Shown one piece after another: positions 1-47,289 of a stretch of 47,289 nt of DNA. Position 1 is the first letter of the stretch; the number at the start of each line of letters is the position of its first letter. The stretch is from a virus: positions 1 through 47,289 of the IMG/VR virus record IMGVR_UViG_3300019889_000022; one strand, 5' to 3'. The notes under the pieces are model-generated. The model saw nothing but the letters and a program-made list of their open reading frames with translations. It made no database searches and was not told where the DNA came from. The position numbers were made by a program, and so were the translations under genes.

Positions 1-12
1 GGTCGGGAGCCC
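1..12. repeat. Left copy of 12-bp terminal direct repeat (candidate cohesive end)
   Basis: GGTCGGGAGCCC begins at base 1 and recurs at 47277-47288, one base from the right end. A 12-bp match exactly at both termini is unlikely by chance. The length fits the cohesive overhangs of many actinobacteriophages, and nearby HNH and terminase genes fit a cos region. A duplicated cos or an assembly overlap would look the same, so the cos reading is inference. Confidence 0.5.
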
Positions 13-40
13 TCCCCGGCGGTCCACTGCAAGATCCACT

Positions 41-56
41 TGGGGGTATCCCCCCA
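41..56. terminator. Hairpin downstream of the last leftward gene
   Basis: TGGGGG (41-46) and CCCCCA (51-56) form a 6-bp GC stem with a 4-base loop. It lies about 55 bases past the stop of the leftward HNH gene and 29 bases from the terminal repeat. No T tract follows. It could terminate the left operon or be a structural element of cos. Confidence 0.4.
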
Positions 57-111
57 GGTCAGAGCGTTGCGATTCCGATGTGAAGATCATCAACGTTCGT
101 ATCGTCGCTGG

Positions 112-504
112 TTAGAGCGTTGGCCTGTCGTTCCACCCGCCTGGTTGATGCGTCGCCGTGGCTCGCTTGTGACACGTCGAGCACAAGCCGCGACCGTGCT
201 TCGGGTCGTTGGGGTTGAGCCCTGCTGCTACCAGCTCACGTCTGCCGAGTGGGTGGTGGTCTGCGTCTGTGCTGGGCTTGCCGCATGGTGTCGAGTGGTC
301 ATCGCAGTCGACGCATACGCAGAAGGGGTCGACTGCCAGTACCTCGGTACGGAACCCGGTGTGCCCTGCCCCGGTGTAGCCACGCTGGTGTGCTGTGCCC
401 CTGCGTTGGTCTGCTTCACGCCGGCAGTCGCCGCACCTGCTGACACCTGGGGGTGTGAGCTCGGGGCACCTTGGTGTGGAGCAGGGGGACCATCCTCTGC
501 CCAT
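112..504 (-). CDS. HNH endonuclease, left end
   Basis: A 130-residue protein with Cys pairs at the N-terminus (CSTPRCPE and CGDC) and a central HNH-like segment: CVDCDD, a DADHH catalytic-type motif, and a C-terminal CSTCHKR followed by H. The ATG overlaps the stop of the upstream glycosyltransferase (TGATG), so the genes are translationally coupled. It is the last leftward gene before the end of the window. When the ends are joined, it lies on one side of the junction and the right-end HNH gene on the other. HNH proteins near terminase genes can assist cos cleavage in some phages; whether this one does, or is a free-standing homing-type nuclease, cannot be told. Confidence 0.75.
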   Translation of the reverse strand: MGRGWSPCSTPRCPELTPPGVSRCGDCRREADQRRGTAHQRGYTGAGHTGFRTEVLAVDPFCVCVDCDDHSTPCGKPSTDADHHPLGRRELVAAGLNPNDPKHGRGLCSTCHKRATATHQPGGWNDRPTL

Positions 505-1169
505 CAGGTGGTGGCCTCGTATGGCCCAGGGTCGGGGTGTGCGTCTCGTACCCATTGCCCTATAGGGCTGTGCCATGTGGTGCTGTTGGTGCTGATCCAT
601 GCCCGGTCTTGGTGGCCCTGTGCCCGCTTGGCGTTGGGTACCTGCTGGCCGGGGTGGTCGCGGTGGGTGTTGCCGTAGACCGTCTGGTACATGCCGATGC
701 CGGTGCCCAGGGTGTGGGCGAGGGGGGTCTTGTGGAACCACTGGGGCACGTGCAGCGCGTCGTAGGCGAGGGGCTGCGCGATGCCTTGCTGTGTGAGGTG
801 GGTGTATGCCTGCTGGAGTGCCCGTCGGTAGCCGTGTCGGGCGCCGTGGATGGCTGTGAGGAGCGGGCCGCCGTTCATGGCGTGTAGCCGGCCGATGGGT
901 TGGACGGCGTAGAAGTCGTCGCACCAGAGCTGGAACGGGTCGGATAGGCCCTCTGTGGCGAGGGCTGCTTCGAGGTTGGCTCTGGTGTTCTCGCGCTTTC
1001 CCTTGGTCTGTTCGACGGGGATGTGCCGTACGCCTGTCACCCAGTCGGGGCAGTGGCCGGCGATCCACACTCGGTCGTGGTCGACGTAGCGCAGGGATCG
1101 CAAGCTGTACTTGAGTTCGTCGGTGGGTTGTTCGGGTCCGACGAGGTAGAGGATGTCACCGTGCTGCAC
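504..1169 (-). CDS. Putative glycosyltransferase
   Basis: A 221-residue protein opening with a short beta strand and a sugar-nucleotide-type N-terminus (DILYLVGPE), followed by a conserved-looking WCDDFYAV segment near residue 84. That DD motif resembles the metal-binding DxD of GT-A or stealth-like transferases. The C-terminal part is rich in His and Trp. It overlaps the start of the HNH gene and is itself overlapped by the end of a clearer GT-B transferase upstream, so the two probably act together. Phage transferases of this kind can modify DNA bases, virion proteins or host surface sugars; which applies is unknown. The family call is moderate. Confidence 0.55.
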   Translation of the reverse strand: MQHGDILYLVGPEQPTDELKYSLRSLRYVDHDRVWIAGHCPDWVTGVRHIPVEQTKGKRENTRANLEAALATEGLSDPFQLWCDDFYAVQPIGRLHAMNGGPLLTAIHGARHGYRRALQQAYTHLTQQGIAQPLAYDALHVPQWFHKTPLAHTLGTGIGMYQTVYGNTHRDHPGQQVPNAKRAQGHQDRAWISTNSTTWHSPIGQWVRDAHPDPGPYEATT

Positions 1170-2052
1170 GGGCGTACACCTGTTGCAGTTGGGTGACGAC
1201 GCGCTTCTCGTCGTGCCATTGGGTTACGTGGTCGAGGCCGCGAGCTGCCCAGTGTGCCCGTTCGTCGGGATCGGCGAAGGCTCGCAGTGCGTGGTAGATG
1301 CTGCCTTCGTCGGCCAGGACGAACGGTAGGGAGCCGAAGCGCCGCTCGTACTCGCTCAGCGTCTCGTCGGCGCCCCCGCACACCACGGGGATTCCCATGG
1401 CCCAGGATTCGATCGAGTTGTTGCCGTATCCGAGCGCTACCTGGTCGTAGTAGATGTCCGCGGTGGCCTTGAGCGGGAGGCATTCGGCCCAGGCGCGGCC
1501 CTCGATGAGGACGAGCTCGACGGGGATCTCGGCGGCCAGCTTGTCGACGGCGCGGAGGAACGCGTCGGTGCCCTTGATCTGCCGGTTGGTGGGGGCGTGG
1601 GCGATGCGGAGTACGCCGTCGTCCTGACGGGGTTGGCGCATCGCGGCGAGCCAGTCAAGGTCATAGGGGGCTGGTAGCCATTCGAGTTCGTCGGGGGCCA
1701 TGAGCCACAGGTCGAGGGTGGCGGCCAAGCCGATAACGTTGTGGCGTCGGCAGTGGTCGAGGAGTTCGGCCTGGTTCTTGCGGAACGCGGTGCCGTGGTG
1801 GTGGATGACGGCGGGCCGGCCGAGTAGTCCGAGCTGGCGGGCGGCCTTGAAGCTGTTCCGGAGGTGGAGGACGTCGGCCCGTAGAGCGAGCTCGGGCGCG
1901 TCGCGCCATGGCCGGTCTTCGGGCCAGGCGAAGACGCGTTGGCGTTGCGCGGTGGCGTTGTATGTCCAGCCGGGTGCGTGGCGGTCGAAGGCGTCCTTGG
2001 TGCGGATGCCGTCGCCTGCGCTGTCCCAGGTGCCGAGGTTGAGGATGCGCAC
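1156..2052 (-). CDS. GT-B fold glycosyltransferase (family 4-like)
   Basis: A 298-residue protein starting MRILNLGTWDSAGDG, a typical GT-B N-terminal strand and glycine loop. HHHGTAFR lies near residue 104. A C-terminal half carries AHAPTNRQIKGTDAFL, which resembles the linker motif of short phage GT4 proteins, and a YGNNSIESWAMGIPVV segment matching the nucleotide-sugar E-x7-E type site. No signal peptide is present, so it should act in the cytoplasm. It overlaps the next transferase gene by 14 bases. Its start faces the divergent toxin-antitoxin promoter only 44 bases away. The substrate is unknown. Confidence 0.75.
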   Translation of the reverse strand: MRILNLGTWDSAGDGIRTKDAFDRHAPGWTYNATAQRQRVFAWPEDRPWRDAPELALRADVLHLRNSFKAARQLGLLGRPAVIHHHGTAFRKNQAELLDHCRRHNVIGLAATLDLWLMAPDELEWLPAPYDLDWLAAMRQPRQDDGVLRIAHAPTNRQIKGTDAFLRAVDKLAAEIPVELVLIEGRAWAECLPLKATADIYYDQVALGYGNNSIESWAMGIPVVCGGADETLSEYERRFGSLPFVLADEGSIYHALRAFADPDERAHWAARGLDHVTQWHDEKRVVTQLQQVYARAAR

Positions 2053-2061
2053 GGCACCCCC

Positions 2062-2090
2062 TTGACACTCTCGAACATGGATGACATCCT
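2062..2090 (+). promoter_or_regulatory. Promoter of the toxin-antitoxin pair, probably leaderless
   Basis: TTGACA (2062-2067) matches the -35 consensus perfectly, followed by 17 bases and CATCCT (2085-2090) as a -10. Transcription would begin close to the ATG at 2097, giving a leaderless mRNA, which is common in Actinobacteria. GGATG-A-CATCC (2079-2089) is an inverted repeat over the -10 and could be an operator for the ribbon-helix-helix antitoxin. Confidence 0.6.
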
Positions 2091-2096
2091 AGACAC

Positions 2097-2324
2097 ATGA
2101 CGCAGTTCCGAGTGACCAAGACGGCCCGCAAGCACAAGGCCGGTAACGCCCGGATCGTGTTCGTCATGGCCAACGCCCACACGGTCACCACCGAGGGTGA
2201 CCAGGTGGTGTTCACCGGCGAGGACAAGGCTGGTATCGAGTGGACGATCATCATCGTCCCTGATGACCGGGCTGCGTGGGCTGACTGCTGGGCCGTCATC
2301 CATGCGATGCCGACGAGCTTCTGA
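2097..2324 (+). CDS. BrnT/RelE-fold-like toxin, putative
   Basis: A 75-residue basic protein with the layout of small BrnT-type ribonuclease toxins: an N-terminal TKTARKH helix, a mid-region VFVMANAHTV strand-turn, a EWTIIIVPDD strand and a C-terminal VIHAMP strand. The VIHAMP ending followed by a few residues recurs in actinobacterial toxin-like proteins of this size. It is followed after 9 bases by a ribbon-helix-helix gene, the usual toxin-then-antitoxin order of brnTA. The pair is the only rightward unit in the left half of the genome. No ribosome binding site is evident, consistent with a leaderless message. Family assignment is inferred from pattern and context only. Confidence 0.55.
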   Translation: MTQFRVTKTARKHKAGNARIVFVMANAHTVTTEGDQVVFTGEDKAGIEWTIIIVPDDRAAWADCWAVIHAMPTSF

Positions 2325-2333
2325 GGAGGAGCG

Positions 2334-2657
2334 ATGACCGACCGTAGGCCCACGATTGGGCCGGACACCGAGATCAGCGATATCGACCTTGACCGCGAGG
2401 AGTTCATCTACCACGGTGAGCGCCTAACCGAGGAGCGGGCCGAGCAGCTTGCTCAGGAGACGCTGGCGAAGGTCCGCCGTCGGAACCTGACCCCCGGCCC
2501 GAAGTCTCTCTCGGGTGGGTCGAAGCATTCGCCGAAGGTGCAGATTCGGGTATCTGAGGAGACTGCGGAGGAGCTGCACCGTCGCGCCGAGGCTGAGGGG
2601 GTGTCGGTGTCGAAGCTGGCCCGCCGGGTTCTGGAGGACTACCTCAAGGCGTCGTGA
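2334..2657 (+). CDS. Ribbon-helix-helix antitoxin (BrnA/CopG-like)
   Basis: A 107-residue protein. The C-terminal segment from about residue 62 reads KVQIRVSEETAEELHRRAEA and continues with SVSKLARRVLEDYL, a classic ribbon-helix-helix: one strand, two helices, with KVQIRV as the DNA-contacting strand. The acidic N-terminal 35 residues would be the toxin-binding part. A GAGGAG ribosome binding site lies just before the ATG. It probably neutralises the upstream toxin and represses their shared promoter through the GGATGACATCC dyad. A strong terminator follows after 13 bases. Confidence 0.65.
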   Translation: MTDRRPTIGPDTEISDIDLDREEFIYHGERLTEERAEQLAQETLAKVRRRNLTPGPKSLSGGSKHSPKVQIRVSEETAEELHRRAEAEGVSVSKLARRVLEDYLKAS

Positions 2658-2670
2658 CTGTGGGCATGCG

Positions 2671-2702
2671 AAAGGCCCCCGGCTGGTGAGCTGGGGGCCT
2701 TT
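2671..2702 (+). terminator. Intrinsic terminator after the toxin-antitoxin pair
   Basis: AAAGGCCCCCGGCT (2671-2684) pairs with AGCTGGGGGCCTTT (2689-2702), a 14-bp stem with one G-T pair and a GGTG loop. The flanking A and T runs make it able to act in both directions. It separates the rightward pair from the end of the converging early operon. Confidence 0.8.
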
Positions 2703-2737
2703 GTCGTAGTGGCAACAATTCACCACTGGAGCACACT

Positions 2738-2911
2738 CTAGCGGACATCAGCCGTTTCGCCATCTGACACGCGCATGACGTCCTCCAGGTCCACGAGGAT
2801 CGCCCGGGGCGTGCCTCGGTTGGGCAGGACGCCGCTGGTCACCCAGCGGCGCACCGTCCTCGCAGTCACCCCCAGTGCTCTCGCTGCCGTCTCGCTGTCG
2901 ATGAGCCTCAC
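2738..2911 (-). CDS. Small HTH protein, excisionase/MerR-like
   Basis: A 57-residue protein read from a GTG start. It begins VRLIDSETAARALGVTARTV, then RRWVTSGVLP, a helix-turn-helix of the HTH_17 (excisionase/MerR-like) type with the wing entering at RGTPRAILVDLEDV. The GTG overlaps the TGA of the upstream gene by 4 bases (GTGA), which supports the start. It could be a recombination directionality factor or a transcription regulator. It is distant from the integrase, so regulation is perhaps more likely. Confidence 0.65.
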   Translation of the reverse strand: MRLIDSETAARALGVTARTVRRWVTSGVLPNRGTPRAILVDLEDVMRVSDGETADVR

Positions 2912-3663
2912 GACGCCTCGCCGAAGATCGCGCGGAGTTGTCGGTCGACGGCCACCCGGCGGTTCTTCTCGTCAAGGATCCTCTTGCCTGCTCGCATCCA
3001 CTGCTGCGATTCCCAGGTCGTTCCGCACTCGGCACAGACCATGACGGCCCGCTCCTCCTCGCGGGTCGGGATGTACGCCCACACCTCGCCGAGGCAGTTC
3101 ACCGCTCCGTCCAGCTCCGGGCATGGCCCCACGACGAAGCGGGTCTTCGTGGCCGCGCGATCGACCGCCCTCCATGCCGAGCCAGTCGGGTGCAGCGCGA
3201 TGCCGCAGATCTCGCTGTGGATGTCCTCGGCGGCCGGGTGCTTCGCCAGGACGTCCAGCCGGGCCAGGAGCCAGCGCGACATGCCCCTGAGCGTGTCCGG
3301 GGGCAGCACGTGCCAACGGATCGCCTGGCAGGTGCCGTGGTGGCAGTTCAGGCAGGCGGGCCCGGCGAGGCTGCTGGTCTCGTAGAGGTCCCTCACCCAG
3401 CCGACCAGGTAGATCCGCAGGTCTCCCAGGTTGGCCGACGCATGAACGTTGAACGGCAACGGCTGCTCGCTGGCCTTGGTCGGCTTGTTGCCACCCTCAC
3501 CGTGGCCGAGCTTGTCCTGCCTAGTCAGCGTCACCTTGAGCTCGTCGAGGAGCGCGGGGATCTCGGCCAACGCCTGCTCCAGCTCCCATACGTGCTGGTC
3601 GCACAGGAGGCGTACGTCTCGCGTCGGCCGACCGCATCCGGTGACGCACTTCTGCTGGGTCAC
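2908..3663 (-). CDS. Zinc-binding phage protein of unknown function
   Basis: A 251-residue protein rich in metal-ligand pairs. CVTGCGRPT with a later CDQH lies at the N-terminus, CLNCHHGTC near residue 104, and a CAEC segment near residue 213 is followed by a C-terminal basic region. An N-terminal zinc knuckle followed by a mostly helical body is seen in many actinophage early proteins of unknown role. Its stop overlaps the HTH gene and its start overlaps the end of the HNH gene, so it belongs to the early operon. A DNA- or RNA-binding role is plausible but not shown. Confidence 0.6.
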   Translation of the reverse strand: MTQQKCVTGCGRPTRDVRLLCDQHVWELEQALAEIPALLDELKVTLTRQDKLGHGEGGNKPTKASEQPLPFNVHASANLGDLRIYLVGWVRDLYETSSLAGPACLNCHHGTCQAIRWHVLPPDTLRGMSRWLLARLDVLAKHPAAEDIHSEICGIALHPTGSAWRAVDRAATKTRFVVGPCPELDGAVNCLGEVWAYIPTREEERAVMVCAECGTTWESQQWMRAGKRILDEKNRRVAVDRQLRAIFGEAS

Positions 3664-4114
3664 TGATCCTCCGTAGTTATGTCAGCCTGTGCGGCGCTGT
3701 GCGTGAGGCGCCTTCGCAGCTCGTCAGCGTGGTTCTCGACCACGTAGTCGAGAAGCTGCACGACGCGTTGTCCGTATGGCTGCGCCGTGAACCACAGCTC
3801 GAGGTTTTCCGGTCGGTTGTCGTCCCGGATGCCGTTGATGTGGTGGACGTTCTCGCCCTTGGCGAGGGGCCGCCTCAGGAGTTGCGACATCACATGCCGG
3901 TGCTCTAGTTCCTGCGTGCCGTCATCCATCACGACGGCCGTGTAGCCATCCCTGGTCTTCCGGCGCGTCCCCGCTTGCAGCCGGTCGCGACGCGGCAGTG
4001 CCCACTTTTCCAAGGTGCCCGTCCTCACGGCGCGTTGTTGTAATGCGACTCGCATAGACCACGCGCCCTGCGCGGGCTGCTGCAGGCAGTCAGCACGCAT
4101 TGCTCGAGGCTCAT
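3660..4114 (-). pseudogene. HNH endonuclease with an apparent -1 frameshift
   Basis: The start at 4114 overlaps the upstream stop (ATGA) and opens MSLEQCVLTAC, then RGLCESHYNNA, a zinc-finger start typical of phage HNH proteins, but hits a stop at 4025. The -1 frame continues seamlessly as VRTGTLEKW and on through DGYTAVVMDDGTQELEHRHV, NVHHINGIRDDNRPENLELW and a C-terminal helix to 3660. HRHV, VHHINGIRDDNRPENLEL is the HNH_3-type core. Joining the frames near 4034 gives about 151 residues. A shorter product starting at the ATG at 4055 would still contain the HNH core. The break is either a one-base loss, a base error in the sequence, or recoding. Confidence 0.65.
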
Positions 4115-4347
4115 TGCCCGCCCTCCCGGTCTACTGCTGGCGATTTGAGCGTTTCGGGGTAGCCGGGTGCGGCTCCGGGTCCTTCCGGCGGCTGCTGGTC
4201 TGCCACAGCCCCGCTGGCGCCCCCTTCCGTGTCCCCGTGTAGCAGTCCCGGGTAGCACTCCCCGTCGTGGCCTTCCGGTCGCCGGCACACGGTGTCGACA
4301 CGTCCCCCGGCGAAGAAGCCGGGCATGTCCTTGCCGCAGGTAGTCAC
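4111..4347 (-). CDS. Small Cys-containing protein, unknown
   Basis: A 78-residue protein. The N-terminal 35 residues hold CGKDMPGF, CRRPEGHDGEC, a pattern of a small zinc-binding knuckle, also seen in a 46-residue protein at 11.2-11.3 kb (C, then HPGHDGPC). The remainder is Gly/Pro-rich and looks disordered. Both ends overlap the neighbouring genes by 4 bases. Function unknown. Confidence 0.55.
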   Translation of the reverse strand: MTTCGKDMPGFFAGGRVDTVCRRPEGHDGECYPGLLHGDTEGGASGAVADQQPPEGPGAAPGYPETLKSPAVDREGGQ

Positions 4348-5000
4348 GTCGGCTCCCCTTCCCCCGCGTCGCCCACGGCCCGAACCTCGGCGTAGAGGTA
4401 ACTGGCGCCACCGCGAACGGCCTCGGCTACGTACTGCTCGGCGGCCTCACGTGTCGGGAATGGCCCGCTGGAGGCGTGGAGCCACTGCCCGCAGTTGTCC
4501 CAGAGGGGCACCCACCCCACCAGCTCCCCGCGCTGGGCAAGCTCGGCCCGGGCGGCGTCACGCTCGGCCTCGGCCTGGCATGACGGCGCGGTGTGGCCGA
4601 TCTTCCCGAGGGCACGGTGGAGGGCTCCTGCTGTCAGCAGGTAGACGCCGGTGTATCCGGGGTCGTCGGGGATGTCGCCGAAGGGCGTAGCGTGGGCGTC
4701 GATATCCAGGATGTGCGCCCGCAGCCGCTCGTTCTCGGCCTCCAGCTCGCGGACCCGATCCTCCATGCCCCGAATCGAGCCTGGCCCCAGGCTGTAGCCG
4801 TGCTGGTGCCCCTCCTGGTGCATGTCCGGCAGCAGGCATCGGTGGTCGCAGAGCAGCTTCGGCTCGGGCACTCTGGGTAGGTCGGGCTGTTCGCCGCCCT
4901 GCTTGGCGCGCCGGTCTTCCCGTGCCGCCTCGATCGCATCGCCGAGCGCGGTCATCAGCGGGTTCGGCCCCGGGTCGGGCCGCTCGTCAGGTCGTGGCAT
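4344..5000 (-). CDS. Coiled-coil protein of unknown function
   Basis: A 218-residue protein starting MPRPDERPD. Residues 25-45 form a charged helix. A CDHRCLLPDMHQEGHQH segment (near residues 51-67) could bind a metal. MEDRVRELEAENERLRAHI is a short leucine-zipper-like coiled coil. A second charged helix (AEAERDAARAELAQ) precedes a C-terminal domain (GWVPLWDNCGQWLHASSGPF and the following YVAEAVRGGASYLYAEVR). The ATG at 5000 overlaps the upstream gene by 14 bases. No family recognised. Confidence 0.55.
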   Translation of the reverse strand: MPRPDERPDPGPNPLMTALGDAIEAAREDRRAKQGGEQPDLPRVPEPKLLCDHRCLLPDMHQEGHQHGYSLGPGSIRGMEDRVRELEAENERLRAHILDIDAHATPFGDIPDDPGYTGVYLLTAGALHRALGKIGHTAPSCQAEAERDAARAELAQRGELVGWVPLWDNCGQWLHASSGPFPTREAAEQYVAEAVRGGASYLYAEVRAVGDAGEGEPT

Positions 5001-5409
5001 CGGTCCCCGCCTCCCGAACGATCCGGTCGGCGACGGCCCGGGCATCGGCAGGCGACATCGGCTCTGGCGTGTCCTCGGGGATCTCTCCGAGCATCACAGC
5101 GAAGGCCCACACAACCCGGTCGTACCGCCACTTCTCGGCCGTGGCCAGGTACTGGGTGATGACCTGCCGCGCGTCTCGCAGCGCCTTCGCCGCGACCTCG
5201 GCGTCGTGGTGTCGGAGGTCAACCTTGCCGATCGGCTCCAAGCCGCAGCCGGACTCGTGGCCGCCAACCTCGTAGTTCGCGCCGCAGGTGCAGCCGTCGA
5301 CCTCCTCGCACACGTAGTCGTTGACGATGACCAGGCGAGGCATCTCGCGCACCTTCCCAGCGCGGTCCTTCCGCGTGAAGGAAACCGTCAGTCTCGGCTC
5401 AGTCGGCAT
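4987..5409 (-). CDS. Phage protein of unknown function
   Basis: A 140-residue protein starting MPTEPRLTVSF. The N-terminal part is beta-rich, with CTCGANYEVGGHESGCG as a likely metal-binding turn. The C-terminal 90 residues are helical (EVAAKALRDARQVITQYLAT). Start chosen because it lies 10 bases inside the upstream gene's end, matching the packed layout; longer in-frame starts would overlap that gene heavily. Confidence 0.5.
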   Translation of the reverse strand: MPTEPRLTVSFTRKDRAGKVREMPRLVIVNDYVCEEVDGCTCGANYEVGGHESGCGLEPIGKVDLRHHDAEVAAKALRDARQVITQYLATAEKWRYDRVVWAFAVMLGEIPEDTPEPMSPADARAVADRIVREAGTDATT

Positions 5410-5596
5410 CGGTGGCTCCGTTCGGGTTGCACTCGGGGCAACGGGGGTCAGCGGGGTGAAGCGGCGTCCGCGAGTAACGGACCCTGCGCCTTTTCTCGTC
5501 GTAGAAGGCGTGTCGGTAGCCGTCGACCAGCTCGCCATAGCTGATCTGGTAGCGGCCGCCCTCCACGGCGGGGTGGCCTGCGTCGTCGAGGATCAC
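5399..5596 (-). CDS. Small phage protein with a C-terminal Cys pair
   Basis: A 65-residue protein from a GTG start whose codon overlaps the upstream stop (GTGA). It reads VILDDAGHPAVEGGRYQISY and ends in RCPECNPNGATDAD. CPEC near the end is half of a zinc ribbon, and a partner could come from a second subunit. No family recognised. Confidence 0.5.
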   Translation of the reverse strand: MILDDAGHPAVEGGRYQISYGELVDGYRHAFYDEKRRRVRYSRTPLHPADPRCPECNPNGATDAD

Positions 5597-5970
5597 GGGG
5601 TGACTCCCTGCTCGGGGTGGGTGGGGGCGGCGTCCGGGTCGTGCGCCGATCGAGGTGCGCCGCAGTACGTCGCGTTGGTGCCGTCCTCGCAGTGCGTGCA
5701 CTCGTCGTCGTCCGCGTGCTCCTCGACGGGAACGAACTCGTGACCCAGGACGCCCCACTCGTTCGGGCAGTCGTGGTCGTCGCCGTGCTCGCCGCAGTAG
5801 TACTTCCCGCAACCGGGGGCGTCGTCCTCACGATGGCCGTCGGGCATGTCGCCGCAGAGATAGCCCAGCCCGCGGTCGATCTGCGTCGTGCAGCCCTCGC
5901 GGTCGCACTCGGCGGCGACGCCGTAGCCAGCTTCTCGGCCGTCGGGCAGCAGGTAGTAGCCGTAGCCCAT
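5593..5970 (-). CDS. Cys/His-rich small protein, unknown
   Basis: A 125-residue acidic protein beginning MGYGYYLLPDGREAGYGV, the sort of opening seen in phage proteins that copy an unprocessed host-protein motif. It holds CDREGC, CGDM, CGKYYCGEHGDDHDC, CTHC and YC, enough ligands for two or three zinc sites. Overlaps both neighbours. Possibly a small regulatory or nucleic-acid-binding protein; function unknown. Confidence 0.5.
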   Translation of the reverse strand: MGYGYYLLPDGREAGYGVAAECDREGCTTQIDRGLGYLCGDMPDGHREDDAPGCGKYYCGEHGDDHDCPNEWGVLGHEFVPVEEHADDDECTHCEDGTNATYCGAPRSAHDPDAAPTHPEQGVTP

Positions 5971-6383
5971 CAGTGGGTCTCCTCGGTCTCGGTGGTTCCG
6001 GTGTCGGCGGGGGCATTGGGCTGGACGTGTTCACTGTCGGCCCACGACAGGAGTTCAGCGGCGAGGCTCCGGGCGGCGTCGGGATCGAGGATGATCGCAC
6101 CGCCGTCGGGGATCATCGGGCTGCCGAGCTCCTCGTTCCACACGGCGACATGCAGGCGCAGCCACGGCCCGGTGGCCTCCTCGCTGGCGGCGTCGTCGCC
6201 GTGTCCCGGCACGCAGTACGGCGGGATGTGCGCGGTGCCGACGAATGCTGGCTTCTCCACGTCGGGGGTCGGGTAGTGGTTTGACCAGCCGTTGGCGTAG
6301 CTGCGGACCTCACCCGGGGGTCGCTCCTCTGGCCATGGCGAGTTGTCGTGGCCGATGTTGATGCGGCTTGCCCAGATGCTCAC
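5970..6383 (-). CDS. Conserved-looking phage protein, unknown
   Basis: A 137-residue protein beginning MSIWASRINIGHDNSPWP. A strand-rich body (LRLHVAVWNEELGSPMIPDG, then AIILDPDAARSLAAELLSWA) is followed by a disordered acidic tail. The body resembles small beta-sandwich early proteins found beside phage primases, in which the last helix packs on the sheet, but the role is not known. The stop and start form TGATG with the downstream gene. Confidence 0.5.
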   Translation of the reverse strand: MSIWASRINIGHDNSPWPEERPPGEVRSYANGWSNHYPTPDVEKPAFVGTAHIPPYCVPGHGDDAASEEATGPWLRLHVAVWNEELGSPMIPDGGAIILDPDAARSLAAELLSWADSEHVQPNAPADTGTTETEETH

Positions 6384-6445
6384 GGCGTGTCCTCTCGGTC
6401 GGGTGTTCCCTTGAGCGCGGCCAGTGCGTCCCGGGCGGTGGTCAT
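6380..6445 (-). CDS. Very small coupled ORF
   Basis: Twenty-one residues, MTTARDALAALKGTPDREDT plus P. The ATG overlaps the primase-helicase stop (ATGA) and the TGA overlaps the next start. It fits exactly into the chain of overlapping genes, which is the only evidence for it. It could be a real microprotein or just a coupling device that carries ribosomes to the next gene. Confidence 0.4.
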   Translation of the reverse strand: MTTARDALAALKGTPDREDTP

Positions 6446-8031
6446 CGGCGTCCCTCTCTCGGGTCGACGACCCAGGGCCACGGCTGGCCCCAGGTCAGAC
6501 GGTCTGGCCAGTTGCGCTCGTCTCGTGGCCCACGCCAGGCCTTGACGTCGACGACGCGGGTTGCGTCTGGACACGGCCGGCCCTGGTGGATGTCCGTACA
6601 GGTGGCGTCGCCGTGGGGCCGTTCAGCCGGCGCGATGCCGTAGCCGAACTCGGGCCAGCGCAGCAGCAGCGACGACCCGATAGGCCGAACCGAGCGGTTC
6701 TTGCCCTGCTCCCCATGGCCGGCGTGAGCCTCCACGACCAGCGCGCAGTCCACAGTGGTGCGTGCGAGGTCGAGGATGGACGCCGCCCGACGGGCCGCGG
6801 TCTCTTCCTTCATGTCGGCAGCGTGGAGCCGGTAGAACGGGCCAATGATCAGCAGGTCCGGCCGGTGTGCGGTGACGCGCTCGAGCAGCCAGGCCGCGTC
6901 TTCATCGCGGGCAAGGTCGATGCCCTGGGGCTTGTGAATGAGTCGGAGCCCACCCTCGGGGACGTCGCGATCGACGCTGACTGTGGCGTGCGCGAGCGGG
7001 CGGAACTTGCGGCGCGACTGCCGCTCGGAGTTCTCGCAGTCGATCAGCAGCACCTTGCGCGGCGCGACGTGGGCGGCGGAGAACGGGTCGAGGCCGGCGG
7101 CGGCCATGACGGCGAGCTGCCGCACGAACATCGACTTACCGAGGCCCTCGAAGCCGGTCCAGATGAGCCGGTCTCCACGCTCCAGCAGGTCGGGGATCAC
7201 CCAGTCCATGGGCGGGTCGGATGCGCCGATGAACTCCCACAGGTCGGGCGCGAGGTCGGCCTTGGTGGGCTGGTCGCTGTTCCAGGTCTCGACGAGCTTC
7301 TCGATGTCGTGGCCGCGGGTGAAGTGGTCGGTGACGTCCTTGCCCTCGAAGGCCTCGACGATGCGGACGTGCGCGGCTACGTCCGCCAGAGATGCCGCTA
7401 TCTGCCTGCAGTGGGCTTGGCCCGTCTCGTCCCGGTCGGCGATGAGCACGACGTCGGCGTCACGGAGGAACTCGCTGTACTCGTCGCGCCACTTCCCGGC
7501 GCCACCCGCGTTGCAGGTGGCGACGTAGCCGCGGTTCTCCAGGGTGTGGACGTCCTTCTCGCCCTCGCAGACGTAGATGGTGAACCCGTTGCCGACGGCC
7601 TCGATGACCTGCGGAAGTCGGTACAGCACGCGACGGGTGTCTCCGAGGCTCCACGACCAGCCGCCGGTTCCGTCGGGCTTGCGCTGCCGGAACGACTTGG
7701 GCTCGAGCCGGACCACCTGGAACAGCAGCGTGCCCTGTTCGTCGATGTAGGGGTATTCGGCGATGACTTGGTTCGTGGTCTTGGCGGCGCCCTTCACCTT
7801 GGGCTCGTCGAAGAGGTCGGCCATGGTCAGGTTGATCGCGGTGAGGATGTCTTCGGTCTCGCAGTTGGCGTGGCACTTGAGCAGTACCCGGTCTGTGCCG
7901 GCGGTGATGGATAGGGACGGGCTGGAGTCTTCGTGGGCGGGGCAGACGGCCATGCGCTGGCTGGCGTTGCCGCGTGGCGCCTTCCCGGTCGCGGCGGTGA
8001 CCGCATCGGTGATGCGTTCGAATGCGGTCAT
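6442..8031 (-). CDS. DNA primase-helicase (CHC2 zinc finger, Toprim, RecA-like ATPase)
   Basis: A 529-residue replication protein. The N-terminal zinc finger has C30, H33, C53 and C57 (CPAH, CHANC). A Toprim domain follows, with E156 in CEGEKD and D199-D201 in IADRDETG. The C-terminal RecA-like ATPase has Walker A GFEGLGKS (293-300) and Walker B VLLIDCEN (around 327-334), closest in layout to AAA_25/RepA-type helicases. It should unwind the fork and lay primers. The ATG forms TGATG with the upstream initiator gene, so the two are made together. The order initiator then primase-helicase matches a phage replisome-loading pair. Confidence 0.85.
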   Translation of the reverse strand: MTAFERITDAVTAATGKAPRGNASQRMAVCPAHEDSSPSLSITAGTDRVLLKCHANCETEDILTAINLTMADLFDEPKVKGAAKTTNQVIAEYPYIDEQGTLLFQVVRLEPKSFRQRKPDGTGGWSWSLGDTRRVLYRLPQVIEAVGNGFTIYVCEGEKDVHTLENRGYVATCNAGGAGKWRDEYSEFLRDADVVLIADRDETGQAHCRQIAASLADVAAHVRIVEAFEGKDVTDHFTRGHDIEKLVETWNSDQPTKADLAPDLWEFIGASDPPMDWVIPDLLERGDRLIWTGFEGLGKSMFVRQLAVMAAAGLDPFSAAHVAPRKVLLIDCENSERQSRRKFRPLAHATVSVDRDVPEGGLRLIHKPQGIDLARDEDAAWLLERVTAHRPDLLIIGPFYRLHAADMKEETAARRAASILDLARTTVDCALVVEAHAGHGEQGKNRSVRPIGSSLLLRWPEFGYGIAPAERPHGDATCTDIHQGRPCPDATRVVDVKAWRGPRDERNWPDRLTWGQPWPWVVDPREGRR

Positions 8032-8942
8032 CAGTTGTCCCACCAGCCGCCGCCGGCGTTGGGTGCGGTGAAGGTGATCTCGTCGTCCCAGCGTCCTTGG
8101 TTCAACCACGTCTCGGGATGGACAATGAATTGGGGATCGTGATTACCGACCGAATCGGAATAGCGCGCCATTGCGGCGATGATGTGTTCGGGGTCTACTT
8201 CCTTTATCGCGACGTCCCATTTCCGCCGTGCGGCTTTCTTGCCGACGCGGCGAGGAACGGCCTCCCAGAACTTCTCGAACAGTCCATCGGCGTCAGCCGA
8301 TGAGGGAGTCTTTGTTCTTTGGTTGTTAGGTGCAGGTGCAGGTGCAGGAGTAGGGGACCCGTAAACGGACCCCTTAATGGACCCCTTAACGCTAGGGGTC
8401 ACTTTAGGGTAAACGGACCCCTTAATGGACCCGTAAACGGACCCCTTGGGGGCACCCTCGCCGAGGGGATACGTAGCCGGATCGATGGAGGCCTTCGACA
8501 ATATCTGAGTGGCTTTCTCGGATTTCCACCCATGCAATTCCGGCTGATTCACGTGCAGTTTATTGAGCTCGTGAACAACCACCCCCCGCAGCGCTGGGGA
8601 CGCCGTGGCCGCGTGCGCAATAGCAGCCGAGGCAGCCAATTTCGGCTGATTCATTAGGCCGTCATGCTTAATGAATGAGCGAACCAGAACTTCCTCGGTG
8701 CTCTCGTCGACAAGGATGAACAGCTCCCGGATGAGCTCCGACGCCGCGGCCTCTACCTCCTCGACGTCCCACTCGCCCGCGAGAGCCGCGATCCTCGACG
8801 GTCGCCAGTCAGCCACCCCGCACTGGCTGAGCGTCGGGGACGTCAGCAGAAGCATGTACAGGTGTTGGGCAGCTGGCGAGAGGGTCCTCCAATGATCGTC
8901 TGCCCACATGTCGACCCGGATCTGTCCGTACTTACGTGCCAC
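8031..8942 (-). CDS. Replication initiator-like winged-helix protein
   Basis: A 303-residue protein from a GTG start at 8942. The N-terminal 130 residues (KYGQIRVDMWADDHWRTLSP, then AQHLYMLLLTSPTLS and the wHTH body) match phage replication-initiator winged-helix domains. The middle holds repeated G-S-V/I-Y/K tetrapeptides and a PAPAPAP linker. The C-terminal 90 residues (FEKFWEAVPRRVGKKAARRK, then EHIIAAMARY) look like a helicase-loading domain. The tetrapeptides are encoded by 12-bp DNA repeats that may be the origin. AT-richer codons than its neighbours in the middle part. It precedes the primase-helicase. Confidence 0.75.
   Translation of the reverse strand: MARKYGQIRVDMWADDHWRTLSPAAQHLYMLLLTSPTLSQCGVADWRPSRIAALAGEWDVEEVEAAASELIRELFILVDESTEEVLVRSFIKHDGLMNQPKLAASAAIAHAATASPALRGVVVHELNKLHVNQPELHGWKSEKATQILSKASIDPATYPLGEGAPKGSVYGSIKGSVYPKVTPSVKGSIKGSVYGSPTPAPAPAPNNQRTKTPSSADADGLFEKFWEAVPRRVGKKAARRKWDVAIKEVDPEHIIAAMARYSDSVGNHDPQFIVHPETWLNQGRWDDEITFTAPNAGGGWWDN
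8329..8352. repeat. GGTGCA hexamer tandem repeat
   Basis: About four copies of GGTGCA in tandem encode the Pro-Ala linker on the minus strand. It lies directly beside the 12-bp iteron-like repeats. Confidence 0.75.
8364..8447. repeat. Five 12-bp iteron-like repeats, candidate replication origin
   Basis: Consensus AACGGACCCCTT. Copies: 8364-8375 exact, 8376-8387 (AATGGACCCCTT), 8412-8423 exact, 8424-8435 (AATGGACCCGTA), 8436-8447 exact. A diverged unit with an inverted AGGGGTC lies between the two clusters. Both the spacing and the bases are kept, including at third codon positions. Repeats of this kind inside an initiator gene are a known origin layout in other phages. Confidence 0.6.
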
Positions 8943-9475
8943 TAGGCAGCCCTCCCTGTGTTACTCGCTCGAATGAAAGGAAGGTCCCCAGGCCAGTAGA
9001 GAGCGCCACCCGGGGCGATCCAGAACTTGTTGGGCTCCCGCTGCACCCGCAGGTGCCGGCGGCAGCTCCAGGTGCCGTTGTGGTCCATGAATCCGTAGTG
9101 CCCGCACCCGGGGCAGAGGGTCATGACGATGGCCTGCCCGGGGTGCGTCCCTTCCCACTGGGCCGCTTCACCCGGGCCGGCCGGGCGGAGTACGACCACG
9201 AGCCCGGAGGCAGGGTCGAACTCGTCGTAGTTCACAGCCTCCTGTAGCTGCGCTGGCTTCTTGATCCGCTCGTTGTGCGGCCCCTTGACCTCGCACCACA
9301 CGCGCTGAGAGGGCAGGAAGAAGTCAGGCAGGTAGTTCGTCCCGTCGGGCAGCTGCACCGCGACAGGCTCGTACTCCCAGTACCACTCGAGGTGGTCGAA
9401 CGTGGCGGCCCAGTCGGCCTCGAGGCGCGACCGGAACTGGGTCCCGCGGTACCACGTGGGTGTGGCTTGGATCAT
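8942..9475 (-). CDS. PD-(D/E)XK nuclease
   Basis: A 177-residue protein. TQFRSRLEADWAATFDHL supplies the conserved Glu helix, YLPDFFLP the catalytic Asp, and WCEVKG the E-x-K, together the nuclease core of this fold. A later CPGCGHYGF segment and CRRH could hold zinc. Small phage nucleases of this type act in recombination or replication, for example as resolvases. The ATG overlaps the end of the first WhiB gene (ATGA). Confidence 0.8.
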   Translation of the reverse strand: MIQATPTWYRGTQFRSRLEADWAATFDHLEWYWEYEPVAVQLPDGTNYLPDFFLPSQRVWCEVKGPHNERIKKPAQLQEAVNYDEFDPASGLVVVLRPAGPGEAAQWEGTHPGQAIVMTLCPGCGHYGFMDHNGTWSCRRHLRVQREPNKFWIAPGGALYWPGDLPFIRASNTGRAA

Positions 9476-9768
9476 GCGGGCACCTCCTTCCGTCGTTGAC
9501 CCTTAGCCAGCCCGGCCCGCTGCCCAGGCGTGAGCCCACCGCGGATGCCGTGGCGGATCGTGTTCTTGCTGTTGGCCTCCATGCGCATCGCGTCGACCAG
9601 GCAAGCTCGACGTACCGGGCACTCTCGGCAGATCCGCATGGCGGCCTTGCGGGCTGCGGGCTGGCCCGGCGTCGGGAACCACGTGTTGGTATCCATGCCG
9701 CGGCAGACGGCAAAGTCGCGCCAGTCCTGTACCCACTCGGTGCTGGTGGCGTGCGTCGAGCCGGTCAT
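9472..9768 (-). CDS. WhiB-family iron-sulfur transcription factor
   Basis: A 98-residue protein. DFAVCRGMDTNTWFP gives the first Cys, RICRECPVRRAC the other three (C-x2-C-x5-C), and GIRGGLTPGQR the turn before the basic C-terminus (RAGLAKGQRRKE). These are the WhiB signatures for a 4Fe-4S cluster and DNA contact through the sigma factor. It overlaps the second WhiB gene upstream by 4 bases. Phage WhiB proteins are known to modify host sigma-factor activity, sometimes blocking superinfection or cell division. Confidence 0.9.
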   Translation of the reverse strand: MTGSTHATSTEWVQDWRDFAVCRGMDTNTWFPTPGQPAARKAAMRICRECPVRRACLVDAMRMEANSKNTIRHGIRGGLTPGQRAGLAKGQRRKEVPA

Positions 9769-9986
9769 GCCGCGGCCTCCGTCGGGCGCAGTGCGAGACG
9801 TTCGCGGTAGGTCATGCCGGCCCACACGCCGTGCGGCTCGTACCGGCCCGCTTCCTCGCAGGGCAGTCGGACGGGGCAGTCGCGGCAAATTCGCTTGGCC
9901 CGGGCCGGACTTTCGCCCTTGTCCGGGAACCAAAGATCGCCGCCGATCTGGGCGCAGAGGGCGTCGTCCTGCCAGGGGGTGGTCAT
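9765..9986 (-). CDS. Second WhiB-family protein
   Basis: A 73-residue protein with all four cluster cysteines (DALCAQI, RICRDCPVRLPC) and a GVWAGMTYRER turn closer to the classical GVWGG motif than its neighbour. The C-terminal basic tail is short, ending LRPTEAAA, so DNA contact may be weaker than in the first copy. The two genes overlap and share the layout, pointing to tandem duplication or to paired function, for example a heterodimer or antagonism. Confidence 0.9.
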   Translation of the reverse strand: MTTPWQDDALCAQIGGDLWFPDKGESPARAKRICRDCPVRLPCEEAGRYEPHGVWAGMTYRERLALRPTEAAA

Positions 9987-10870
9987 GCGGCGCCGCCCTC
10001 GACTGGCTCACCGGAGCGGCAGCCGTACGGCGAGCAGCCGTCCGGGTCGCCATCCTCGAGCGCGTCAAACACGTCGGTCTGCCGGTCGCTCCACTCGCGG
10101 GCGGTCACGCGGTCGATGGGCGCGATGTCGAGCGGAATGCGTGAGCGGTGCAGGAACGCCTCACCGCTGAGTGGGTTGGCCCCGCCCTTGCGGATGGCCT
10201 TGTCGAACTCCACCGCGTCGGCGAACTCCTCCGGGCTCTCGTCGCGGAGCCGGCGCCACTGGGCGTTGCCGTGGAACGGGCAGCCGATGCACGCGCTCTT
10301 GGCTACCGAGGTCCACCCATGGCTGCGCAGCCACCGATCGCACGCCTTGCGGTCCATGCCCAGTTCGAGCAGCGGGTACCGCTTCCGCACATATGAGACG
10401 CCGCGGTTGTCGTTCACGCGGTGGATCTCGTCCGTTGAGAATCCGATCCACTGCTCGATGACTCGGCCCTTCGGGACACGGCGGAAGTCCGGCGCCTTCG
10501 CGCCCAGCAGCTCGCGGACCTTCCGGTTGATCGGCGCTAGCTTGTACTCGCTGGTGCATTGCCGGCGACCCATGCCGTCCGATCCATCGGGGTTACGGAC
10601 GAAGTACGGGATGCTCGCGTACCGGTGCGCCGGGTCGATGGAGTCGTGGCGCAGATTGCCCTTACTCACCCGGAGCAGCGGGATGCCCGCATCGGCGAGG
10701 ACCGTCTCCAGCAGGTCGAGATGGTCATAGACCCGCTTCGGCTCCCAGCCGGTGTCGGCGAAGATCGCTCCGTCGAGATCCGGGATCTCACCGGCCGCAG
10801 CCATGAGGGCCAGTGCGGTGGACTGGACGCCCGCCCCGAGGCTCAGGAGTCGCAAAGTTGGGTCCGTCAC
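9983..10870 (-). CDS. PAPS-reductase/ATP-pyrophosphatase-like protein
   Basis: A 295-residue protein of the adenine-nucleotide alpha-hydrolase fold. LSLGAGVQSTALAL (residues 9-22) is a variant of the SGG-x-D-S pyrophosphatase loop, and FADTGWEP follows. Cys residues in RRQCTSEYKL and KSACIGCPFH could bind iron-sulfur or zinc, and a C-terminal CSPYGC gives a further pair. True PAPS reductases act in sulfur assimilation, while phage and DNA-modification relatives (DndC-like) act on nucleic acids. The start at 10870 overlaps the upstream gene (ATGA) and is followed by the WhiB genes, so a sulfur or iron-sulfur link is possible. Confidence 0.7.
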   Translation of the reverse strand: MTDPTLRLLSLGAGVQSTALALMAAAGEIPDLDGAIFADTGWEPKRVYDHLDLLETVLADAGIPLLRVSKGNLRHDSIDPAHRYASIPYFVRNPDGSDGMGRRQCTSEYKLAPINRKVRELLGAKAPDFRRVPKGRVIEQWIGFSTDEIHRVNDNRGVSYVRKRYPLLELGMDRKACDRWLRSHGWTSVAKSACIGCPFHGNAQWRRLRDESPEEFADAVEFDKAIRKGGANPLSGEAFLHRSRIPLDIAPIDRVTAREWSDRQTDVFDALEDGDPDGCSPYGCRSGEPVEGGAA

Positions 10871-11202
10871 GTCCCCTCCCCGCCGTCAGCCGCCGACGTG
10901 CCAGCGAGGGCGTCGATGGTTGCGCAGGGGTAGGCGACCCAGCCCGGCCCATGGGAGCACTCCATGCACACCGCGCCGTGAATAGCGTGCTCGAGGGGGT
11001 CGTGGACTCCACGCAGCCGATCGGCAGCAGCCCGCAGCCTCACCACCTCCGCCGCCAGCTCCCGGATCTCGGGAACGTGGTTACGCAGGTGGGCGTACAT
11101 CCGCATCGCGTGCTCGGCGACGAGGGGGTGGGTGTCGCGTGCGGCGAGGAGACGGTCGGTCTCGGCGACCCAGGCGAGGTCGTCAGCGGGTGGGGTGGTC
11201 AT
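10867..11202 (-). CDS. Phage protein, unknown
   Basis: A 111-residue mostly helical protein. The first 70 residues form charged helices (AWVAETDRLLAARDTH and later EIRELAAEVVRLRAAADRLR, a short coiled coil). The C-terminal part holds CMECSHGPGWVAYPC, a possible zinc turn. The ATG at 11202 overlaps the stop of the 46-residue gene. No family recognised. Confidence 0.5.
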   Translation of the reverse strand: MTTPPADDLAWVAETDRLLAARDTHPLVAEHAMRMYAHLRNHVPEIRELAAEVVRLRAAADRLRGVHDPLEHAIHGAVCMECSHGPGWVAYPCATIDALAGTSAADGGEGT

Positions 11203-11339
11203 CGGCGTCTCTTTCTCGGCTTGCATGGCCCGTCGTGGCCGGGGTGGAAGCGGCAGCCGCCGCGCATCGTCGACCAGCGGTACGGCTTCGAGCAGGTAGC
11301 GGGTCGCTGGATGGGCGTGGCCCAAGGTCCGTCAGGCAT
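11199..11339 (-). CDS. 46-residue basic zinc-knuckle protein
   Basis: Reads MPDGPWATPIQRPATCSKPY, then MRGGCRFHPGHDGPCKPRKR and a basic end. C-R-F-H-P-G-H-D-G-P-C resembles the CRRPEGHDGEC of the protein at 4111-4347. The stop overlaps the downstream ATG (ATGA), and the start overlaps the end of the DUF4326-like gene by 8 bases. Function unknown; small and basic enough to bind nucleic acid. Confidence 0.5.
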   Translation of the reverse strand: MPDGPWATPIQRPATCSKPYRWSTMRGGCRFHPGHDGPCKPRKRRR

Positions 11340-11673
11340 CGCTGCCTCCAGCCGCGATGGAAAGCAACACGTCCCCGTGACACGCCTGATCCAGGCGGCA
11401 CCAGCAGGCAAGGTCCTTGCCAGCGAGCTCGTGTCGGATCTGGCCTTCGGGCCGGTCGCTGATCCAGATGCGGAACAGCAGGACGGCGATCTCTCGCGTG
11501 ATGATCGGCTGGTAGCCGTACCAGTTGTCGCTGCCCTTGATGGGCGTTTGGATTTGAGCGAACTCGCCGACGCGGTACGGGTTGCCCCAGTCGGAGCCAC
11601 GCGCCACGATCACGGCGTCGGGGTGGTCGGCGCGCCATGGCCGCTGGCGGGTCATCTGGATGCGGCTAGGCAT
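11332..11673 (-). CDS. DUF4326-family protein
   Basis: A 113-residue protein with the DUF4326 pattern: VARGSDWGNPYRVGEF, a helix, then ELAGKDLACWCRLDQACHGD and VLL at the end. The WGNP and CWC-x-CHGDVL motifs are the most conserved parts of that family. Its biochemical role is unknown; the CxC and CH ligands suggest metal binding. It lies two genes from the DUF2493 (SLOG) protein, and one short ORF separates them. Confidence 0.75.
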   Translation of the reverse strand: MPSRIQMTRQRPWRADHPDAVIVARGSDWGNPYRVGEFAQIQTPIKGSDNWYGYQPIITREIAVLLFRIWISDRPEGQIRHELAGKDLACWCRLDQACHGDVLLSIAAGGSDA

Positions 11674-11857
11674 CGGGCACCACCGACGCGGCCTGGTGGG
11701 CGGCGTGCTCGTCCTCGACGGCGCTCGGGTCGTCTGGCTGCCACTTGCAACCTGAGCCCGAGCACTCCGGGCGTATCGCGTAGCCGACGTACTTGAGCCG
11801 GTGCCGCGCCAGCACCACTTGCGTCACCTGCTCGGGGGTCTGCGGCTGGCCGGTCAC
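11666..11857 (-). CDS. Small phage protein, unknown
   Basis: A 63-residue protein starting MTGQPQTPEQVTQVVLARHR. A CSGSGCKW pair and a final H-x2-H are possible metal ligands. It sits between the DUF4326-like and DUF2493-like genes, overlapping the first by 8 bases and the second by 4. Confidence 0.5.
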   Translation of the reverse strand: MTGQPQTPEQVTQVVLARHRLKYVGYAIRPECSGSGCKWQPDDPSAVEDEHAAHQAASVVPDA

Positions 11858-12225
11858 GAGGCAACCTCCATGACGTCAACCCCGGCCTCTCGGGCGATCC
11901 GCACCATGTGCGCGGTGCCGCGCCCACCGGGGAAGGCGACTACGAGATCGGGTTTGAACTGGGCCAGCATCCGCTGATTGCGGATCGGGCCGGCCGCCTT
12001 GCCGTGGGCCTTCCAGTCGGCGGCGAACTGCCGCGCCACCTTCCCGTTCGCCACCGCGAACCATGCCGCGAGAGCATCGGCCCCAGGCGCGCCACCGTGG
12101 GCGAGTTCGGCGAAGTCCAGGCGCGACAGCACTTCGGAGACGCGCTCGTGGTCGGTGTAGTGGCGGCCACCGCAGACGAGGACGCGCTCGGCGGTCTGCG
12201 GCTGGGGTGTGGTCGGATCAGTCAT
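11854..12225 (-). CDS. DUF2493 (YspA-like SLOG-fold) protein
   Basis: A 123-residue protein. VLVCGGRHYTDHERVSEVL is the Rossmann-like first strand and glycine loop, LAHGGAPGADALAAWFA is the second conserved loop, and LVVAFPGGRGTAHMVRIARE is the C-terminal nucleotide-binding segment. SLOG-fold proteins bind or process NAD-, ADP-ribose- or nucleotide-derived ligands, in some cases as sensors in conflict systems. The stop and start overlap both neighbours. Confidence 0.8.
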   Translation of the reverse strand: MTDPTTPQPQTAERVLVCGGRHYTDHERVSEVLSRLDFAELAHGGAPGADALAAWFAVANGKVARQFAADWKAHGKAAGPIRNQRMLAQFKPDLVVAFPGGRGTAHMVRIAREAGVDVMEVAS

Positions 12226-12445
12226 CGGACACCTCCTGCACGTTGCGCATCGCCCACGGGCCGAGGAACGTCTCGACAATCAGCTCGTCACCGGACACCG
12301 ACAGCGCGTACTGCGCCTTCTCCAGCTCGTGTCGGTAGTGCTCGCGGAACCGGCGCAGCATGTCCGCTCGGCTGTGGCGTCCGTAGTCCATGAAGCCGAT
12401 GCCCTGTGCGCTGCGCGTCCGGTCGGTGGGCCTGATGCCAGTCAT
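12218..12445 (-). CDS. Small phage protein, unknown
   Basis: A 75-residue protein starting MTGIRPTDRTRSAQ. The DYGRHSRADMLRRFREHYRH helix is followed by a strand-rich SVSGDELIVETFLGPWAMRN end. It overlaps the DUF2493 gene by 8 bases and lies 4 bases after the upstream stop. No family recognised. Confidence 0.5.
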   Translation of the reverse strand: MTGIRPTDRTRSAQGIGFMDYGRHSRADMLRRFREHYRHELEKAQYALSVSGDELIVETFLGPWAMRNVQEVSDD

Positions 12446-12449
12446 GCGG

Positions 12450-13046
12450 TCAGCCACGGTCGCCCCCGTCCGGTTGTGCGCCCTCGACAGCGATGCGGAC
12501 GGCCTGCCACAGCTCGTGGTTCGGTGCGTCAGGGTCGGCTGATGCCCACTCGTCCAGCACCGCCCGAACGCGCGCAAGGGCGGCCAGCTCGTCCCGACTC
12601 TCCAACTCCGGGGCCGCAGACTTGGAAGTGGCGGGCGGGACGGCAAGTTCAGTGGGAGCGTCACGTGGATGCTGGTACCGGGTGCAGCGGCCATCGGGGC
12701 GGACAACGCTTCCGCATGCCCGCCAGGTGTCGGACCAACTCGGCCAGATCTCCGCCTGGCAGTGCTCTACGGCCCTGTCAGTTCCATCCCGTGCGACCTG
12801 GGGGCGACTCAGCGCTGGTGCGGGCGGGGCGACGACGGTAGGAGACTCGATCGCGTCGGCTGCGTCGTTGATCAGCTTCACGATGGTGGCGCGGAGATTC
12901 GACCCGAACGGCTTGTAGAACTCCGCGAGCTCCTTCGCGGCCTCACGTAGGTAGGAGGCGTCGGCCTCGTCGCGGGTCAGGTGGTCAGGTCCGTACGGGA
13001 TCGTCGGGCGCGGGATGGTGATCTCGTCACGCGTGGGGGCGTTCAC
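12450..13046 (-). CDS. Phage protein, unknown
   Basis: A 198-residue protein from a GTG start whose codon overlaps the upstream TGA (GTGA). A helical N-terminal half (SYLREAAKELAEFYKPFGSN) is followed by a Pro-rich linker and C-terminal helices ending near WQAVRIAVEGAQ. CQAEIW, CGS and C-T-R-Y are isolated. No recognisable domain. Confidence 0.5.
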   Translation of the reverse strand: MNAPTRDEITIPRPTIPYGPDHLTRDEADASYLREAAKELAEFYKPFGSNLRATIVKLINDAADAIESPTVVAPPAPALSRPQVARDGTDRAVEHCQAEIWPSWSDTWRACGSVVRPDGRCTRYQHPRDAPTELAVPPATSKSAAPELESRDELAALARVRAVLDEWASADPDAPNHELWQAVRIAVEGAQPDGGDRG

Positions 13047-13606
13047 TCCGCGCCGCCCGTCCGGACACCCTGACCGGCGGCCCACTCGCGGACGATTCGG
13101 ATGGCCTCATAGATGCCGCTGTTGAATCCGTCCTGGTACGCGCCGTCAGGCTGCTGCACCGGCCGTTTCTGTAGCTGCACGACGAGGCCGCCGTCCGCCT
13201 CGATCAGCTCTTCGACGCTCTCCGCCGTGAGCGGCTTCGGGTCCGGGGTGAAGTCGGTGACGTCAGCGTCCTGGTGGACGAACCCGGCAACCCTCGTGGC
13301 CGAGAACCACTCGCCGTCTTCGTCGCGCTTCATCACCCGCACGCCCTCGACTCCCCGCACGGTCGCGGTGCCGGTGACGCCAGGCTCGTAGGTGGGGACG
13401 GGGCGCGGCTTGCGGTGGATGGTGGGATCGAGAGACCTCACGACCAGGGAGCCGCCCTCTGTAGTCAGCCACGACCCGGTACCGCTGAGCACTGCAGCGG
13501 CGCCGGTCCGGTGCTGCTGTAGGCCGAGCCAGTTGAACGTCACCTCCAGCTCGTCGCCCTCGCGGATCTGGTCGAACGAGATGGGGCCTTCGGTGTAGTC
13601 GCTCAT
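13043..13606 (-). CDS. Phage protein, beta-rich, unknown
   Basis: A 187-residue protein. The first 120 residues look like two small barrels (ISFDQIREGDELEVTFNWLG and a later GTATVRGVEGVRVMKRDEDG). The C-terminal part is helical (DGFNSGIYEAIRIVREWAAG). Starts and stops overlap both neighbours. Possibly nucleic-acid-binding; not recognised. Confidence 0.5.
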   Translation of the reverse strand: MSDYTEGPISFDQIREGDELEVTFNWLGLQQHRTGAAAVLSGTGSWLTTEGGSLVVRSLDPTIHRKPRPVPTYEPGVTGTATVRGVEGVRVMKRDEDGEWFSATRVAGFVHQDADVTDFTPDPKPLTAESVEELIEADGGLVVQLQKRPVQQPDGAYQDGFNSGIYEAIRIVREWAAGQGVRTGGAE

Positions 13607-14142
13607 GCGGTCACCACGCGAACGCCAGCGTCATACATGCTCTCGGCCCACTCGTAGAACGGTCCGGGCGTCGAGTTGTTGTTGATTGCCCTACGCAGGT
13701 CTTCGAGACCCCTGGCGCGCTCCTCGGCGTCCTCGTCCGCCTTGGCCTTCGCTGCGGCGTCACGGGCCTCGATGTGGCGGGCGATGGCGATGTGCCCGTG
13801 AGCGAACTTCAGCGCATCTTCGGCCGTGACGTAATCCGGTACCGAGACCGGTCCACCCGTGACGCCCTTGCCCTCGTAACCGTCGAAGGCATCGGGAAGC
13901 TCGTCCTCGTACACGATGGCCGCGATCTCACGACCCGGCCACACCTTGACCCCAGAAGTGGGCAGGTCTTCGCCGCTCACCATCTTCGGAGGGTTGGCGA
14001 ACTGCTCGGCCACCTCGGGCGCGTACTTCCGCAGAGCGTCGAACCACGACCAGCCCTCCAGTGCCGGGAGGGTGTCGTTTCCGACGTACTCCACGGTCAG
14101 GCGGATGGCCTCGGTCAGCTCGCGAATCTCAGGCGTGGTCAT
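13603..14142 (-). CDS. Phage protein, unknown
   Basis: A 179-residue acidic protein. TPEIRELTEAIRLTVEYVGN is an N-terminal helix, the middle reads VSVPDYVTAEDALKFAHGHI, and a 30-residue charged helix (EARDAAAKAKADEDAEERAR) precedes the end. The start at 14142 forms TGATG with the upstream stop. No family recognised. Confidence 0.5.
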   Translation of the reverse strand: MTTPEIRELTEAIRLTVEYVGNDTLPALEGWSWFDALRKYAPEVAEQFANPPKMVSGEDLPTSGVKVWPGREIAAIVYEDELPDAFDGYEGKGVTGGPVSVPDYVTAEDALKFAHGHIAIARHIEARDAAAKAKADEDAEERARGLEDLRRAINNNSTPGPFYEWAESMYDAGVRVVTA

Positions 14143-14417
14143 CAGATCTCCAGTTCTCTCTGCGCCCGGCGCACACGCGCAGCAGGCGGCACGTAACGTG
14201 CACGTCGGGGTTCAGGTAGCCACCAGGGACGCTCGGTCGAGGTGGCCCGGGCCGCTTTCACCAGCCGCAGGGCGCGCCGCATCGACGCCACCGCCAGGTC
14301 GGCGCGGGCTTCCTCACGGTTCGCGTCGTCGATGGCCTCGCCGTGACCCATGCGGCCCAGCGCCCACGACCCGGCAGCGATGACCGCGGCGAGGAGGAGG
14401 AAGGTGACGGCGGTCAT
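14142..14417 (-). CDS. Single-pass membrane protein with basic tail
   Basis: A 91-residue protein. MTAVTFLLLAAVIAAGSWAL is one N-terminal membrane segment or uncleaved signal anchor, followed by a charged helical and Arg-rich cytoplasmic tail (RALRLVKAARAT and later RRARYVPPAARVRRAQ). It overlaps both neighbours. Role unknown; early membrane proteins in phages can alter host envelope or block superinfection. Confidence 0.6.
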   Translation of the reverse strand: MTAVTFLLLAAVIAAGSWALGRMGHGEAIDDANREEARADLAVASMRRALRLVKAARATSTERPWWLPEPRRARYVPPAARVRRAQRELEI

Positions 14418-14935
14418 GAGGTGGCCGCCTTGCGCTCGCAGCGACGGCAGGTGATCGCCCGGTGGATCTTGTGATCGTTGGCGGTCCACCAGTTGTCGGA
14501 CTTGCTACACAGCGCCACGACAGGAGCCATCCCGCTCTGCCACTTGCGGGCCACTCCCGCCGACTCGATGAGGTGAAGGCGCTGGTTAGGGCGATGCCAG
14601 TCGGTGACCGCCCACGTCATGCCCTCGACCTCAGGGCGAGGGGTGATTCCCCACTTCGGCTCGTGCTCGCAGTCGCGGCGAAGCAGGTCGATGCCCTCGT
14701 CGCTGGCGATTAGCCGGATGGTGAACCCGGCGGCCTGGTCGCGGCGGCGGTGCGCCGCCGTCTCGTGCTCGTACAGCAGCTTCCACGCCTGGTCCTCGGT
14801 GGCGGCGATGTGATCGCTGTCGGCGAGGTGGGCCATCATGATCCCGGACACGCAGCCACAGGGCGCCTGGGTGATCCAGGAGCACTTCGTCAGCGGAAGG
14901 GTCTTGCCTTCCAGCTCGACCAGCAGGGCGGTCAT
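14414..14935 (-). CDS. Phage protein with zinc-ribbon-like end, unknown
   Basis: A 173-residue protein beginning MTALLVELEGKTLPLTKCSW. CGCVSG lies near residue 26, CEHE in the middle, and AITCRRCERK at the C-terminus. An AGAAAGG-like purine run (AGAAAGG) 8 bases before the ATG serves as ribosome binding site. A hairpin lies upstream, so this gene likely begins a sub-operon. No family recognised. Confidence 0.55.
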   Translation of the reverse strand: MTALLVELEGKTLPLTKCSWITQAPCGCVSGIMMAHLADSDHIAATEDQAWKLLYEHETAAHRRRDQAAGFTIRLIASDEGIDLLRRDCEHEPKWGITPRPEVEGMTWAVTDWHRPNQRLHLIESAGVARKWQSGMAPVVALCSKSDNWWTANDHKIHRAITCRRCERKAATS

Positions 14936-14965
14936 TGCGGTACCTTTCTGGTAGTTGGTTGCGAT

Positions 14966-14992
14966 GGGCCCGGGCTGGCAGGCGGCGGGCCC
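14966..14992. terminator. GC hairpin between early gene blocks
   Basis: GGGCCCG (14966-14972) pairs with CGGGCCC (14986-14992) around a 13-base loop. It lies in the 66-base gap between two leftward genes. No T run follows, so it may attenuate rather than stop transcription, or protect mRNA ends. Confidence 0.5.
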
Positions 14993-15001
14993 GTCGTGCT
15001 G

Positions 15002-15226
15002 TTAGGCGGGGGTTGCGCACCTAGCGCAGATCAGGTCGTGGTCAGTAGTGGTGCGCGCTAGCTGGTCGCCAGCGTCGAAGCTTCGATCGCAGTAGTCGCA
15101 CCGACCGGGGTAGACGGCGAGGAACCAGTACGCGATCTCCACGTGGCCTGGCTCCGGCTCACCCGTCCGGCCGGTGCAGTGCGCGCACGACTCCTCGGAG
15201 AGGTCGGAGAACTCGCAGCGAGCCAT
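15002..15226 (-). CDS. Small zinc-ribbon protein
   Basis: A 74-residue protein with CEFSDLSEESCAHC at the N-terminus and CDYC and ICARC at the C-terminus, two possible four-Cys zinc sites. The ATG overlaps the upstream TGA by one base (TGATG), inside a 25-bp repeat shared with the junction upstream. Function unknown. Confidence 0.6.
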   Translation of the reverse strand: MARCEFSDLSEESCAHCTGRTGEPEPGHVEIAYWFLAVYPGRCDYCDRSFDAGDQLARTTTDHDLICARCATPA

Positions 15227-15248
15227 CACGCACCTGCTTTCGGGTCGG
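15224..15248. repeat. 25-bp direct repeat, copy 1
   Basis: An identical 25-bp sequence (starts CATCACGCACC, ends TTTCGGGTCGG) occurs here and at 15412-15436, 188 bp apart. Each copy spans a gene junction and encodes the same DPKAGA ending followed by TGATG. A recent duplication of the junction is the simplest explanation. Confidence 0.85.
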
Positions 15249-15414
15249 TCGTGCGGTCGTCGTCCCAGACGGCCTGGATCTGCTGTCCGAGGTGCGCCAC
15301 ATGCGGGCCGCCGTGCGAGTCCGTGCGAGTGCATTCCCACCCATCAAGGGAGGAGGGACACATGCCCTCCGGGTTGTTCCGGTCGGGCGGATGCGTCTCG
15401 GCGCTCACGTACAT
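15226..15414 (-). CDS. Small phage protein, unknown
   Basis: A 62-residue protein starting MYVSAETHPPDRNNPEGMCP. Possible metal ligands are CPSS, ECTRTDSHGGPH and H. It ends DPKAGA, exactly like the RecT-like protein upstream, because a 25-bp junction repeat covers both ends. It may have arrived as a cassette inserted between the RecT-like gene and the zinc-ribbon gene. Confidence 0.6.
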   Translation of the reverse strand: MYVSAETHPPDRNNPEGMCPSSLDGWECTRTDSHGGPHVAHLGQQIQAVWDDDRTTDPKAGA

Positions 15415-15436
15415 CACGCACCTGCTTTCGGGTCGG
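15412..15436. repeat. 25-bp direct repeat, copy 2
   Basis: Second copy of the junction repeat. It covers the last codons of the RecT-like gene and the start codon of the next gene. Together the copies bracket the 62-residue gene. Confidence 0.85.
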
Positions 15437-16388
15437 GCTGGTCCCACTGGGTGTTGGGGTCGTCGGCGGGGGCGTCAGTAACGCCTGCCAGCACGTCGGC
15501 GTCCGTCTTGAGCGCCTCGATCACGCGGCTTGCCTCGTCCCGGGTCAGCTCATTCCGGCTGCCGATCTCCCGGCCGATCACGTTCGCCGCGTACGCCAGG
15601 GCCGTGGCCCGCTCGGTGAGCTCGGCTTCCTTCATCAGGACGCCGAGGAGCTTCGTCTGCTGGCTGGAGATCATCGGCGGGGACGACGGGGAGGTCTCCC
15701 CACCTGAGCCCAGGGGCTCCTCATCAGCGGCCGCGTCGGCAACATGGCTGACGGGCTCCCCGCCGTCCGCCTGTGGGGCCGGGCCGTCCTCGACGACCTC
15801 GGCTTCGTGAATCTCGCCGGTCTCGGTGTTCACGTTCTGCGGAGCGGCCGGCGCTTCGGTGACGTCGGCACCTTCTGCGGGCTCCTCGCCGCCCAGCTCC
15901 TCCGGCGTGTAGATGAGGCCGTGCAGCACCTCCGACGCACCCTCGCGGATCACCTCGGAGATCGCGCGGGCCTTGAGCATCGCCGTCGGGTGCTGCCGCC
16001 AGGTGTCCTTGCCCAGCAGCCCTGCAGCCTCGGCGCGCGCCATGTCCCACGTCGCCTCGAACGTCCAGTCCGGGTCATCGCTGCGGATCAGCTGCGCAGT
16101 CGCCGACGGAACGGCATCAACCGAGACCCGCAGACGGTGGCCAGCGCGCCGCACCAGAGCGGCCATGAGGTCCGCCGAGAGGGTCGGCTTGCCTTGGATG
16201 ATGTGGACGCCCTGGATCGCGGTCATCGGCGAGATGCCGAGGGCCTGGCCGTGCTCTACAGCGAGCAGGACGTTGCCGGGCTTGTTCCGATAGGCGGGCG
16301 GCAGCAGGTCGGCCGTAGCCAGGGCCTTGGCGTAGGTCATGCGCTCCGTCAGGGTCGACGGATGCACCGCGACAATCTCTTTGCTCAT
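15414..16388 (-). CDS. recT: RecT-like single-strand annealing protein
   Basis: A 324-residue protein. The core runs from AYRNKPGNVLLAVEHGQALG through MTAIQGVHIIQGKPTLSADL and RAGHRLRV to EATWDMARAEAAGLLGKDTW, then HPTAMLKARAISEVIREGAS. These are the RecT/Redβ-type family hallmarks for annealing ssDNA in phage recombination. A long acidic, low-complexity C-terminus (residues 195-260) may bind SSB or a nuclease partner. The gene upstream (16385-16924) is coupled by ATGA and may be its partner. No lambda-type exonuclease is evident beside it, although a PD-(D/E)XK nuclease lies at 8.9-9.5 kb. Confidence 0.8.
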   Translation of the reverse strand: MSKEIVAVHPSTLTERMTYAKALATADLLPPAYRNKPGNVLLAVEHGQALGISPMTAIQGVHIIQGKPTLSADLMAALVRRAGHRLRVSVDAVPSATAQLIRSDDPDWTFEATWDMARAEAAGLLGKDTWRQHPTAMLKARAISEVIREGASEVLHGLIYTPEELGGEEPAEGADVTEAPAAPQNVNTETGEIHEAEVVEDGPAPQADGGEPVSHVADAAADEEPLGSGGETSPSSPPMISSQQTKLLGVLMKEAELTERATALAYAANVIGREIGSRNELTRDEASRVIEALKTDADVLAGVTDAPADDPNTQWDQPDPKAGA

Positions 16389-16924
16389 TTGGGCTCCTCA
16401 ATGGCGGGTGTGGTGCCGAGGTCGGCGAGTGCGCCAAGGTCCCCAGCGCGGTAGGCGGCGGCGATCCGGTCGCGGCCCTCGTCGGCGTAGCGGAGGCTGA
16501 ACGACGACGGCCTCGCTGGCGGGTACGCGGTCACGCCGTCGACCAGTTCGCCGGTCTCGGTGTCCGCGGCGTCACCGTCGCCGGCGGCCGTCAGGCGTTC
16601 GAGGAGCTTCTTCTGCCACGCCGGGCGGACGACGGTCTTCGTGACCGTGGTCGTCTCGACCTCGGTCGGCCACCGCTGGGCCACGTAGGCGACGAAGGCG
16701 TCCTCGTTCGTCACGGCGATGCGTGCCTTCGGCTCGGTCAGAGTCACCGTGGCCACCTTCGTCCCGTCCGGCAGCGTGACGTCAACGGCCTTCACGCCGA
16801 GGCTGTCCCGGGCGTCGAGCAGCCCGTCGAGGACGTCGGCGCGGCTGGCGGTCAGCTCGGCGTCGATCGCGTCGCGCAGCGCCTTGAGTACGGCAGTACG
16901 GGCGGTCAGGGTCTTGAGGTTCAT
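16385..16924 (-). CDS. Protein coupled to RecT-like gene, unknown
   Basis: A 179-residue protein. The first 80 residues are helical (TARTAVLKALRDAIDAELTA) then strand-rich (AVDVTLPDGTKVATVTLTEP). The middle holds VTNEDAFVAYVAQRWPTEVE, and the last part a VRPAWQKKLLERLTA helix with an acidic tail. Placed directly before the RecT-like gene with a 4-base overlap, it is often found as a partner gene in actinophages, but its activity is unknown. Confidence 0.55.
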   Translation of the reverse strand: MNLKTLTARTAVLKALRDAIDAELTASRADVLDGLLDARDSLGVKAVDVTLPDGTKVATVTLTEPKARIAVTNEDAFVAYVAQRWPTEVETTTVTKTVVRPAWQKKLLERLTAAGDGDAADTETGELVDGVTAYPPARPSSFSLRYADEGRDRIAAAYRAGDLGALADLGTTPAIEEPK

Positions 16925-17037
16925 AGCCAGCCCTTCCAGTCAGGCTCGTGCGGGTCGGCGCCCTGGTCGACGGCGAGCTGCCACAGCTCGTACGCCTCTT
17001 CGGGGTTGTCGGCCTCCCATGGCATCGGCGCGCTCAT
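16921..17037 (-). CDS. 38-residue acidic protein
   Basis: Reads MSAPMPWEADNPEEAYELWQ, then LAVDQGADPHEPDWKGWL. Both ends overlap neighbours by 4 bases (ATGA), and the Trp-rich acidic composition looks coding. Function unknown. Confidence 0.55.
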   Translation of the reverse strand: MSAPMPWEADNPEEAYELWQLAVDQGADPHEPDWKGWL

Positions 17038-17234
17038 CCGTCCTTCTCCACAACTCCGTCGCCGAGGCAGCGACGACACGGGATCGAGTGCTTCGGGTAC
17101 GCGCCGTCGGCGGGCTCGATTTCGTCCCCGTCACAGCGGGGGCAGATCTCCAGCCCCAGGTCGTCCGCGTCCGGGCCGGACACCTCGGGGGCGTCGGGCA
17201 CGTGGACGGGGGGACGGTCGTCGTGGCGGGTCAC
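17034..17234 (-). CDS. Zinc-finger small protein (DnaJ-type Cys pairs)
   Basis: A 66-residue protein. ICPRCDGDEIEP and IPCRRCLGDGVVEK form two CxxCxGxG-like knuckles spaced 20 residues apart, as in DnaJ zinc fingers. The N-terminal third is disordered. Overlaps both neighbours by 4 bases. Confidence 0.6.
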   Translation of the reverse strand: MTRHDDRPPVHVPDAPEVSGPDADDLGLEICPRCDGDEIEPADGAYPKHSIPCRRCLGDGVVEKDG

Positions 17235-17419
17235 GGGGACACCGCCAGGAACTCCAATGCGCCAGGCGACGTGGCCTTCGACGTCCGGTCACCCGTGTAG
17301 CGAACGAAGACGTACGTGTCGTTCACCGAGGTGATCTCGCCATCCTCAAGCGGCGCGCCAGGACGCGACTGATAGACCACACCGGAGCCGATGCGCTCGC
17401 GGGCTTCATCGAGGGTCAT
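17231..17419 (-). CDS. Small barrel-like protein, unknown
   Basis: A 62-residue protein: MTLDEARERIGSGVVYQSRP, then GEITSVNDTYVFVRYTGDRT. The strand pattern GVVYQS, EITSV, YVFVRYTG suggests a small SH3-like barrel common among phage early proteins. The ATG at 17419 overlaps the membrane-protein stop. Confidence 0.55.
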   Translation of the reverse strand: MTLDEARERIGSGVVYQSRPGAPLEDGEITSVNDTYVFVRYTGDRTSKATSPGALEFLAVSP

Positions 17420-17574
17420 CGGGTCACCACCATTCCGGTGATGAGGGCCGCGTAGATGACCAGCATGAGCACGGCCCCGCTGACGGTGAACTCGTGCGTC
17501 TTGCCGATGAAGGCCACGGCGAGCAGGGCATTCAGCCCCCACCACGCCACGGTCAGCCAGAGGAACCAGTCCAT
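17416..17574 (-). CDS. 52-residue two-segment membrane protein
   Basis: Starts MDWFLWLTVAWWGLNALLAV and ends VLMLVIYAALITGMVVTR. Two hydrophobic segments with a short polar loop (GKTHEFTVSG) make a hairpin membrane protein. It is overlapped by 3-4 bases at both ends. Placed among early genes, so probably not the main holin. Confidence 0.6.
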   Translation of the reverse strand: MDWFLWLTVAWWGLNALLAVAFIGKTHEFTVSGAVLMLVIYAALITGMVVTR

Positions 17575-18086
17575 CAGGCACCGCCCTCGTGGATGACGGT
17601 CAGCGGGCCCTCGTGCCTGAGCAGGTCATCGGTGAAGGTGTAGCCGCCACCGGTGCCCTCCCACTTGGCGATGCGGGTCGGCGTCGGCCACCACATGTTG
17701 GTGGTCTTCGGCGAGTAGAGCTTCGTGCCCTGTGGCAGCGCCTCCAGCTCCTCGACCGTCGAGACCGTGCGGACGGGAGGACTCGACTGCCGAAGCAACT
17801 CATCGAGGCGGTCGATCGTCCCTCGGTGGCGCAGCACCTCCCGCTGCAACTCCTCGCGGGACGCCGACTCCAGGTCGATCTCGTCATTCCCATCGCGCAG
17901 CGGACGCCAGCCAGCGGCGAGAGCGACGTCGGCGATCCGCTTGCACTCGCCCATAGCGTCACCCCACGAGGGGAAGGTGACGTCAAAGCTGTCCGGGCCT
18001 GAGTAGCCGACAACCAGAGTGTCGTCGTCGTGGTCGACAGCCAGAGTGCTGTACAGCAGCGCGGCCAGGTTTTGGCGGTCACTCAT
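17574..18086 (-). CDS. Phage protein, unknown
   Basis: A 170-residue protein starting MSDRQNLAALLYSTLAVDHD. A TTGGAG ribosome binding site lies 7 bases before the ATG. After a mixed N-terminal domain (FDVTFPSWGDAMGECKRIAD) comes a helical region (EELQREVLRHRGTIDRLDEL) and a C-terminal strand-rich part (KLYSPKTTNMWWPTPTRIAK). Not recognised. Confidence 0.55.
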   Translation of the reverse strand: MSDRQNLAALLYSTLAVDHDDDTLVVGYSGPDSFDVTFPSWGDAMGECKRIADVALAAGWRPLRDGNDEIDLESASREELQREVLRHRGTIDRLDELLRQSSPPVRTVSTVEELEALPQGTKLYSPKTTNMWWPTPTRIAKWEGTGGGYTFTDDLLRHEGPLTVIHEGGA

Positions 18087-18111
18087 TGCGGAACTCCAAG
18101 GTGGTTGAGCG

Positions 18112-18146
18112 CCCCGGCCCCGCGAAGGGGGCGGGCAGGGCCGGGG
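18112..18146. terminator. GC hairpin ahead of a sub-operon
   Basis: CCCCGGCCC (18112-18120) pairs with GGGCCGGGG (18138-18146). It occupies the 118-base gap between two leftward genes, which holds no other gene apart from a 9-codon ORF (MTAGWDRGW) coupled to the upstream stop. Terminator or attenuator. Confidence 0.5.
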
Positions 18147-18204
18147 ACGTGGGGACCGGACGGGCCGCGGGATTGGGTTCACCAGCCGCGGTCCCATCCG
18201 GCGG

Positions 18205-18429
18205 TCATGGGGTTGGCGTGCTGGTCGCGCGCCGGCCGCTGAGGAACTCCTGCATGGCCATCGCCGAGTCCCGCAGCCGTTGGGAAAACCGCAGCGCGTC
18301 GGCGATCGTCAGCTCGTACTCGTCGATCTCGCCACCGACGGACGTCAGGTCGACCCGCAGGAGGCCACTCGCGTGGTCGCCCTGCACGGATGGCGGGATA
18401 AGCGGGTCTGTTGGGTGGAAGTGGAGCAT
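18205..18429 (-). CDS. Small phage protein, unknown
   Basis: A 74-residue protein starting MLHFHPTDPLIPPSVQGDHA, then a strand (GLLRVDLTSVGGEIDEYELT) and a helix (ADALRFSQRLRDSAMAMQEF). The strand-helix layout ends in a disordered tail. Not recognised. Confidence 0.5.
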   Translation of the reverse strand: MLHFHPTDPLIPPSVQGDHASGLLRVDLTSVGGEIDEYELTIADALRFSQRLRDSAMAMQEFLSGRRATSTPTP

Positions 18430-18499
18430 CGGATACCCTCCGTTGTGTCGGTCCCCGTCGTCTGCTTCGCGGTAGTGCGGCGGGGATTGGCGCTTGTTG

Positions 18500-18655
18500 C
18501 TAGGTCCGTGCGTGGCGCGGCGTGTACGGCTCGACGAGCACGTCAACGACGCTGGTTCCCGCGTCGCACTGGATGTCGAGGATCGTGACGACGCCGTTCG
18601 TGGCGTTCTCGCGCTCGAGGCTGTAGAGCCGGGCGTGACGGGGCGAGTAGTTCAT
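18500..18655 (-). CDS. 51-residue phage protein, unknown
   Basis: Starts MNYSPRHARLYSLERENATN, then strands GVVTILDIQ and SVVDVLVEPY before a basic end. The regular codon use and fit to the gap between hairpins support it. Function unknown. Confidence 0.5.
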   Translation of the reverse strand: MNYSPRHARLYSLERENATNGVVTILDIQCDAGTSVVDVLVEPYTPRHART

Positions 18656-18676
18656 CGCGTGGCCTTTCGGTTGATA

Positions 18677-18726
18677 CCGGGCGAGATGCGGGGGTTCGGG
18701 GGCAGCCCAGCCCGCATCCCGCCCGG
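18677..18726. terminator. Long imperfect hairpin between early genes
   Basis: CCGGGCG-A-GATGCGGG (18677-18692) pairs with CCCGCATC-C-CGCCCGG (18711-18726), 15 pairs with one A/C mismatch. It lies directly after a leftward gene stop. Likely an attenuator or processing site. Confidence 0.6.
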
Positions 18727-18728
18727 CG

Positions 18729-18959
18729 CTAGAGGGTGGCGTCCGAGACGATCTGCTTGCACCCGTTGCGGGCGCAGACCTCGTGCGCTCGGCCTCGGAC
18801 GACGCGGATCCGCTGCCACACGTGCTCGCACGGCACCGCGTCGAGTCGGTCGAACTGGCGGGCCAGGGCTCGGTGGTTCTTGGCTTCCTCGTTGTCGCCG
18901 TACTTCGCGTGGACCGTCGCCAGCTCGCGGTACTTGTCGGCAGTGCGGAGCGGCTTCAC
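18729..18959 (-). CDS. Small protein with C-terminal Cys/His cluster
   Basis: A 76-residue protein from a GTG start that overlaps the previous TGA by 4 bases. A helical N-terminus (VKPLRTADKYRELATVHAKY) is followed by CEHVWQRIRVVRGRAHEVC and CKQ, a possible zinc site. Function unknown. Confidence 0.55.
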   Translation of the reverse strand: MKPLRTADKYRELATVHAKYGDNEEAKNHRALARQFDRLDAVPCEHVWQRIRVVRGRAHEVCARNGCKQIVSDATL

Positions 18960-19138
18960 ATCACACCTGCCAGCAGCCGCATCACGTAGTCGAGGACCTG
19001 CGCCAGGACCAGCACGAACGGGGTCAGCACCACCGCGGCGACCACAATGAACTTGAGGCCACAGCCCTTGTTCGTCGCCGAGCTGGGCTTCTGGTGGTAG
19101 TGGGGGTTGCCGGCGCCGCCGTAGTTCGGGCGGGTCAT
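18956..19138 (-). CDS. Single-pass membrane protein, 60 residues
   Basis: A polar, Gly/His-containing N-terminus (MTRPNYGGAGNPHYHQK) leads to one hydrophobic segment (FIVVAAVVLTPFVLVLAQVL). The start overlaps the excisionase-like stop (ATGA). A host-membrane early protein of unknown role. Confidence 0.6.
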   Translation of the reverse strand: MTRPNYGGAGNPHYHQKPSSATNKGCGLKFIVVAAVVLTPFVLVLAQVLDYVMRLLAGVM

Positions 19139-19329
19139 GATGCACGCTCATCAGACAGGCCGTCGGCGTATTCCTTGACCGACGAGAAGTAGATCTTCCG
19201 GCTGCTGCCGATGTACTTGCCCTTGAGCTCTCCGGAGTTGAGCAGCTCATAGACCTTCCACGTCGAGACTGACAGCTGGTGCGCGGCCTCTTTCACGGCG
19301 ATGAAGATCGGGTCGAGGTCGGCCATCAC
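19135..19329 (-). CDS. Excisionase-like HTH protein
   Basis: A 64-residue protein with a clear HTH_17 domain: FIAVKEAAHQLSVSTWKVYE, then LNSGELKGKYIGSSRKIYFS as wing. This is the layout of phage excisionases and MerR-like recombination directionality factors. Its position between the antirepressor and the early operon, near the integrase, makes it the better Xis candidate of the two HTH_17 proteins here. Start could also be the second Met. Confidence 0.7.
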   Translation of the reverse strand: MMADLDPIFIAVKEAAHQLSVSTWKVYELLNSGELKGKYIGSSRKIYFSSVKEYADGLSDERAS

Positions 19330-20141
19330 GCCTCCCCCGCCACGAGGGCGAGCTGCGGCTGTCCGTCGAGGTCCAACGCTTCGGTGCCGCCAAGCTTCCG
19401 GTGCAGGTCAGCGATGCCCTTGACGGTCACCCGGACTTGCGGCGGGTCGAGGATCAGTTCGCCGGTACGCGGGTGGTGATGCGACTGGGCGCGTTCGGCG
19501 AGTCGGTCGTTGTCGACCTGCGCCTGGTAGGCGCGGCGCTTCCCGTCGCTCCCCCGGTACGTCCACCGGTTCTGATCCATCCACGTCCACAGTCGACGTT
19601 CGCCGATGCTGATGGCGGGGTCGCGGCTGAGGATCTTCGAGACGTGGTTGACGTCGTAGTCGCCGTCTGTGCTGGCGAGGTGGTCCCCGGCGGCGGCCGA
19701 CGGTTCGAGCTGGGCGACCTTCGCCTCAGCCAGTTCCCGGGCGTCCTCGGCTTCGATGACCATCCGAGCCAACGCGCGGCGGTCGATTGTGCTGGGGTCC
19801 ATCCGTGGCGTGCCGTATGCGCCGGTCTCCCGGATCGACGGCATGACTTCACGGGTAAGCCAGCGCCGGATCTCGCGGGCCTCGGGCTTCCGGCTCTCGA
19901 TGATCAGGTCGTTCATCCCGGACTCGTTGACGGTCCGCGCCGTCTGTGTCCGGCCCATCGAGTCGATGACCTCAGTAGTGCTTAGGTCATCGGGGTGCAA
20001 CCGGGATGCGACCATCGTCGGGTTCGTCAGGTCGAGGACGGCGCACAGGTCGGCGAGGACGAACCTCACCGCGCCGTCCGAGTCCTTGACCATCCGAATC
20101 TGCTGTCCGTCGTAATCGACGGGTAGAAGGTTCGTCATCAC
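19326..20141 (-). CDS. Antirepressor with Bro-N and KilAC-type domains
   Basis: A 271-residue protein. The N-terminal 115 residues match a Bro-N domain: YDGQQIRMVKDSDGAVRFVL, ADLCAVLDLTNPTMVASRL, then FNESGMNDLI-like VNESGMNDLIIESRKPEARE and FRRWLTREVMPSIRETGAYG-like WLTREVMPSIRETGAYG. The C-terminal half (ISIGERRLWTWMDQNRWTYR and AYQAQVDNDRLAERAQSHHH) is KilAC. Such proteins help prophage induction by binding the repressor. It follows the Cro-like and small gene in the leftward early transcript. Confidence 0.85.
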   Translation of the reverse strand: MMTNLLPVDYDGQQIRMVKDSDGAVRFVLADLCAVLDLTNPTMVASRLHPDDLSTTEVIDSMGRTQTARTVNESGMNDLIIESRKPEAREIRRWLTREVMPSIRETGAYGTPRMDPSTIDRRALARMVIEAEDARELAEAKVAQLEPSAAAGDHLASTDGDYDVNHVSKILSRDPAISIGERRLWTWMDQNRWTYRGSDGKRRAYQAQVDNDRLAERAQSHHHPRTGELILDPPQVRVTVKGIADLHRKLGGTEALDLDGQPQLALVAGEA

Positions 20142-20329
20142 GCACCACTGATCCAGCCGTCGCGCACTGCGCGACCGACGGATGGGGTCTGGCCGGCTGC
20201 GGCCCGGGCACGCTGCCCGACGCTGCCCTGCCGGGCTGCGTTCTTGGCCTCCCTCGCCTCGAGCTTCCGGACGGCGGAGTCCAGCGCCTTGGCCTTGGCG
20301 GGGGTGAGCTTCTGCCCGCGGCGCGCCAT
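20138..20329 (-). CDS. Small basic protein, unknown
   Basis: A 63-residue Lys/Arg-rich protein (MARRGQKLTPAKAKALDSAV, then RKLEAREAKNAARQGSVGQR). Mostly one charged helix. It is coupled to the Cro-like gene upstream and to the antirepressor downstream. Nucleic-acid binding is plausible but not shown. Confidence 0.55.
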   Translation of the reverse strand: MARRGQKLTPAKAKALDSAVRKLEAREAKNAARQGSVGQRARAAAGQTPSVGRAVRDGWISGA

Positions 20330-20565
20330 CAGGCCACGTCCGCTCGTTGCTCGGCGCGACCCAGGAGGGTAAGGAGCGGGAGGTCGAAGTATCCGGCGAT
20401 GACCACCAGCTCGTCGTAAGAGAAGGGGGCCTTGAGGGTGAGACGACGTTGCAGCGTGCCGAAGGGGATGCCGGTTGCTTTCGCGAGGCCCCGCTGCGTC
20501 ACCTTCTGCCGAGCCATCTCCGCGCGCACTTCGGCGGCGATCAACTCTCGGGGGGTTTGAGGCAT
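20329..20565 (-). CDS. Cro-like XRE-family regulator, leftward
   Basis: A 78-residue protein starting MPQTPRELIAAEVRAEMARQ. KVTQRGLAKATGIPFGTLQR is the helix-turn-helix, and SYDELVVIAGYFDLPLLTLL closes the domain. It is divergent from the repressor and heads the leftward early operon, the usual place for Cro. The ATG at 20565 fits a leaderless start from a TTGCGT/TACGGT promoter; ATGs at 20583 and 20601 are alternatives. It should bind the shared intergenic region. Confidence 0.75.
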   Translation of the reverse strand: MPQTPRELIAAEVRAEMARQKVTQRGLAKATGIPFGTLQRRLTLKAPFSYDELVVIAGYFDLPLLTLLGRAEQRADVA

Positions 20566-20571
20566 GGCGTG

Positions 20572-20628
20572 ACCGTATGCCATATGGAATGAACCACGCA
20601 AGAGGACACGGCTAGTTCATGTGAACTA
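20572..20628. promoter_or_regulatory. Divergent immunity control region
   Basis: Leftward: -35 TTGCGT (20601-20596) and -10 TACGGT (20577-20572) with 18-base spacing, predicting a start at about 20565, on the ATG itself. TAGTTCA-TG-TGAACTA (20613-20628) is a 7-bp perfect dyad between the divergent genes. It overlaps TGAACT (20622-20627), a possible -35 for the rightward repressor with TAGAAC (20647-20652) as -10. Probable operator. Confidence 0.5.
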
Positions 20629-20677
20629 TCTGTCATCATTCTGGACTAGAACCCGCGATTCGTGGAATGCTTCCCAC

Positions 20678-20962
20678 ATGCCAACTGGACACAAGCCAGC
20701 ACCCAGCGCAGTTACGCGGGAGATCGCCGCGATCTTTGACCGCGAGCTGCAGCGCGCCGGGCGCACGCAATCGGACCTAGCCGAAGCGGTCGGCGTGTCC
20801 CAATCTCAGCTGTCGAAGATCTTCCGCGGGCACAAGGCGATCGACATGGACCTGCTCTACCTGATCTCAGCCGATCTCCGGCTCAGGGCGCTGGACGTCA
20901 TCGCCGAGGCGCAGGAGGTAACCGCAACGCGGGAGCGACTTCGCAGGAGTCAGAAGGCCTGA
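20678..20962 (+). CDS. XRE-family repressor, CI-like immunity candidate
   Basis: A 94-residue protein starting MPTGHKPAPSAVTREIAAIF. RAGRTQSDLAEAVGVSQSQL and SKIFRGHKAIDMDLLYLISA form a standard XRE helix-turn-helix. It has no protease or dimerisation domain, so it resembles the short repressors of many actinophages. It is the only rightward gene between the leftward early operon and the integrase and faces the Cro-like gene across a dyad. ATG at 20678 chosen because the HTH begins soon after; the longer frame lacks support. Confidence 0.7.
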   Translation: MPTGHKPAPSAVTREIAAIFDRELQRAGRTQSDLAEAVGVSQSQLSKIFRGHKAIDMDLLYLISADLRLRALDVIAEAQEVTATRERLRRSQKA

Positions 20963-21087
20963 GCGATTCGCAGTTCTCTGTTCTCGGCCCAGAGTCTTCG
21001 TTCTCTCCGGACCCTTCGGCGCTCAGCGCCGGCTACTGCAATCCAGGTGATTCCCAGTCCGATGGCGGCAATGATGGACAAATGCAT
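20950..21087 (-). CDS. Possible small membrane protein
   Basis: A 45-residue ORF beginning MHLSIIAAIGLGITWIAVAG, one membrane segment, then an Arg/Glu-rich tail (AERRRVRRERRLWAENRELR). It converges on and overlaps the repressor end by 13 bases. No clear ribosome binding site. A reasonable gene but not certain. Confidence 0.4.
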   Translation of the reverse strand: MHLSIIAAIGLGITWIAVAGAERRRVRRERRLWAENRELRIAQAF

Positions 21088-21118
21088 GCGCTCAGATCCC
21101 TTAGTAAAACCCCGCGAA

Positions 21119-21179
21119 TCGGCCCGCCCGGGCCGACAAATGTCCTGCGATTGCAATCGGCTAATCGGAGGATATATCC
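21119..21179. promoter_or_regulatory. Cluster of three dyads between regulator genes
   Basis: TCGGCCCG-CC-CGGGCCGA (21119-21136), the perfect palindrome CGATTGCAATCG (21148-21159) and GGATATATCC (21170-21179) lie within 61 bases in an AT-richer gap of about 190 bases with no other gene. The first can form a hairpin; the other two look like operator half-site pairs. Confidence 0.45.
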
Positions 21180-21274
21180 GGCACGCTACGACTGTGTGAG
21201 CACGTCGGATAGATCTTCAAAAGGTACGTGACCAGATCGTTATGAGAGCTTCGTCTCACTGTCCGAAATGCCGC

Positions 21275-21526
21275 TTATGGCGTCGCATCCCAGCCCTCGG
21301 GCGGCACGAAAGTGCCCCTCCCGTGGTAGGTCACAATGGCGCCTTCCTCGCGGAGGATCTTCAAAGCACGGCGGACAGAGCCTTGGGAAACCCCGAACTC
21401 CTGCTCCATGGCTCTTTCGCCGGGGAGTCTTTGCCCCGGTCGGTACTCGTTGCGTGCGATTCGATCCCGGATAATGGCCGCCACCTGCAGATACACCTGC
21501 GCTGAATCCCACTCGTCGATGCTCAT
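21275..21526 (-). CDS. GntR-type winged-helix regulator without effector domain
   Basis: An 83-residue protein. VYLQVAAIIRDRIARNEYRP, GQRLPGERAMEQEFGVSQGS and VRRALKILREEGAIVTYHGR followed by GTFVP is a full GntR winged-helix DNA-binding domain, including the LPxER and GRGTFV signatures. It has only a few residues beyond, so no ligand-binding or dimer domain. It lies 88 bases after the integrase stop, with a set of palindromes in that gap. It may act as a recombination or lysogeny regulator. Confidence 0.8.
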   Translation of the reverse strand: MSIDEWDSAQVYLQVAAIIRDRIARNEYRPGQRLPGERAMEQEFGVSQGSVRRALKILREEGAIVTYHGRGTFVPPEGWDATP

Positions 21527-21569
21527 GCACGCAATGTAGGAGTGGCCCTAGAGGTGTAAGAGAGGCGAT

Positions 21570-21594
21570 AGCTGTAACAGCTGCACCAGCTGTT
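21570..21594. promoter_or_regulatory. Overlapping palindromes, candidate GntR operator
   Basis: AGCTGT-A-ACAGCT (21570-21582) overlaps AACAGCTG-CAC-CAGCTGTT (21576-21594), both perfect dyads, giving three CAGCTG-type half sites in 25 bases. The site lies 44 bases upstream of the GntR start and just past the integrase stop. It could be the regulator's own operator. Confidence 0.55.
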
Positions 21595-21613
21595 GGACCT
21601 TTCATGCGCCACG

Positions 21614-22885
21614 CTAGCTCTCGATCGCCAGCGCCACCCCGTACCCGGCTAGGGCTTCGCGCGCAAAGCGCATATCCATCTCGGTGTACTTCTGGGTCAT
21701 CAGCACAGTGCTGTGCCCGAGGATCATCTGGATGACGTCGATGGAATAGCCGAGCGCGCGGAGCAGGGTGGCGGTGGTGTGCCTCGCCGCGTGCAGCTTC
21801 ACGTGCTCGATGTCGGACGCTCCGAGCCAGTCGACCCACTCGTCGTAGTCGTCCTCGTGGGCGATGGGTTCGCCGTCGCGGCGGCACCACACGAGGTCAT
21901 GGTCGGACACGTATCCGGCACGCTCCTTCTCGACCTGCTCCAGGCGCAACTGCAGCGCGAGCACCAGCGGCGGCGGCATCGGTATCAGGTGGCTCGAGTT
22001 CTTCGGCCTGGTGAGGCACAGGCGCCCGTACAGCTGCTTGCACTCGTAGCCGGGCGGGATGTCGAGTTCGGCGGAGGGGCAGTCGGCTTTGCGTTTCCGC
22101 CCGCACGTCGGCGGCTCATCCTCCTTGTGGCAACCGTGCATGTAGTCCAGCCGCGAGAGCTGCCAGGCGATGTCGACCATCTGGTTGTCCCGGTCGATCA
22201 TCGACCACCGGAGTCCGATGGTTTCGCCCTGTCGGGTGCCGATCAGGAAGCCGGCCAGCCAGCGCGATGCGGTTCGCGGGTAACGTTCCGCTGTGCCCAT
22301 GAACCGGCGCACTTCCTCCATCGACAGCGCCACCGGGTCCGCTTCGGCGATCCGCGGTGAGTCGACGAGCATGGCGACGTTGCGGCCGAGGCCGCGTTCT
22401 GCCATGGCGGAGTTGAGGGCGGTGACGAGGGTCCGGTGTGCGCTGCTCGCGGTGGACTGAGACAGATCGAGGCGGACGAACCTTGCGTGCAGCTCTCGGA
22501 CGTGGGCCGTGGTGATGCGCTCAAGCCTGTGCTTCCCGATCTCGGGGATGATGTGGTTCTCGGCGTTGGTTCGATATCGCTTGTACGTCTCGGGGTCGAC
22601 GTTCGGCTTGACGATGGTCTTGAGCCAGTACCGCAACCACCGGTCGAGTGTGAGGTCCGCGGTCTCGAGGTCGCCGTGCTCGGCGAGCTTCTTCTTGGCG
22701 TCGTTGAGCTTCTTCTGGGCGCCCTTCATCGTCTTGCTGGAGACGGTCTTGCGGCGGCGGCGTTTGCCGGTGCCAGCGGTGGGAAGCGTGATAGCCCCGA
22801 CCCATAGCCCGTCGCTGGCTCGCTTGTAGAGCCCGCCTTCGCCGCGCTGCCGGCGGGGCTTCTTGGGATCTTGATCGTCAGGCAC
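21614..22885 (-). CDS. int: Tyrosine-family integrase
   Basis: A 423-residue protein with the full catalytic set: R218 (GTRQGE), H365 and R368 (HAARH), H391 (LGHS) and the nucleophile Y400 (KYTE). The N-terminus is basic and Gly-rich (arm-binding), then a SAM-like core-binding domain (LTLDRWLRYWLKTIVKPNVD). An insert with GCHKEDEPPTCGRKRKADC and a later C could bind zinc. It integrates the phage at a bacterial att site, probably a tRNA gene, judging from the adjacent attP. Arm-type sites begin 28 bases before its start, so the integrase may also control its own expression. Confidence 0.95.
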   Translation of the reverse strand: MPDDQDPKKPRRQRGEGGLYKRASDGLWVGAITLPTAGTGKRRRRKTVSSKTMKGAQKKLNDAKKKLAEHGDLETADLTLDRWLRYWLKTIVKPNVDPETYKRYRTNAENHIIPEIGKHRLERITTAHVRELHARFVRLDLSQSTASSAHRTLVTALNSAMAERGLGRNVAMLVDSPRIAEADPVALSMEEVRRFMGTAERYPRTASRWLAGFLIGTRQGETIGLRWSMIDRDNQMVDIAWQLSRLDYMHGCHKEDEPPTCGRKRKADCPSAELDIPPGYECKQLYGRLCLTRPKNSSHLIPMPPPLVLALQLRLEQVEKERAGYVSDHDLVWCRRDGEPIAHEDDYDEWVDWLGASDIEHVKLHAARHTTATLLRALGYSIDVIQMILGHSTVLMTQKYTEMDMRFAREALAGYGVALAIES

Positions 22886-22912
22886 TTGCCACCTCGCTAA
22901 GATCGTGCTCTA

Positions 22913-23120
22913 CTGTAGCCAACACTGTAGCCTACGGTGCTAATGAGGACTGTATGGACCTTGAGAGGGAAAGCCTGTGACCAGCAGTTATTTGGTCCTG
23001 ACCTCCACTCCAGAGTACCGTACCGAAGACGCGGTAGGTCGTCGGTTCGAATCCGACTTCGGGCTCTCTACCTGCTCGGATAGGTTTCATGATGGCGAGA
23101 CTGTAGCCATCACTGTAGCC
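22913..23120. other. attP: attP: tRNA-3'-like core flanked by arm-type repeats
   Basis: Four exact copies of ACTGTAGCC occur as two pairs: 22913-22921 and 22925-22933, then 23100-23108 and 23112-23120. Each pair has a 12-bp pitch. Between them lies a tRNA 3' half: GCGGTAGGTC (about 23031-23040), T-stem GTCGG (23041-23045), loop TTCGAAT, T-stem CCGAC (23053-23057), then an acceptor-like TTCGGGCTC. Paired direct repeats on both sides of a core are the arm sites of a tyrosine integrase. The bacterial tRNA isotype could not be settled. Confidence 0.75.
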
Positions 23121-23183
23121 CACCGGCAAATTGCGTCTCTTCTCAGCGGCACCGAGGCAACCCGCCTCGACCGAAGGACGCTC

Positions 23184-23687
23184 ATGCCGACACGCACCCT
23201 CCGCCGCACAGTCACCGCCCTCCTCGCCGCCCTCGGCCTTCTCGGCGGGGGTGCGGTAGCCGGCGCGGTCGTCATCGACGACTTCATGCGCCCGGCCGAC
23301 GTCGACAATCCCATCGCACACCGCGGTTGCGTCATCCGGTTCGACGAGCGGACCCCCGCCGGCTTCACCGTTCCGCGGATCCACGCCAACGCCACTCACA
23401 TGTGCGTCGGGGTCGATGACGTGTACGCCGAGTTCACTGGAGACTCCGCCACTGCCGGGGATCTGATCATCGTCACGGACGACCCGGGCGCGATCGTCGA
23501 CATTCAGATCACCGAGGACGAGACGATGACCGCGCGTGGGATCTCGTGTGGCCCGTCGGGTGGTGGCGCCGAGACGCGGATCCGCTGCTACGACCGCGAC
23601 GGCAACAAGGTGAAGGCGTACTCGGCGGCGATGTACGGGGCCCTCGCGAACCTGTGGGTCGGCATGAACATCTGGGTGGGCGAGTGA
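23184..23687 (+). CDS. Secreted or membrane-anchored protein, possible lysogenic conversion gene
   Basis: A 167-residue protein with a signal sequence (MPTRTLRRTVTALLAALGLL, then GGGAVAGAVV). The mature part is beta-rich (CVIRFDERTPAGFTVPRIHA) with a C-terminal strand set and Cys residues near HMCVG, SCG and RCY. GAAGGA lies before the ATG. First gene rightward of attP, so its location at the edge of the prophage would favour expression during lysogeny. The longer frame from 22977 would run through attP and is rejected. Confidence 0.55.
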   Translation: MPTRTLRRTVTALLAALGLLGGGAVAGAVVIDDFMRPADVDNPIAHRGCVIRFDERTPAGFTVPRIHANATHMCVGVDDVYAEFTGDSATAGDLIIVTDDPGAIVDIQITEDETMTARGISCGPSGGGAETRIRCYDRDGNKVKAYSAAMYGALANLWVGMNIWVGE

Positions 23688-23800
23688 TGGACACCCATGT
23701 GCACGACGACGAGATCGAGCTGTGCACGATGTGCAGCGACAGGCCCAGCCAGGACCAGTCCGACATGTGCGCCCGATGCGAAGACGCCCTCGACTCATGA
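23687..23800 (+). CDS. 37-residue zinc-ribbon protein
   Basis: Reads MDTHVHDDEIELCTMCSDRP, then SQDQSDMCARCEDALDS. CTMC and CARC are a compact four-Cys zinc site. The ATG overlaps the upstream stop (TGATG) and the TGA overlaps the next start, so it belongs to a coupled rightward operon. Confidence 0.6.
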   Translation: MDTHVHDDEIELCTMCSDRPSQDQSDMCARCEDALDS

Positions 23801-23901
23801 CGCGCCGGGACTGGATCATCGGGGCCGTGCTGCTGGTGCTGCTCGTGGCCGCGGCCCTGATCGCTGGCGACGACCCTATGAACGTGGAGGACATGCGATG
23901 A
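23797..23901 (+). CDS. 34-residue membrane protein
   Basis: MTRRDWIIGAVLLVLLVAAA continues LIAGDDPMNVEDMR: one hydrophobic segment with a short cytoplasmic basic start. ATGA overlaps at both ends link it to the zinc-ribbon gene and to the frameshifted gene after it. Confidence 0.55.
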   Translation: MTRRDWIIGAVLLVLLVAAALIAGDDPMNVEDMR

Positions 23902-24072
23902 CCCCGGAGCAGAAGTACCGTCTGCTCGGCGCTGATCAGGGAGCGCGTCACCGCGGGCCGTCACGAGGTCATCGCCGGGGACCGGGACTCGTACCAGCGG
24001 ACCGATGCTGCCGAGGCGGCGCTCCTGGAGTACGTGGACACCCTGACTGAGAAGACGGAGGTGCGGCAGTGA
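23898..24072 (+). pseudogene. Small helical protein with an apparent +1 frameshift
   Basis: The ATG at 23898 overlaps the previous stop (ATGA) and gives MTPEQKYRLLG. That frame then reads into an Arg/Gly-rich, non-protein-like run. Skipping one base near 23928 gives MTPEQKYRLL-ALIRERVTAG, then RHEVIAGDRDSYQRTDAAEA and ALLEYVDTLTEKTEVRQ, stopping at 24072, where the TGA overlaps the next GTG start (GTGA). Both ends keep perfect coupling while the frame changes. The intact product would have about 57 residues, mostly helical. Confidence 0.55.
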
Positions 24073-24428
24073 TCACCGCTGAGCAGCGTCGTGAGCTGGA
24101 TCGGCTGGCCCGGGCGATGACTCTCTCCTGCGCCGATTTCGGTCGGGCGCTGGCGTACGGCGTCGGCGATGTCGCTGCCTCAGAGGCCGCCTACGTCGCG
24201 GCGATCCAGGCGTGGGACCGGCACCTCGACTCGCTCACCGACTGGTCGACCGCGCCGGTTCGGGTCGGGCAGGATGGGACCGACGGAACCCTCGTCGCGA
24301 GCTGCGAAGACTGCGGCGAGGCCATGACCCGGCCTGTCGACGGCGTGTGGACGCACGCGGGCGGGCTGATCCTCTGCGGGGCGAAGTGCGCCAAGATTCG
24401 AGCGGATCGGACCCCCAGCACGACCTGA
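24069..24428 (+). CDS. Helical protein with a C-terminal zinc knuckle
   Basis: A 119-residue protein from a GTG start overlapping the previous TGA. A helical N-terminus (ITAEQRRELDRLARAMTLSC) and middle are followed by CEDCGEAM and LILCGAKCAK, a four-Cys zinc site near residues 80-110. Member of the rightward cassette beside attP. No family recognised. Confidence 0.55.
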   Translation: MITAEQRRELDRLARAMTLSCADFGRALAYGVGDVAASEAAYVAAIQAWDRHLDSLTDWSTAPVRVGQDGTDGTLVASCEDCGEAMTRPVDGVWTHAGGLILCGAKCAKIRADRTPSTT

Positions 24429-24440
24429 ATAGTCAGAAGC

Positions 24441-24474
24441 GGGCCCGCCCCCGGCGGTAACCGGAGACGGGCCC
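24441..24474. terminator. GC hairpin after the coupled rightward genes
   Basis: GGGCCCG (24441-24447) pairs with CGGGCCC (24468-24474), with a CCGG pair inside the loop. It lies 13 bases after the stop at 24428 and before the last gene of the cassette, so it may reduce downstream transcription. Confidence 0.5.
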
Positions 24475-24505
24475 TAGGTACCCCACTAGGTAAGGAGCAG
24501 GGACC

Positions 24506-24754
24506 ATGGCAACGAACGTACAACAGTGTCCGACCGAGGGCTGGTGCGAGATGGGCTTCGGCCCGCACCTCATCCACCGGAAGACGGAGTTCTTCACGTT
24601 CGTGGAGCACAACCAGGCGGTGTCCGTATCCGTCGTCGCCGAGAGTGACGGCGTGCGGCAGGTCGAGATCGAAGTGCCGAGGCGGCTACCGCTGGACACG
24701 ACCCGGCAACTAGGCGCAGCGTGCGCACGGGTGTGGACCAGCTACAACGACTGA
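24506..24754 (+). CDS. Small protein, DUF6907-like
   Basis: An 82-residue protein: MATNVQQCPTEGWCEMGFGP, HLIHRKTEFFTFVEHNQAVS, then SVVAESDGVRQVEIEVPRRL and a final helix. An early Cys pair followed by His and a beta-helix body resembles small actinobacterial DUF6907-type proteins. TAAGGAG lies 10 bases before the ATG. The end overlaps the converging XRE gene by 13 bases. Confidence 0.5.
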   Translation: MATNVQQCPTEGWCEMGFGPHLIHRKTEFFTFVEHNQAVSVSVVAESDGVRQVEIEVPRRLPLDTTRQLGAACARVWTSYND

Positions 24755-25029
24755 GACGATTCGCTGCTGGGGGTTTCTGGACTGGGTGGCGTCATCCGCT
24801 CATCAAGCAGCGCGAGGATGCTCTCCACCGTCACCCCCAGTGCCACGGCGATGCGCCTTAACTCGATGACGTCCAGCCGCCGCGTGCCCCGCTCATAGCT
24901 GCTCACGAAGGGCTGCGGGACATCGAGAAGCTCCGCCAGCGCTGCCTGCGTCAACCCAGCCTTGAGGCGCAGATCTCGAAGGACCACCAGCAGCCACCAG
25001 TAGTCATCCGACCGAAGCGACTTCTCCAC
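24742..25029 (-). CDS. Second XRE-family regulator
   Basis: A 95-residue protein. VLRDLRLKAGLTQAALAELL and DVPQPFVSSYERGTRRLDVI form a canonical Cro/CI-type helix-turn-helix, and LRRIAVALGVTVESILALLD completes the domain. It has a Ser/Pro-rich end. It converges on the rightward cassette and lies away from the main immunity region. It could control the cassette, silence prophage late genes, or add immunity. Confidence 0.75.
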   Translation of the reverse strand: MEKSLRSDDYWWLLVVLRDLRLKAGLTQAALAELLDVPQPFVSSYERGTRRLDVIELRRIAVALGVTVESILALLDERMTPPSPETPSSESSQSL

Positions 25030-25039
25030 GAGCCAAGCC

Positions 25040-25075
25040 AGCGGTAGGGGTTGCCTTTATACAAACTTCCTATAT
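25040..25075. promoter_or_regulatory. AT-rich divergent promoter region
   Basis: A TTGCCT followed after 16 bases by TATCGT could drive the rightward DUF2510-like gene. On the other strand TATAAAGG could be a -10 for the XRE gene. This is among the most AT-rich short stretches of the window. The next 170 bases up to 25250 show no supported gene. Confidence 0.4.
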
Positions 25076-25250
25076 CGTGAGACGGCGCGCTCGTCCCCGC
25101 CGACGAGCGCGATCGTCGCGAGGGGCCGGGGCCTCTCAGGTCAGGCGACGACGGGCGGGGAGCGGTGACCTAGCAGCCCTGCACGCACCGCTCCCCGTCT
25201 GCCACGTTCCCCCGCTCCGCGGGATCATGCGACGAAGGGCGAGGGCACCG

Positions 25251-25379
25251 ATGCACGCGGACACTGCACGACCGGACGACGACGCGCGGGCTCTCCCGCC
25301 GGCCGGCTGGTACCCAGACCCGGGCACCGGGCAGCCGCGTTGGTGGGACGGCACTGCGTGGACCGAGAGGTTCAGGTGA
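25251..25379 (+). CDS. Small DUF2510-domain protein
   Basis: A 42-residue protein starting MHADTARPDDDARALPPAGW. It is nearly all DUF2510: GWYPDPG, then QPRWWDGTAWTERF, an actinobacterial membrane-associated short domain. Here it has no membrane segment. GAGGG lies 6 bases before this ATG; an ATG at 25227 is an alternative. Function unknown, but the domain is strong evidence for an actinobacterial host. Confidence 0.6.
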   Translation: MHADTARPDDDARALPPAGWYPDPGTGQPRWWDGTAWTERFR

Positions 25380-25398
25380 CCTACTCCGAGGGCGGGTC

Positions 25399-25551
25399 TC
25401 AGTCCACGACCTCCAGCGCCTCGTGGTCGATGCGCGGATCAGCCTGCATCGCCTCGATGCTGTCGTACCGGCCGACGATGTACGGGCCGTGCATCACCAG
25501 GATGAAGCGCTGGCCGTCGATCTCAGCTACCCGCGCCGTCCACCTCACCAT
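25399..25551 (-). CDS. 50-residue phage protein
   Basis: MVRWTARVAEIDGQRFILVM, HGPYIVGRYDSIEAMQADPR, then IDHEALEVVD. Strands (RVAEIDG, FILVMHG, YIVGRYD) and a helix (SIEAMQ) with coding-like third positions support it. It lies alone between converging transcripts. Function unknown. Confidence 0.6.
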   Translation of the reverse strand: MVRWTARVAEIDGQRFILVMHGPYIVGRYDSIEAMQADPRIDHEALEVVD

Positions 25552-25578
25552 TCGAGGGTACGTCCGGGCACACGAAAG

Positions 25579-25608
25579 AGCCCCCGCCGACCGAAGTCAG
25601 CGGGGGCT
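25579..25608. terminator. Terminator of the late structural operon
   Basis: AGCCCCCGC (25579-25587) pairs with GCGGGGGCT (25600-25608), with GAC/GTC extending inside the loop. Leftward transcripts leave it into CTCTTTCG. It sits between the last structural gene (stop at 25657) and the 50-residue gene. Confidence 0.75.
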
Positions 25609-25656
25609 TGAAAGGTAGATCTTTCGAGTAGGTTGCGAGCCTGAGTTGCGAGTAGG

Positions 25657-25983
25657 TCAGGTGACGCGGATGTACCCGACCCGGATCACCGGGATCTCGG
25701 GATTGTCGACGAGATCGGCGAACAGCCAGTAGCCGCCCTTCACCAGCGGTACGTCAGTCCCGGGGCCGGCCAGCACGCGCGCCACGCGAGTCGAGCCGGG
25801 ATCGCCAGCCCACTCGGCCTCGTGCCAGTCGTCCTCCTCGGGGTCGATCCGGTCGTTCTCGAGGACAACGGCGAGACGCACCGGCTGCGCGTCCAGGACG
25901 ACCGGATCCTCACCGGGCAGCACGGTCACGGTGATCTCCGCGTTGATGAACTCCTTGCTGAGGACCGAGCGTTCAGCACTCAC
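25657..25983 (-). CDS. Last gene of the tail operon, unknown
   Basis: A 108-residue beta-rich protein (FINAEITVTVLPGEDPVVLD, then RLAVVLENDRIDPEEDDWHE and SRVARVLAG-like TRVARVLAGPGTDVPLVKGG). It looks like a small immunoglobulin-like or tail accessory domain. Its start overlaps the end of the repeat-bearing tail protein (ATGA). Confidence 0.55.
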   Translation of the reverse strand: MSAERSVLSKEFINAEITVTVLPGEDPVVLDAQPVRLAVVLENDRIDPEEDDWHEAEWAGDPGSTRVARVLAGPGTDVPLVKGGYWLFADLVDNPEIPVIRVGYIRVT

Positions 25984-27200
25984 GGTAGAACCTCAGCTTT
26001 CCATCGGGATGGGAGGACGCGGGCGGACCAGCGGGACGGCAGGACTCGACCGGTGATGGTGATGTCGCGCTCGTCGCCGCTCGTCAGCGCCATGGCCGTG
26101 TCGGTTTCGACTGCGACGCCCAGGTCGCCAGACTTGGCGCCGGTCAGCCCGACTGCGGCCGACGTCTCCGCTGCCGTGCCAAGCGCCGAGGACTTCTCCC
26201 CGACCAGTGACACCGCGGCGTCCGTCTCGACGGCGACGGCGAGGGTCTGGCCGGTGGTGCTTTCCAGGGCGATGGCCTGGTCAGTCTCGAGCGCGGGGGC
26301 GAGCGTTGCGGACTTCTCGCCCGTGAGCGGCTGGGCTGTGTCGGTCTCGCCGGCCGGACCGAGGCTTCCCGTCTTCGCACCGGCGAGTGCTTCCCCGGTA
26401 CTGGTCTCAGCAGCCACGCCGAGGGTGCCAGCCTTTGTACCCGTCAACGGCATCGCGGCGTCGGCCTCAGTGGCGGTGCCGAGCGGGGTGGATCCGGCCG
26501 GTTCACGCACGCGGGCGAACCCGGCCGGGCCTGCGGAGGCGTTCAGGTCGTCGACATCGCAGAGGAACTGCGGAGCGCTCGTCGAGGTACCAGCGGTCAC
26601 TTGCGCCGACCACACGCGCATGCCGCCGTCGTTGCCCGAAGTGCTCGGGTACGCGAGCTCCGTGGCGACAGTGCCGACCGTGCAGCCTGGGATCACTATC
26701 CGGGGGTTGGTGAAGGTGCCGAGATCCGTGGGGAACGACATGGCCACGACAACCATGTCGCCCGTGGTGAACCCCGGATCGGTGGTCGCGGTCGCGTCGA
26801 TCGCGTCAGTGCCGGTCGACTGGGTGGAGTCGCTCCCGAAGGCGTACGCGACATCCCACGCCCCGACGTTGGACTTGGAGCATTCGAACATCGCGCCGAT
26901 GTACGGCGACGGCACGGTCGACCAGGTGATCGGTTCGCTGGCCGGCTCCGTGCCGTCCGCCGTTCGCCACCACAGGTAGAGACGGGTCGGCCCCGTGTCG
27001 GATCCGTTGGTCCCGGTGCCGCCTATGCCCGTTCCGCCGGTCCCGGCGAACGGGGTCGGCGTGGTGGCGGTGCGACTCGTCGGCTTGCCTGACGCCACCG
27101 CCAGCAGCAGGTTCCCGACGGTCGCGGTGTTGTAAGTGAGAGTGGCCGGAACACTACTCGAAGTATCGGGCGTCGTGACATCGACGACGGCGATCGTCAT
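25980..27200 (-). CDS. Repeat-bearing tail or receptor-binding protein
   Basis: A 406-residue protein. The N-terminal 215 residues are a beta-rich, Ser/Thr/Gly-rich domain similar to phage minor tail domains. From about residue 238, seven repeats of 20 residues follow, consensus LG-x-A-x-ETD-x-A-x-x-L-x-G-x-K-S-x-x (for example VAAETSTGEALAGAKTGSLG and VAVETDAAVSLVGEKSSALG). The C-terminus repeats RVLPSRW twice. Such modules form extended fibres, suited to recognising the host. It lies at the end of the tail genes, where receptor-binding proteins usually are. Confidence 0.65.
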   Translation of the reverse strand: MTIAVVDVTTPDTSSSVPATLTYNTATVGNLLLAVASGKPTSRTATTPTPFAGTGGTGIGGTGTNGSDTGPTRLYLWWRTADGTEPASEPITWSTVPSPYIGAMFECSKSNVGAWDVAYAFGSDSTQSTGTDAIDATATTDPGFTTGDMVVVAMSFPTDLGTFTNPRIVIPGCTVGTVATELAYPSTSGNDGGMRVWSAQVTAGTSTSAPQFLCDVDDLNASAGPAGFARVREPAGSTPLGTATEADAAMPLTGTKAGTLGVAAETSTGEALAGAKTGSLGPAGETDTAQPLTGEKSATLAPALETDQAIALESTTGQTLAVAVETDAAVSLVGEKSSALGTAAETSAAVGLTGAKSGDLGVAVETDTAMALTSGDERDITITGRVLPSRWSARVLPSRWKAEVLP

Positions 27201-27230
27201 GGCTTACGCCCCCTCCCGTGGTTGGAGGGG

Positions 27231-27671
27231 TCAGCTGGCGCGGGCGAAGTCAGCGACCGCGAAGGAGATGGCGTTGCCGTCCGGGGTCCACGTGACGCCG
27301 TACTTCCCGAGCGGGATCAGGTCGGCGTCGGTTCCGGCCGTGGTGTCTGGGTCGTAGCAGATGACGAACGCGCCGACGGCCGCCGAGGCGGTCGGCGCGG
27401 CGTACGCGATGGGGTCGGCGTCGATGTCAACCCGGTCATCGGTGTCATTCACGGTGACGGTGACGTTGGTCAAGGTGACCCGGCCGACGGTGGTTTGCTC
27501 GTTGCTCGCGCCGGCCAGGATTGCGGCCAGGGTGTCGTAGTCCACCATCGTGGAGTCGGCTACCAGGCCGGACGCCTCGAGCGGCACGGCGATCAGCGCG
27601 TCGTTCGTGCCCGGCAGGCTCGCGTAGTGGGCGATGCGGCCCTTGGCGATGTTGAGAATGATGTCCGTCAT
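27231..27671 (-). CDS. Minor tail protein
   Basis: A 146-residue protein: MTDIILNIAKGRIAHYASLP, a later STMVDYDTLAAILAGASNEQ and TDLIPLGKYGVTWTPDGNAI-like LIPLGKYGVTWTPDGNAISF. This small family is common in actinophage tail operons and is rich in short strands. Placed between the putative holin and the repeat protein. Structural role inferred from pattern and position. Confidence 0.6.
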   Translation of the reverse strand: MTDIILNIAKGRIAHYASLPGTNDALIAVPLEASGLVADSTMVDYDTLAAILAGASNEQTTVGRVTLTNVTVTVNDTDDRVDIDADPIAYAAPTASAAVGAFVICYDPDTTAGTDADLIPLGKYGVTWTPDGNAISFAVADFARAS

Positions 27672-27674
27672 GGG

Positions 27675-27926
27675 TCAGTGCTCCTTGGTGGGGTCGGCGG
27701 CGAGGAACGGGAAGAACCGCTGCAGCCACGCCTCAACGCCAGGCAGAGCCATGACGCGGGTGATGCCGCCAGTGACGGCGAGGGAGGCACTGACCCACTG
27801 CCAGGTCTGGTTTAGATCAAGCGCCCCGACGATGACAGCCCACATCGCAGCGAACCCGATCAGGGCCTGGAAGACGGTGCGGGCGACGGCACGCCAAGGG
27901 CGGCGCACCTGGGTGGGTGTGGTCAT
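27675..27926 (-). CDS. Putative holin (two membrane segments)
   Basis: An 83-residue protein with two hydrophobic segments: ARTVFQALIGFAAMWAVIVG and WVSASLAVTGGITRVMALPG. A basic N-terminus and charged C-terminal tail (AADPTKEH) match the class II holin layout. It is near the amidase endolysin. The other short membrane gene at 28636-28953 is a rival candidate. Confidence 0.65.
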   Translation of the reverse strand: MTTPTQVRRPWRAVARTVFQALIGFAAMWAVIVGALDLNQTWQWVSASLAVTGGITRVMALPGVEAWLQRFFPFLAADPTKEH

Positions 27927-27946
27927 TGGGTCTCCTTGGTCGATGG

Positions 27947-28636
27947 TCAGGTGAGGCTGCAGCTGTACGTCGGCGCAGCGGGGTTGAACGGTTCGTCACG
28001 GTCGCAGCGGTATGACAGGCCCAGGTAGGTGAAAGTCCAGGAGGTGGGCGGCTGACCGTCTTGGCCGTCGGTCCCGTCCTGCCCGTCGTTGCCGGGCTCT
28101 CCCGCTGGTCCTGGCGGGCCAGCGGTACCGGCCGGACCCTGCGGACCCGACTCGCCTTGTGGTCCAGGCGGACCCGCTGCCCCCGCCGGTCCGCCTTCCC
28201 CGTTGCTCCCGGGGTCGCCGTCAGATCCAGGCTCGCCAGCAGATCCAGGCGGGCCGCCTGGGCCGCGCTCGCCGGTCGCTCCACGTTCGCCGATGTCACC
28301 GGGAATGCCCTGAGGTCCGGGCGGGCCTGGATCCCCTTCGAACCCCCGCGGCCCCGGCGGACCCTGGGATCCACGCGGACCTTCCTGGACATCAACGGCA
28401 GGGAGATCGTCGACCGATTCCTCCGGCGGCGGCGCCACCGGCTCCTCGCCGCCGCTTTGAACCTGGTCGCGTAGCTCTCGAACATCCTCAGCCAGAACCT
28501 CGATGGCCTGCTGCCGCTGCGCCGAGCCCTCCGCTGTGGAGAACGCCAGGACAATGAAGAACACCACCACGCCGAACAGGGCAACCACCACCACCACGAG
28601 AGCAGCAGTCGGCAGGGAGCGAATCAGCCGCCTCAT
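27947..28636 (-). CDS. Membrane-anchored collagen-like protein
   Basis: A 229-residue protein. One N-terminal membrane segment ([20 protein letters not shown], then [12 protein letters not shown]), a coiled coil ([20 protein letters not shown]) and a Pro/Glu linker lead to about 37 uninterrupted Gly-X-Y triplets. A 35-residue C-terminal domain ([20 protein letters not shown]) with two Cys ends it. Collagen triplets form trimeric rods; the membrane anchor suggests an envelope rather than virion location. It overlaps the upstream membrane gene by one base. Confidence 0.75.
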
Positions 28637-28953
28637 CACGGGCTGATCCTGACCAGACTCAGCACCACCGACAGCAGCGCCACCAGAACCGCCACGCCAA
28701 TAGAAGCCCAGACGCCGCGTTTGAACTTGTCCTGCTCGTCCATGCGAGCCTCGACCTTGCCGACCTCTTTCGCCCGTGCGGCTTTCTCGTCTGCGATGTC
28801 GGACTCGATGCCGACGAACCGCCGATCGGTGCCTGCCTGGTAGAGGGCGAACATGCCGGTAGTCAGCATGTTGGTGTTCATCGACGCCAGCTGGTCGCGA
28901 ATCTCGCGCATCATCCGCATCAGCTCCCACGGCGTCGGCTCCGTTTCAGGCAC
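28636..28953 (-). CDS. Membrane-anchored coiled-coil protein, XhlA/holin-like
   Basis: A 105-residue protein. A helical N-terminal 75 residues ([20 protein letters not shown], then [20 protein letters not shown]) ends in one membrane segment ([20 protein letters not shown]) and a short tail. Charge and layout resemble XhlA-type lysis accessory proteins. It lies directly downstream of the amidase. Could be a holin partner. Confidence 0.65.
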
Positions 28954-28954
28954 G

Positions 28955-29839
28955 TCAACTGTCGCCTAGCCGGCCGGCGAGCTCGTCCACGATGGCATCG
29001 GCGTTGGCCTTGGCGACAGCCGCCGTGAGCTGCTCGGCTAGCTTGTCGGTGTCGACCTCAGGCAGGTCGCGCACGGTCTGCAGGAGAACGTCGACCTTGG
29101 CGGAGGTCTCCAGCAGAAGCGTGCCGCCAGACTTCCCCGACTTGCCGATCTTCGAACTCCACACGGCGGCGGCAGTCCGGGTGAGAGCCTTGGAGTGGTC
29201 CCAGACTGCGGCGGCGTACTCGGCGGGTGTGGGCATGTCGTCGTCCTCCGTTGTGTTGGCGCCACGAGCGCGGCGCACGATCTCGTCGATGTCCAAGCGG
29301 GCCGGATCCCAGTGGGTGTTCTCGGGGACGCGGTTGTGCCCGGTGTGGCCGGCGAACGCCCGCCACGCGGCAGCGGACATGCCGTGCTCGGCCTGGTAGT
29401 CGCGGCGCACCCAGCCCGGGTCGACCTTGAGCGGGACGCCCAACTCGCGGTACGCCCACTCGGCGAACTCTCCGAGGTCGTCGAGCGCCTGCGAGTCGAG
29501 CTCGGAGATGGGTAGATGGCCGCGCTGAGCTGCGAGCCGCTCGTCTGAGTAGGCGATGAGCTCGACCTGCAGCGCGTCGTCGGTGTTCGTCTCAACACCA
29601 CCGGCGGCGTTTCGTAGGGCGCGTGAGGATCGGTTGCAGGCGTAGTGCTGCCGCCAGTCATGGATGAGCGCGTGGTAGGTCAGGTGCGGAGCGGAGGCGC
29701 CGCCGCCGTAGCCTGGCCAGCTGCCCGTCTCGGTGGAGTGCCAGACAACCTTGTCCGGATCGATGAGTGAGCCGGTGAAGTCGTCGCCGAACCACTGGGC
29801 GGTCCGATTCGCGGGCGGGTAGAACAGGGCGTTGGCCAT
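28955..29839 (-). CDS. Endolysin, N-acetylmuramoyl-L-alanine amidase
   Basis: A 294-residue protein starting MANALFYPPANRTAQWFGDD. KVVWHSTETGSWPGY and LTYHALIHDWRQHYACNRSS supply the Zn His and substrate groove, and GHNRVPENTHWDPARLDIDE the second His region, as in Amidase_2 enzymes. The middle keeps a VELIAYSDE strand. The C-terminal 80 residues (EYAAAVWDHSKALTRTAAAV and helices up to the end) are not a known wall-binding domain. It should cleave the peptidoglycan amide bond at lysis. The longer frame upstream would overlap the previous gene. Confidence 0.8.
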   Translation of the reverse strand: MANALFYPPANRTAQWFGDDFTGSLIDPDKVVWHSTETGSWPGYGGGASAPHLTYHALIHDWRQHYACNRSSRALRNAAGGVETNTDDALQVELIAYSDERLAAQRGHLPISELDSQALDDLGEFAEWAYRELGVPLKVDPGWVRRDYQAEHGMSAAAWRAFAGHTGHNRVPENTHWDPARLDIDEIVRRARGANTTEDDDMPTPAEYAAAVWDHSKALTRTAAAVWSSKIGKSGKSGGTLLLETSAKVDVLLQTVRDLPEVDTDKLAEQLTAAVAKANADAIVDELAGRLGDS

Positions 29840-29840
29840 G

Positions 29841-30398
29841 TCATGCCCCCAGGTCTGGCACGAGGAGAACTGCGGTCCACAGGTTGTATCCGGCCGCCGT
29901 CTGATACCCGAACGAGGTCCCAACGCCGTCGCCCTGGTACGCCTGACAGGTGACGACAGCACCGGAGGGCAGGTAGCCCAGGAACTCGCACGAGCGCGTG
30001 TTCAGCGAGCCGATCTCCGCGATGTCGCTGCCCACTGCGATCGCGGCGCCGCTACGGATCAGCCGCACCGCGCGGAGGCCCACGTCGTTCGGCCCGTCCA
30101 CGAAGGTGATCTGGGCGCGGATCTTGTACACGCCACCTTGAGAGACGGTGAGCGCGCCCGGGCTATACGAGATGGACCCGTCGCCGGGGTCGCTGTTGAT
30201 CCCCACCCACCCCGTAACGTCTGTCCACGTGTTGTGGGGGACGCTGGTCGAGGTGGTCTTCTGCAACGACCGCCACGGCCGACCTTGCGCCGCGATGACC
30301 GCATCGTCGGCGGCCTCCGCCGCCAACTGCATGTCAGCTTGGACGTCGACCGGATCGCCGACCTCCGGGTAGTAGTGACCGCCGGGGGTTTCCGCCAT
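29841..30398 (-). CDS. Minor tail protein with jelly-roll-like domain
   Basis: A 185-residue protein. An N-terminal helix (VDVQADMQLAAEAADDAVIA) is followed by a C1q/TNF-like beta-sandwich (TDVTGWVGINSDPGDGSISY, then GVYKIRAQITFVDGPNDVGL and LWTAVLLVPDLG). Such domains form trimeric tail tips that bind the host. Coupled to the 758-residue protein upstream. Confidence 0.65.
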   Translation of the reverse strand: MAETPGGHYYPEVGDPVDVQADMQLAAEAADDAVIAAQGRPWRSLQKTTSTSVPHNTWTDVTGWVGINSDPGDGSISYSPGALTVSQGGVYKIRAQITFVDGPNDVGLRAVRLIRSGAAIAVGSDIAEIGSLNTRSCEFLGYLPSGAVVTCQAYQGDGVGTSFGYQTAAGYNLWTAVLLVPDLGA

Positions 30399-32674
30399 CA
30401 GGACCGCCTCAGGGGATCGTCGCGCATGTCGGCGTAGTCATCTCCGGACCACTCGGCCTTGAGGTCGTCGTACGTGTCGCCCGCCCAGACCTCTTTCAGC
30501 TCCGCGTACACGGCAGGCAGCGCGCGGACGTCGATGGTCATGTCGACCAGGCCACCATCGGCGAACGCCGGGCTGACCGCGACGACCACGCCGCGCACGC
30601 CGAGCTCGGTGTCGGGGTGGTCGATCTGAACGATGTCGCCCAGGCGCAGCAGCAGATCCGGGACGATCCGCACATCCCGCAACACCGGCCGCGGGGACCT
30701 CAACTCCGACGCCAACCAGCGGGCCAGCGCCGTTGAGGCGACGTTGTGTTGCCGCCACGGCGACGACTCCAGCGTGAAGACGTCCTCGGTCGAGGTGTCC
30801 GCCCGGGCAATCGCGACGGCCTCACCACTGGTGTCATCGGGCTGCTCGATCGACATGCGGGCCCGAAGCACCATCCACGGATCGCCGTCCGGGTCGAGCA
30901 TGTCGTAAATGCTGCCCGTCAGCGGGAACGTCTTCGCCGTGATCCGCACACCAAGCGGGCTGGTCTGTTCGGCCGTGACCTGCATGGTCCGCGAAACGCC
31001 GTCAGCTCGAGAGACCGCCCGGTAGCCGGACCCAACAGTCGCCGCGTAGTGGTCGGACTTCATCGCGGTGTCGAGGCCGATCGGGACGCCGGTAAGGATC
31101 GCCCAGGCCGACGACGTGACCCTGGCGTTAGCCTGGAGCACCATCGGCTGCTTGAGTTCCCACACGTCCACATCGGCCACCGCGGCCACGGACTCCCGGA
31201 TGATTACCGGCGAGTAGGGCACTTCGACCCACCCGTAGGTGGCCTGGATGTTCTCCTCCCAGGCGTAGCCCTCAAGAGAGTCGGCGGCAGTGAGTGGCAC
31301 TGCGGTGACGCCTACGCCGCGCAGGGAACTGCGGTTGCGGAACGTGGGCGTGCCGTCCTCCGCCCGCCAGCACACTCCGAGCTCGGCAACCGCGATGTCC
31401 TGCAGCACGCCCCACACGGACGGACGCTCGGACTTCTTCCCACCCGGCGGCGTGTACACGCCGGGTGTGGCGTCGATCGTGCCCATGCACTCGTCTAGGT
31501 CGGCCGTCGGCTCGAAGTCGACGTAACCCCACGGCGTGGAAGCCGTCGTGGTCGTGGTGCCGACCTGAAACCCTGCCGCCACCGACCCAGAGGACGGAGA
31601 CAGCCGGGCGCTCTGCGGGATGCCGACCGATTGGGAGGCCCCGGTCCACGACTGGGTGCCACCGTCCCATCGCGCATGCGCCTTCGTGGTACCGCTCGAG
31701 GTGAAGGCCGAGGTCATCGTGATCTCGACCGGGCCGCGACCGGGCCACGACACGGAGACCAAGGTCGAACCGGGCCGGGACACCTCGATCGTGGACTCGT
31801 CGATCTCGATCAGAGTCTCGGCCGGGTCGGCGGTGCCGACATCGCCATACAGAGTGACCGACACCGTGCCCGCGCCGGAATAGTGCAGGGCAACCCTGAC
31901 CTGGGTTCCGGCCGCCTCGGCGCCCATCGACCACACCGCGATCTGCGCGGCGCCGCCCGCCCAGCCGACGTGCCGGGAACCCGCGACCTGAGTCTCCGTA
32001 CCGTCAGGGGCTCGGTGGGTCCGCTCCGTCCAGTACGTGCCAGGGAACTCGGTGTCCGCCGCGCCAGCCGTCAGTACACCCAGGGCCGGGTACAGACTGC
32101 CCTGCAGAGGCACGTTGAGCATGCAGCCAGGACGCGGCGACGGCACACTGTGGAACCCGGCGTTGGCCAACACCCGGTGCATCGCCCACGACGGGGTGAT
32201 CCCGCACGTGATCGTGCTCGCCGAGTCCGGCACCGGCATCCGGTACGCCAACGCCGGCAGATCAGCCGGGCGCGCCAGGTCAATCACATCGTCGGCGCAG
32301 TCCAGCCACAGGGCCCCGTCATCGGTGGAACCGGACGAGGCGACGGCCTTCCCCCGGAATAGTGGAACCGTCACGCCATCGAGGCCGGCGTCGATCGTGA
32401 CCACACGACGAACATCGGACCGCTTGACCGCTCGCCCTCGGAACGGCTGCCAGTGACCAGGCCCCGTGACCGGATCGTCAGCTGTCCACTCGATGGTGGC
32501 CGACGCCGACGACATCCCCGAAATCCCGCGCACCTGATCCGGCAGGTCGGTCGCGATCTCCCGCGTCACCGACACCCGATCCGCCTGCCCGGTCAGACCG
32601 TCAACCGTGACCTCGACCGTCGGCTGCATCACCGTCGTGTCAGTCGGCCAACCCTCAGGCGCAGATGCAGGCAT
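30398..32674 (-). CDS. Large minor tail protein
   Basis: A 758-residue beta-rich protein. The N-terminal segment (PTVEVTVDGLTGQADRVSVT then REIATDLPDQVRGISGMSSA) matches actinophage minor tail proteins. A jelly-roll-like region with a TQVRVALHYSGAGTVSVTLY strand set is near residues 270-310, and the C-terminal part (RDVRIVPDLLLRLGDIVQID, then LGVRGVVVAVSP) resembles a baseplate hub. It follows the distal-tail-like gene, so it likely forms the tail tip. Confidence 0.7.
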   Translation of the reverse strand: MPASAPEGWPTDTTVMQPTVEVTVDGLTGQADRVSVTREIATDLPDQVRGISGMSSASATIEWTADDPVTGPGHWQPFRGRAVKRSDVRRVVTIDAGLDGVTVPLFRGKAVASSGSTDDGALWLDCADDVIDLARPADLPALAYRMPVPDSASTITCGITPSWAMHRVLANAGFHSVPSPRPGCMLNVPLQGSLYPALGVLTAGAADTEFPGTYWTERTHRAPDGTETQVAGSRHVGWAGGAAQIAVWSMGAEAAGTQVRVALHYSGAGTVSVTLYGDVGTADPAETLIEIDESTIEVSRPGSTLVSVSWPGRGPVEITMTSAFTSSGTTKAHARWDGGTQSWTGASQSVGIPQSARLSPSSGSVAAGFQVGTTTTTASTPWGYVDFEPTADLDECMGTIDATPGVYTPPGGKKSERPSVWGVLQDIAVAELGVCWRAEDGTPTFRNRSSLRGVGVTAVPLTAADSLEGYAWEENIQATYGWVEVPYSPVIIRESVAAVADVDVWELKQPMVLQANARVTSSAWAILTGVPIGLDTAMKSDHYAATVGSGYRAVSRADGVSRTMQVTAEQTSPLGVRITAKTFPLTGSIYDMLDPDGDPWMVLRARMSIEQPDDTSGEAVAIARADTSTEDVFTLESSPWRQHNVASTALARWLASELRSPRPVLRDVRIVPDLLLRLGDIVQIDHPDTELGVRGVVVAVSPAFADGGLVDMTIDVRALPAVYAELKEVWAGDTYDDLKAEWSGDDYADMRDDPLRRS

Positions 32675-33535
32675 CTAAACCTCCTGCAGCGCGACGGTGT
32701 AGTCCGAGCGGGTCTCGCCGTACGCCTGCTGCAGCGTCTCCGGCACGTCGAGGATCGCCACCCGAGGAAGGCCCCGGCCGGGATGCCACTCGGTCAAAGC
32801 CGAATCGGTTTCCGCGACGCGGAGCGCTGCGAGCGTCGTCACGAGGCTGTCCGCGGGGGTGTTGACCAGGAGTCGCAGGCCGGCCGACGTGGCCGGGGGT
32901 GTGCCGGTGAGGGTGGTGGCCCAAGACCGGACCCCGCTCGCCGTGCTCACCACAGTGCCGTACCCGCCGGACAGAAGCGGTGCCCCGGACGCATCGCAAT
33001 AGGCGAGGAAGATGGTTACGGCTCGGCTCGCCGAGGTGGACGCGACACCCCACGCCCCGTACGTGCGGCCCGGAAGGAACGGCATAATCGGGCCAATCGC
33101 GAACGTAGCCACCGTGGGCACCGACAACGAATGCGCGTGCACCGACCCGTCAGGCAGGGTGAGCGAACCACCGTCCGCCAGCGGGCCAGCCCCGGAGAAC
33201 AGCTCCCAGCCCGCCAGCCCATCCACCGCATACGGCGACGCCGACTCCGGAGGCAGCATGTTCACCACAGCGGCGGCCGGCTCATACCAGTAGAACGGCG
33301 GAGGACCGAACGTGCCATGCCACAGCCCGTTCAGATTGTCCACGTCCGACGGCTGGGCGTGCGGGATGGCCCACGCCATCGGCCGATGCTGCAGCGCACC
33401 CTGCTGAACCTTCGCCTTGCCGCCCAACGTCGAACGCACCGAGGACGACCGAGGCCGACCAGTCGGAATGCCCGGCGCGGGGCACTTGACCTCCATCAAA
33501 TTCCCCAGCGGGCCGATGTACGTCAGTCCGCTCAT
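32675..33535 (-). CDS. Distal-tail-like minor tail protein
   Basis: A 286-residue protein starting MSGLTYIGPLGNLMEVKCPA. The N-terminus matches the small distal tail proteins found right after the tape measure in actinophages, followed by a middle carbohydrate-binding-like sandwich (GPIMPFLPGRTYGAWGVAST). The ATG overlaps the tape-measure stop (ATGA). It would cap the tube and begin the tail tip. Confidence 0.65.
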   Translation of the reverse strand: MSGLTYIGPLGNLMEVKCPAPGIPTGRPRSSSVRSTLGGKAKVQQGALQHRPMAWAIPHAQPSDVDNLNGLWHGTFGPPPFYWYEPAAAVVNMLPPESASPYAVDGLAGWELFSGAGPLADGGSLTLPDGSVHAHSLSVPTVATFAIGPIMPFLPGRTYGAWGVASTSASRAVTIFLAYCDASGAPLLSGGYGTVVSTASGVRSWATTLTGTPPATSAGLRLLVNTPADSLVTTLAALRVAETDSALTEWHPGRGLPRVAILDVPETLQQAYGETRSDYTVALQEV

Positions 33536-36162
33536 GACACCCTCGCCCCGGCGATCCGCCGTCGATAGTTGCCCTTTTCGGCCGACTCGGCGATCTTCAC
33601 CGAGTCGGCGTAGAGGCTGACGTTGATCCGGGCGACAGCTGCGGCCAGACTCTCGATGTCCGCCGGATGCAGCCGCGCAGTCGCGGTCGTCGTGGCTGAC
33701 GAAGCGCCGACCGACGAAGCGGTCATGGTCTGAACGGTCCCGGATTGCATGGCCTGGGCGATGCCGCGTGACTCTGGGGCCGTGAACACCTGGCTTCCCC
33801 GTGGCAGCGAGACCAGCTCGGGGCCTTCCTCGCCGACCCACGTCAGGCCGCCGCGCCAGTTATCCGTGCCGCTAGCAAGGCCGCCGGGGACCCCCGAACC
33901 CTTGTACCAGTCCTGATGAATGGTGCGGATGACCGAGGTCACGGTGCGCCCGTTGAGCGCGTCCAACTTCTGGTCAACGCTGCCGATCGTTCCGCTGGCC
34001 CGGTCGGTGGCGGTCAGTGTGGAGTTGTAGTTGCCCTGGTAGTCCTCGGCCGCCCCGGTCAGATCCTCTACACGGCTGCGGATAGCGGCTGCCTGCTCCT
34101 TCGTGATGGCGCCCTGCTTCACCCACTGGTCGAGCTTCCCGGAGAACGCATCGAATGACAGTTCGCCGTCGAGAGCCTTGGTCTCGAGGTCGGTGACGGC
34201 TGCAGCGAGATCGAATGCCGCCTGCTCAGCTTCTTCCTGGGTGTGCTTGTTATCGGCCAGCACCTCGTCGTACGCCTTCTGAGCCTGCGTGACGCCGAGC
34301 ACGGCGTCATTCAGCGCAAACACCGGGTCTGTGGCGATCCGGAGCTGGTCAAGGTAAGCGGCCAGGCTGTCTGCTGCGGCCTGCGATGCCAGAGCGGCCT
34401 CATCCAGAGCAGCGCCGACTTCACCAATGGCGGGAGCGGCGGTCGTCGCCTCAGCCTCAGCGCCGGCCAGAGCATCGGTGTACCCAGGCAGCAGTCGGGC
34501 GATCTCCTCCGTAGAGAAGCCTTGCTCCCGCAGCGCGCCGGCGATCTGGTGGAACTGGTCGGATGCCCCTTCGAGGTCCCCCGATGAGACCATCTCGGTC
34601 AGCGCCCCATCGAAACCTGACAGGGCCTCGGTTGCCCGACCCCAGTTTTCCGTCCAGGCAGCACCACTATCCTTGAGGAACGCTGCAGCCCCGGCCAGGT
34701 CTTCGAGGGACTGCTGGGCAGCGTCAGATCCGGTTGTGGCCTCGGCCAGGGTCTTCTTCGCCGCGCCGACGCCGACCTCGACGTTCTCCTCGAACGCGTC
34801 ACCCAGCGACTTCGCGGCGTATACGAGAGCGCCGATAGCCCCGAGCGCGCCCGCGAACTTCATCGCGGTGCCGACCTTGCCCGCGGTCACGCCGAGGTTC
34901 GACAGCGAATCCCTCGTGTTGCTGATCCCAACGATGAGTTTCCCAAGCCCGGCGACGCCCAGGGCGACTAGTCCGCCGCCGCCGATGATCGCCAGCAACG
35001 CCGTCTTTGCTCCGTCAGGCAGGCCGTTGAACGCGTTCACGACATCGGTGGCGCCTTGCACCAGGTCACGCAGCGGTCCGTTGGCGCCCTCGCCTGCGCC
35101 GATGAGCGCCGTCTCGAGCGCGCCCATGAAGCCCTCGATGTCACCCTTGAGGTTGTCCATCCGGGTCGCTGCGGTCTCGGCCGCGTAGCCCTGGTCATCG
35201 ACAGCAGCGATCCACTTCCGGATCCCCGACTCGCCCTCGTCATACAGGATCGCCGCAGCGCGCACAGCGTCCGACCCGAAGATCGTCGCCATAGCGGCGT
35301 TCCGCTGTTCGGGCGTCAGATCCTTGAGGGCCGCCTGCAGGTTCCCGGCGAAGTCGGCCAGGCCGATGAACTGACCCTGACTGTCGTACGCAGAGATGCC
35401 GAGGCGGCGCATCTCGTCCGCGGCCTCAGTCGACTGTGGGGTGAGCCGCTGCAGCATCGACTTGAACGACGTGCCCGAGTCGGAGCCAAGCAGCCCGGCC
35501 GAGGCGAACGCCGCCAGGCCGCCGGTCGTCTCCTCGATCGACAGCCCCGTCTGGTTCGCCACCAGGCCGGCCTGCTTGAGCGCCATGCCCATGTCGGCGA
35601 CGCCGCCCTGCGCCTTGCCGGCACCAGCGGCCAGAAGGTCAGCGACGTGAACGACGTCGGTCCCTTTCAGCCTGAACTGGGTCATAGCGGTGGCCGCGAT
35701 CTCGGCCGCGCTGGCAACTTCGATACCACCAGCCGCAGCAAGGTCGAGCGCACCATCCAGGCCACCGCCGAGAATGTCGGCCGCCGAGACGCCGGCCTTG
35801 GCGAGCTCCTCGACAGCGCCCGCCGCCTCCGTCGCGGAGAACACCGTCGAAGCACCGGCGTCGAGAGCAGCCTGGCGGAGCTCGTCGATACTGCCCCGGG
35901 CGTCATCGCCGGTCGCTTCGACGTTGGACATCGCCTGGTCGAAGTCCGCGAACTTCTTGACCGCCAGGCCGACGCCGGCCACGGCAGCCAGGCCGAACAC
36001 GCCGAGGCCGGTGGTCAGCTGGTTGATGCTCTGCTCGTGCTGCCCCGTCCAGTCGAGGCCCTTTCGCCCCATGTCGGACAGGGCCTTGGTCCCCGTCCGG
36101 GCGGACGCGACGAGGCCGCCGACGTTCATCCCGACGTTGATGACGACAGAGCGATTCGCCAC
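33532..36162 (-). CDS. Tail tape measure protein
   Basis: An 876-residue protein from a GTG start. Residues 45-330 carry the TP901-type core: FGLAAVAGVGLAVKKFADFD, QAMSNVEATGDDARGSIDEL, AAGAVEELAKAGVSAADILG and LTPEQRNAAMATIFGSDAVR. A hydrophobic stretch (AKTALLAIIGGGGLVALGVA) follows, then coiled coils and a C-terminal GLTWVGEEGPELVSLPRGSQ motif common in tape measures. It sets tail length. Upstream lies the frameshifted chaperone pair, as expected. Confidence 0.9.
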   Translation of the reverse strand: MANRSVVINVGMNVGGLVASARTGTKALSDMGRKGLDWTGQHEQSINQLTTGLGVFGLAAVAGVGLAVKKFADFDQAMSNVEATGDDARGSIDELRQAALDAGASTVFSATEAAGAVEELAKAGVSAADILGGGLDGALDLAAAGGIEVASAAEIAATAMTQFRLKGTDVVHVADLLAAGAGKAQGGVADMGMALKQAGLVANQTGLSIEETTGGLAAFASAGLLGSDSGTSFKSMLQRLTPQSTEAADEMRRLGISAYDSQGQFIGLADFAGNLQAALKDLTPEQRNAAMATIFGSDAVRAAAILYDEGESGIRKWIAAVDDQGYAAETAATRMDNLKGDIEGFMGALETALIGAGEGANGPLRDLVQGATDVVNAFNGLPDGAKTALLAIIGGGGLVALGVAGLGKLIVGISNTRDSLSNLGVTAGKVGTAMKFAGALGAIGALVYAAKSLGDAFEENVEVGVGAAKKTLAEATTGSDAAQQSLEDLAGAAAFLKDSGAAWTENWGRATEALSGFDGALTEMVSSGDLEGASDQFHQIAGALREQGFSTEEIARLLPGYTDALAGAEAEATTAAPAIGEVGAALDEAALASQAAADSLAAYLDQLRIATDPVFALNDAVLGVTQAQKAYDEVLADNKHTQEEAEQAAFDLAAAVTDLETKALDGELSFDAFSGKLDQWVKQGAITKEQAAAIRSRVEDLTGAAEDYQGNYNSTLTATDRASGTIGSVDQKLDALNGRTVTSVIRTIHQDWYKGSGVPGGLASGTDNWRGGLTWVGEEGPELVSLPRGSQVFTAPESRGIAQAMQSGTVQTMTASSVGASSATTTATARLHPADIESLAAAVARINVSLYADSVKIAESAEKGNYRRRIAGARVS

Positions 36163-36203
36163 GACTCACCCCGTTCTGCTGGAAGAGGCGGACGTGGGGC
36201 TGG

Positions 36204-36617
36204 CTACGCGAGCTCGGCGTGGAACAGAAGCGCGCCGACGTGCCTTGAGTACTTGTTCTTGCCCAGGGCTTCCTGTGTCTGAAGGACAGCCGTTGTGGCG
36301 TGGCACCGCGTGGGCAGCGGTACCCGGAAGCGCATCTCGTTGGCCGGGTTAGTGCACACCTCGATGGGCCGGCCGCAGCGCGGGCAGAGCGTCGCTTCGT
36401 ACTCGGCGAGCGCGAGCATCCAGTCGCGTTCCGCGTCGTCCCATTCCGGCTCGGTCGTGGTGACCGAGCGGATCATGCGGCCCGCCTCGTCGTACTCGTA
36501 GACCGTCTCCTGCTGCGGCTCCGTGCCTGCGAAGCGCCGGTAGGAGATCCCTAGGCGTCGGGCTGTTGCGACGTCTCGTCGGAGGTCTGAGTCATCCGCG
36601 AGGCGGCGCGCGAGAAA
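36204..36617 (-). CDS. Tail assembly chaperone, frameshift-extended part (gpGT-like)
   Basis: This frame is reached by -1 slippage at CCCTTTC (36620-36614). It is open from there: FLARRLADDSDLRRDVATAR, RLGISYRRFAGTEPQQETVY, then EYDEAGRMIRSVTTTEPEWD and a C-terminal zinc knuckle (LCPRCGRPIEVC) near the end. The LGISYRRF motif is the usual start of actinophage downstream chaperone parts. The ATG at 36476 is probably not the main start. The fused product would have about 310 residues. Confidence 0.8.
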   Translation of the reverse strand, partial: FLARRLADDSDLRRDVATARRLGISYRRFAGTEPQQETVYEYDEAGRMIRSVTTTEPEWDDAERDWMLALAEYEATLCPRCGRPIEVCTNPANEMRFRVPLPTRCHATTAVLQTQEALGKNKYSRHVGALLFHAELA

Positions 36618-37135
36618 GGGATGGACACCCGACCTCGGTTCAGCAGGTGAGCCAGGTTCGCGATGTCCTGGTACTGCTGGTCAGTCATCTCGTCCGCGAG
36701 GTCGGACCAGTCAGCCTCAGGGTCGAAGTCGATCAGCTCGCCTGCGTGGTCGCGGACATCGAGGATCGTCCCTGGCGAACCACCGGGAAGCTTGAAAGTC
36801 AGGAGCGCGTCGAAGAACGTCGCGCGGTTGAACCCGGCCTCAGCGTCGCCGTTGTCGTCCGGGCGTGCCGGGTGCTCTGCGACGAGCACGTTCCACGCTG
36901 GGCGAGGTAGCCCCTTGAGGCGGAACGAGATCTCGCTCTGCGCCATCCGCTCCTCGAGCTCACGGATCCGCTCGGCCAGCTTGGTCGCTTCGGCGTTCCC
37001 AGTGAGCCGGTCCCCGCTCGTCTGGGTGCGCGCCTTGCGGAGCTGTTCGTCCAGCTCTTCCCACTCCACGCGCAGGCCCATGTCGGTGACGAGCTTGTGC
37101 ACGGCTTCCGGACGGTTGATCTTGATCTTGCCCAT
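36551..37135 (-). CDS. Tail assembly chaperone, first frame (gpG-like)
   Basis: A 194-residue protein starting MGKIKINRPEAVHKLVTDMG. The helical N-terminus (EWEELDEQLRKARTQTSGDR), then FNRATFFDALLTFKLPGGSP and NLAHLLNRGRVSIPF before SRAASRMTQTSDETSQQPDA. A GGGAGAAACACC run serves as ribosome binding site. The slippery heptamer lies 22 codons before its stop. The unshifted form is normally the major product. Placed between the major tail protein and tape measure. Confidence 0.85.
   Translation of the reverse strand: MGKIKINRPEAVHKLVTDMGLRVEWEELDEQLRKARTQTSGDRLTGNAEATKLAERIRELEERMAQSEISFRLKGLPRPAWNVLVAEHPARPDDNGDAEAGFNRATFFDALLTFKLPGGSPGTILDVRDHAGELIDFDPEADWSDLADEMTDQQYQDIANLAHLLNRGRVSIPFSRAASRMTQTSDETSQQPDA
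36614..36620 (-). promoter_or_regulatory. Programmed -1 frameshift site CCCTTTC
   Basis: On the coding strand the heptamer reads C CCT TTC in the chaperone frame, exactly X XXY YYZ. Slipping back one base gives CCC and TTT in both decoding sites. The new frame is open for 415 bases to the stop at 36204. Confidence 0.85.
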
Positions 37136-37174
37136 GGTGTTTCTCCCCGGTCTAACCCCGGTCATTGAGTTGGA

Positions 37175-37211
37175 CCCCGCGCAGCCGACCGGGGTAGGTA
37201 GCTGCGCGGGG
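37175..37211. terminator. Hairpin after the major tail gene
   Basis: CCCCGCGCAGC (37175-37185) pairs with GCTGCGCGGGG (37201-37211), an 11-bp perfect stem. It lies in the gap between the major tail protein stop and the chaperone start. Likely a partial terminator that keeps tail protein mRNA above chaperone mRNA. Confidence 0.65.
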
Positions 37212-37221
37212 CGTACAGAGG

Positions 37222-37734
37222 TCAGCTGGACGAGGAGTCCCCGCCGACAGTTGCGAGGACCGTCGCGCCAGTCACGAACAACTTCTGGCCCGTCTTGAGG
37301 ACGCTGTTCGCCTCGGGCGGCAGGTCGTTGTACTGGCCGGCCTTGATCGGTGAGATCGTGACCGTCTGCCCATCCGCCGAGGCGGTGTCGAACGGCAGGC
37401 CGCGCCGGACGACGAGGAAGTGCGTCGACCCGGGGATGAGGGTTTCCTTCACCAGGTTCGGGTCGGTCGTGTTGGTGTTGTCGATGTAGATGACGTCGAG
37501 CGACCGGGTGAACCGGCCGGGCTGCTCGTATACCTGCGTCGAGCACAGCCGCTCGTCGGCGATGACCTGCTCGTCCAGGCTCGGCGAGTAGCCGTCGCTC
37601 GTCAGGTAGCAGGACGCGTCGACGGAGGTCACGTTGTCGATCTCGGTGGGCTCCACCGCGTCGAGGTCTGCGATCGCCGCGACAATGCGAACCGAGACGT
37701 TGCCGTCTGCCGGGGTTGCAGGAAGGTCAGTCAT
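37222..37734 (-). CDS. Major tail protein
   Basis: A 170-residue protein. DGNVSVRIVAAIADLDAVEP, IDNVTSVDASCYLTSDGYSP, then DERLCSTQVYEQPGRFTRSL and HFLVVRRGLPFDTASADGQT give the tube-protein pattern with a long beta sheet. It ends VGGDSSSS, matching the tetra-serine end of the capsid protein. Followed by a hairpin and the chaperones, the expected order. Assignment rests on order and pattern. Confidence 0.75.
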   Translation of the reverse strand: MTDLPATPADGNVSVRIVAAIADLDAVEPTEIDNVTSVDASCYLTSDGYSPSLDEQVIADERLCSTQVYEQPGRFTRSLDVIYIDNTNTTDPNLVKETLIPGSTHFLVVRRGLPFDTASADGQTVTISPIKAGQYNDLPPEANSVLKTGQKLFVTGATVLATVGGDSSSS

Positions 37735-38033
37735 TGGCCTGGCTCCTTGTCTGATCGGGACCGCGACGGCGGCCTACCGGGTCGTTCGGGGGTGGACTCG
37801 GCGAGGGATTCGTCGAGGTCTTCGGCGTCGGCGACCACGGGCTCCGACGGGGGTACCGCCACCGGGGCGAGCTCGACGAACGGCTTCGCAGCTCGGGGGC
37901 GATCAGCCGGCGGATACCGGTCTGCCTTGATGGGGACCAGGAGGCCCTTCTTGATGCGCCAGTCCCGCTCGGGCACGTCGAACTCGTGCCGGGTGGCGGG
38001 GTCCTTGACGCGGATGAACCGGGTCTTGGGCAT
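37731..38033 (-). CDS. Small head-tail region protein, unknown
   Basis: A 100-residue protein. The N-terminal 40 residues (TRFIRVKDPATRHEFDVPER) form a compact basic domain, and the rest is a disordered acidic and Pro-rich tail. Found in this slot of several actinophage operons as a hypothetical structural protein. It overlaps the major tail protein start by 4 bases. Confidence 0.55.
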   Translation of the reverse strand: MPKTRFIRVKDPATRHEFDVPERDWRIKKGLLVPIKADRYPPADRPRAAKPFVELAPVAVPPSEPVVADAEDLDESLAESTPERPGRPPSRSRSDKEPGQ

Positions 38034-38075
38034 GCCGAACGCCCCTCTCGGGGTAGGCGGATAGAGGGGTGTTGG

Positions 38076-38531
38076 TCAGGCGGAAGCGGGAACCGACGCG
38101 AGACGCCAGTAGTCCCGGATGTACATCGGGTGGAGGCCAGCGTTCGCACCGGTGAGGGTGACGTCCTTGTCCTCTGCCGACTGGTCCGACGACGGCCGTG
38201 CGAGCTTCCAGCACTTCCTGCCGGCCACCTGCGGAAGGACGTTCAGCAACGCCGATCGGGTGCGGTCCTGGATGATCCGCAGCCCGTCGCCCGTCGCGGC
38301 GACGTGGAGGACCACCAGCGTGCCCTCGAACAAGGTCTGCGTGTCGGCGAGGTCGATCGCGTCCATGTTCGTCCGCAGCGACAGGTGAACGTACGGGTAC
38401 GGCGGGGTCTTCGAGATCTGCCCGTCGTACAGCGGGATACCCGTGTCCGGCGGATCAGCGTTCGGCGCCACCGGCACGAACCCGTCAGTCACCAGCAGCC
38501 CCTTCGCTGCGGCGAAGTGTTCGACGATCAT
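38076..38531 (-). CDS. Tail terminator protein
   Basis: A 151-residue protein: MIVEHFAAAKGLLVTDGFVP, then PPYPYVHLSLRTNMDAIDLA, FEGTLVVLHVAATGDGLRII and QDRTRSALLNVLP. This alternating strand-helix layout and the gene's place (after the HK97 gp10-like gene, before the major tail protein) match tail terminators. Confidence 0.65.
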   Translation of the reverse strand: MIVEHFAAAKGLLVTDGFVPVAPNADPPDTGIPLYDGQISKTPPYPYVHLSLRTNMDAIDLADTQTLFEGTLVVLHVAATGDGLRIIQDRTRSALLNVLPQVAGRKCWKLARPSSDQSAEDKDVTLTGANAGLHPMYIRDYWRLASVPASA

Positions 38532-38923
38532 CAGCGGCCAGCGATCAGGCGCTCAGCCATCAACCCGACCGCCTGCTCGAACCGTGGAGCCTCGGCCCGC
38601 ATCGGTGCCTCGATGTCCAGCACCGGCCCGTTCTTCGACGTGCCGAAATACAGGATGTTGCCGAGCGCGCCCTGCGTGCGGTCCTTGTCGGGGCCGACCT
38701 CATAGCCGATCTTCCCGAAGCCGAACGCACGGTCGTACGTGATCGCAGCGGCAAAGTGCTTATATGAACCGGACGACTCAGCCTCGGCGACCATCTGGTC
38801 CTTGATGTTCTGCGCGGCCTTCTTTGAGATCGCGTCGGCCTCTGGCACAGCCCGGCCAGGGATACGACCGAAGTCAGCGGCCAGCCGGTTCACCTCGGAC
38901 ATGTCCACCGTGATGCGGTTCAC
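38531..38923 (-). CDS. HK97 gp10-like head-tail joining protein
   Basis: A 130-residue protein from a GTG start overlapping the upstream TGA (GTGA). VDMSEVNRLAADFGRIPGRA, VPEADAISKKAAQNIKDQMV and a later GNILYFGTSKNGPVLDIEAP match the family pattern. It ends in a helix (GLMAERLIAGR). Probably joins head and tail. Confidence 0.7.
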   Translation of the reverse strand: MNRITVDMSEVNRLAADFGRIPGRAVPEADAISKKAAQNIKDQMVAEAESSGSYKHFAAAITYDRAFGFGKIGYEVGPDKDRTQGALGNILYFGTSKNGPVLDIEAPMRAEAPRFEQAVGLMAERLIAGR

Positions 38924-39318
38924 GAGGTCACCTCCGACTCGGCGATGTAGAAGCGACGCATCGTCTGATGCGTCTTCCTCGACGGGCCAGCAACCCGCCA
39001 CTCCCGGCCAACCAGATCCGGGTCCAGCGCCGAGGCGGTAACCACCACCACGTCACCAGCCTGCACGCCGACCACGGACATCGGCACCTGCAGCACATCC
39101 CGCAGAACCGTCGAGACGTGCTCTCCGACCTCGGGCCGCGACTCGTACGGGTCGTTCGTCTGGATCCGGCACTTCCCCGAGTAGACCGGGGAGAACGTCG
39201 TATGGGCCTTGCCGTCGGCGTCCGTCGTGGTGCCCGTTGGGCGCTTGATCGTGCAGGCGTCCACCATCTGCGCCTCGGCCATGCGCCGGCCGCGCAGCGT
39301 CACCGCAGCGGCCGACAT
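38920..39318 (-). CDS. Head closure protein, DUF6093-like
   Basis: A 132-residue beta-barrel-like protein. MVDACTIKRPTGTTTDADGK, then FSPVYSGKCRIQTNDPYESR, SVVGVQAGDVVVVTASALDP and RRFYIAESEVTS match head-closure or stopper proteins. The start could be the first or second Met. Coupled to both neighbours. Confidence 0.65.
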   Translation of the reverse strand: MSAAAVTLRGRRMAEAQMVDACTIKRPTGTTTDADGKAHTTFSPVYSGKCRIQTNDPYESRPEVGEHVSTVLRDVLQVPMSVVGVQAGDVVVVTASALDPDLVGREWRVAGPSRKTHQTMRRFYIAESEVTS

Positions 39319-39893
39319 CAGCCGATCCTCACGATCCCGGCACGGGCCCCGTACCGGCGCCGCAGTAGCTTCTGCGACAGGGGCGGCAGCAGGTCACCGC
39401 GAGCCTCAGCGCCCTGGGCGTACTGCTCCCGGTAGTCATCGATCGACAGGCCAGTGGCGGTCGTCGGGTTGGAGTGCAGGTGCGCGGCCAGGCTCAGCGT
39501 TAGCTTCCGCGCCAGCCACAGCCGCTTGTCGCCTTCCGGGTAACCGTGGGTGTACGTCACTGCCACGGTCGCCGGCTCGTAGATGTAGGGCGACCAGCCG
39601 CAGCCCCGCCACAACCGGGCCCCGAACCTCTTGAAGTCGGTCACGGCCTCGCCGTCGATCTCCACCGACAACACCGACTCGACCGGACGTTGAGGAAGCG
39701 ACAGCCACGAGCCCGTGTCGCCCATCAGCTCGATCTCGTCGTCCTCGACTCGCAGCAAGTCCTGGCCAGCGGCGGCCTGCACTTCGCCCGTGGCGATCTG
39801 CAGCAGCATGTCCGCGTCGTCAGGGCTGAGCGTGTCAGCGGTCTCCGAGAGGAGGGCCCACAGGTCGTCCTTCGTTGCGAGCGTGTCAACCAT
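39318..39893 (-). CDS. Head-tail connector (adaptor) protein
   Basis: A 191-residue protein: ATKDDLWALLSETADTLSPD, DADMLLQIATGEVQAAAGQD, a strand-rich middle with LPQRPVESVLSVEIDGEAVT, and WLARKLTLSLAAHLHSNPTT. This matches gp6-type adaptor proteins. A GAGAAGGGGG ribosome binding site lies 6 bases before the ATG. Confidence 0.75.
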   Translation of the reverse strand: MVDTLATKDDLWALLSETADTLSPDDADMLLQIATGEVQAAAGQDLLRVEDDEIELMGDTGSWLSLPQRPVESVLSVEIDGEAVTDFKRFGARLWRGCGWSPYIYEPATVAVTYTHGYPEGDKRLWLARKLTLSLAAHLHSNPTTATGLSIDDYREQYAQGAEARGDLLPPLSQKLLRRRYGARAGIVRIG

Positions 39894-40290
39894 GCGGACC
39901 CCCTTCTCGGTTCAGTTCGTCAGGCGTCGTCGTCGGACGAGTCTTCGTCTTCCTCGGAGTCAGCATCGGGCTCGTCGTCGTCGCTCTCGTCGTCGGCGGG
40001 CGCTCCGCGGCCACGATGGCGGCGAGGATGTCCGGCTTCTTGGTGGCGGCGCCGAGGTCGATCTCGTGCTCCGCGGCGTACGCCTTGAGTTCGGGCACCG
40101 TGCGCTTCTCCAGCGGCTTCTCTGCGTCGGCCACAGCCGGCGCAGCACCATCGACAGTCACGCCGTACTCGGCCGGCAGCTCGCGGAGCTTCGCAGCTTG
40201 CCGCTCGTTCACCGTGGCCTTACCGTCCTGGAACCGGCACACCTTGTAGACGACGAGCTGCGGATACTTCTCGCATGTTGCAGTGAACAT
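39886..40290 (-). CDS. SAP-like domain protein with frameshifted acidic tail
   Basis: The open frame gives 134 residues, with a SAP-like helix pair (KRTVPELKAYAAEHEIDLGA then ATKKPDILAAIVAAE). After AAER it turns into a Thr/Arg run using rare AGA and AGG codons. The -1 frame from 40003 gives an acidic tail (APADDESDDDEPDADSEEDE, then DSSDDDA) with preferred codons and stops at 39920, before the next gene's ribosome binding site. That tail, about 27 residues, is the likely natural end. It follows the capsid gene. Confidence 0.6.
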   Translation of the reverse strand: MFTATCEKYPQLVVYKVCRFQDGKATVNERQAAKLRELPAEYGVTVDGAAPAVADAEKPLEKRTVPELKAYAAEHEIDLGAATKKPDILAAIVAAERPPTTRATTTSPMLTPRKTKTRPTTTPDELNREGGPHG

Positions 40291-40312
40291 GGGTCTCCCC
40301 GGTCAGGTGTGA

Positions 40313-40341
40313 GCAGGGGCCCACTCGCGGCGGGCCCCTGC
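40313..40341. terminator. Strong hairpin after the capsid gene
   Basis: GCAGGGGCCC (40313-40322) pairs perfectly with GGGCCCCTGC (40332-40341), a 10-bp stem with a 9-base loop. It lies just past the capsid stop. Probably limits transcription into the next genes relative to the capsid. Confidence 0.7.
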
Positions 40342-40348
40342 TATCGGG

Positions 40349-41353
40349 TCAGGAGGACGAGGACTCGTCGCCGGTCGAGAGACCGGTGATCTTGCCGTGG
40401 TGCAGCTCCAGGCCGTACTCCAGGCCAACCTCGCCGTACAGCTGCCGCTTCTCGGACGCACCGGCCTTGGCCAGCTCCTCGACGAACAGGAACCCCTTGC
40501 CCGGGATCTGCAGGAACACCGGGGCGCACTCCTCGAGCGACACCACCGCAACCGTGTCCTGCGGCATCGCCGGGTCGAGCATGATGTTCAGGTTGCCGAA
40601 GTCGGTCTCGATGTTGGTGACATTCACACCACCGACGTTCCGCGACGCGGGCACGATCTCGTAGCCCTTCGCCTTGAAGTACGTGGTGATGCGGCGCTTC
40701 TGGGTGCTGTTCGTGATCAGCGTGCGAGTCTCGCCCTCGCGGATGCCGCCGTTGTCCCAGATCTCCTGCATGAGGTCGACGACCAGCTCCTGGTTGGCGT
40801 TGGAGAGGTCCGCCCCGGCCGCGGCGATCACGTTCGTGGTGATGGCTGCGAGCAGGCCCCGGGTCTTCCGCGCGCTGGCGTTGGTCGCCGGGTTCGCGAA
40901 CGTGCCCGTGATGAAGCTCTTGTTGACGTCCCGGGCGACTTCCTTGAGCGCCTGGGCCACCTGCCAGCTGAGCTCGTCGGTGACAGCGTTGCCGCCAGCG
41001 ATACCGACGGCACCCGTGTGGGTCGAACCGGTCGAGTTGAACTGACCGATCGCGGCCTGCTTGGTGTAGCTGACCTCGACAGTCTCCTGGTGGATCTCCA
41101 CCACGTTGTTGACGTTCCCCCGCACTCGCCCGCCCGCGGTCTGAGCGTTCGCGCCTTCGAGTCGCTGCCGGTCGTCAGCGGCGTCACGCAGGTCGTACGT
41201 GGTCCACTGGAACAGAGTGCTCGTGGCGTCCTTGCCGCCAGTGAGCCCGCCGATCGCGGACAGGAACGGGGTGTCCTCGCGGGAGACTGCGAACAGCTCA
41301 CCGACATAGTTGGGTTCGTTGAAGGTGGTGCCCTGTCCGGTAATTCCAGCCAT
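40349..41353 (-). CDS. Major capsid protein
   Basis: A 334-residue protein: NEPNYVGELFAVSREDTPFL, SAIGGLTGGKDATSTLFQWT, then EIHQETVEVSYTKQAAIGQF and AQALKEVARDVNKSFITGTF. These match the HK97-fold capsid proteins of the DUF5309/SU10 type. The ribosome binding site AGGAGG is strong. It is preceded by the scaffold gene and ends GDESSSS, like the major tail protein. Confidence 0.85.
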   Translation of the reverse strand: MAGITGQGTTFNEPNYVGELFAVSREDTPFLSAIGGLTGGKDATSTLFQWTTYDLRDAADDRQRLEGANAQTAGGRVRGNVNNVVEIHQETVEVSYTKQAAIGQFNSTGSTHTGAVGIAGGNAVTDELSWQVAQALKEVARDVNKSFITGTFANPATNASARKTRGLLAAITTNVIAAAGADLSNANQELVVDLMQEIWDNGGIREGETRTLITNSTQKRRITTYFKAKGYEIVPASRNVGGVNVTNIETDFGNLNIMLDPAMPQDTVAVVSLEECAPVFLQIPGKGFLFVEELAKAGASEKRQLYGEVGLEYGLELHHGKITGLSTGDESSSS

Positions 41354-41404
41354 GACTGGTCCTCCTAATGAGGTCGGGGCGCAGCCATCGGCCTGCCCGT
41401 GCGG

Positions 41405-42034
41405 CTATTTGGATGCGAACTTGATTTGCTTGAGCCGGATCGACTCTTGGACGTTGCCCTTGGCTTCGGCGTCCTTGATCTGCGCGTCGATGTCGACCGC
41501 GCCTCGGGAGCCTTGCGTCGGGTCCGGCCTGGGTGTACCTGGTGTTCCGGGAGCCGTCGTTGGGAACAGCGCGGCGAGACGGTCGGCATGTGCGACCAGT
41601 TCCTCGCGGGTCGTGCCGCGGAGTTCCAACGCCTGCTCAGGCGTCATGCCCTTCTCGTGTGCCACCTCGGCACGCCAACGAGCCTCGCGCTCCCTGGCCA
41701 GTTCGCCCTCGTGGTTCGACAGCCGTTCGTTCAGCTGCTCGAGCTCCGACTTGGCGTCTGCGGGGTTCTTGGCGCCGAGAGCATCCGCGATCGCCTGGAG
41801 CGGCGACAGCGCAGCGATCTGCTTCTCGAGCTCCTTGCGAGCATCGCGCTCAGCTTGGAGTGCCTTCTCGCCGTTCGGGCCCAGCGGCTTGTCGTCGACC
41901 GCGGGCGGGTCCGTCTTCGGCGGTTCGCTCGCCGCGGTCGCAGCCGGTGCGGCTGGGGTGGCAGGAGTTGCAGGAGTTGCCGGGGCAGCAGGTACCGCAG
42001 GTGCGGCCGGCTGACCAGCTGTCGGTTCGGGCAT
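41405..42034 (-). CDS. Scaffold protein
   Basis: A 209-residue protein with a long low-complexity Pro/Ala/Thr start (MPEPTAGQPAAPAVPAAPAT) and a helical charged body (EKALQAERDARKELEKQIAA, then KSELEQLNERLSNHEGELAR). The C-terminal helix (AQIKDAEAKGNVQESIRLKQ) would bind the capsid. Size, composition and place before the capsid gene match a scaffold. GGAGGAA lies 7 bases before the ATG. Confidence 0.8.
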   Translation of the reverse strand: MPEPTAGQPAAPAVPAAPATPATPATPAAPAATAASEPPKTDPPAVDDKPLGPNGEKALQAERDARKELEKQIAALSPLQAIADALGAKNPADAKSELEQLNERLSNHEGELAREREARWRAEVAHEKGMTPEQALELRGTTREELVAHADRLAALFPTTAPGTPGTPRPDPTQGSRGAVDIDAQIKDAEAKGNVQESIRLKQIKFASK

Positions 42035-42090
42035 GAGGTATTCCTCCATCGCAGAGGGGTTGACCCGGATCCGCATCGCGCGGTCGGGAG

Positions 42091-42987
42091 TCAGGTGATG
42101 TAGCCGTGCAGCCGCAGCAGATCCAGCGACGTCGCACGATCCGGGGCGATCCGGTAGATCTCCTCAGGCGTGATCCGGACGATGCCGCGGCCACGCTCTC
42201 GGGTGGCCTGGCGCCCGTCGGCGGTGGTGTAGATGCCGCCTTTGCGCCCAGCGTTGACGACCCTCGCTGGGTCGGCTCCGTCGCGAATGGCTTGGGCGTT
42301 GGCCTTCCCGAACCGGTCGTTCTGCTCGGCATCGGTCAGGCTGTTGAAATACCGCTTCGGGTCAGTGGCGAGGTCGCCGGCGACGTTCTCCACCGATGGG
42401 CAATGAATGCAGTCGCAACGAGGGTGCCTAAGAAAGCCCTGGTTGTGGGCGAACCACTTACCAGCGAGGATCGCGCACCGGCCGCACGACTTCCCGGACA
42501 GCATCCGGACGTACCCGACACGCGGCCGAGCCGTGACCGCGATCCCGTCCGAGACGCGGCCGGCGTCAGCCACCTGGGTGCGAAGGATCCGCTCCAGATC
42601 AACCCAGCCAGTTGCCAGCGCCAGATCAGGCGACACCCCGCCCTGGATGGCCGTCAGTGTGGTGATCCGCGGCTGGTCGAGAAGGGTGTCGAGTGTCCGC
42701 CCGTCAGAAGCGATACCGGCGAGCCGACGCGGCACAACCCTGGCCTCGGGGTCAGCGTCGATGCCCTGCTCGCTGAGTGCCGCGTCCACGTAGCTGTCGC
42801 TGCCCTGCGCCGCCGCCAGCTGGGCCCCGGAGACCGCCAGCATCAGGTGAGGGTTGAGCTCCCGCCACGAACCGGTGATGTCCGAGCGGTCAATCCCCGC
42901 CCAGGTCCGATCGCCAACCTCGGCGAGCGCGTCACTCAGTTCGAGACGTTGGGCGTACCGATCACGCGACGCTTCGAGTGTCGCCAT
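42091..42987 (-). CDS. MuF-like capsid maturation protein
   Basis: A 298-residue protein. The helical N-terminal part (LEASRDRYAQRLELSDALAE) leads to a C-terminal SPP1 gp7/MuF-like region: KSCGRCAILAGKWFAHNQGF, LRHPRCDCIHCPSVEN and later RDGADPARVVNAGRKGGIYT. The Cys/His cluster resembles an ART/VIP2 or zinc site. It overlaps the portal by 26 bases. It probably joins the portal during head assembly. Confidence 0.75.
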   Translation of the reverse strand: MATLEASRDRYAQRLELSDALAEVGDRTWAGIDRSDITGSWRELNPHLMLAVSGAQLAAAQGSDSYVDAALSEQGIDADPEARVVPRRLAGIASDGRTLDTLLDQPRITTLTAIQGGVSPDLALATGWVDLERILRTQVADAGRVSDGIAVTARPRVGYVRMLSGKSCGRCAILAGKWFAHNQGFLRHPRCDCIHCPSVENVAGDLATDPKRYFNSLTDAEQNDRFGKANAQAIRDGADPARVVNAGRKGGIYTTADGRQATRERGRGIVRITPEEIYRIAPDRATSLDLLRLHGYIT

Positions 42988-44386
42988 CGGCCGGCGCCTC
43001 GCTCTGGTCAGCGAACTGGTTCGCGATCACACCTAGCGGGTTCCGCCGGGCGGCCTCGTCGTCGGCCTTCTCCATGTTCTTGATCTGCGCGTCCGTGTAG
43101 CCGAGGTCCTCGCGGGTCTGTCGCAGCGGCACGATCGGGTTCGGCGACGTCGTGTACTTCTTCACCGCAGCGTCAGCCGATTGCGCGACCGTCGGCGTCG
43201 AGGCGTCCCGCCACATCGTCTCCAGCCGACGCAGCTTCGGATCCCATTCGCCGGTCTGGATACGCCGAACAATCCGGCCGACCTGCTCGTACGAGCCGCC
43301 GAACGCCCGCTGCTTCCGCTCAGCCCGCTTGATCAGCCGGATCTCACCAGCCAGCCGCGACTCCGCCGACGGCGGATTGTCGGTCGCCAGGCCCATGTAA
43401 TCCGGGGGCAGGCCAGCCAGCGACGAAACCAGGCGCGCTAGCTGGTTGATCGAGTCGTGGAAGTTCTTGAGGTCCGCAGCGCGGAACTCAAACTCTTTGC
43501 CCTCGGACTCGCCGAGGGTCAGGAACTTGCCCATGATCGCCTGCATCGCGGTCATGGGGTTGCCCTGCTCGTCCACCATGTCAGTGGGGCTGATTCCCCA
43601 GAAGCCACGCAGCGGAATCGCTGTGAACTCCGCTCCGATCATCATGTCCGTGGCGAGCTTGTTCGCCGCATCACTCAACGGGATGATCGGCGACAGCTCA
43701 GACGTGCCATAGCGGACCCGGTTACCCGTCCGGTCGCGCCGCGACGACTGCAGCCGGGCCCGGTTCACCACCGGCACGATCAGTGGCACGCCAACGTTGT
43801 GCACGTCGCGGTCGATCTCCCGCCAGCCGCCCGCCCAGTCATACCAGACGGTGTGGTTGGGGCGGTACAGCGTCGCGTATCGCTCGCTCTCCCTGGCCGC
43901 ATCGCCTTCCTCGGTCACCCGGCGCAGCGCCGCTCGTGGCTTGCGCGTGCGCGGGTCCATGTCCGCGAACACCTCGAGAGGTGACTCGGCCGTCAGCAGC
44001 GGCGTGTCTGAATCGGCCTCGTTCGACCCAACGGCAAGGTAGTAGCGGCGCATCGTCAGCGCGTCCACGTGACCCATCTGGGTCTGCTCGTCCATGTCGT
44101 TGGACTGCCACACCCGCATCAGGTCATCATCGCCCGAGTCAGCGTCGGGAAGCCGAAAGCCCTCCACGTCGAGACGTTCCTCGACCGCATCGACCACCAA
44201 CTGAGGCCAACCGATCACCACAGGCGCGATCCGGTCGCCGAGCTCCCGCTGGATCTCCGGGTGCATGTACGTGAGCGGCTGCGTGCCCTCGTAATACCGG
44301 TCCAGAGCCTCCAGTTCACCCTTCTCGGCGTCGTGCTGAATCGCCAGGTAGTTCACCCAGTCGAGGTCTTCTGTGGGCACAGCCAC
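42962..44386 (-). CDS. Portal protein
   Basis: A 474-residue protein from a GTG start, with GAGGGGG before it. WVNYLAIQHDAEKGELEALD, RYYEGTQPLTYMHPEIQREL, then VVDAVEERLDVEGFRLPDAD and later DSINQLARLVSSLAGLPPDY match the SPP1-type portal of actinophages. It forms the dodecamer through which DNA enters and leaves. Between terminase and MuF-like genes. Confidence 0.85.
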   Translation of the reverse strand: MAVPTEDLDWVNYLAIQHDAEKGELEALDRYYEGTQPLTYMHPEIQRELGDRIAPVVIGWPQLVVDAVEERLDVEGFRLPDADSGDDDLMRVWQSNDMDEQTQMGHVDALTMRRYYLAVGSNEADSDTPLLTAESPLEVFADMDPRTRKPRAALRRVTEEGDAARESERYATLYRPNHTVWYDWAGGWREIDRDVHNVGVPLIVPVVNRARLQSSRRDRTGNRVRYGTSELSPIIPLSDAANKLATDMMIGAEFTAIPLRGFWGISPTDMVDEQGNPMTAMQAIMGKFLTLGESEGKEFEFRAADLKNFHDSINQLARLVSSLAGLPPDYMGLATDNPPSAESRLAGEIRLIKRAERKQRAFGGSYEQVGRIVRRIQTGEWDPKLRRLETMWRDASTPTVAQSADAAVKKYTTSPNPIVPLRQTREDLGYTDAQIKNMEKADDEAARRNPLGVIANQFADQSEAPADGDTRSVA

Positions 44387-44399
44387 GAGCGGACCCCCT

Positions 44400-46034
44400 C
44401 TACCTCATGACGACCATTCGCTGACGACGGACCTTCCAAAGCTTCGCGGCGGTGACATCGCCGGCCGCTTCGTTCGTGATCACCGACACCACGGCCATGT
44501 CGATCTTTCGACCGTCGCCCGGCTTCGTGAGGACGTACCGGTTCGATGGGCGTTGCGCCTTTCGGGCGTTCCGCATGTGCTGCTCGGTGATGTCGCAGCC
44601 GTCGTGGTGGAACGCGCTTTCGGCCTTGTTCACGTCGACCAGCAGCCGCTCACAGGCGGCGTGCATCTGCACCGGCCGGTACGTCTCGAACCGCAGAACG
44701 CGCTTCTCCCCGTACTTCGCGGCCCACGCGTCGAGCTCGGTCTCCCAGTACGGCGGATCCCCGTACATGCGGATCACGTCGTAGTTCTCGAACAGCCAGT
44801 CCACGGCGGCGTCGACCTCGAGGCGAGGCACCTGACCGCCGTGCTTGAACGGATCCCAGATCGTCGGGCCACCGTCAGGCGTCACCGGGGTGAACTGGTA
44901 ACCGTCCTTGGTCTGCGCCCGGATCCCTGTCCAGTCATCGACGTCAGAGCCATCGAAGCCCAGCACGATCTGCGTCTTGAGCGGGACATCCTCGAGCTTC
45001 TTCCGCTCGTTCCACTTGTCGCCGTCCATCCACGTACCCAGGCCGGCCACGATCCGGTTCCCGTAGAACCGCTCCGCCTGCCCTGGGTCCTTCTCGGCGA
45101 GCTCGGCCGCCTCACCCTCGATCGAGTCGAGGTTGACGTGCGGCGAGCCCGCATAGTTGGCCGCGTGGATCCGCCGGCGCTCCGCCTTGACCGTGTATTT
45201 CAGCCCGGCCGGCGGCGGCTCGTAGAACTTGAAGACGTCCTTCGCCTTCGCCTCACGGGTCCGCTGCGCCGTCGACTGCTCCGACGGGTCGTAGCAGTTC
45301 GTCGTCTCGACGCCACGACCGCCCATGCCAGCAGCGCCGCGGCGCTGAGTCTCAGCGACTCGGACCATCTTGTTGTTCTGGTTGTACAGCTGGGTCTCGT
45401 CCTGAAAGTAGGCCGTGATCGGGTTACCCAGACGCGACAGCGCAGACGACGTAACCACGTCGATCCGGCCATCATTCGGCAGCCGAATGAAGCCCTCACG
45501 GACCAGCATCAGATCAGCGAGCGGACCACCCCGGGCCATCGCCTGCAGCGGCCGATACACGTTGTCGACCTGATCCTCAGACGTCGCCAACAGCTGAATC
45601 AGCGGCGTCGACCAGGGCATACCCATCGGCTCGCCCGGATCGTACGGATACTCCCAGCCACAGCCACAGCCATGCTCAGCGCACACATAGCCGTCATCGT
45701 CGCCAGCCCAACCAGCCAGCAGCGCCGGCCCGACCGCCTCATTCGACGTCAGCGTCGCCGTCCACGGACCCTTGCCCGTCTTCTGCGGCGCAATGACCTG
45801 CGACCTGCGGTTATGGAACGCCGCAGCCCGAACCGGATAGTCGTTGTCGTCATACGCGGCCACACCCGGGCGGACCCGGTAGTGATTGACCGTGCACCAC
45901 AACTGCCAGTCGTAGTGACGAAACGGGGCACCCTTGCGGAAGCCGTCCGGGATGATGCAGTGATGCTCGATCCACGCAGGGACAACCCACAGAGTTGGGA
46001 AGTCGACGACGTACCGCTTAGCCTCCGGAGCCAT
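44400..46034 (-). CDS. terL: Terminase large subunit
   Basis: A 544-residue protein. The ATPase has a variant Walker A APQKTGKG (82-89), and the nuclease domain starts at VLGFDGSDVDDWTGIRAQ with its metal-binding Asp residues. A Cys/His cluster (CAEHGCGCGWEY) near residue 140 is unusual. It overlaps the small subunit by 17 bases. It drives DNA packaging and cuts concatemers, most likely at the cos region of the window ends. Confidence 0.9.
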   Translation of the reverse strand: MAPEAKRYVVDFPTLWVVPAWIEHHCIIPDGFRKGAPFRHYDWQLWCTVNHYRVRPGVAAYDDNDYPVRAAAFHNRRSQVIAPQKTGKGPWTATLTSNEAVGPALLAGWAGDDDGYVCAEHGCGCGWEYPYDPGEPMGMPWSTPLIQLLATSEDQVDNVYRPLQAMARGGPLADLMLVREGFIRLPNDGRIDVVTSSALSRLGNPITAYFQDETQLYNQNNKMVRVAETQRRGAAGMGGRGVETTNCYDPSEQSTAQRTREAKAKDVFKFYEPPPAGLKYTVKAERRRIHAANYAGSPHVNLDSIEGEAAELAEKDPGQAERFYGNRIVAGLGTWMDGDKWNERKKLEDVPLKTQIVLGFDGSDVDDWTGIRAQTKDGYQFTPVTPDGGPTIWDPFKHGGQVPRLEVDAAVDWLFENYDVIRMYGDPPYWETELDAWAAKYGEKRVLRFETYRPVQMHAACERLLVDVNKAESAFHHDGCDITEQHMRNARKAQRPSNRYVLTKPGDGRKIDMAVVSVITNEAAGDVTAAKLWKVRRQRMVVMR

Positions 46035-46494
46035 CAGCGACGACCGTGAACCGGTTCTTGATGTCGCTCGGTGGGGCAGCAGTCGGTTCGGCGGACTCGG
46101 CTCGCTTCTCGGCCAGCTGGTCCTTCGCTATCGCCCAGCCATTCTCTTTCAGGCCGGCCGGCGTCATCCCGATCTGGTCAGCGAAACGAACCACCACGTT
46201 GCCCAGCGCGGCCGAAGCCTCCTCGGCCTCCATCCGCACCGACCAGCGCACCCACATCGCCACCGCGCGCCAGCGCCACGGCTCGACAGCCCACGCGCAA
46301 GCCTGCGGCGTACGCCACGCCTGCTCCCACACCTCGCCCTCACGGACGGACATGTCGGGAAGCGGGAAGTCGGGGATCTCGTCCAGGTAGCCCTCGGACG
46401 GCAGAGCCGTAAGAACCAGCTCACGCCGATCAGACCGGCCGGACTTCGGGTCAGGCGGAGGACCAGACCGATTACGAGCGCCACCACGAGACAT
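46018..46494 (-). CDS. terS: Terminase small subunit
   Basis: A 158-residue protein. Basic N-terminus (MSRGGARNRSGPPPDPKSGR), then REGEVWEQAWRTPQACAWAV, MWVRWSVRMEAEEASAALGN and RFADQIGMTPAGLKENGWAI. The helical body with a DQIGMTPAGL turn is typical of actinophage small terminase subunits that recognise the cos or pac site. GGGAGTGAAG lies before the ATG. Confidence 0.75.
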   Translation of the reverse strand: MSRGGARNRSGPPPDPKSGRSDRRELVLTALPSEGYLDEIPDFPLPDMSVREGEVWEQAWRTPQACAWAVEPWRWRAVAMWVRWSVRMEAEEASAALGNVVVRFADQIGMTPAGLKENGWAIAKDQLAEKRAESAEPTAAPPSDIKNRFTVVADGSGG

Positions 46495-46509
46495 GACTTC
46501 ACTCCCTCA

Positions 46510-46524
46510 GTGGCATCGCGCCAC
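46510..46524. other. Inverted repeat between HNH and terminase genes
   Basis: GTGGC (46510-46514) and GCCAC (46520-46524) flank ATCGC in the 71-base gap before the small terminase gene. GGCATCGC-type sequences recur 30 bases downstream. It may be an mRNA hairpin or a protein-binding site; too short for certainty. Confidence 0.35.
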
Positions 46525-46565
46525 ATAGGACAGCCGCACGGCATCGCACCGCGCAGCAAACGTGT

Positions 46566-47237
46566 TCAGCCCACGAGGAGCAGCTGTTCACCGCCTCCGC
46601 CAGCGCCCTTTCTGACGTTGCAGCCGAGATGGGCGAGGCGGACGTTGGCAGGATCGTGAGCTCCGCCGCGAGAGAGCGGGACCACATGATCAAGAGATGC
46701 ACTCAGCGGGTTCGGCCACCTCAGGGAGTCTTCGACCTTCTCGCCGCAAAGATGGCAATGCCACCGATCACGCTCTGCGATGGTCGCCTTCAAAACCTGG
46801 AGGCCGGTGGAGGAACCCTTCTTGAGCGCCTTCCGGCGTTGGTAGTTGTCGCGTCGGCGATCCGACCACGGTTCCGGCTTGTAGACGCCCGCTGCTCGCT
46901 TCTCCGCCTTGTAGTGGGCGTTACATAGCCCCTTGGCTCGTACGCCTCGATCGCAGTCGGCCATCGAGCAGCGCGCAGGGTTCTCCCGGTCGCGCCAGCG
47001 GTTCGCGCAGGCCGACGAGCAGAACGATGCATCGTTCCTCTTCGCCAGAAATGGCACGCCACACTCGGAGCAGGGCCGGTCGGCGTGAACCTTTCGGCTG
47101 GCTGAGAGCATCTCCGCGTAGCGCCCCGACTCCTTCGACCTCAGGTACTCAGCCCTGCGCCTACATGGCCGAGAGCAGTAGGTGGCCCGCGGTCCGGTCT
47201 TGCTCTTTGGTGTTGACTCGCCGCAGACAGCACACAT
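46566..47237 (-). CDS. HNH endonuclease, right end
   Basis: A 223-residue protein with several zinc knuckles: CAVCGEST, CSRPC, CSECGVPFLAKRNDASFCSS and CSMADCDRGVRAKGLCNAHY. The C-terminal HNH core reads WHCHLCGEKV, LSASLDHVVPLSRGGAHDPA, then NVRLAHLGCNVRKGA. It is the first leftward gene and precedes the terminase genes, where HNH proteins are known to help cos cleavage in some phages. A GGAGGGGG run lies about 14 bases before the ATG. Confidence 0.85.
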   Translation of the reverse strand: MCAVCGESTPKSKTGPRATYCSRPCRRRAEYLRSKESGRYAEMLSASRKVHADRPCSECGVPFLAKRNDASFCSSACANRWRDRENPARCSMADCDRGVRAKGLCNAHYKAEKRAAGVYKPEPWSDRRRDNYQRRKALKKGSSTGLQVLKATIAERDRWHCHLCGEKVEDSLRWPNPLSASLDHVVPLSRGGAHDPANVRLAHLGCNVRKGAGGGGEQLLLVG

Positions 47238-47261
47238 CGAGAGGTCGCCCCCTCCGGATGT

Positions 47262-47274
47262 TTGAACTGTTCAA
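47262..47274. promoter_or_regulatory. Dyad beside the right terminal repeat
   Basis: TTGAAC-T-GTTCAA is a perfect 6-bp dyad with one-base spacer, two bases before the right terminal repeat and 25 bases upstream of the HNH start. It may be a terminase or HNH recognition element in the cos region, or an operator for the late promoter. Confidence 0.45.
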
Positions 47275-47276
47275 GC

Positions 47277-47288
47277 GGTCGGGAGCCC
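47277..47288. repeat. Right copy of 12-bp terminal direct repeat
   Basis: GGTCGGGAGCCC, identical to bases 1-12, followed by a single A at the end of the window. Joined ends would give two copies in tandem at a 13-base pitch. Confidence 0.5.
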
Positions 47289-47289
47289 A

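Follow-up and report, generated by a model that had tools for sequence, protein, structure and literature searches.

A predicted attP with paired arm-type repeats around a tRNA-Thr(TGT) core in a temperate actinobacterial tailed phage

Paired arm-type sites placed around tRNA or tmRNA cores are known from mycobacteriophages of clusters K, J and L (PMC3203893, PMC3706429, PMC10865867), and putative arm sites have been reported for the attP of subcluster K4 and cluster L phages (PMC10865867). For CrimD and Pixie (cluster K1/K3), N-terminal integrase residues were proposed to determine the arm sequence, in a comparison of close relatives only (PMC3203893). The MabA1 phages are unusual in that they rebuild the 5′ end of a tRNA-Met (attB-5; PMC8092301). 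Autoregulation is common among integrase genes whose promoter and att region overlap, as for IntS of KplE1 (PMC2951348).

Here, we analyzed a viral record (the window) that comprises 47,289 bp and has a G+C content of 67%. The closest integrases among sequenced phages are those of Boilgate and Fionnbharth (subcluster K4), which are 39% identical to that of the window. These two phages and those of cluster L share with the window two direct pairs of arm sites with a 12-bp pitch (13 bp in some) that are approximately 175-200 bp apart, a tRNA core between the pairs, and a proximal pair immediately upstream of int; they differ in their arms (ACTGTACCC/GGTGTACCC) and in their cores, which lie in tRNA-Lys(TTT). 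Arm-type pairs also flank a tRNA or tmRNA core in CrimD and Pixie, but the right-hand pair of CrimD is inverted and its core is a tmRNA. Reading the arms as four-site arrangements gave TGTACCCAA for Boilgate, GTGTACCCA for Shedlock, GGTATCAAC for DuncansLeg, CTATACCAA for Kingsolomon, AGGTGTCAA for JoeDirt, TGACAACCA for Anatole, TAGTCACGC for pCGR1 and GTGGACTCA for Ekdilam. Since the layout is common to known actinophages with other arm sequences, the putative attP of the window joins a known kind rather than forming a new one. Like the integrase of the window, that of phage lambda has an arm-binding N-domain and core-binding and catalytic domains, whereas the lambda attB is not a tRNA and the number and spacing of the arms differ. 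Integration of lambda requires IHF.

Arm repeats and integrase of the window

Exact copies of ACTGTAGCC were found on the plus strand at 22912-22920, 22924-22932, 23100-23108 and 23112-23120, and a search of the whole 47,289-bp window found no fifth. The copies form an int-proximal pair, ACTGTAGCC-AAC-ACTGTAGCC (22912-22932, plus strand), whose counterpart occupies the same place beside approximately 14 divergent integrases, and an int-distal pair, ACTGTAGCC-ATC-ACTGTAGCC (23100-23120, plus strand). The pitch inside each pair is 12 bp, the pair starts are 188 bp apart, and the two pairs can be extended to a 24-bp repeat with 92% identity. The initial annotation of this DNA had started the first copy at 22913, which is one base late, and had called the pairs symmetrical. 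This description is inaccurate, as all four repeats are direct rather than mirrored and the 36-bp core is separated from the left pair by 98 bp and from the right pair by 33 bp. The tRNA T-arm that had been read between the pairs (GTCGG-TTCGAAT-CCGAC) is present within the core at 23041-23057 on the plus strand.

Next to the proximal pair, a tyrosine integrase of 423 aa is encoded on the minus strand (21614-22885), with a GTG start preceded by GAGGTGG. It was identified by matches to Pfam Phage_integrase (1.5e-17), Phage_int_SAM_3 (9e-12) and phrog_1 (5e-57), by a lambda Int profile that aligned from the N-terminus (residue 5), and by an AF2 model for which Foldseek returned lambda Int (1z1b/5j0n). 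The predicted arm-binding domain is N-terminal (approximately residues 17-70), and in the AF2 model it consists of strands b1 (20-21), b2 (28-34) and b3 (44-50) and helix a1 (53-70). Across 15 relatives, the catalytic residues R218, K295, H365 and R368 are invariant, and H391 and Y400 are nearly so. With these catalytic residues and the N-terminal three-stranded sheet plus helix, the integrase is of the lambda type. Single-protein scans of genome contigs and viral contigs returned no relatives of the integrase, and a DNA search against phages gave no match.

The proximal pair lies 26 bp upstream of the int GTG start at 22885, instead of the 28 bases first given for the left pair, and its location suggests that the integrase may repress int by binding there. 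No sigma-70-like promoter was found in 22800-23300. A candidate gene for an excisionase, or recombination directionality factor, is found on the minus strand at 19135-19329; its MerR-like HTH_17 product (Pfam HTH_17, 2.8e-6; phrog_66) also scored above the cut-off of the NCBIfam model TIGR01764 'excise', and these profile matches make a role in excision or directionality likely. Between int and the repressor region, a small GntR-family DNA-binding protein (Pfam 5e-20) is encoded on the minus strand at 21275-21526.

The core, its tRNA gene and the host

The common core of the predicted attP (23031-23066, plus strand) was delimited by pattern scan, ARAGORN and exact-match extension. Its 36 nt are identical to the tRNA-Thr(TGT) 3′ part; they begin directly behind the anticodon loop and run one base beyond the discriminator position. 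Since the core spans this region, integration would restore the tRNA, and for this reason tRNA-dependent lysogeny is not indicated for the window phage. When 84,980 species genomes were scanned, the 28-nt T-arm/acceptor sequence was found at 17 loci, 16 of which contain a complete tRNA-Thr(TGT) according to ARAGORN. Thirteen of these loci are under genus names of the Jiangellales (Jiangella, Phytoactinopolyspora and Haloactinopolyspora), and the remaining four are from MAGs. Identity over the full 36 nt was seen for most tRNA-Thr(TGT) genes of Jiangella and Phytoactinopolyspora and for one MAG, which bears out the expectation that the core would be carried by the 3′ ends of tRNA genes.

In Haloactinopolyspora alba (G005 contig 10, 154068-163222), two integrase-family frames lie between direct copies of the core that are 9.1 kb apart. 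This stretch probably represents a small element that integrated at the tRNA-Thr(TGT) end, and the core copies show that this end is an insertion site in use. A second core copy is also present in Jiangella muralis, 2.35 kb away.

A profile search showed that the window terminase is approximately 76-77% identical to the terminase of a prophage in Jiangella asiatica 5K138, while the best terminase match among 50,697 phage records reached 59%. The J. asiatica prophage (L284/L285, contig 62, approximately 42.1-69.0 kb) is syntenic with the structural half of the window, with 68% identity for the portal and 45-76% for most other matched structural genes. Its attachment end differs, with a Leu/Ser-like tRNA fragment alongside and without paired ACTGTAGCC. 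Syntenic structural genes next to another attachment end suggest that the integration module has been exchanged between related phages. The core matches and the terminase together give good support, short of proof, for a host in the order Jiangellales.

It is also conceivable, though unlikely, that the attP is a true one whose host is an actinobacterium outside the Jiangellales with the same tRNA-Thr(TGT) end or with a better-matching anticodon loop. Of the 17 loci at which the 28-nt core was found, four belong to MAGs that are not Jiangellales by name, but the full 36-nt match was confined in our scan to Jiangellales and one MAG. Similarly, 22 Jiangellales genomes yielded no prophage with the ACTGTAGCC arm pair, but the nearest terminase found is that of J. 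asiatica. The anticodon loop is the third point that favors another host. Identity between phage and host tRNA ends exactly at the 3′ edge of this loop, whereas the cores of several relatives contain the loop. Since the window core is without it, a crossover in the loop would have no homology here against Jiangella, and thus the crossover lies in another part of the 36 bp, unless the phage has a different host.

Two other features of the window were noted. The 12-mer GGTCGGGAGCCC occurs at 1-12 and at 47277-47288, one base from the record end; it could represent either a cohesive end or a brief overlap left by assembly, and the J. asiatica prophage is continuous across the joint. In addition, a frame on the minus strand at 27947-28930 contains collagen-like repeats of the Gly-Pro-Pro type and perhaps encodes a tail-fibre protein.

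The same arm sequence beside other integrases

Among 2.9 million contigs scanned, the strict pattern ACTGTAGCCNNCACTGTAGCC was found in only three others, and in all three it lies where a tyrosine integrase gene begins. A looser pattern, CTGTAGCCNNNNCTGTAGCC, i.e. CTGTAGCC-N4-CTGTAGCC, was compared with the reversed pattern as a control. Counting matches alone was rejected as evidence, since the reversed control was equally frequent or more so, which leaves only the position of the arm beside integrases as informative. An arm pair was placed -200 to +600 bp upstream of a same-family integrase at 15 of 118 loci (window included) compared to 0 of 120 for the control (Fisher p ~2e-5), and 14 of these 15 loci have the window's orientation of the pair to the integrase. 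Thus, the paired repeats beside the integrases of relatives, which the initial annotation had anticipated, were found. A scan for the AGCT arm gave no integrase loci among the matches listed.

The ACTGTAGCC pairs recur beside approximately 14 divergent tyrosine integrases, mostly around other tRNA 3′ halves. A second pair is present 188-248 bp farther out in the window and in L003, L034, L061, L076, L092, L093, L094, L104 and L127. Between the pairs, a tRNA T-arm with a 3′ acceptor was found in all of these except L076 and L094, which have no recognisable tRNA T-arm there despite the arm layout. The anticodon loops between the pairs were read as Phe, Thr, CAT (Met/Ile type) and others, and these varied tRNA cores between the same arm pairs indicate that the tRNA target changes while the arm stays.

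Virion and prophage forms can be compared in the MabA1 phages of Mycobacterium abscessus. In the virion genome of phiGD23-1, ACTGTAGCC pairs 198 bp apart flank a 42-bp core, whereas the prophage prophiGD57-2 has the 42 bp at both ends and one ACTGTAGCC pair per end; the integrase-side end of prophiGD57-2 is identical to phiGD23-1 over 389 bp. The pairs are together in attP and divided to attL and attR, which is the behavior expected of arm sites. The arm sequence of these phages is identical to that of the window and has the same orientation to int, but outside the N-domain their integrase is only approximately 36% identical to the window integrase. The MabA1 attP (L500 1150-1700, L501 end) contains the 5′ half of tRNA-Met, opposite the usual 3′ half that forms the window core, and arm sequence and orientation to int are unchanged despite this.

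The original reading of the repeats as arm sites of an attP is supported by the core that matches a tRNA, by the pairs that recur beside integrases and by their split in prophiGD57-2. We are highly confident in the prediction that the element functions as the attP of a temperate actinobacterial tailed phage, with ACTGTAGCC arms and a tRNA-Thr(TGT) core. Operators of a regulator (e.g. GntR-like or Cro/CI-like) that would govern int as well as the rightward gene, next to a coincidental tRNA-like core, are a very improbable explanation of the repeats. Regulator genes are indeed nearby (GntR, 21275-21526; HTH_3, 20621-20962) and the pairs occupy an intergenic control region, but integrases of unrelated phages have the sequence beside them as well, it tracks the integrase N-domain rather than a shared regulator, and in prophages the pairs are tens of kilobases apart at opposite ends.

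The arrangement was also scored as two pairs of 9-mers with a pitch of 11-13 bp and 130-320 bp between pairs (maximum 54). The window arrangement scored 54 of 54, whereas 1000 shuffles of the 550-bp region that preserved dinucleotides scored no higher than 40 and the best unrelated tile across the whole window scored 41; together with the exact-match scan, the shuffles confirm the four exact copies, two on each side of the core at a 12-bp pitch, that had been noticed at the outset. Although the repeats are short, chance or an assembly duplication has a negligible probability, as none of the 1000 shuffles reached the score and the same layout occurs in many independent records.

Functioning as an attP, the element would be used by the integrase (21614-22885, minus strand), which probably binds the four ACTGTAGCC sites via its N-terminal three-stranded-sheet domain and would bind the tRNA-derived core via the domains for core binding and catalysis, which would allow a single integrase to bridge arm and core. 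Strand exchange would occur somewhere within 23031-23066 with the identical 36 bp of the 3′ end of the host tRNA-Thr(TGT). After insertion of the phage, the tRNA would be whole again at the junction with the host 5′ half, and each prophage end would hold one of the arm pairs; excision is likely aided by the HTH_17 protein (19135-19329).

Residue 31 of the integrase and the choice of arm

The N-domain was more similar than the remainder of the protein only among integrases that share the ACTGTAGC arm (0.403 and 0.364, respectively); between these integrases and others, it was the less similar part (0.299 and 0.324; permutation p 0.0002), in a comparison set that still contained three distant integrases that were set aside later. 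From the tree and the argument below, the distant L327, L350, L351 and L352, which are probable chance matches to ACCC, were excluded. Residue 31 (window numbering) is not Arg in 14 of 14 integrases with AGCC/AGCT arms, whereas Arg31 is found in all actinophage-type integrases with TGTACCC arms (Boilgate, Hammy, Shedlock, L317, L321, L333, L360 and L369). When a tree was built from the protein without the N-domain, L360 and L369 were nested next to AGCC integrases, and a minimum of three separate changes was required to explain TGTACCC. In a held-out set, prophiGD17-2 (AGCC) has Ser31, and Arg31 is found in Deb65 (CACCC) and in Fionnbharth (ACCC), which is closely related to L321. A companion rule of Tyr20/Phe20 was dropped as a strict rule, since the held-out prophiGD17-2, which has ACTGTAGCC arms, carries Phe20. 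In the AF2 model, residue 31 is in strand 2, and A31 and Y20 of the window integrase align with R27 and Y17 of lambda.

With slightly less than even confidence, we propose that arm recognition is set largely by residue 31, a small residue going with ACTGTA-G-CC and Arg with TGTA-C-CC, through at least three independent switches and with tRNA targets changing separately. This candidate rule is a correlation across sequences, with few independent switches and with groups that were compared after the residues had been seen.

No Jiangella phage study was found by a full-text search of the literature collection used here. An attP, a likely attB and a likely host order can now be assigned to an otherwise unplaced phage, and the attP and integrase could serve as the starting point for a Jiangella integration vector. 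The layout rule, i.e. two direct pairs with a 12-bp pitch that are approximately 175-250 bp apart with the proximal pair at the int start, allows the arm sequences of a family of actinophage integrases to be read from the DNA alone, and the arm choice of the integrase N-domain becomes directly testable through a one-residue swap.
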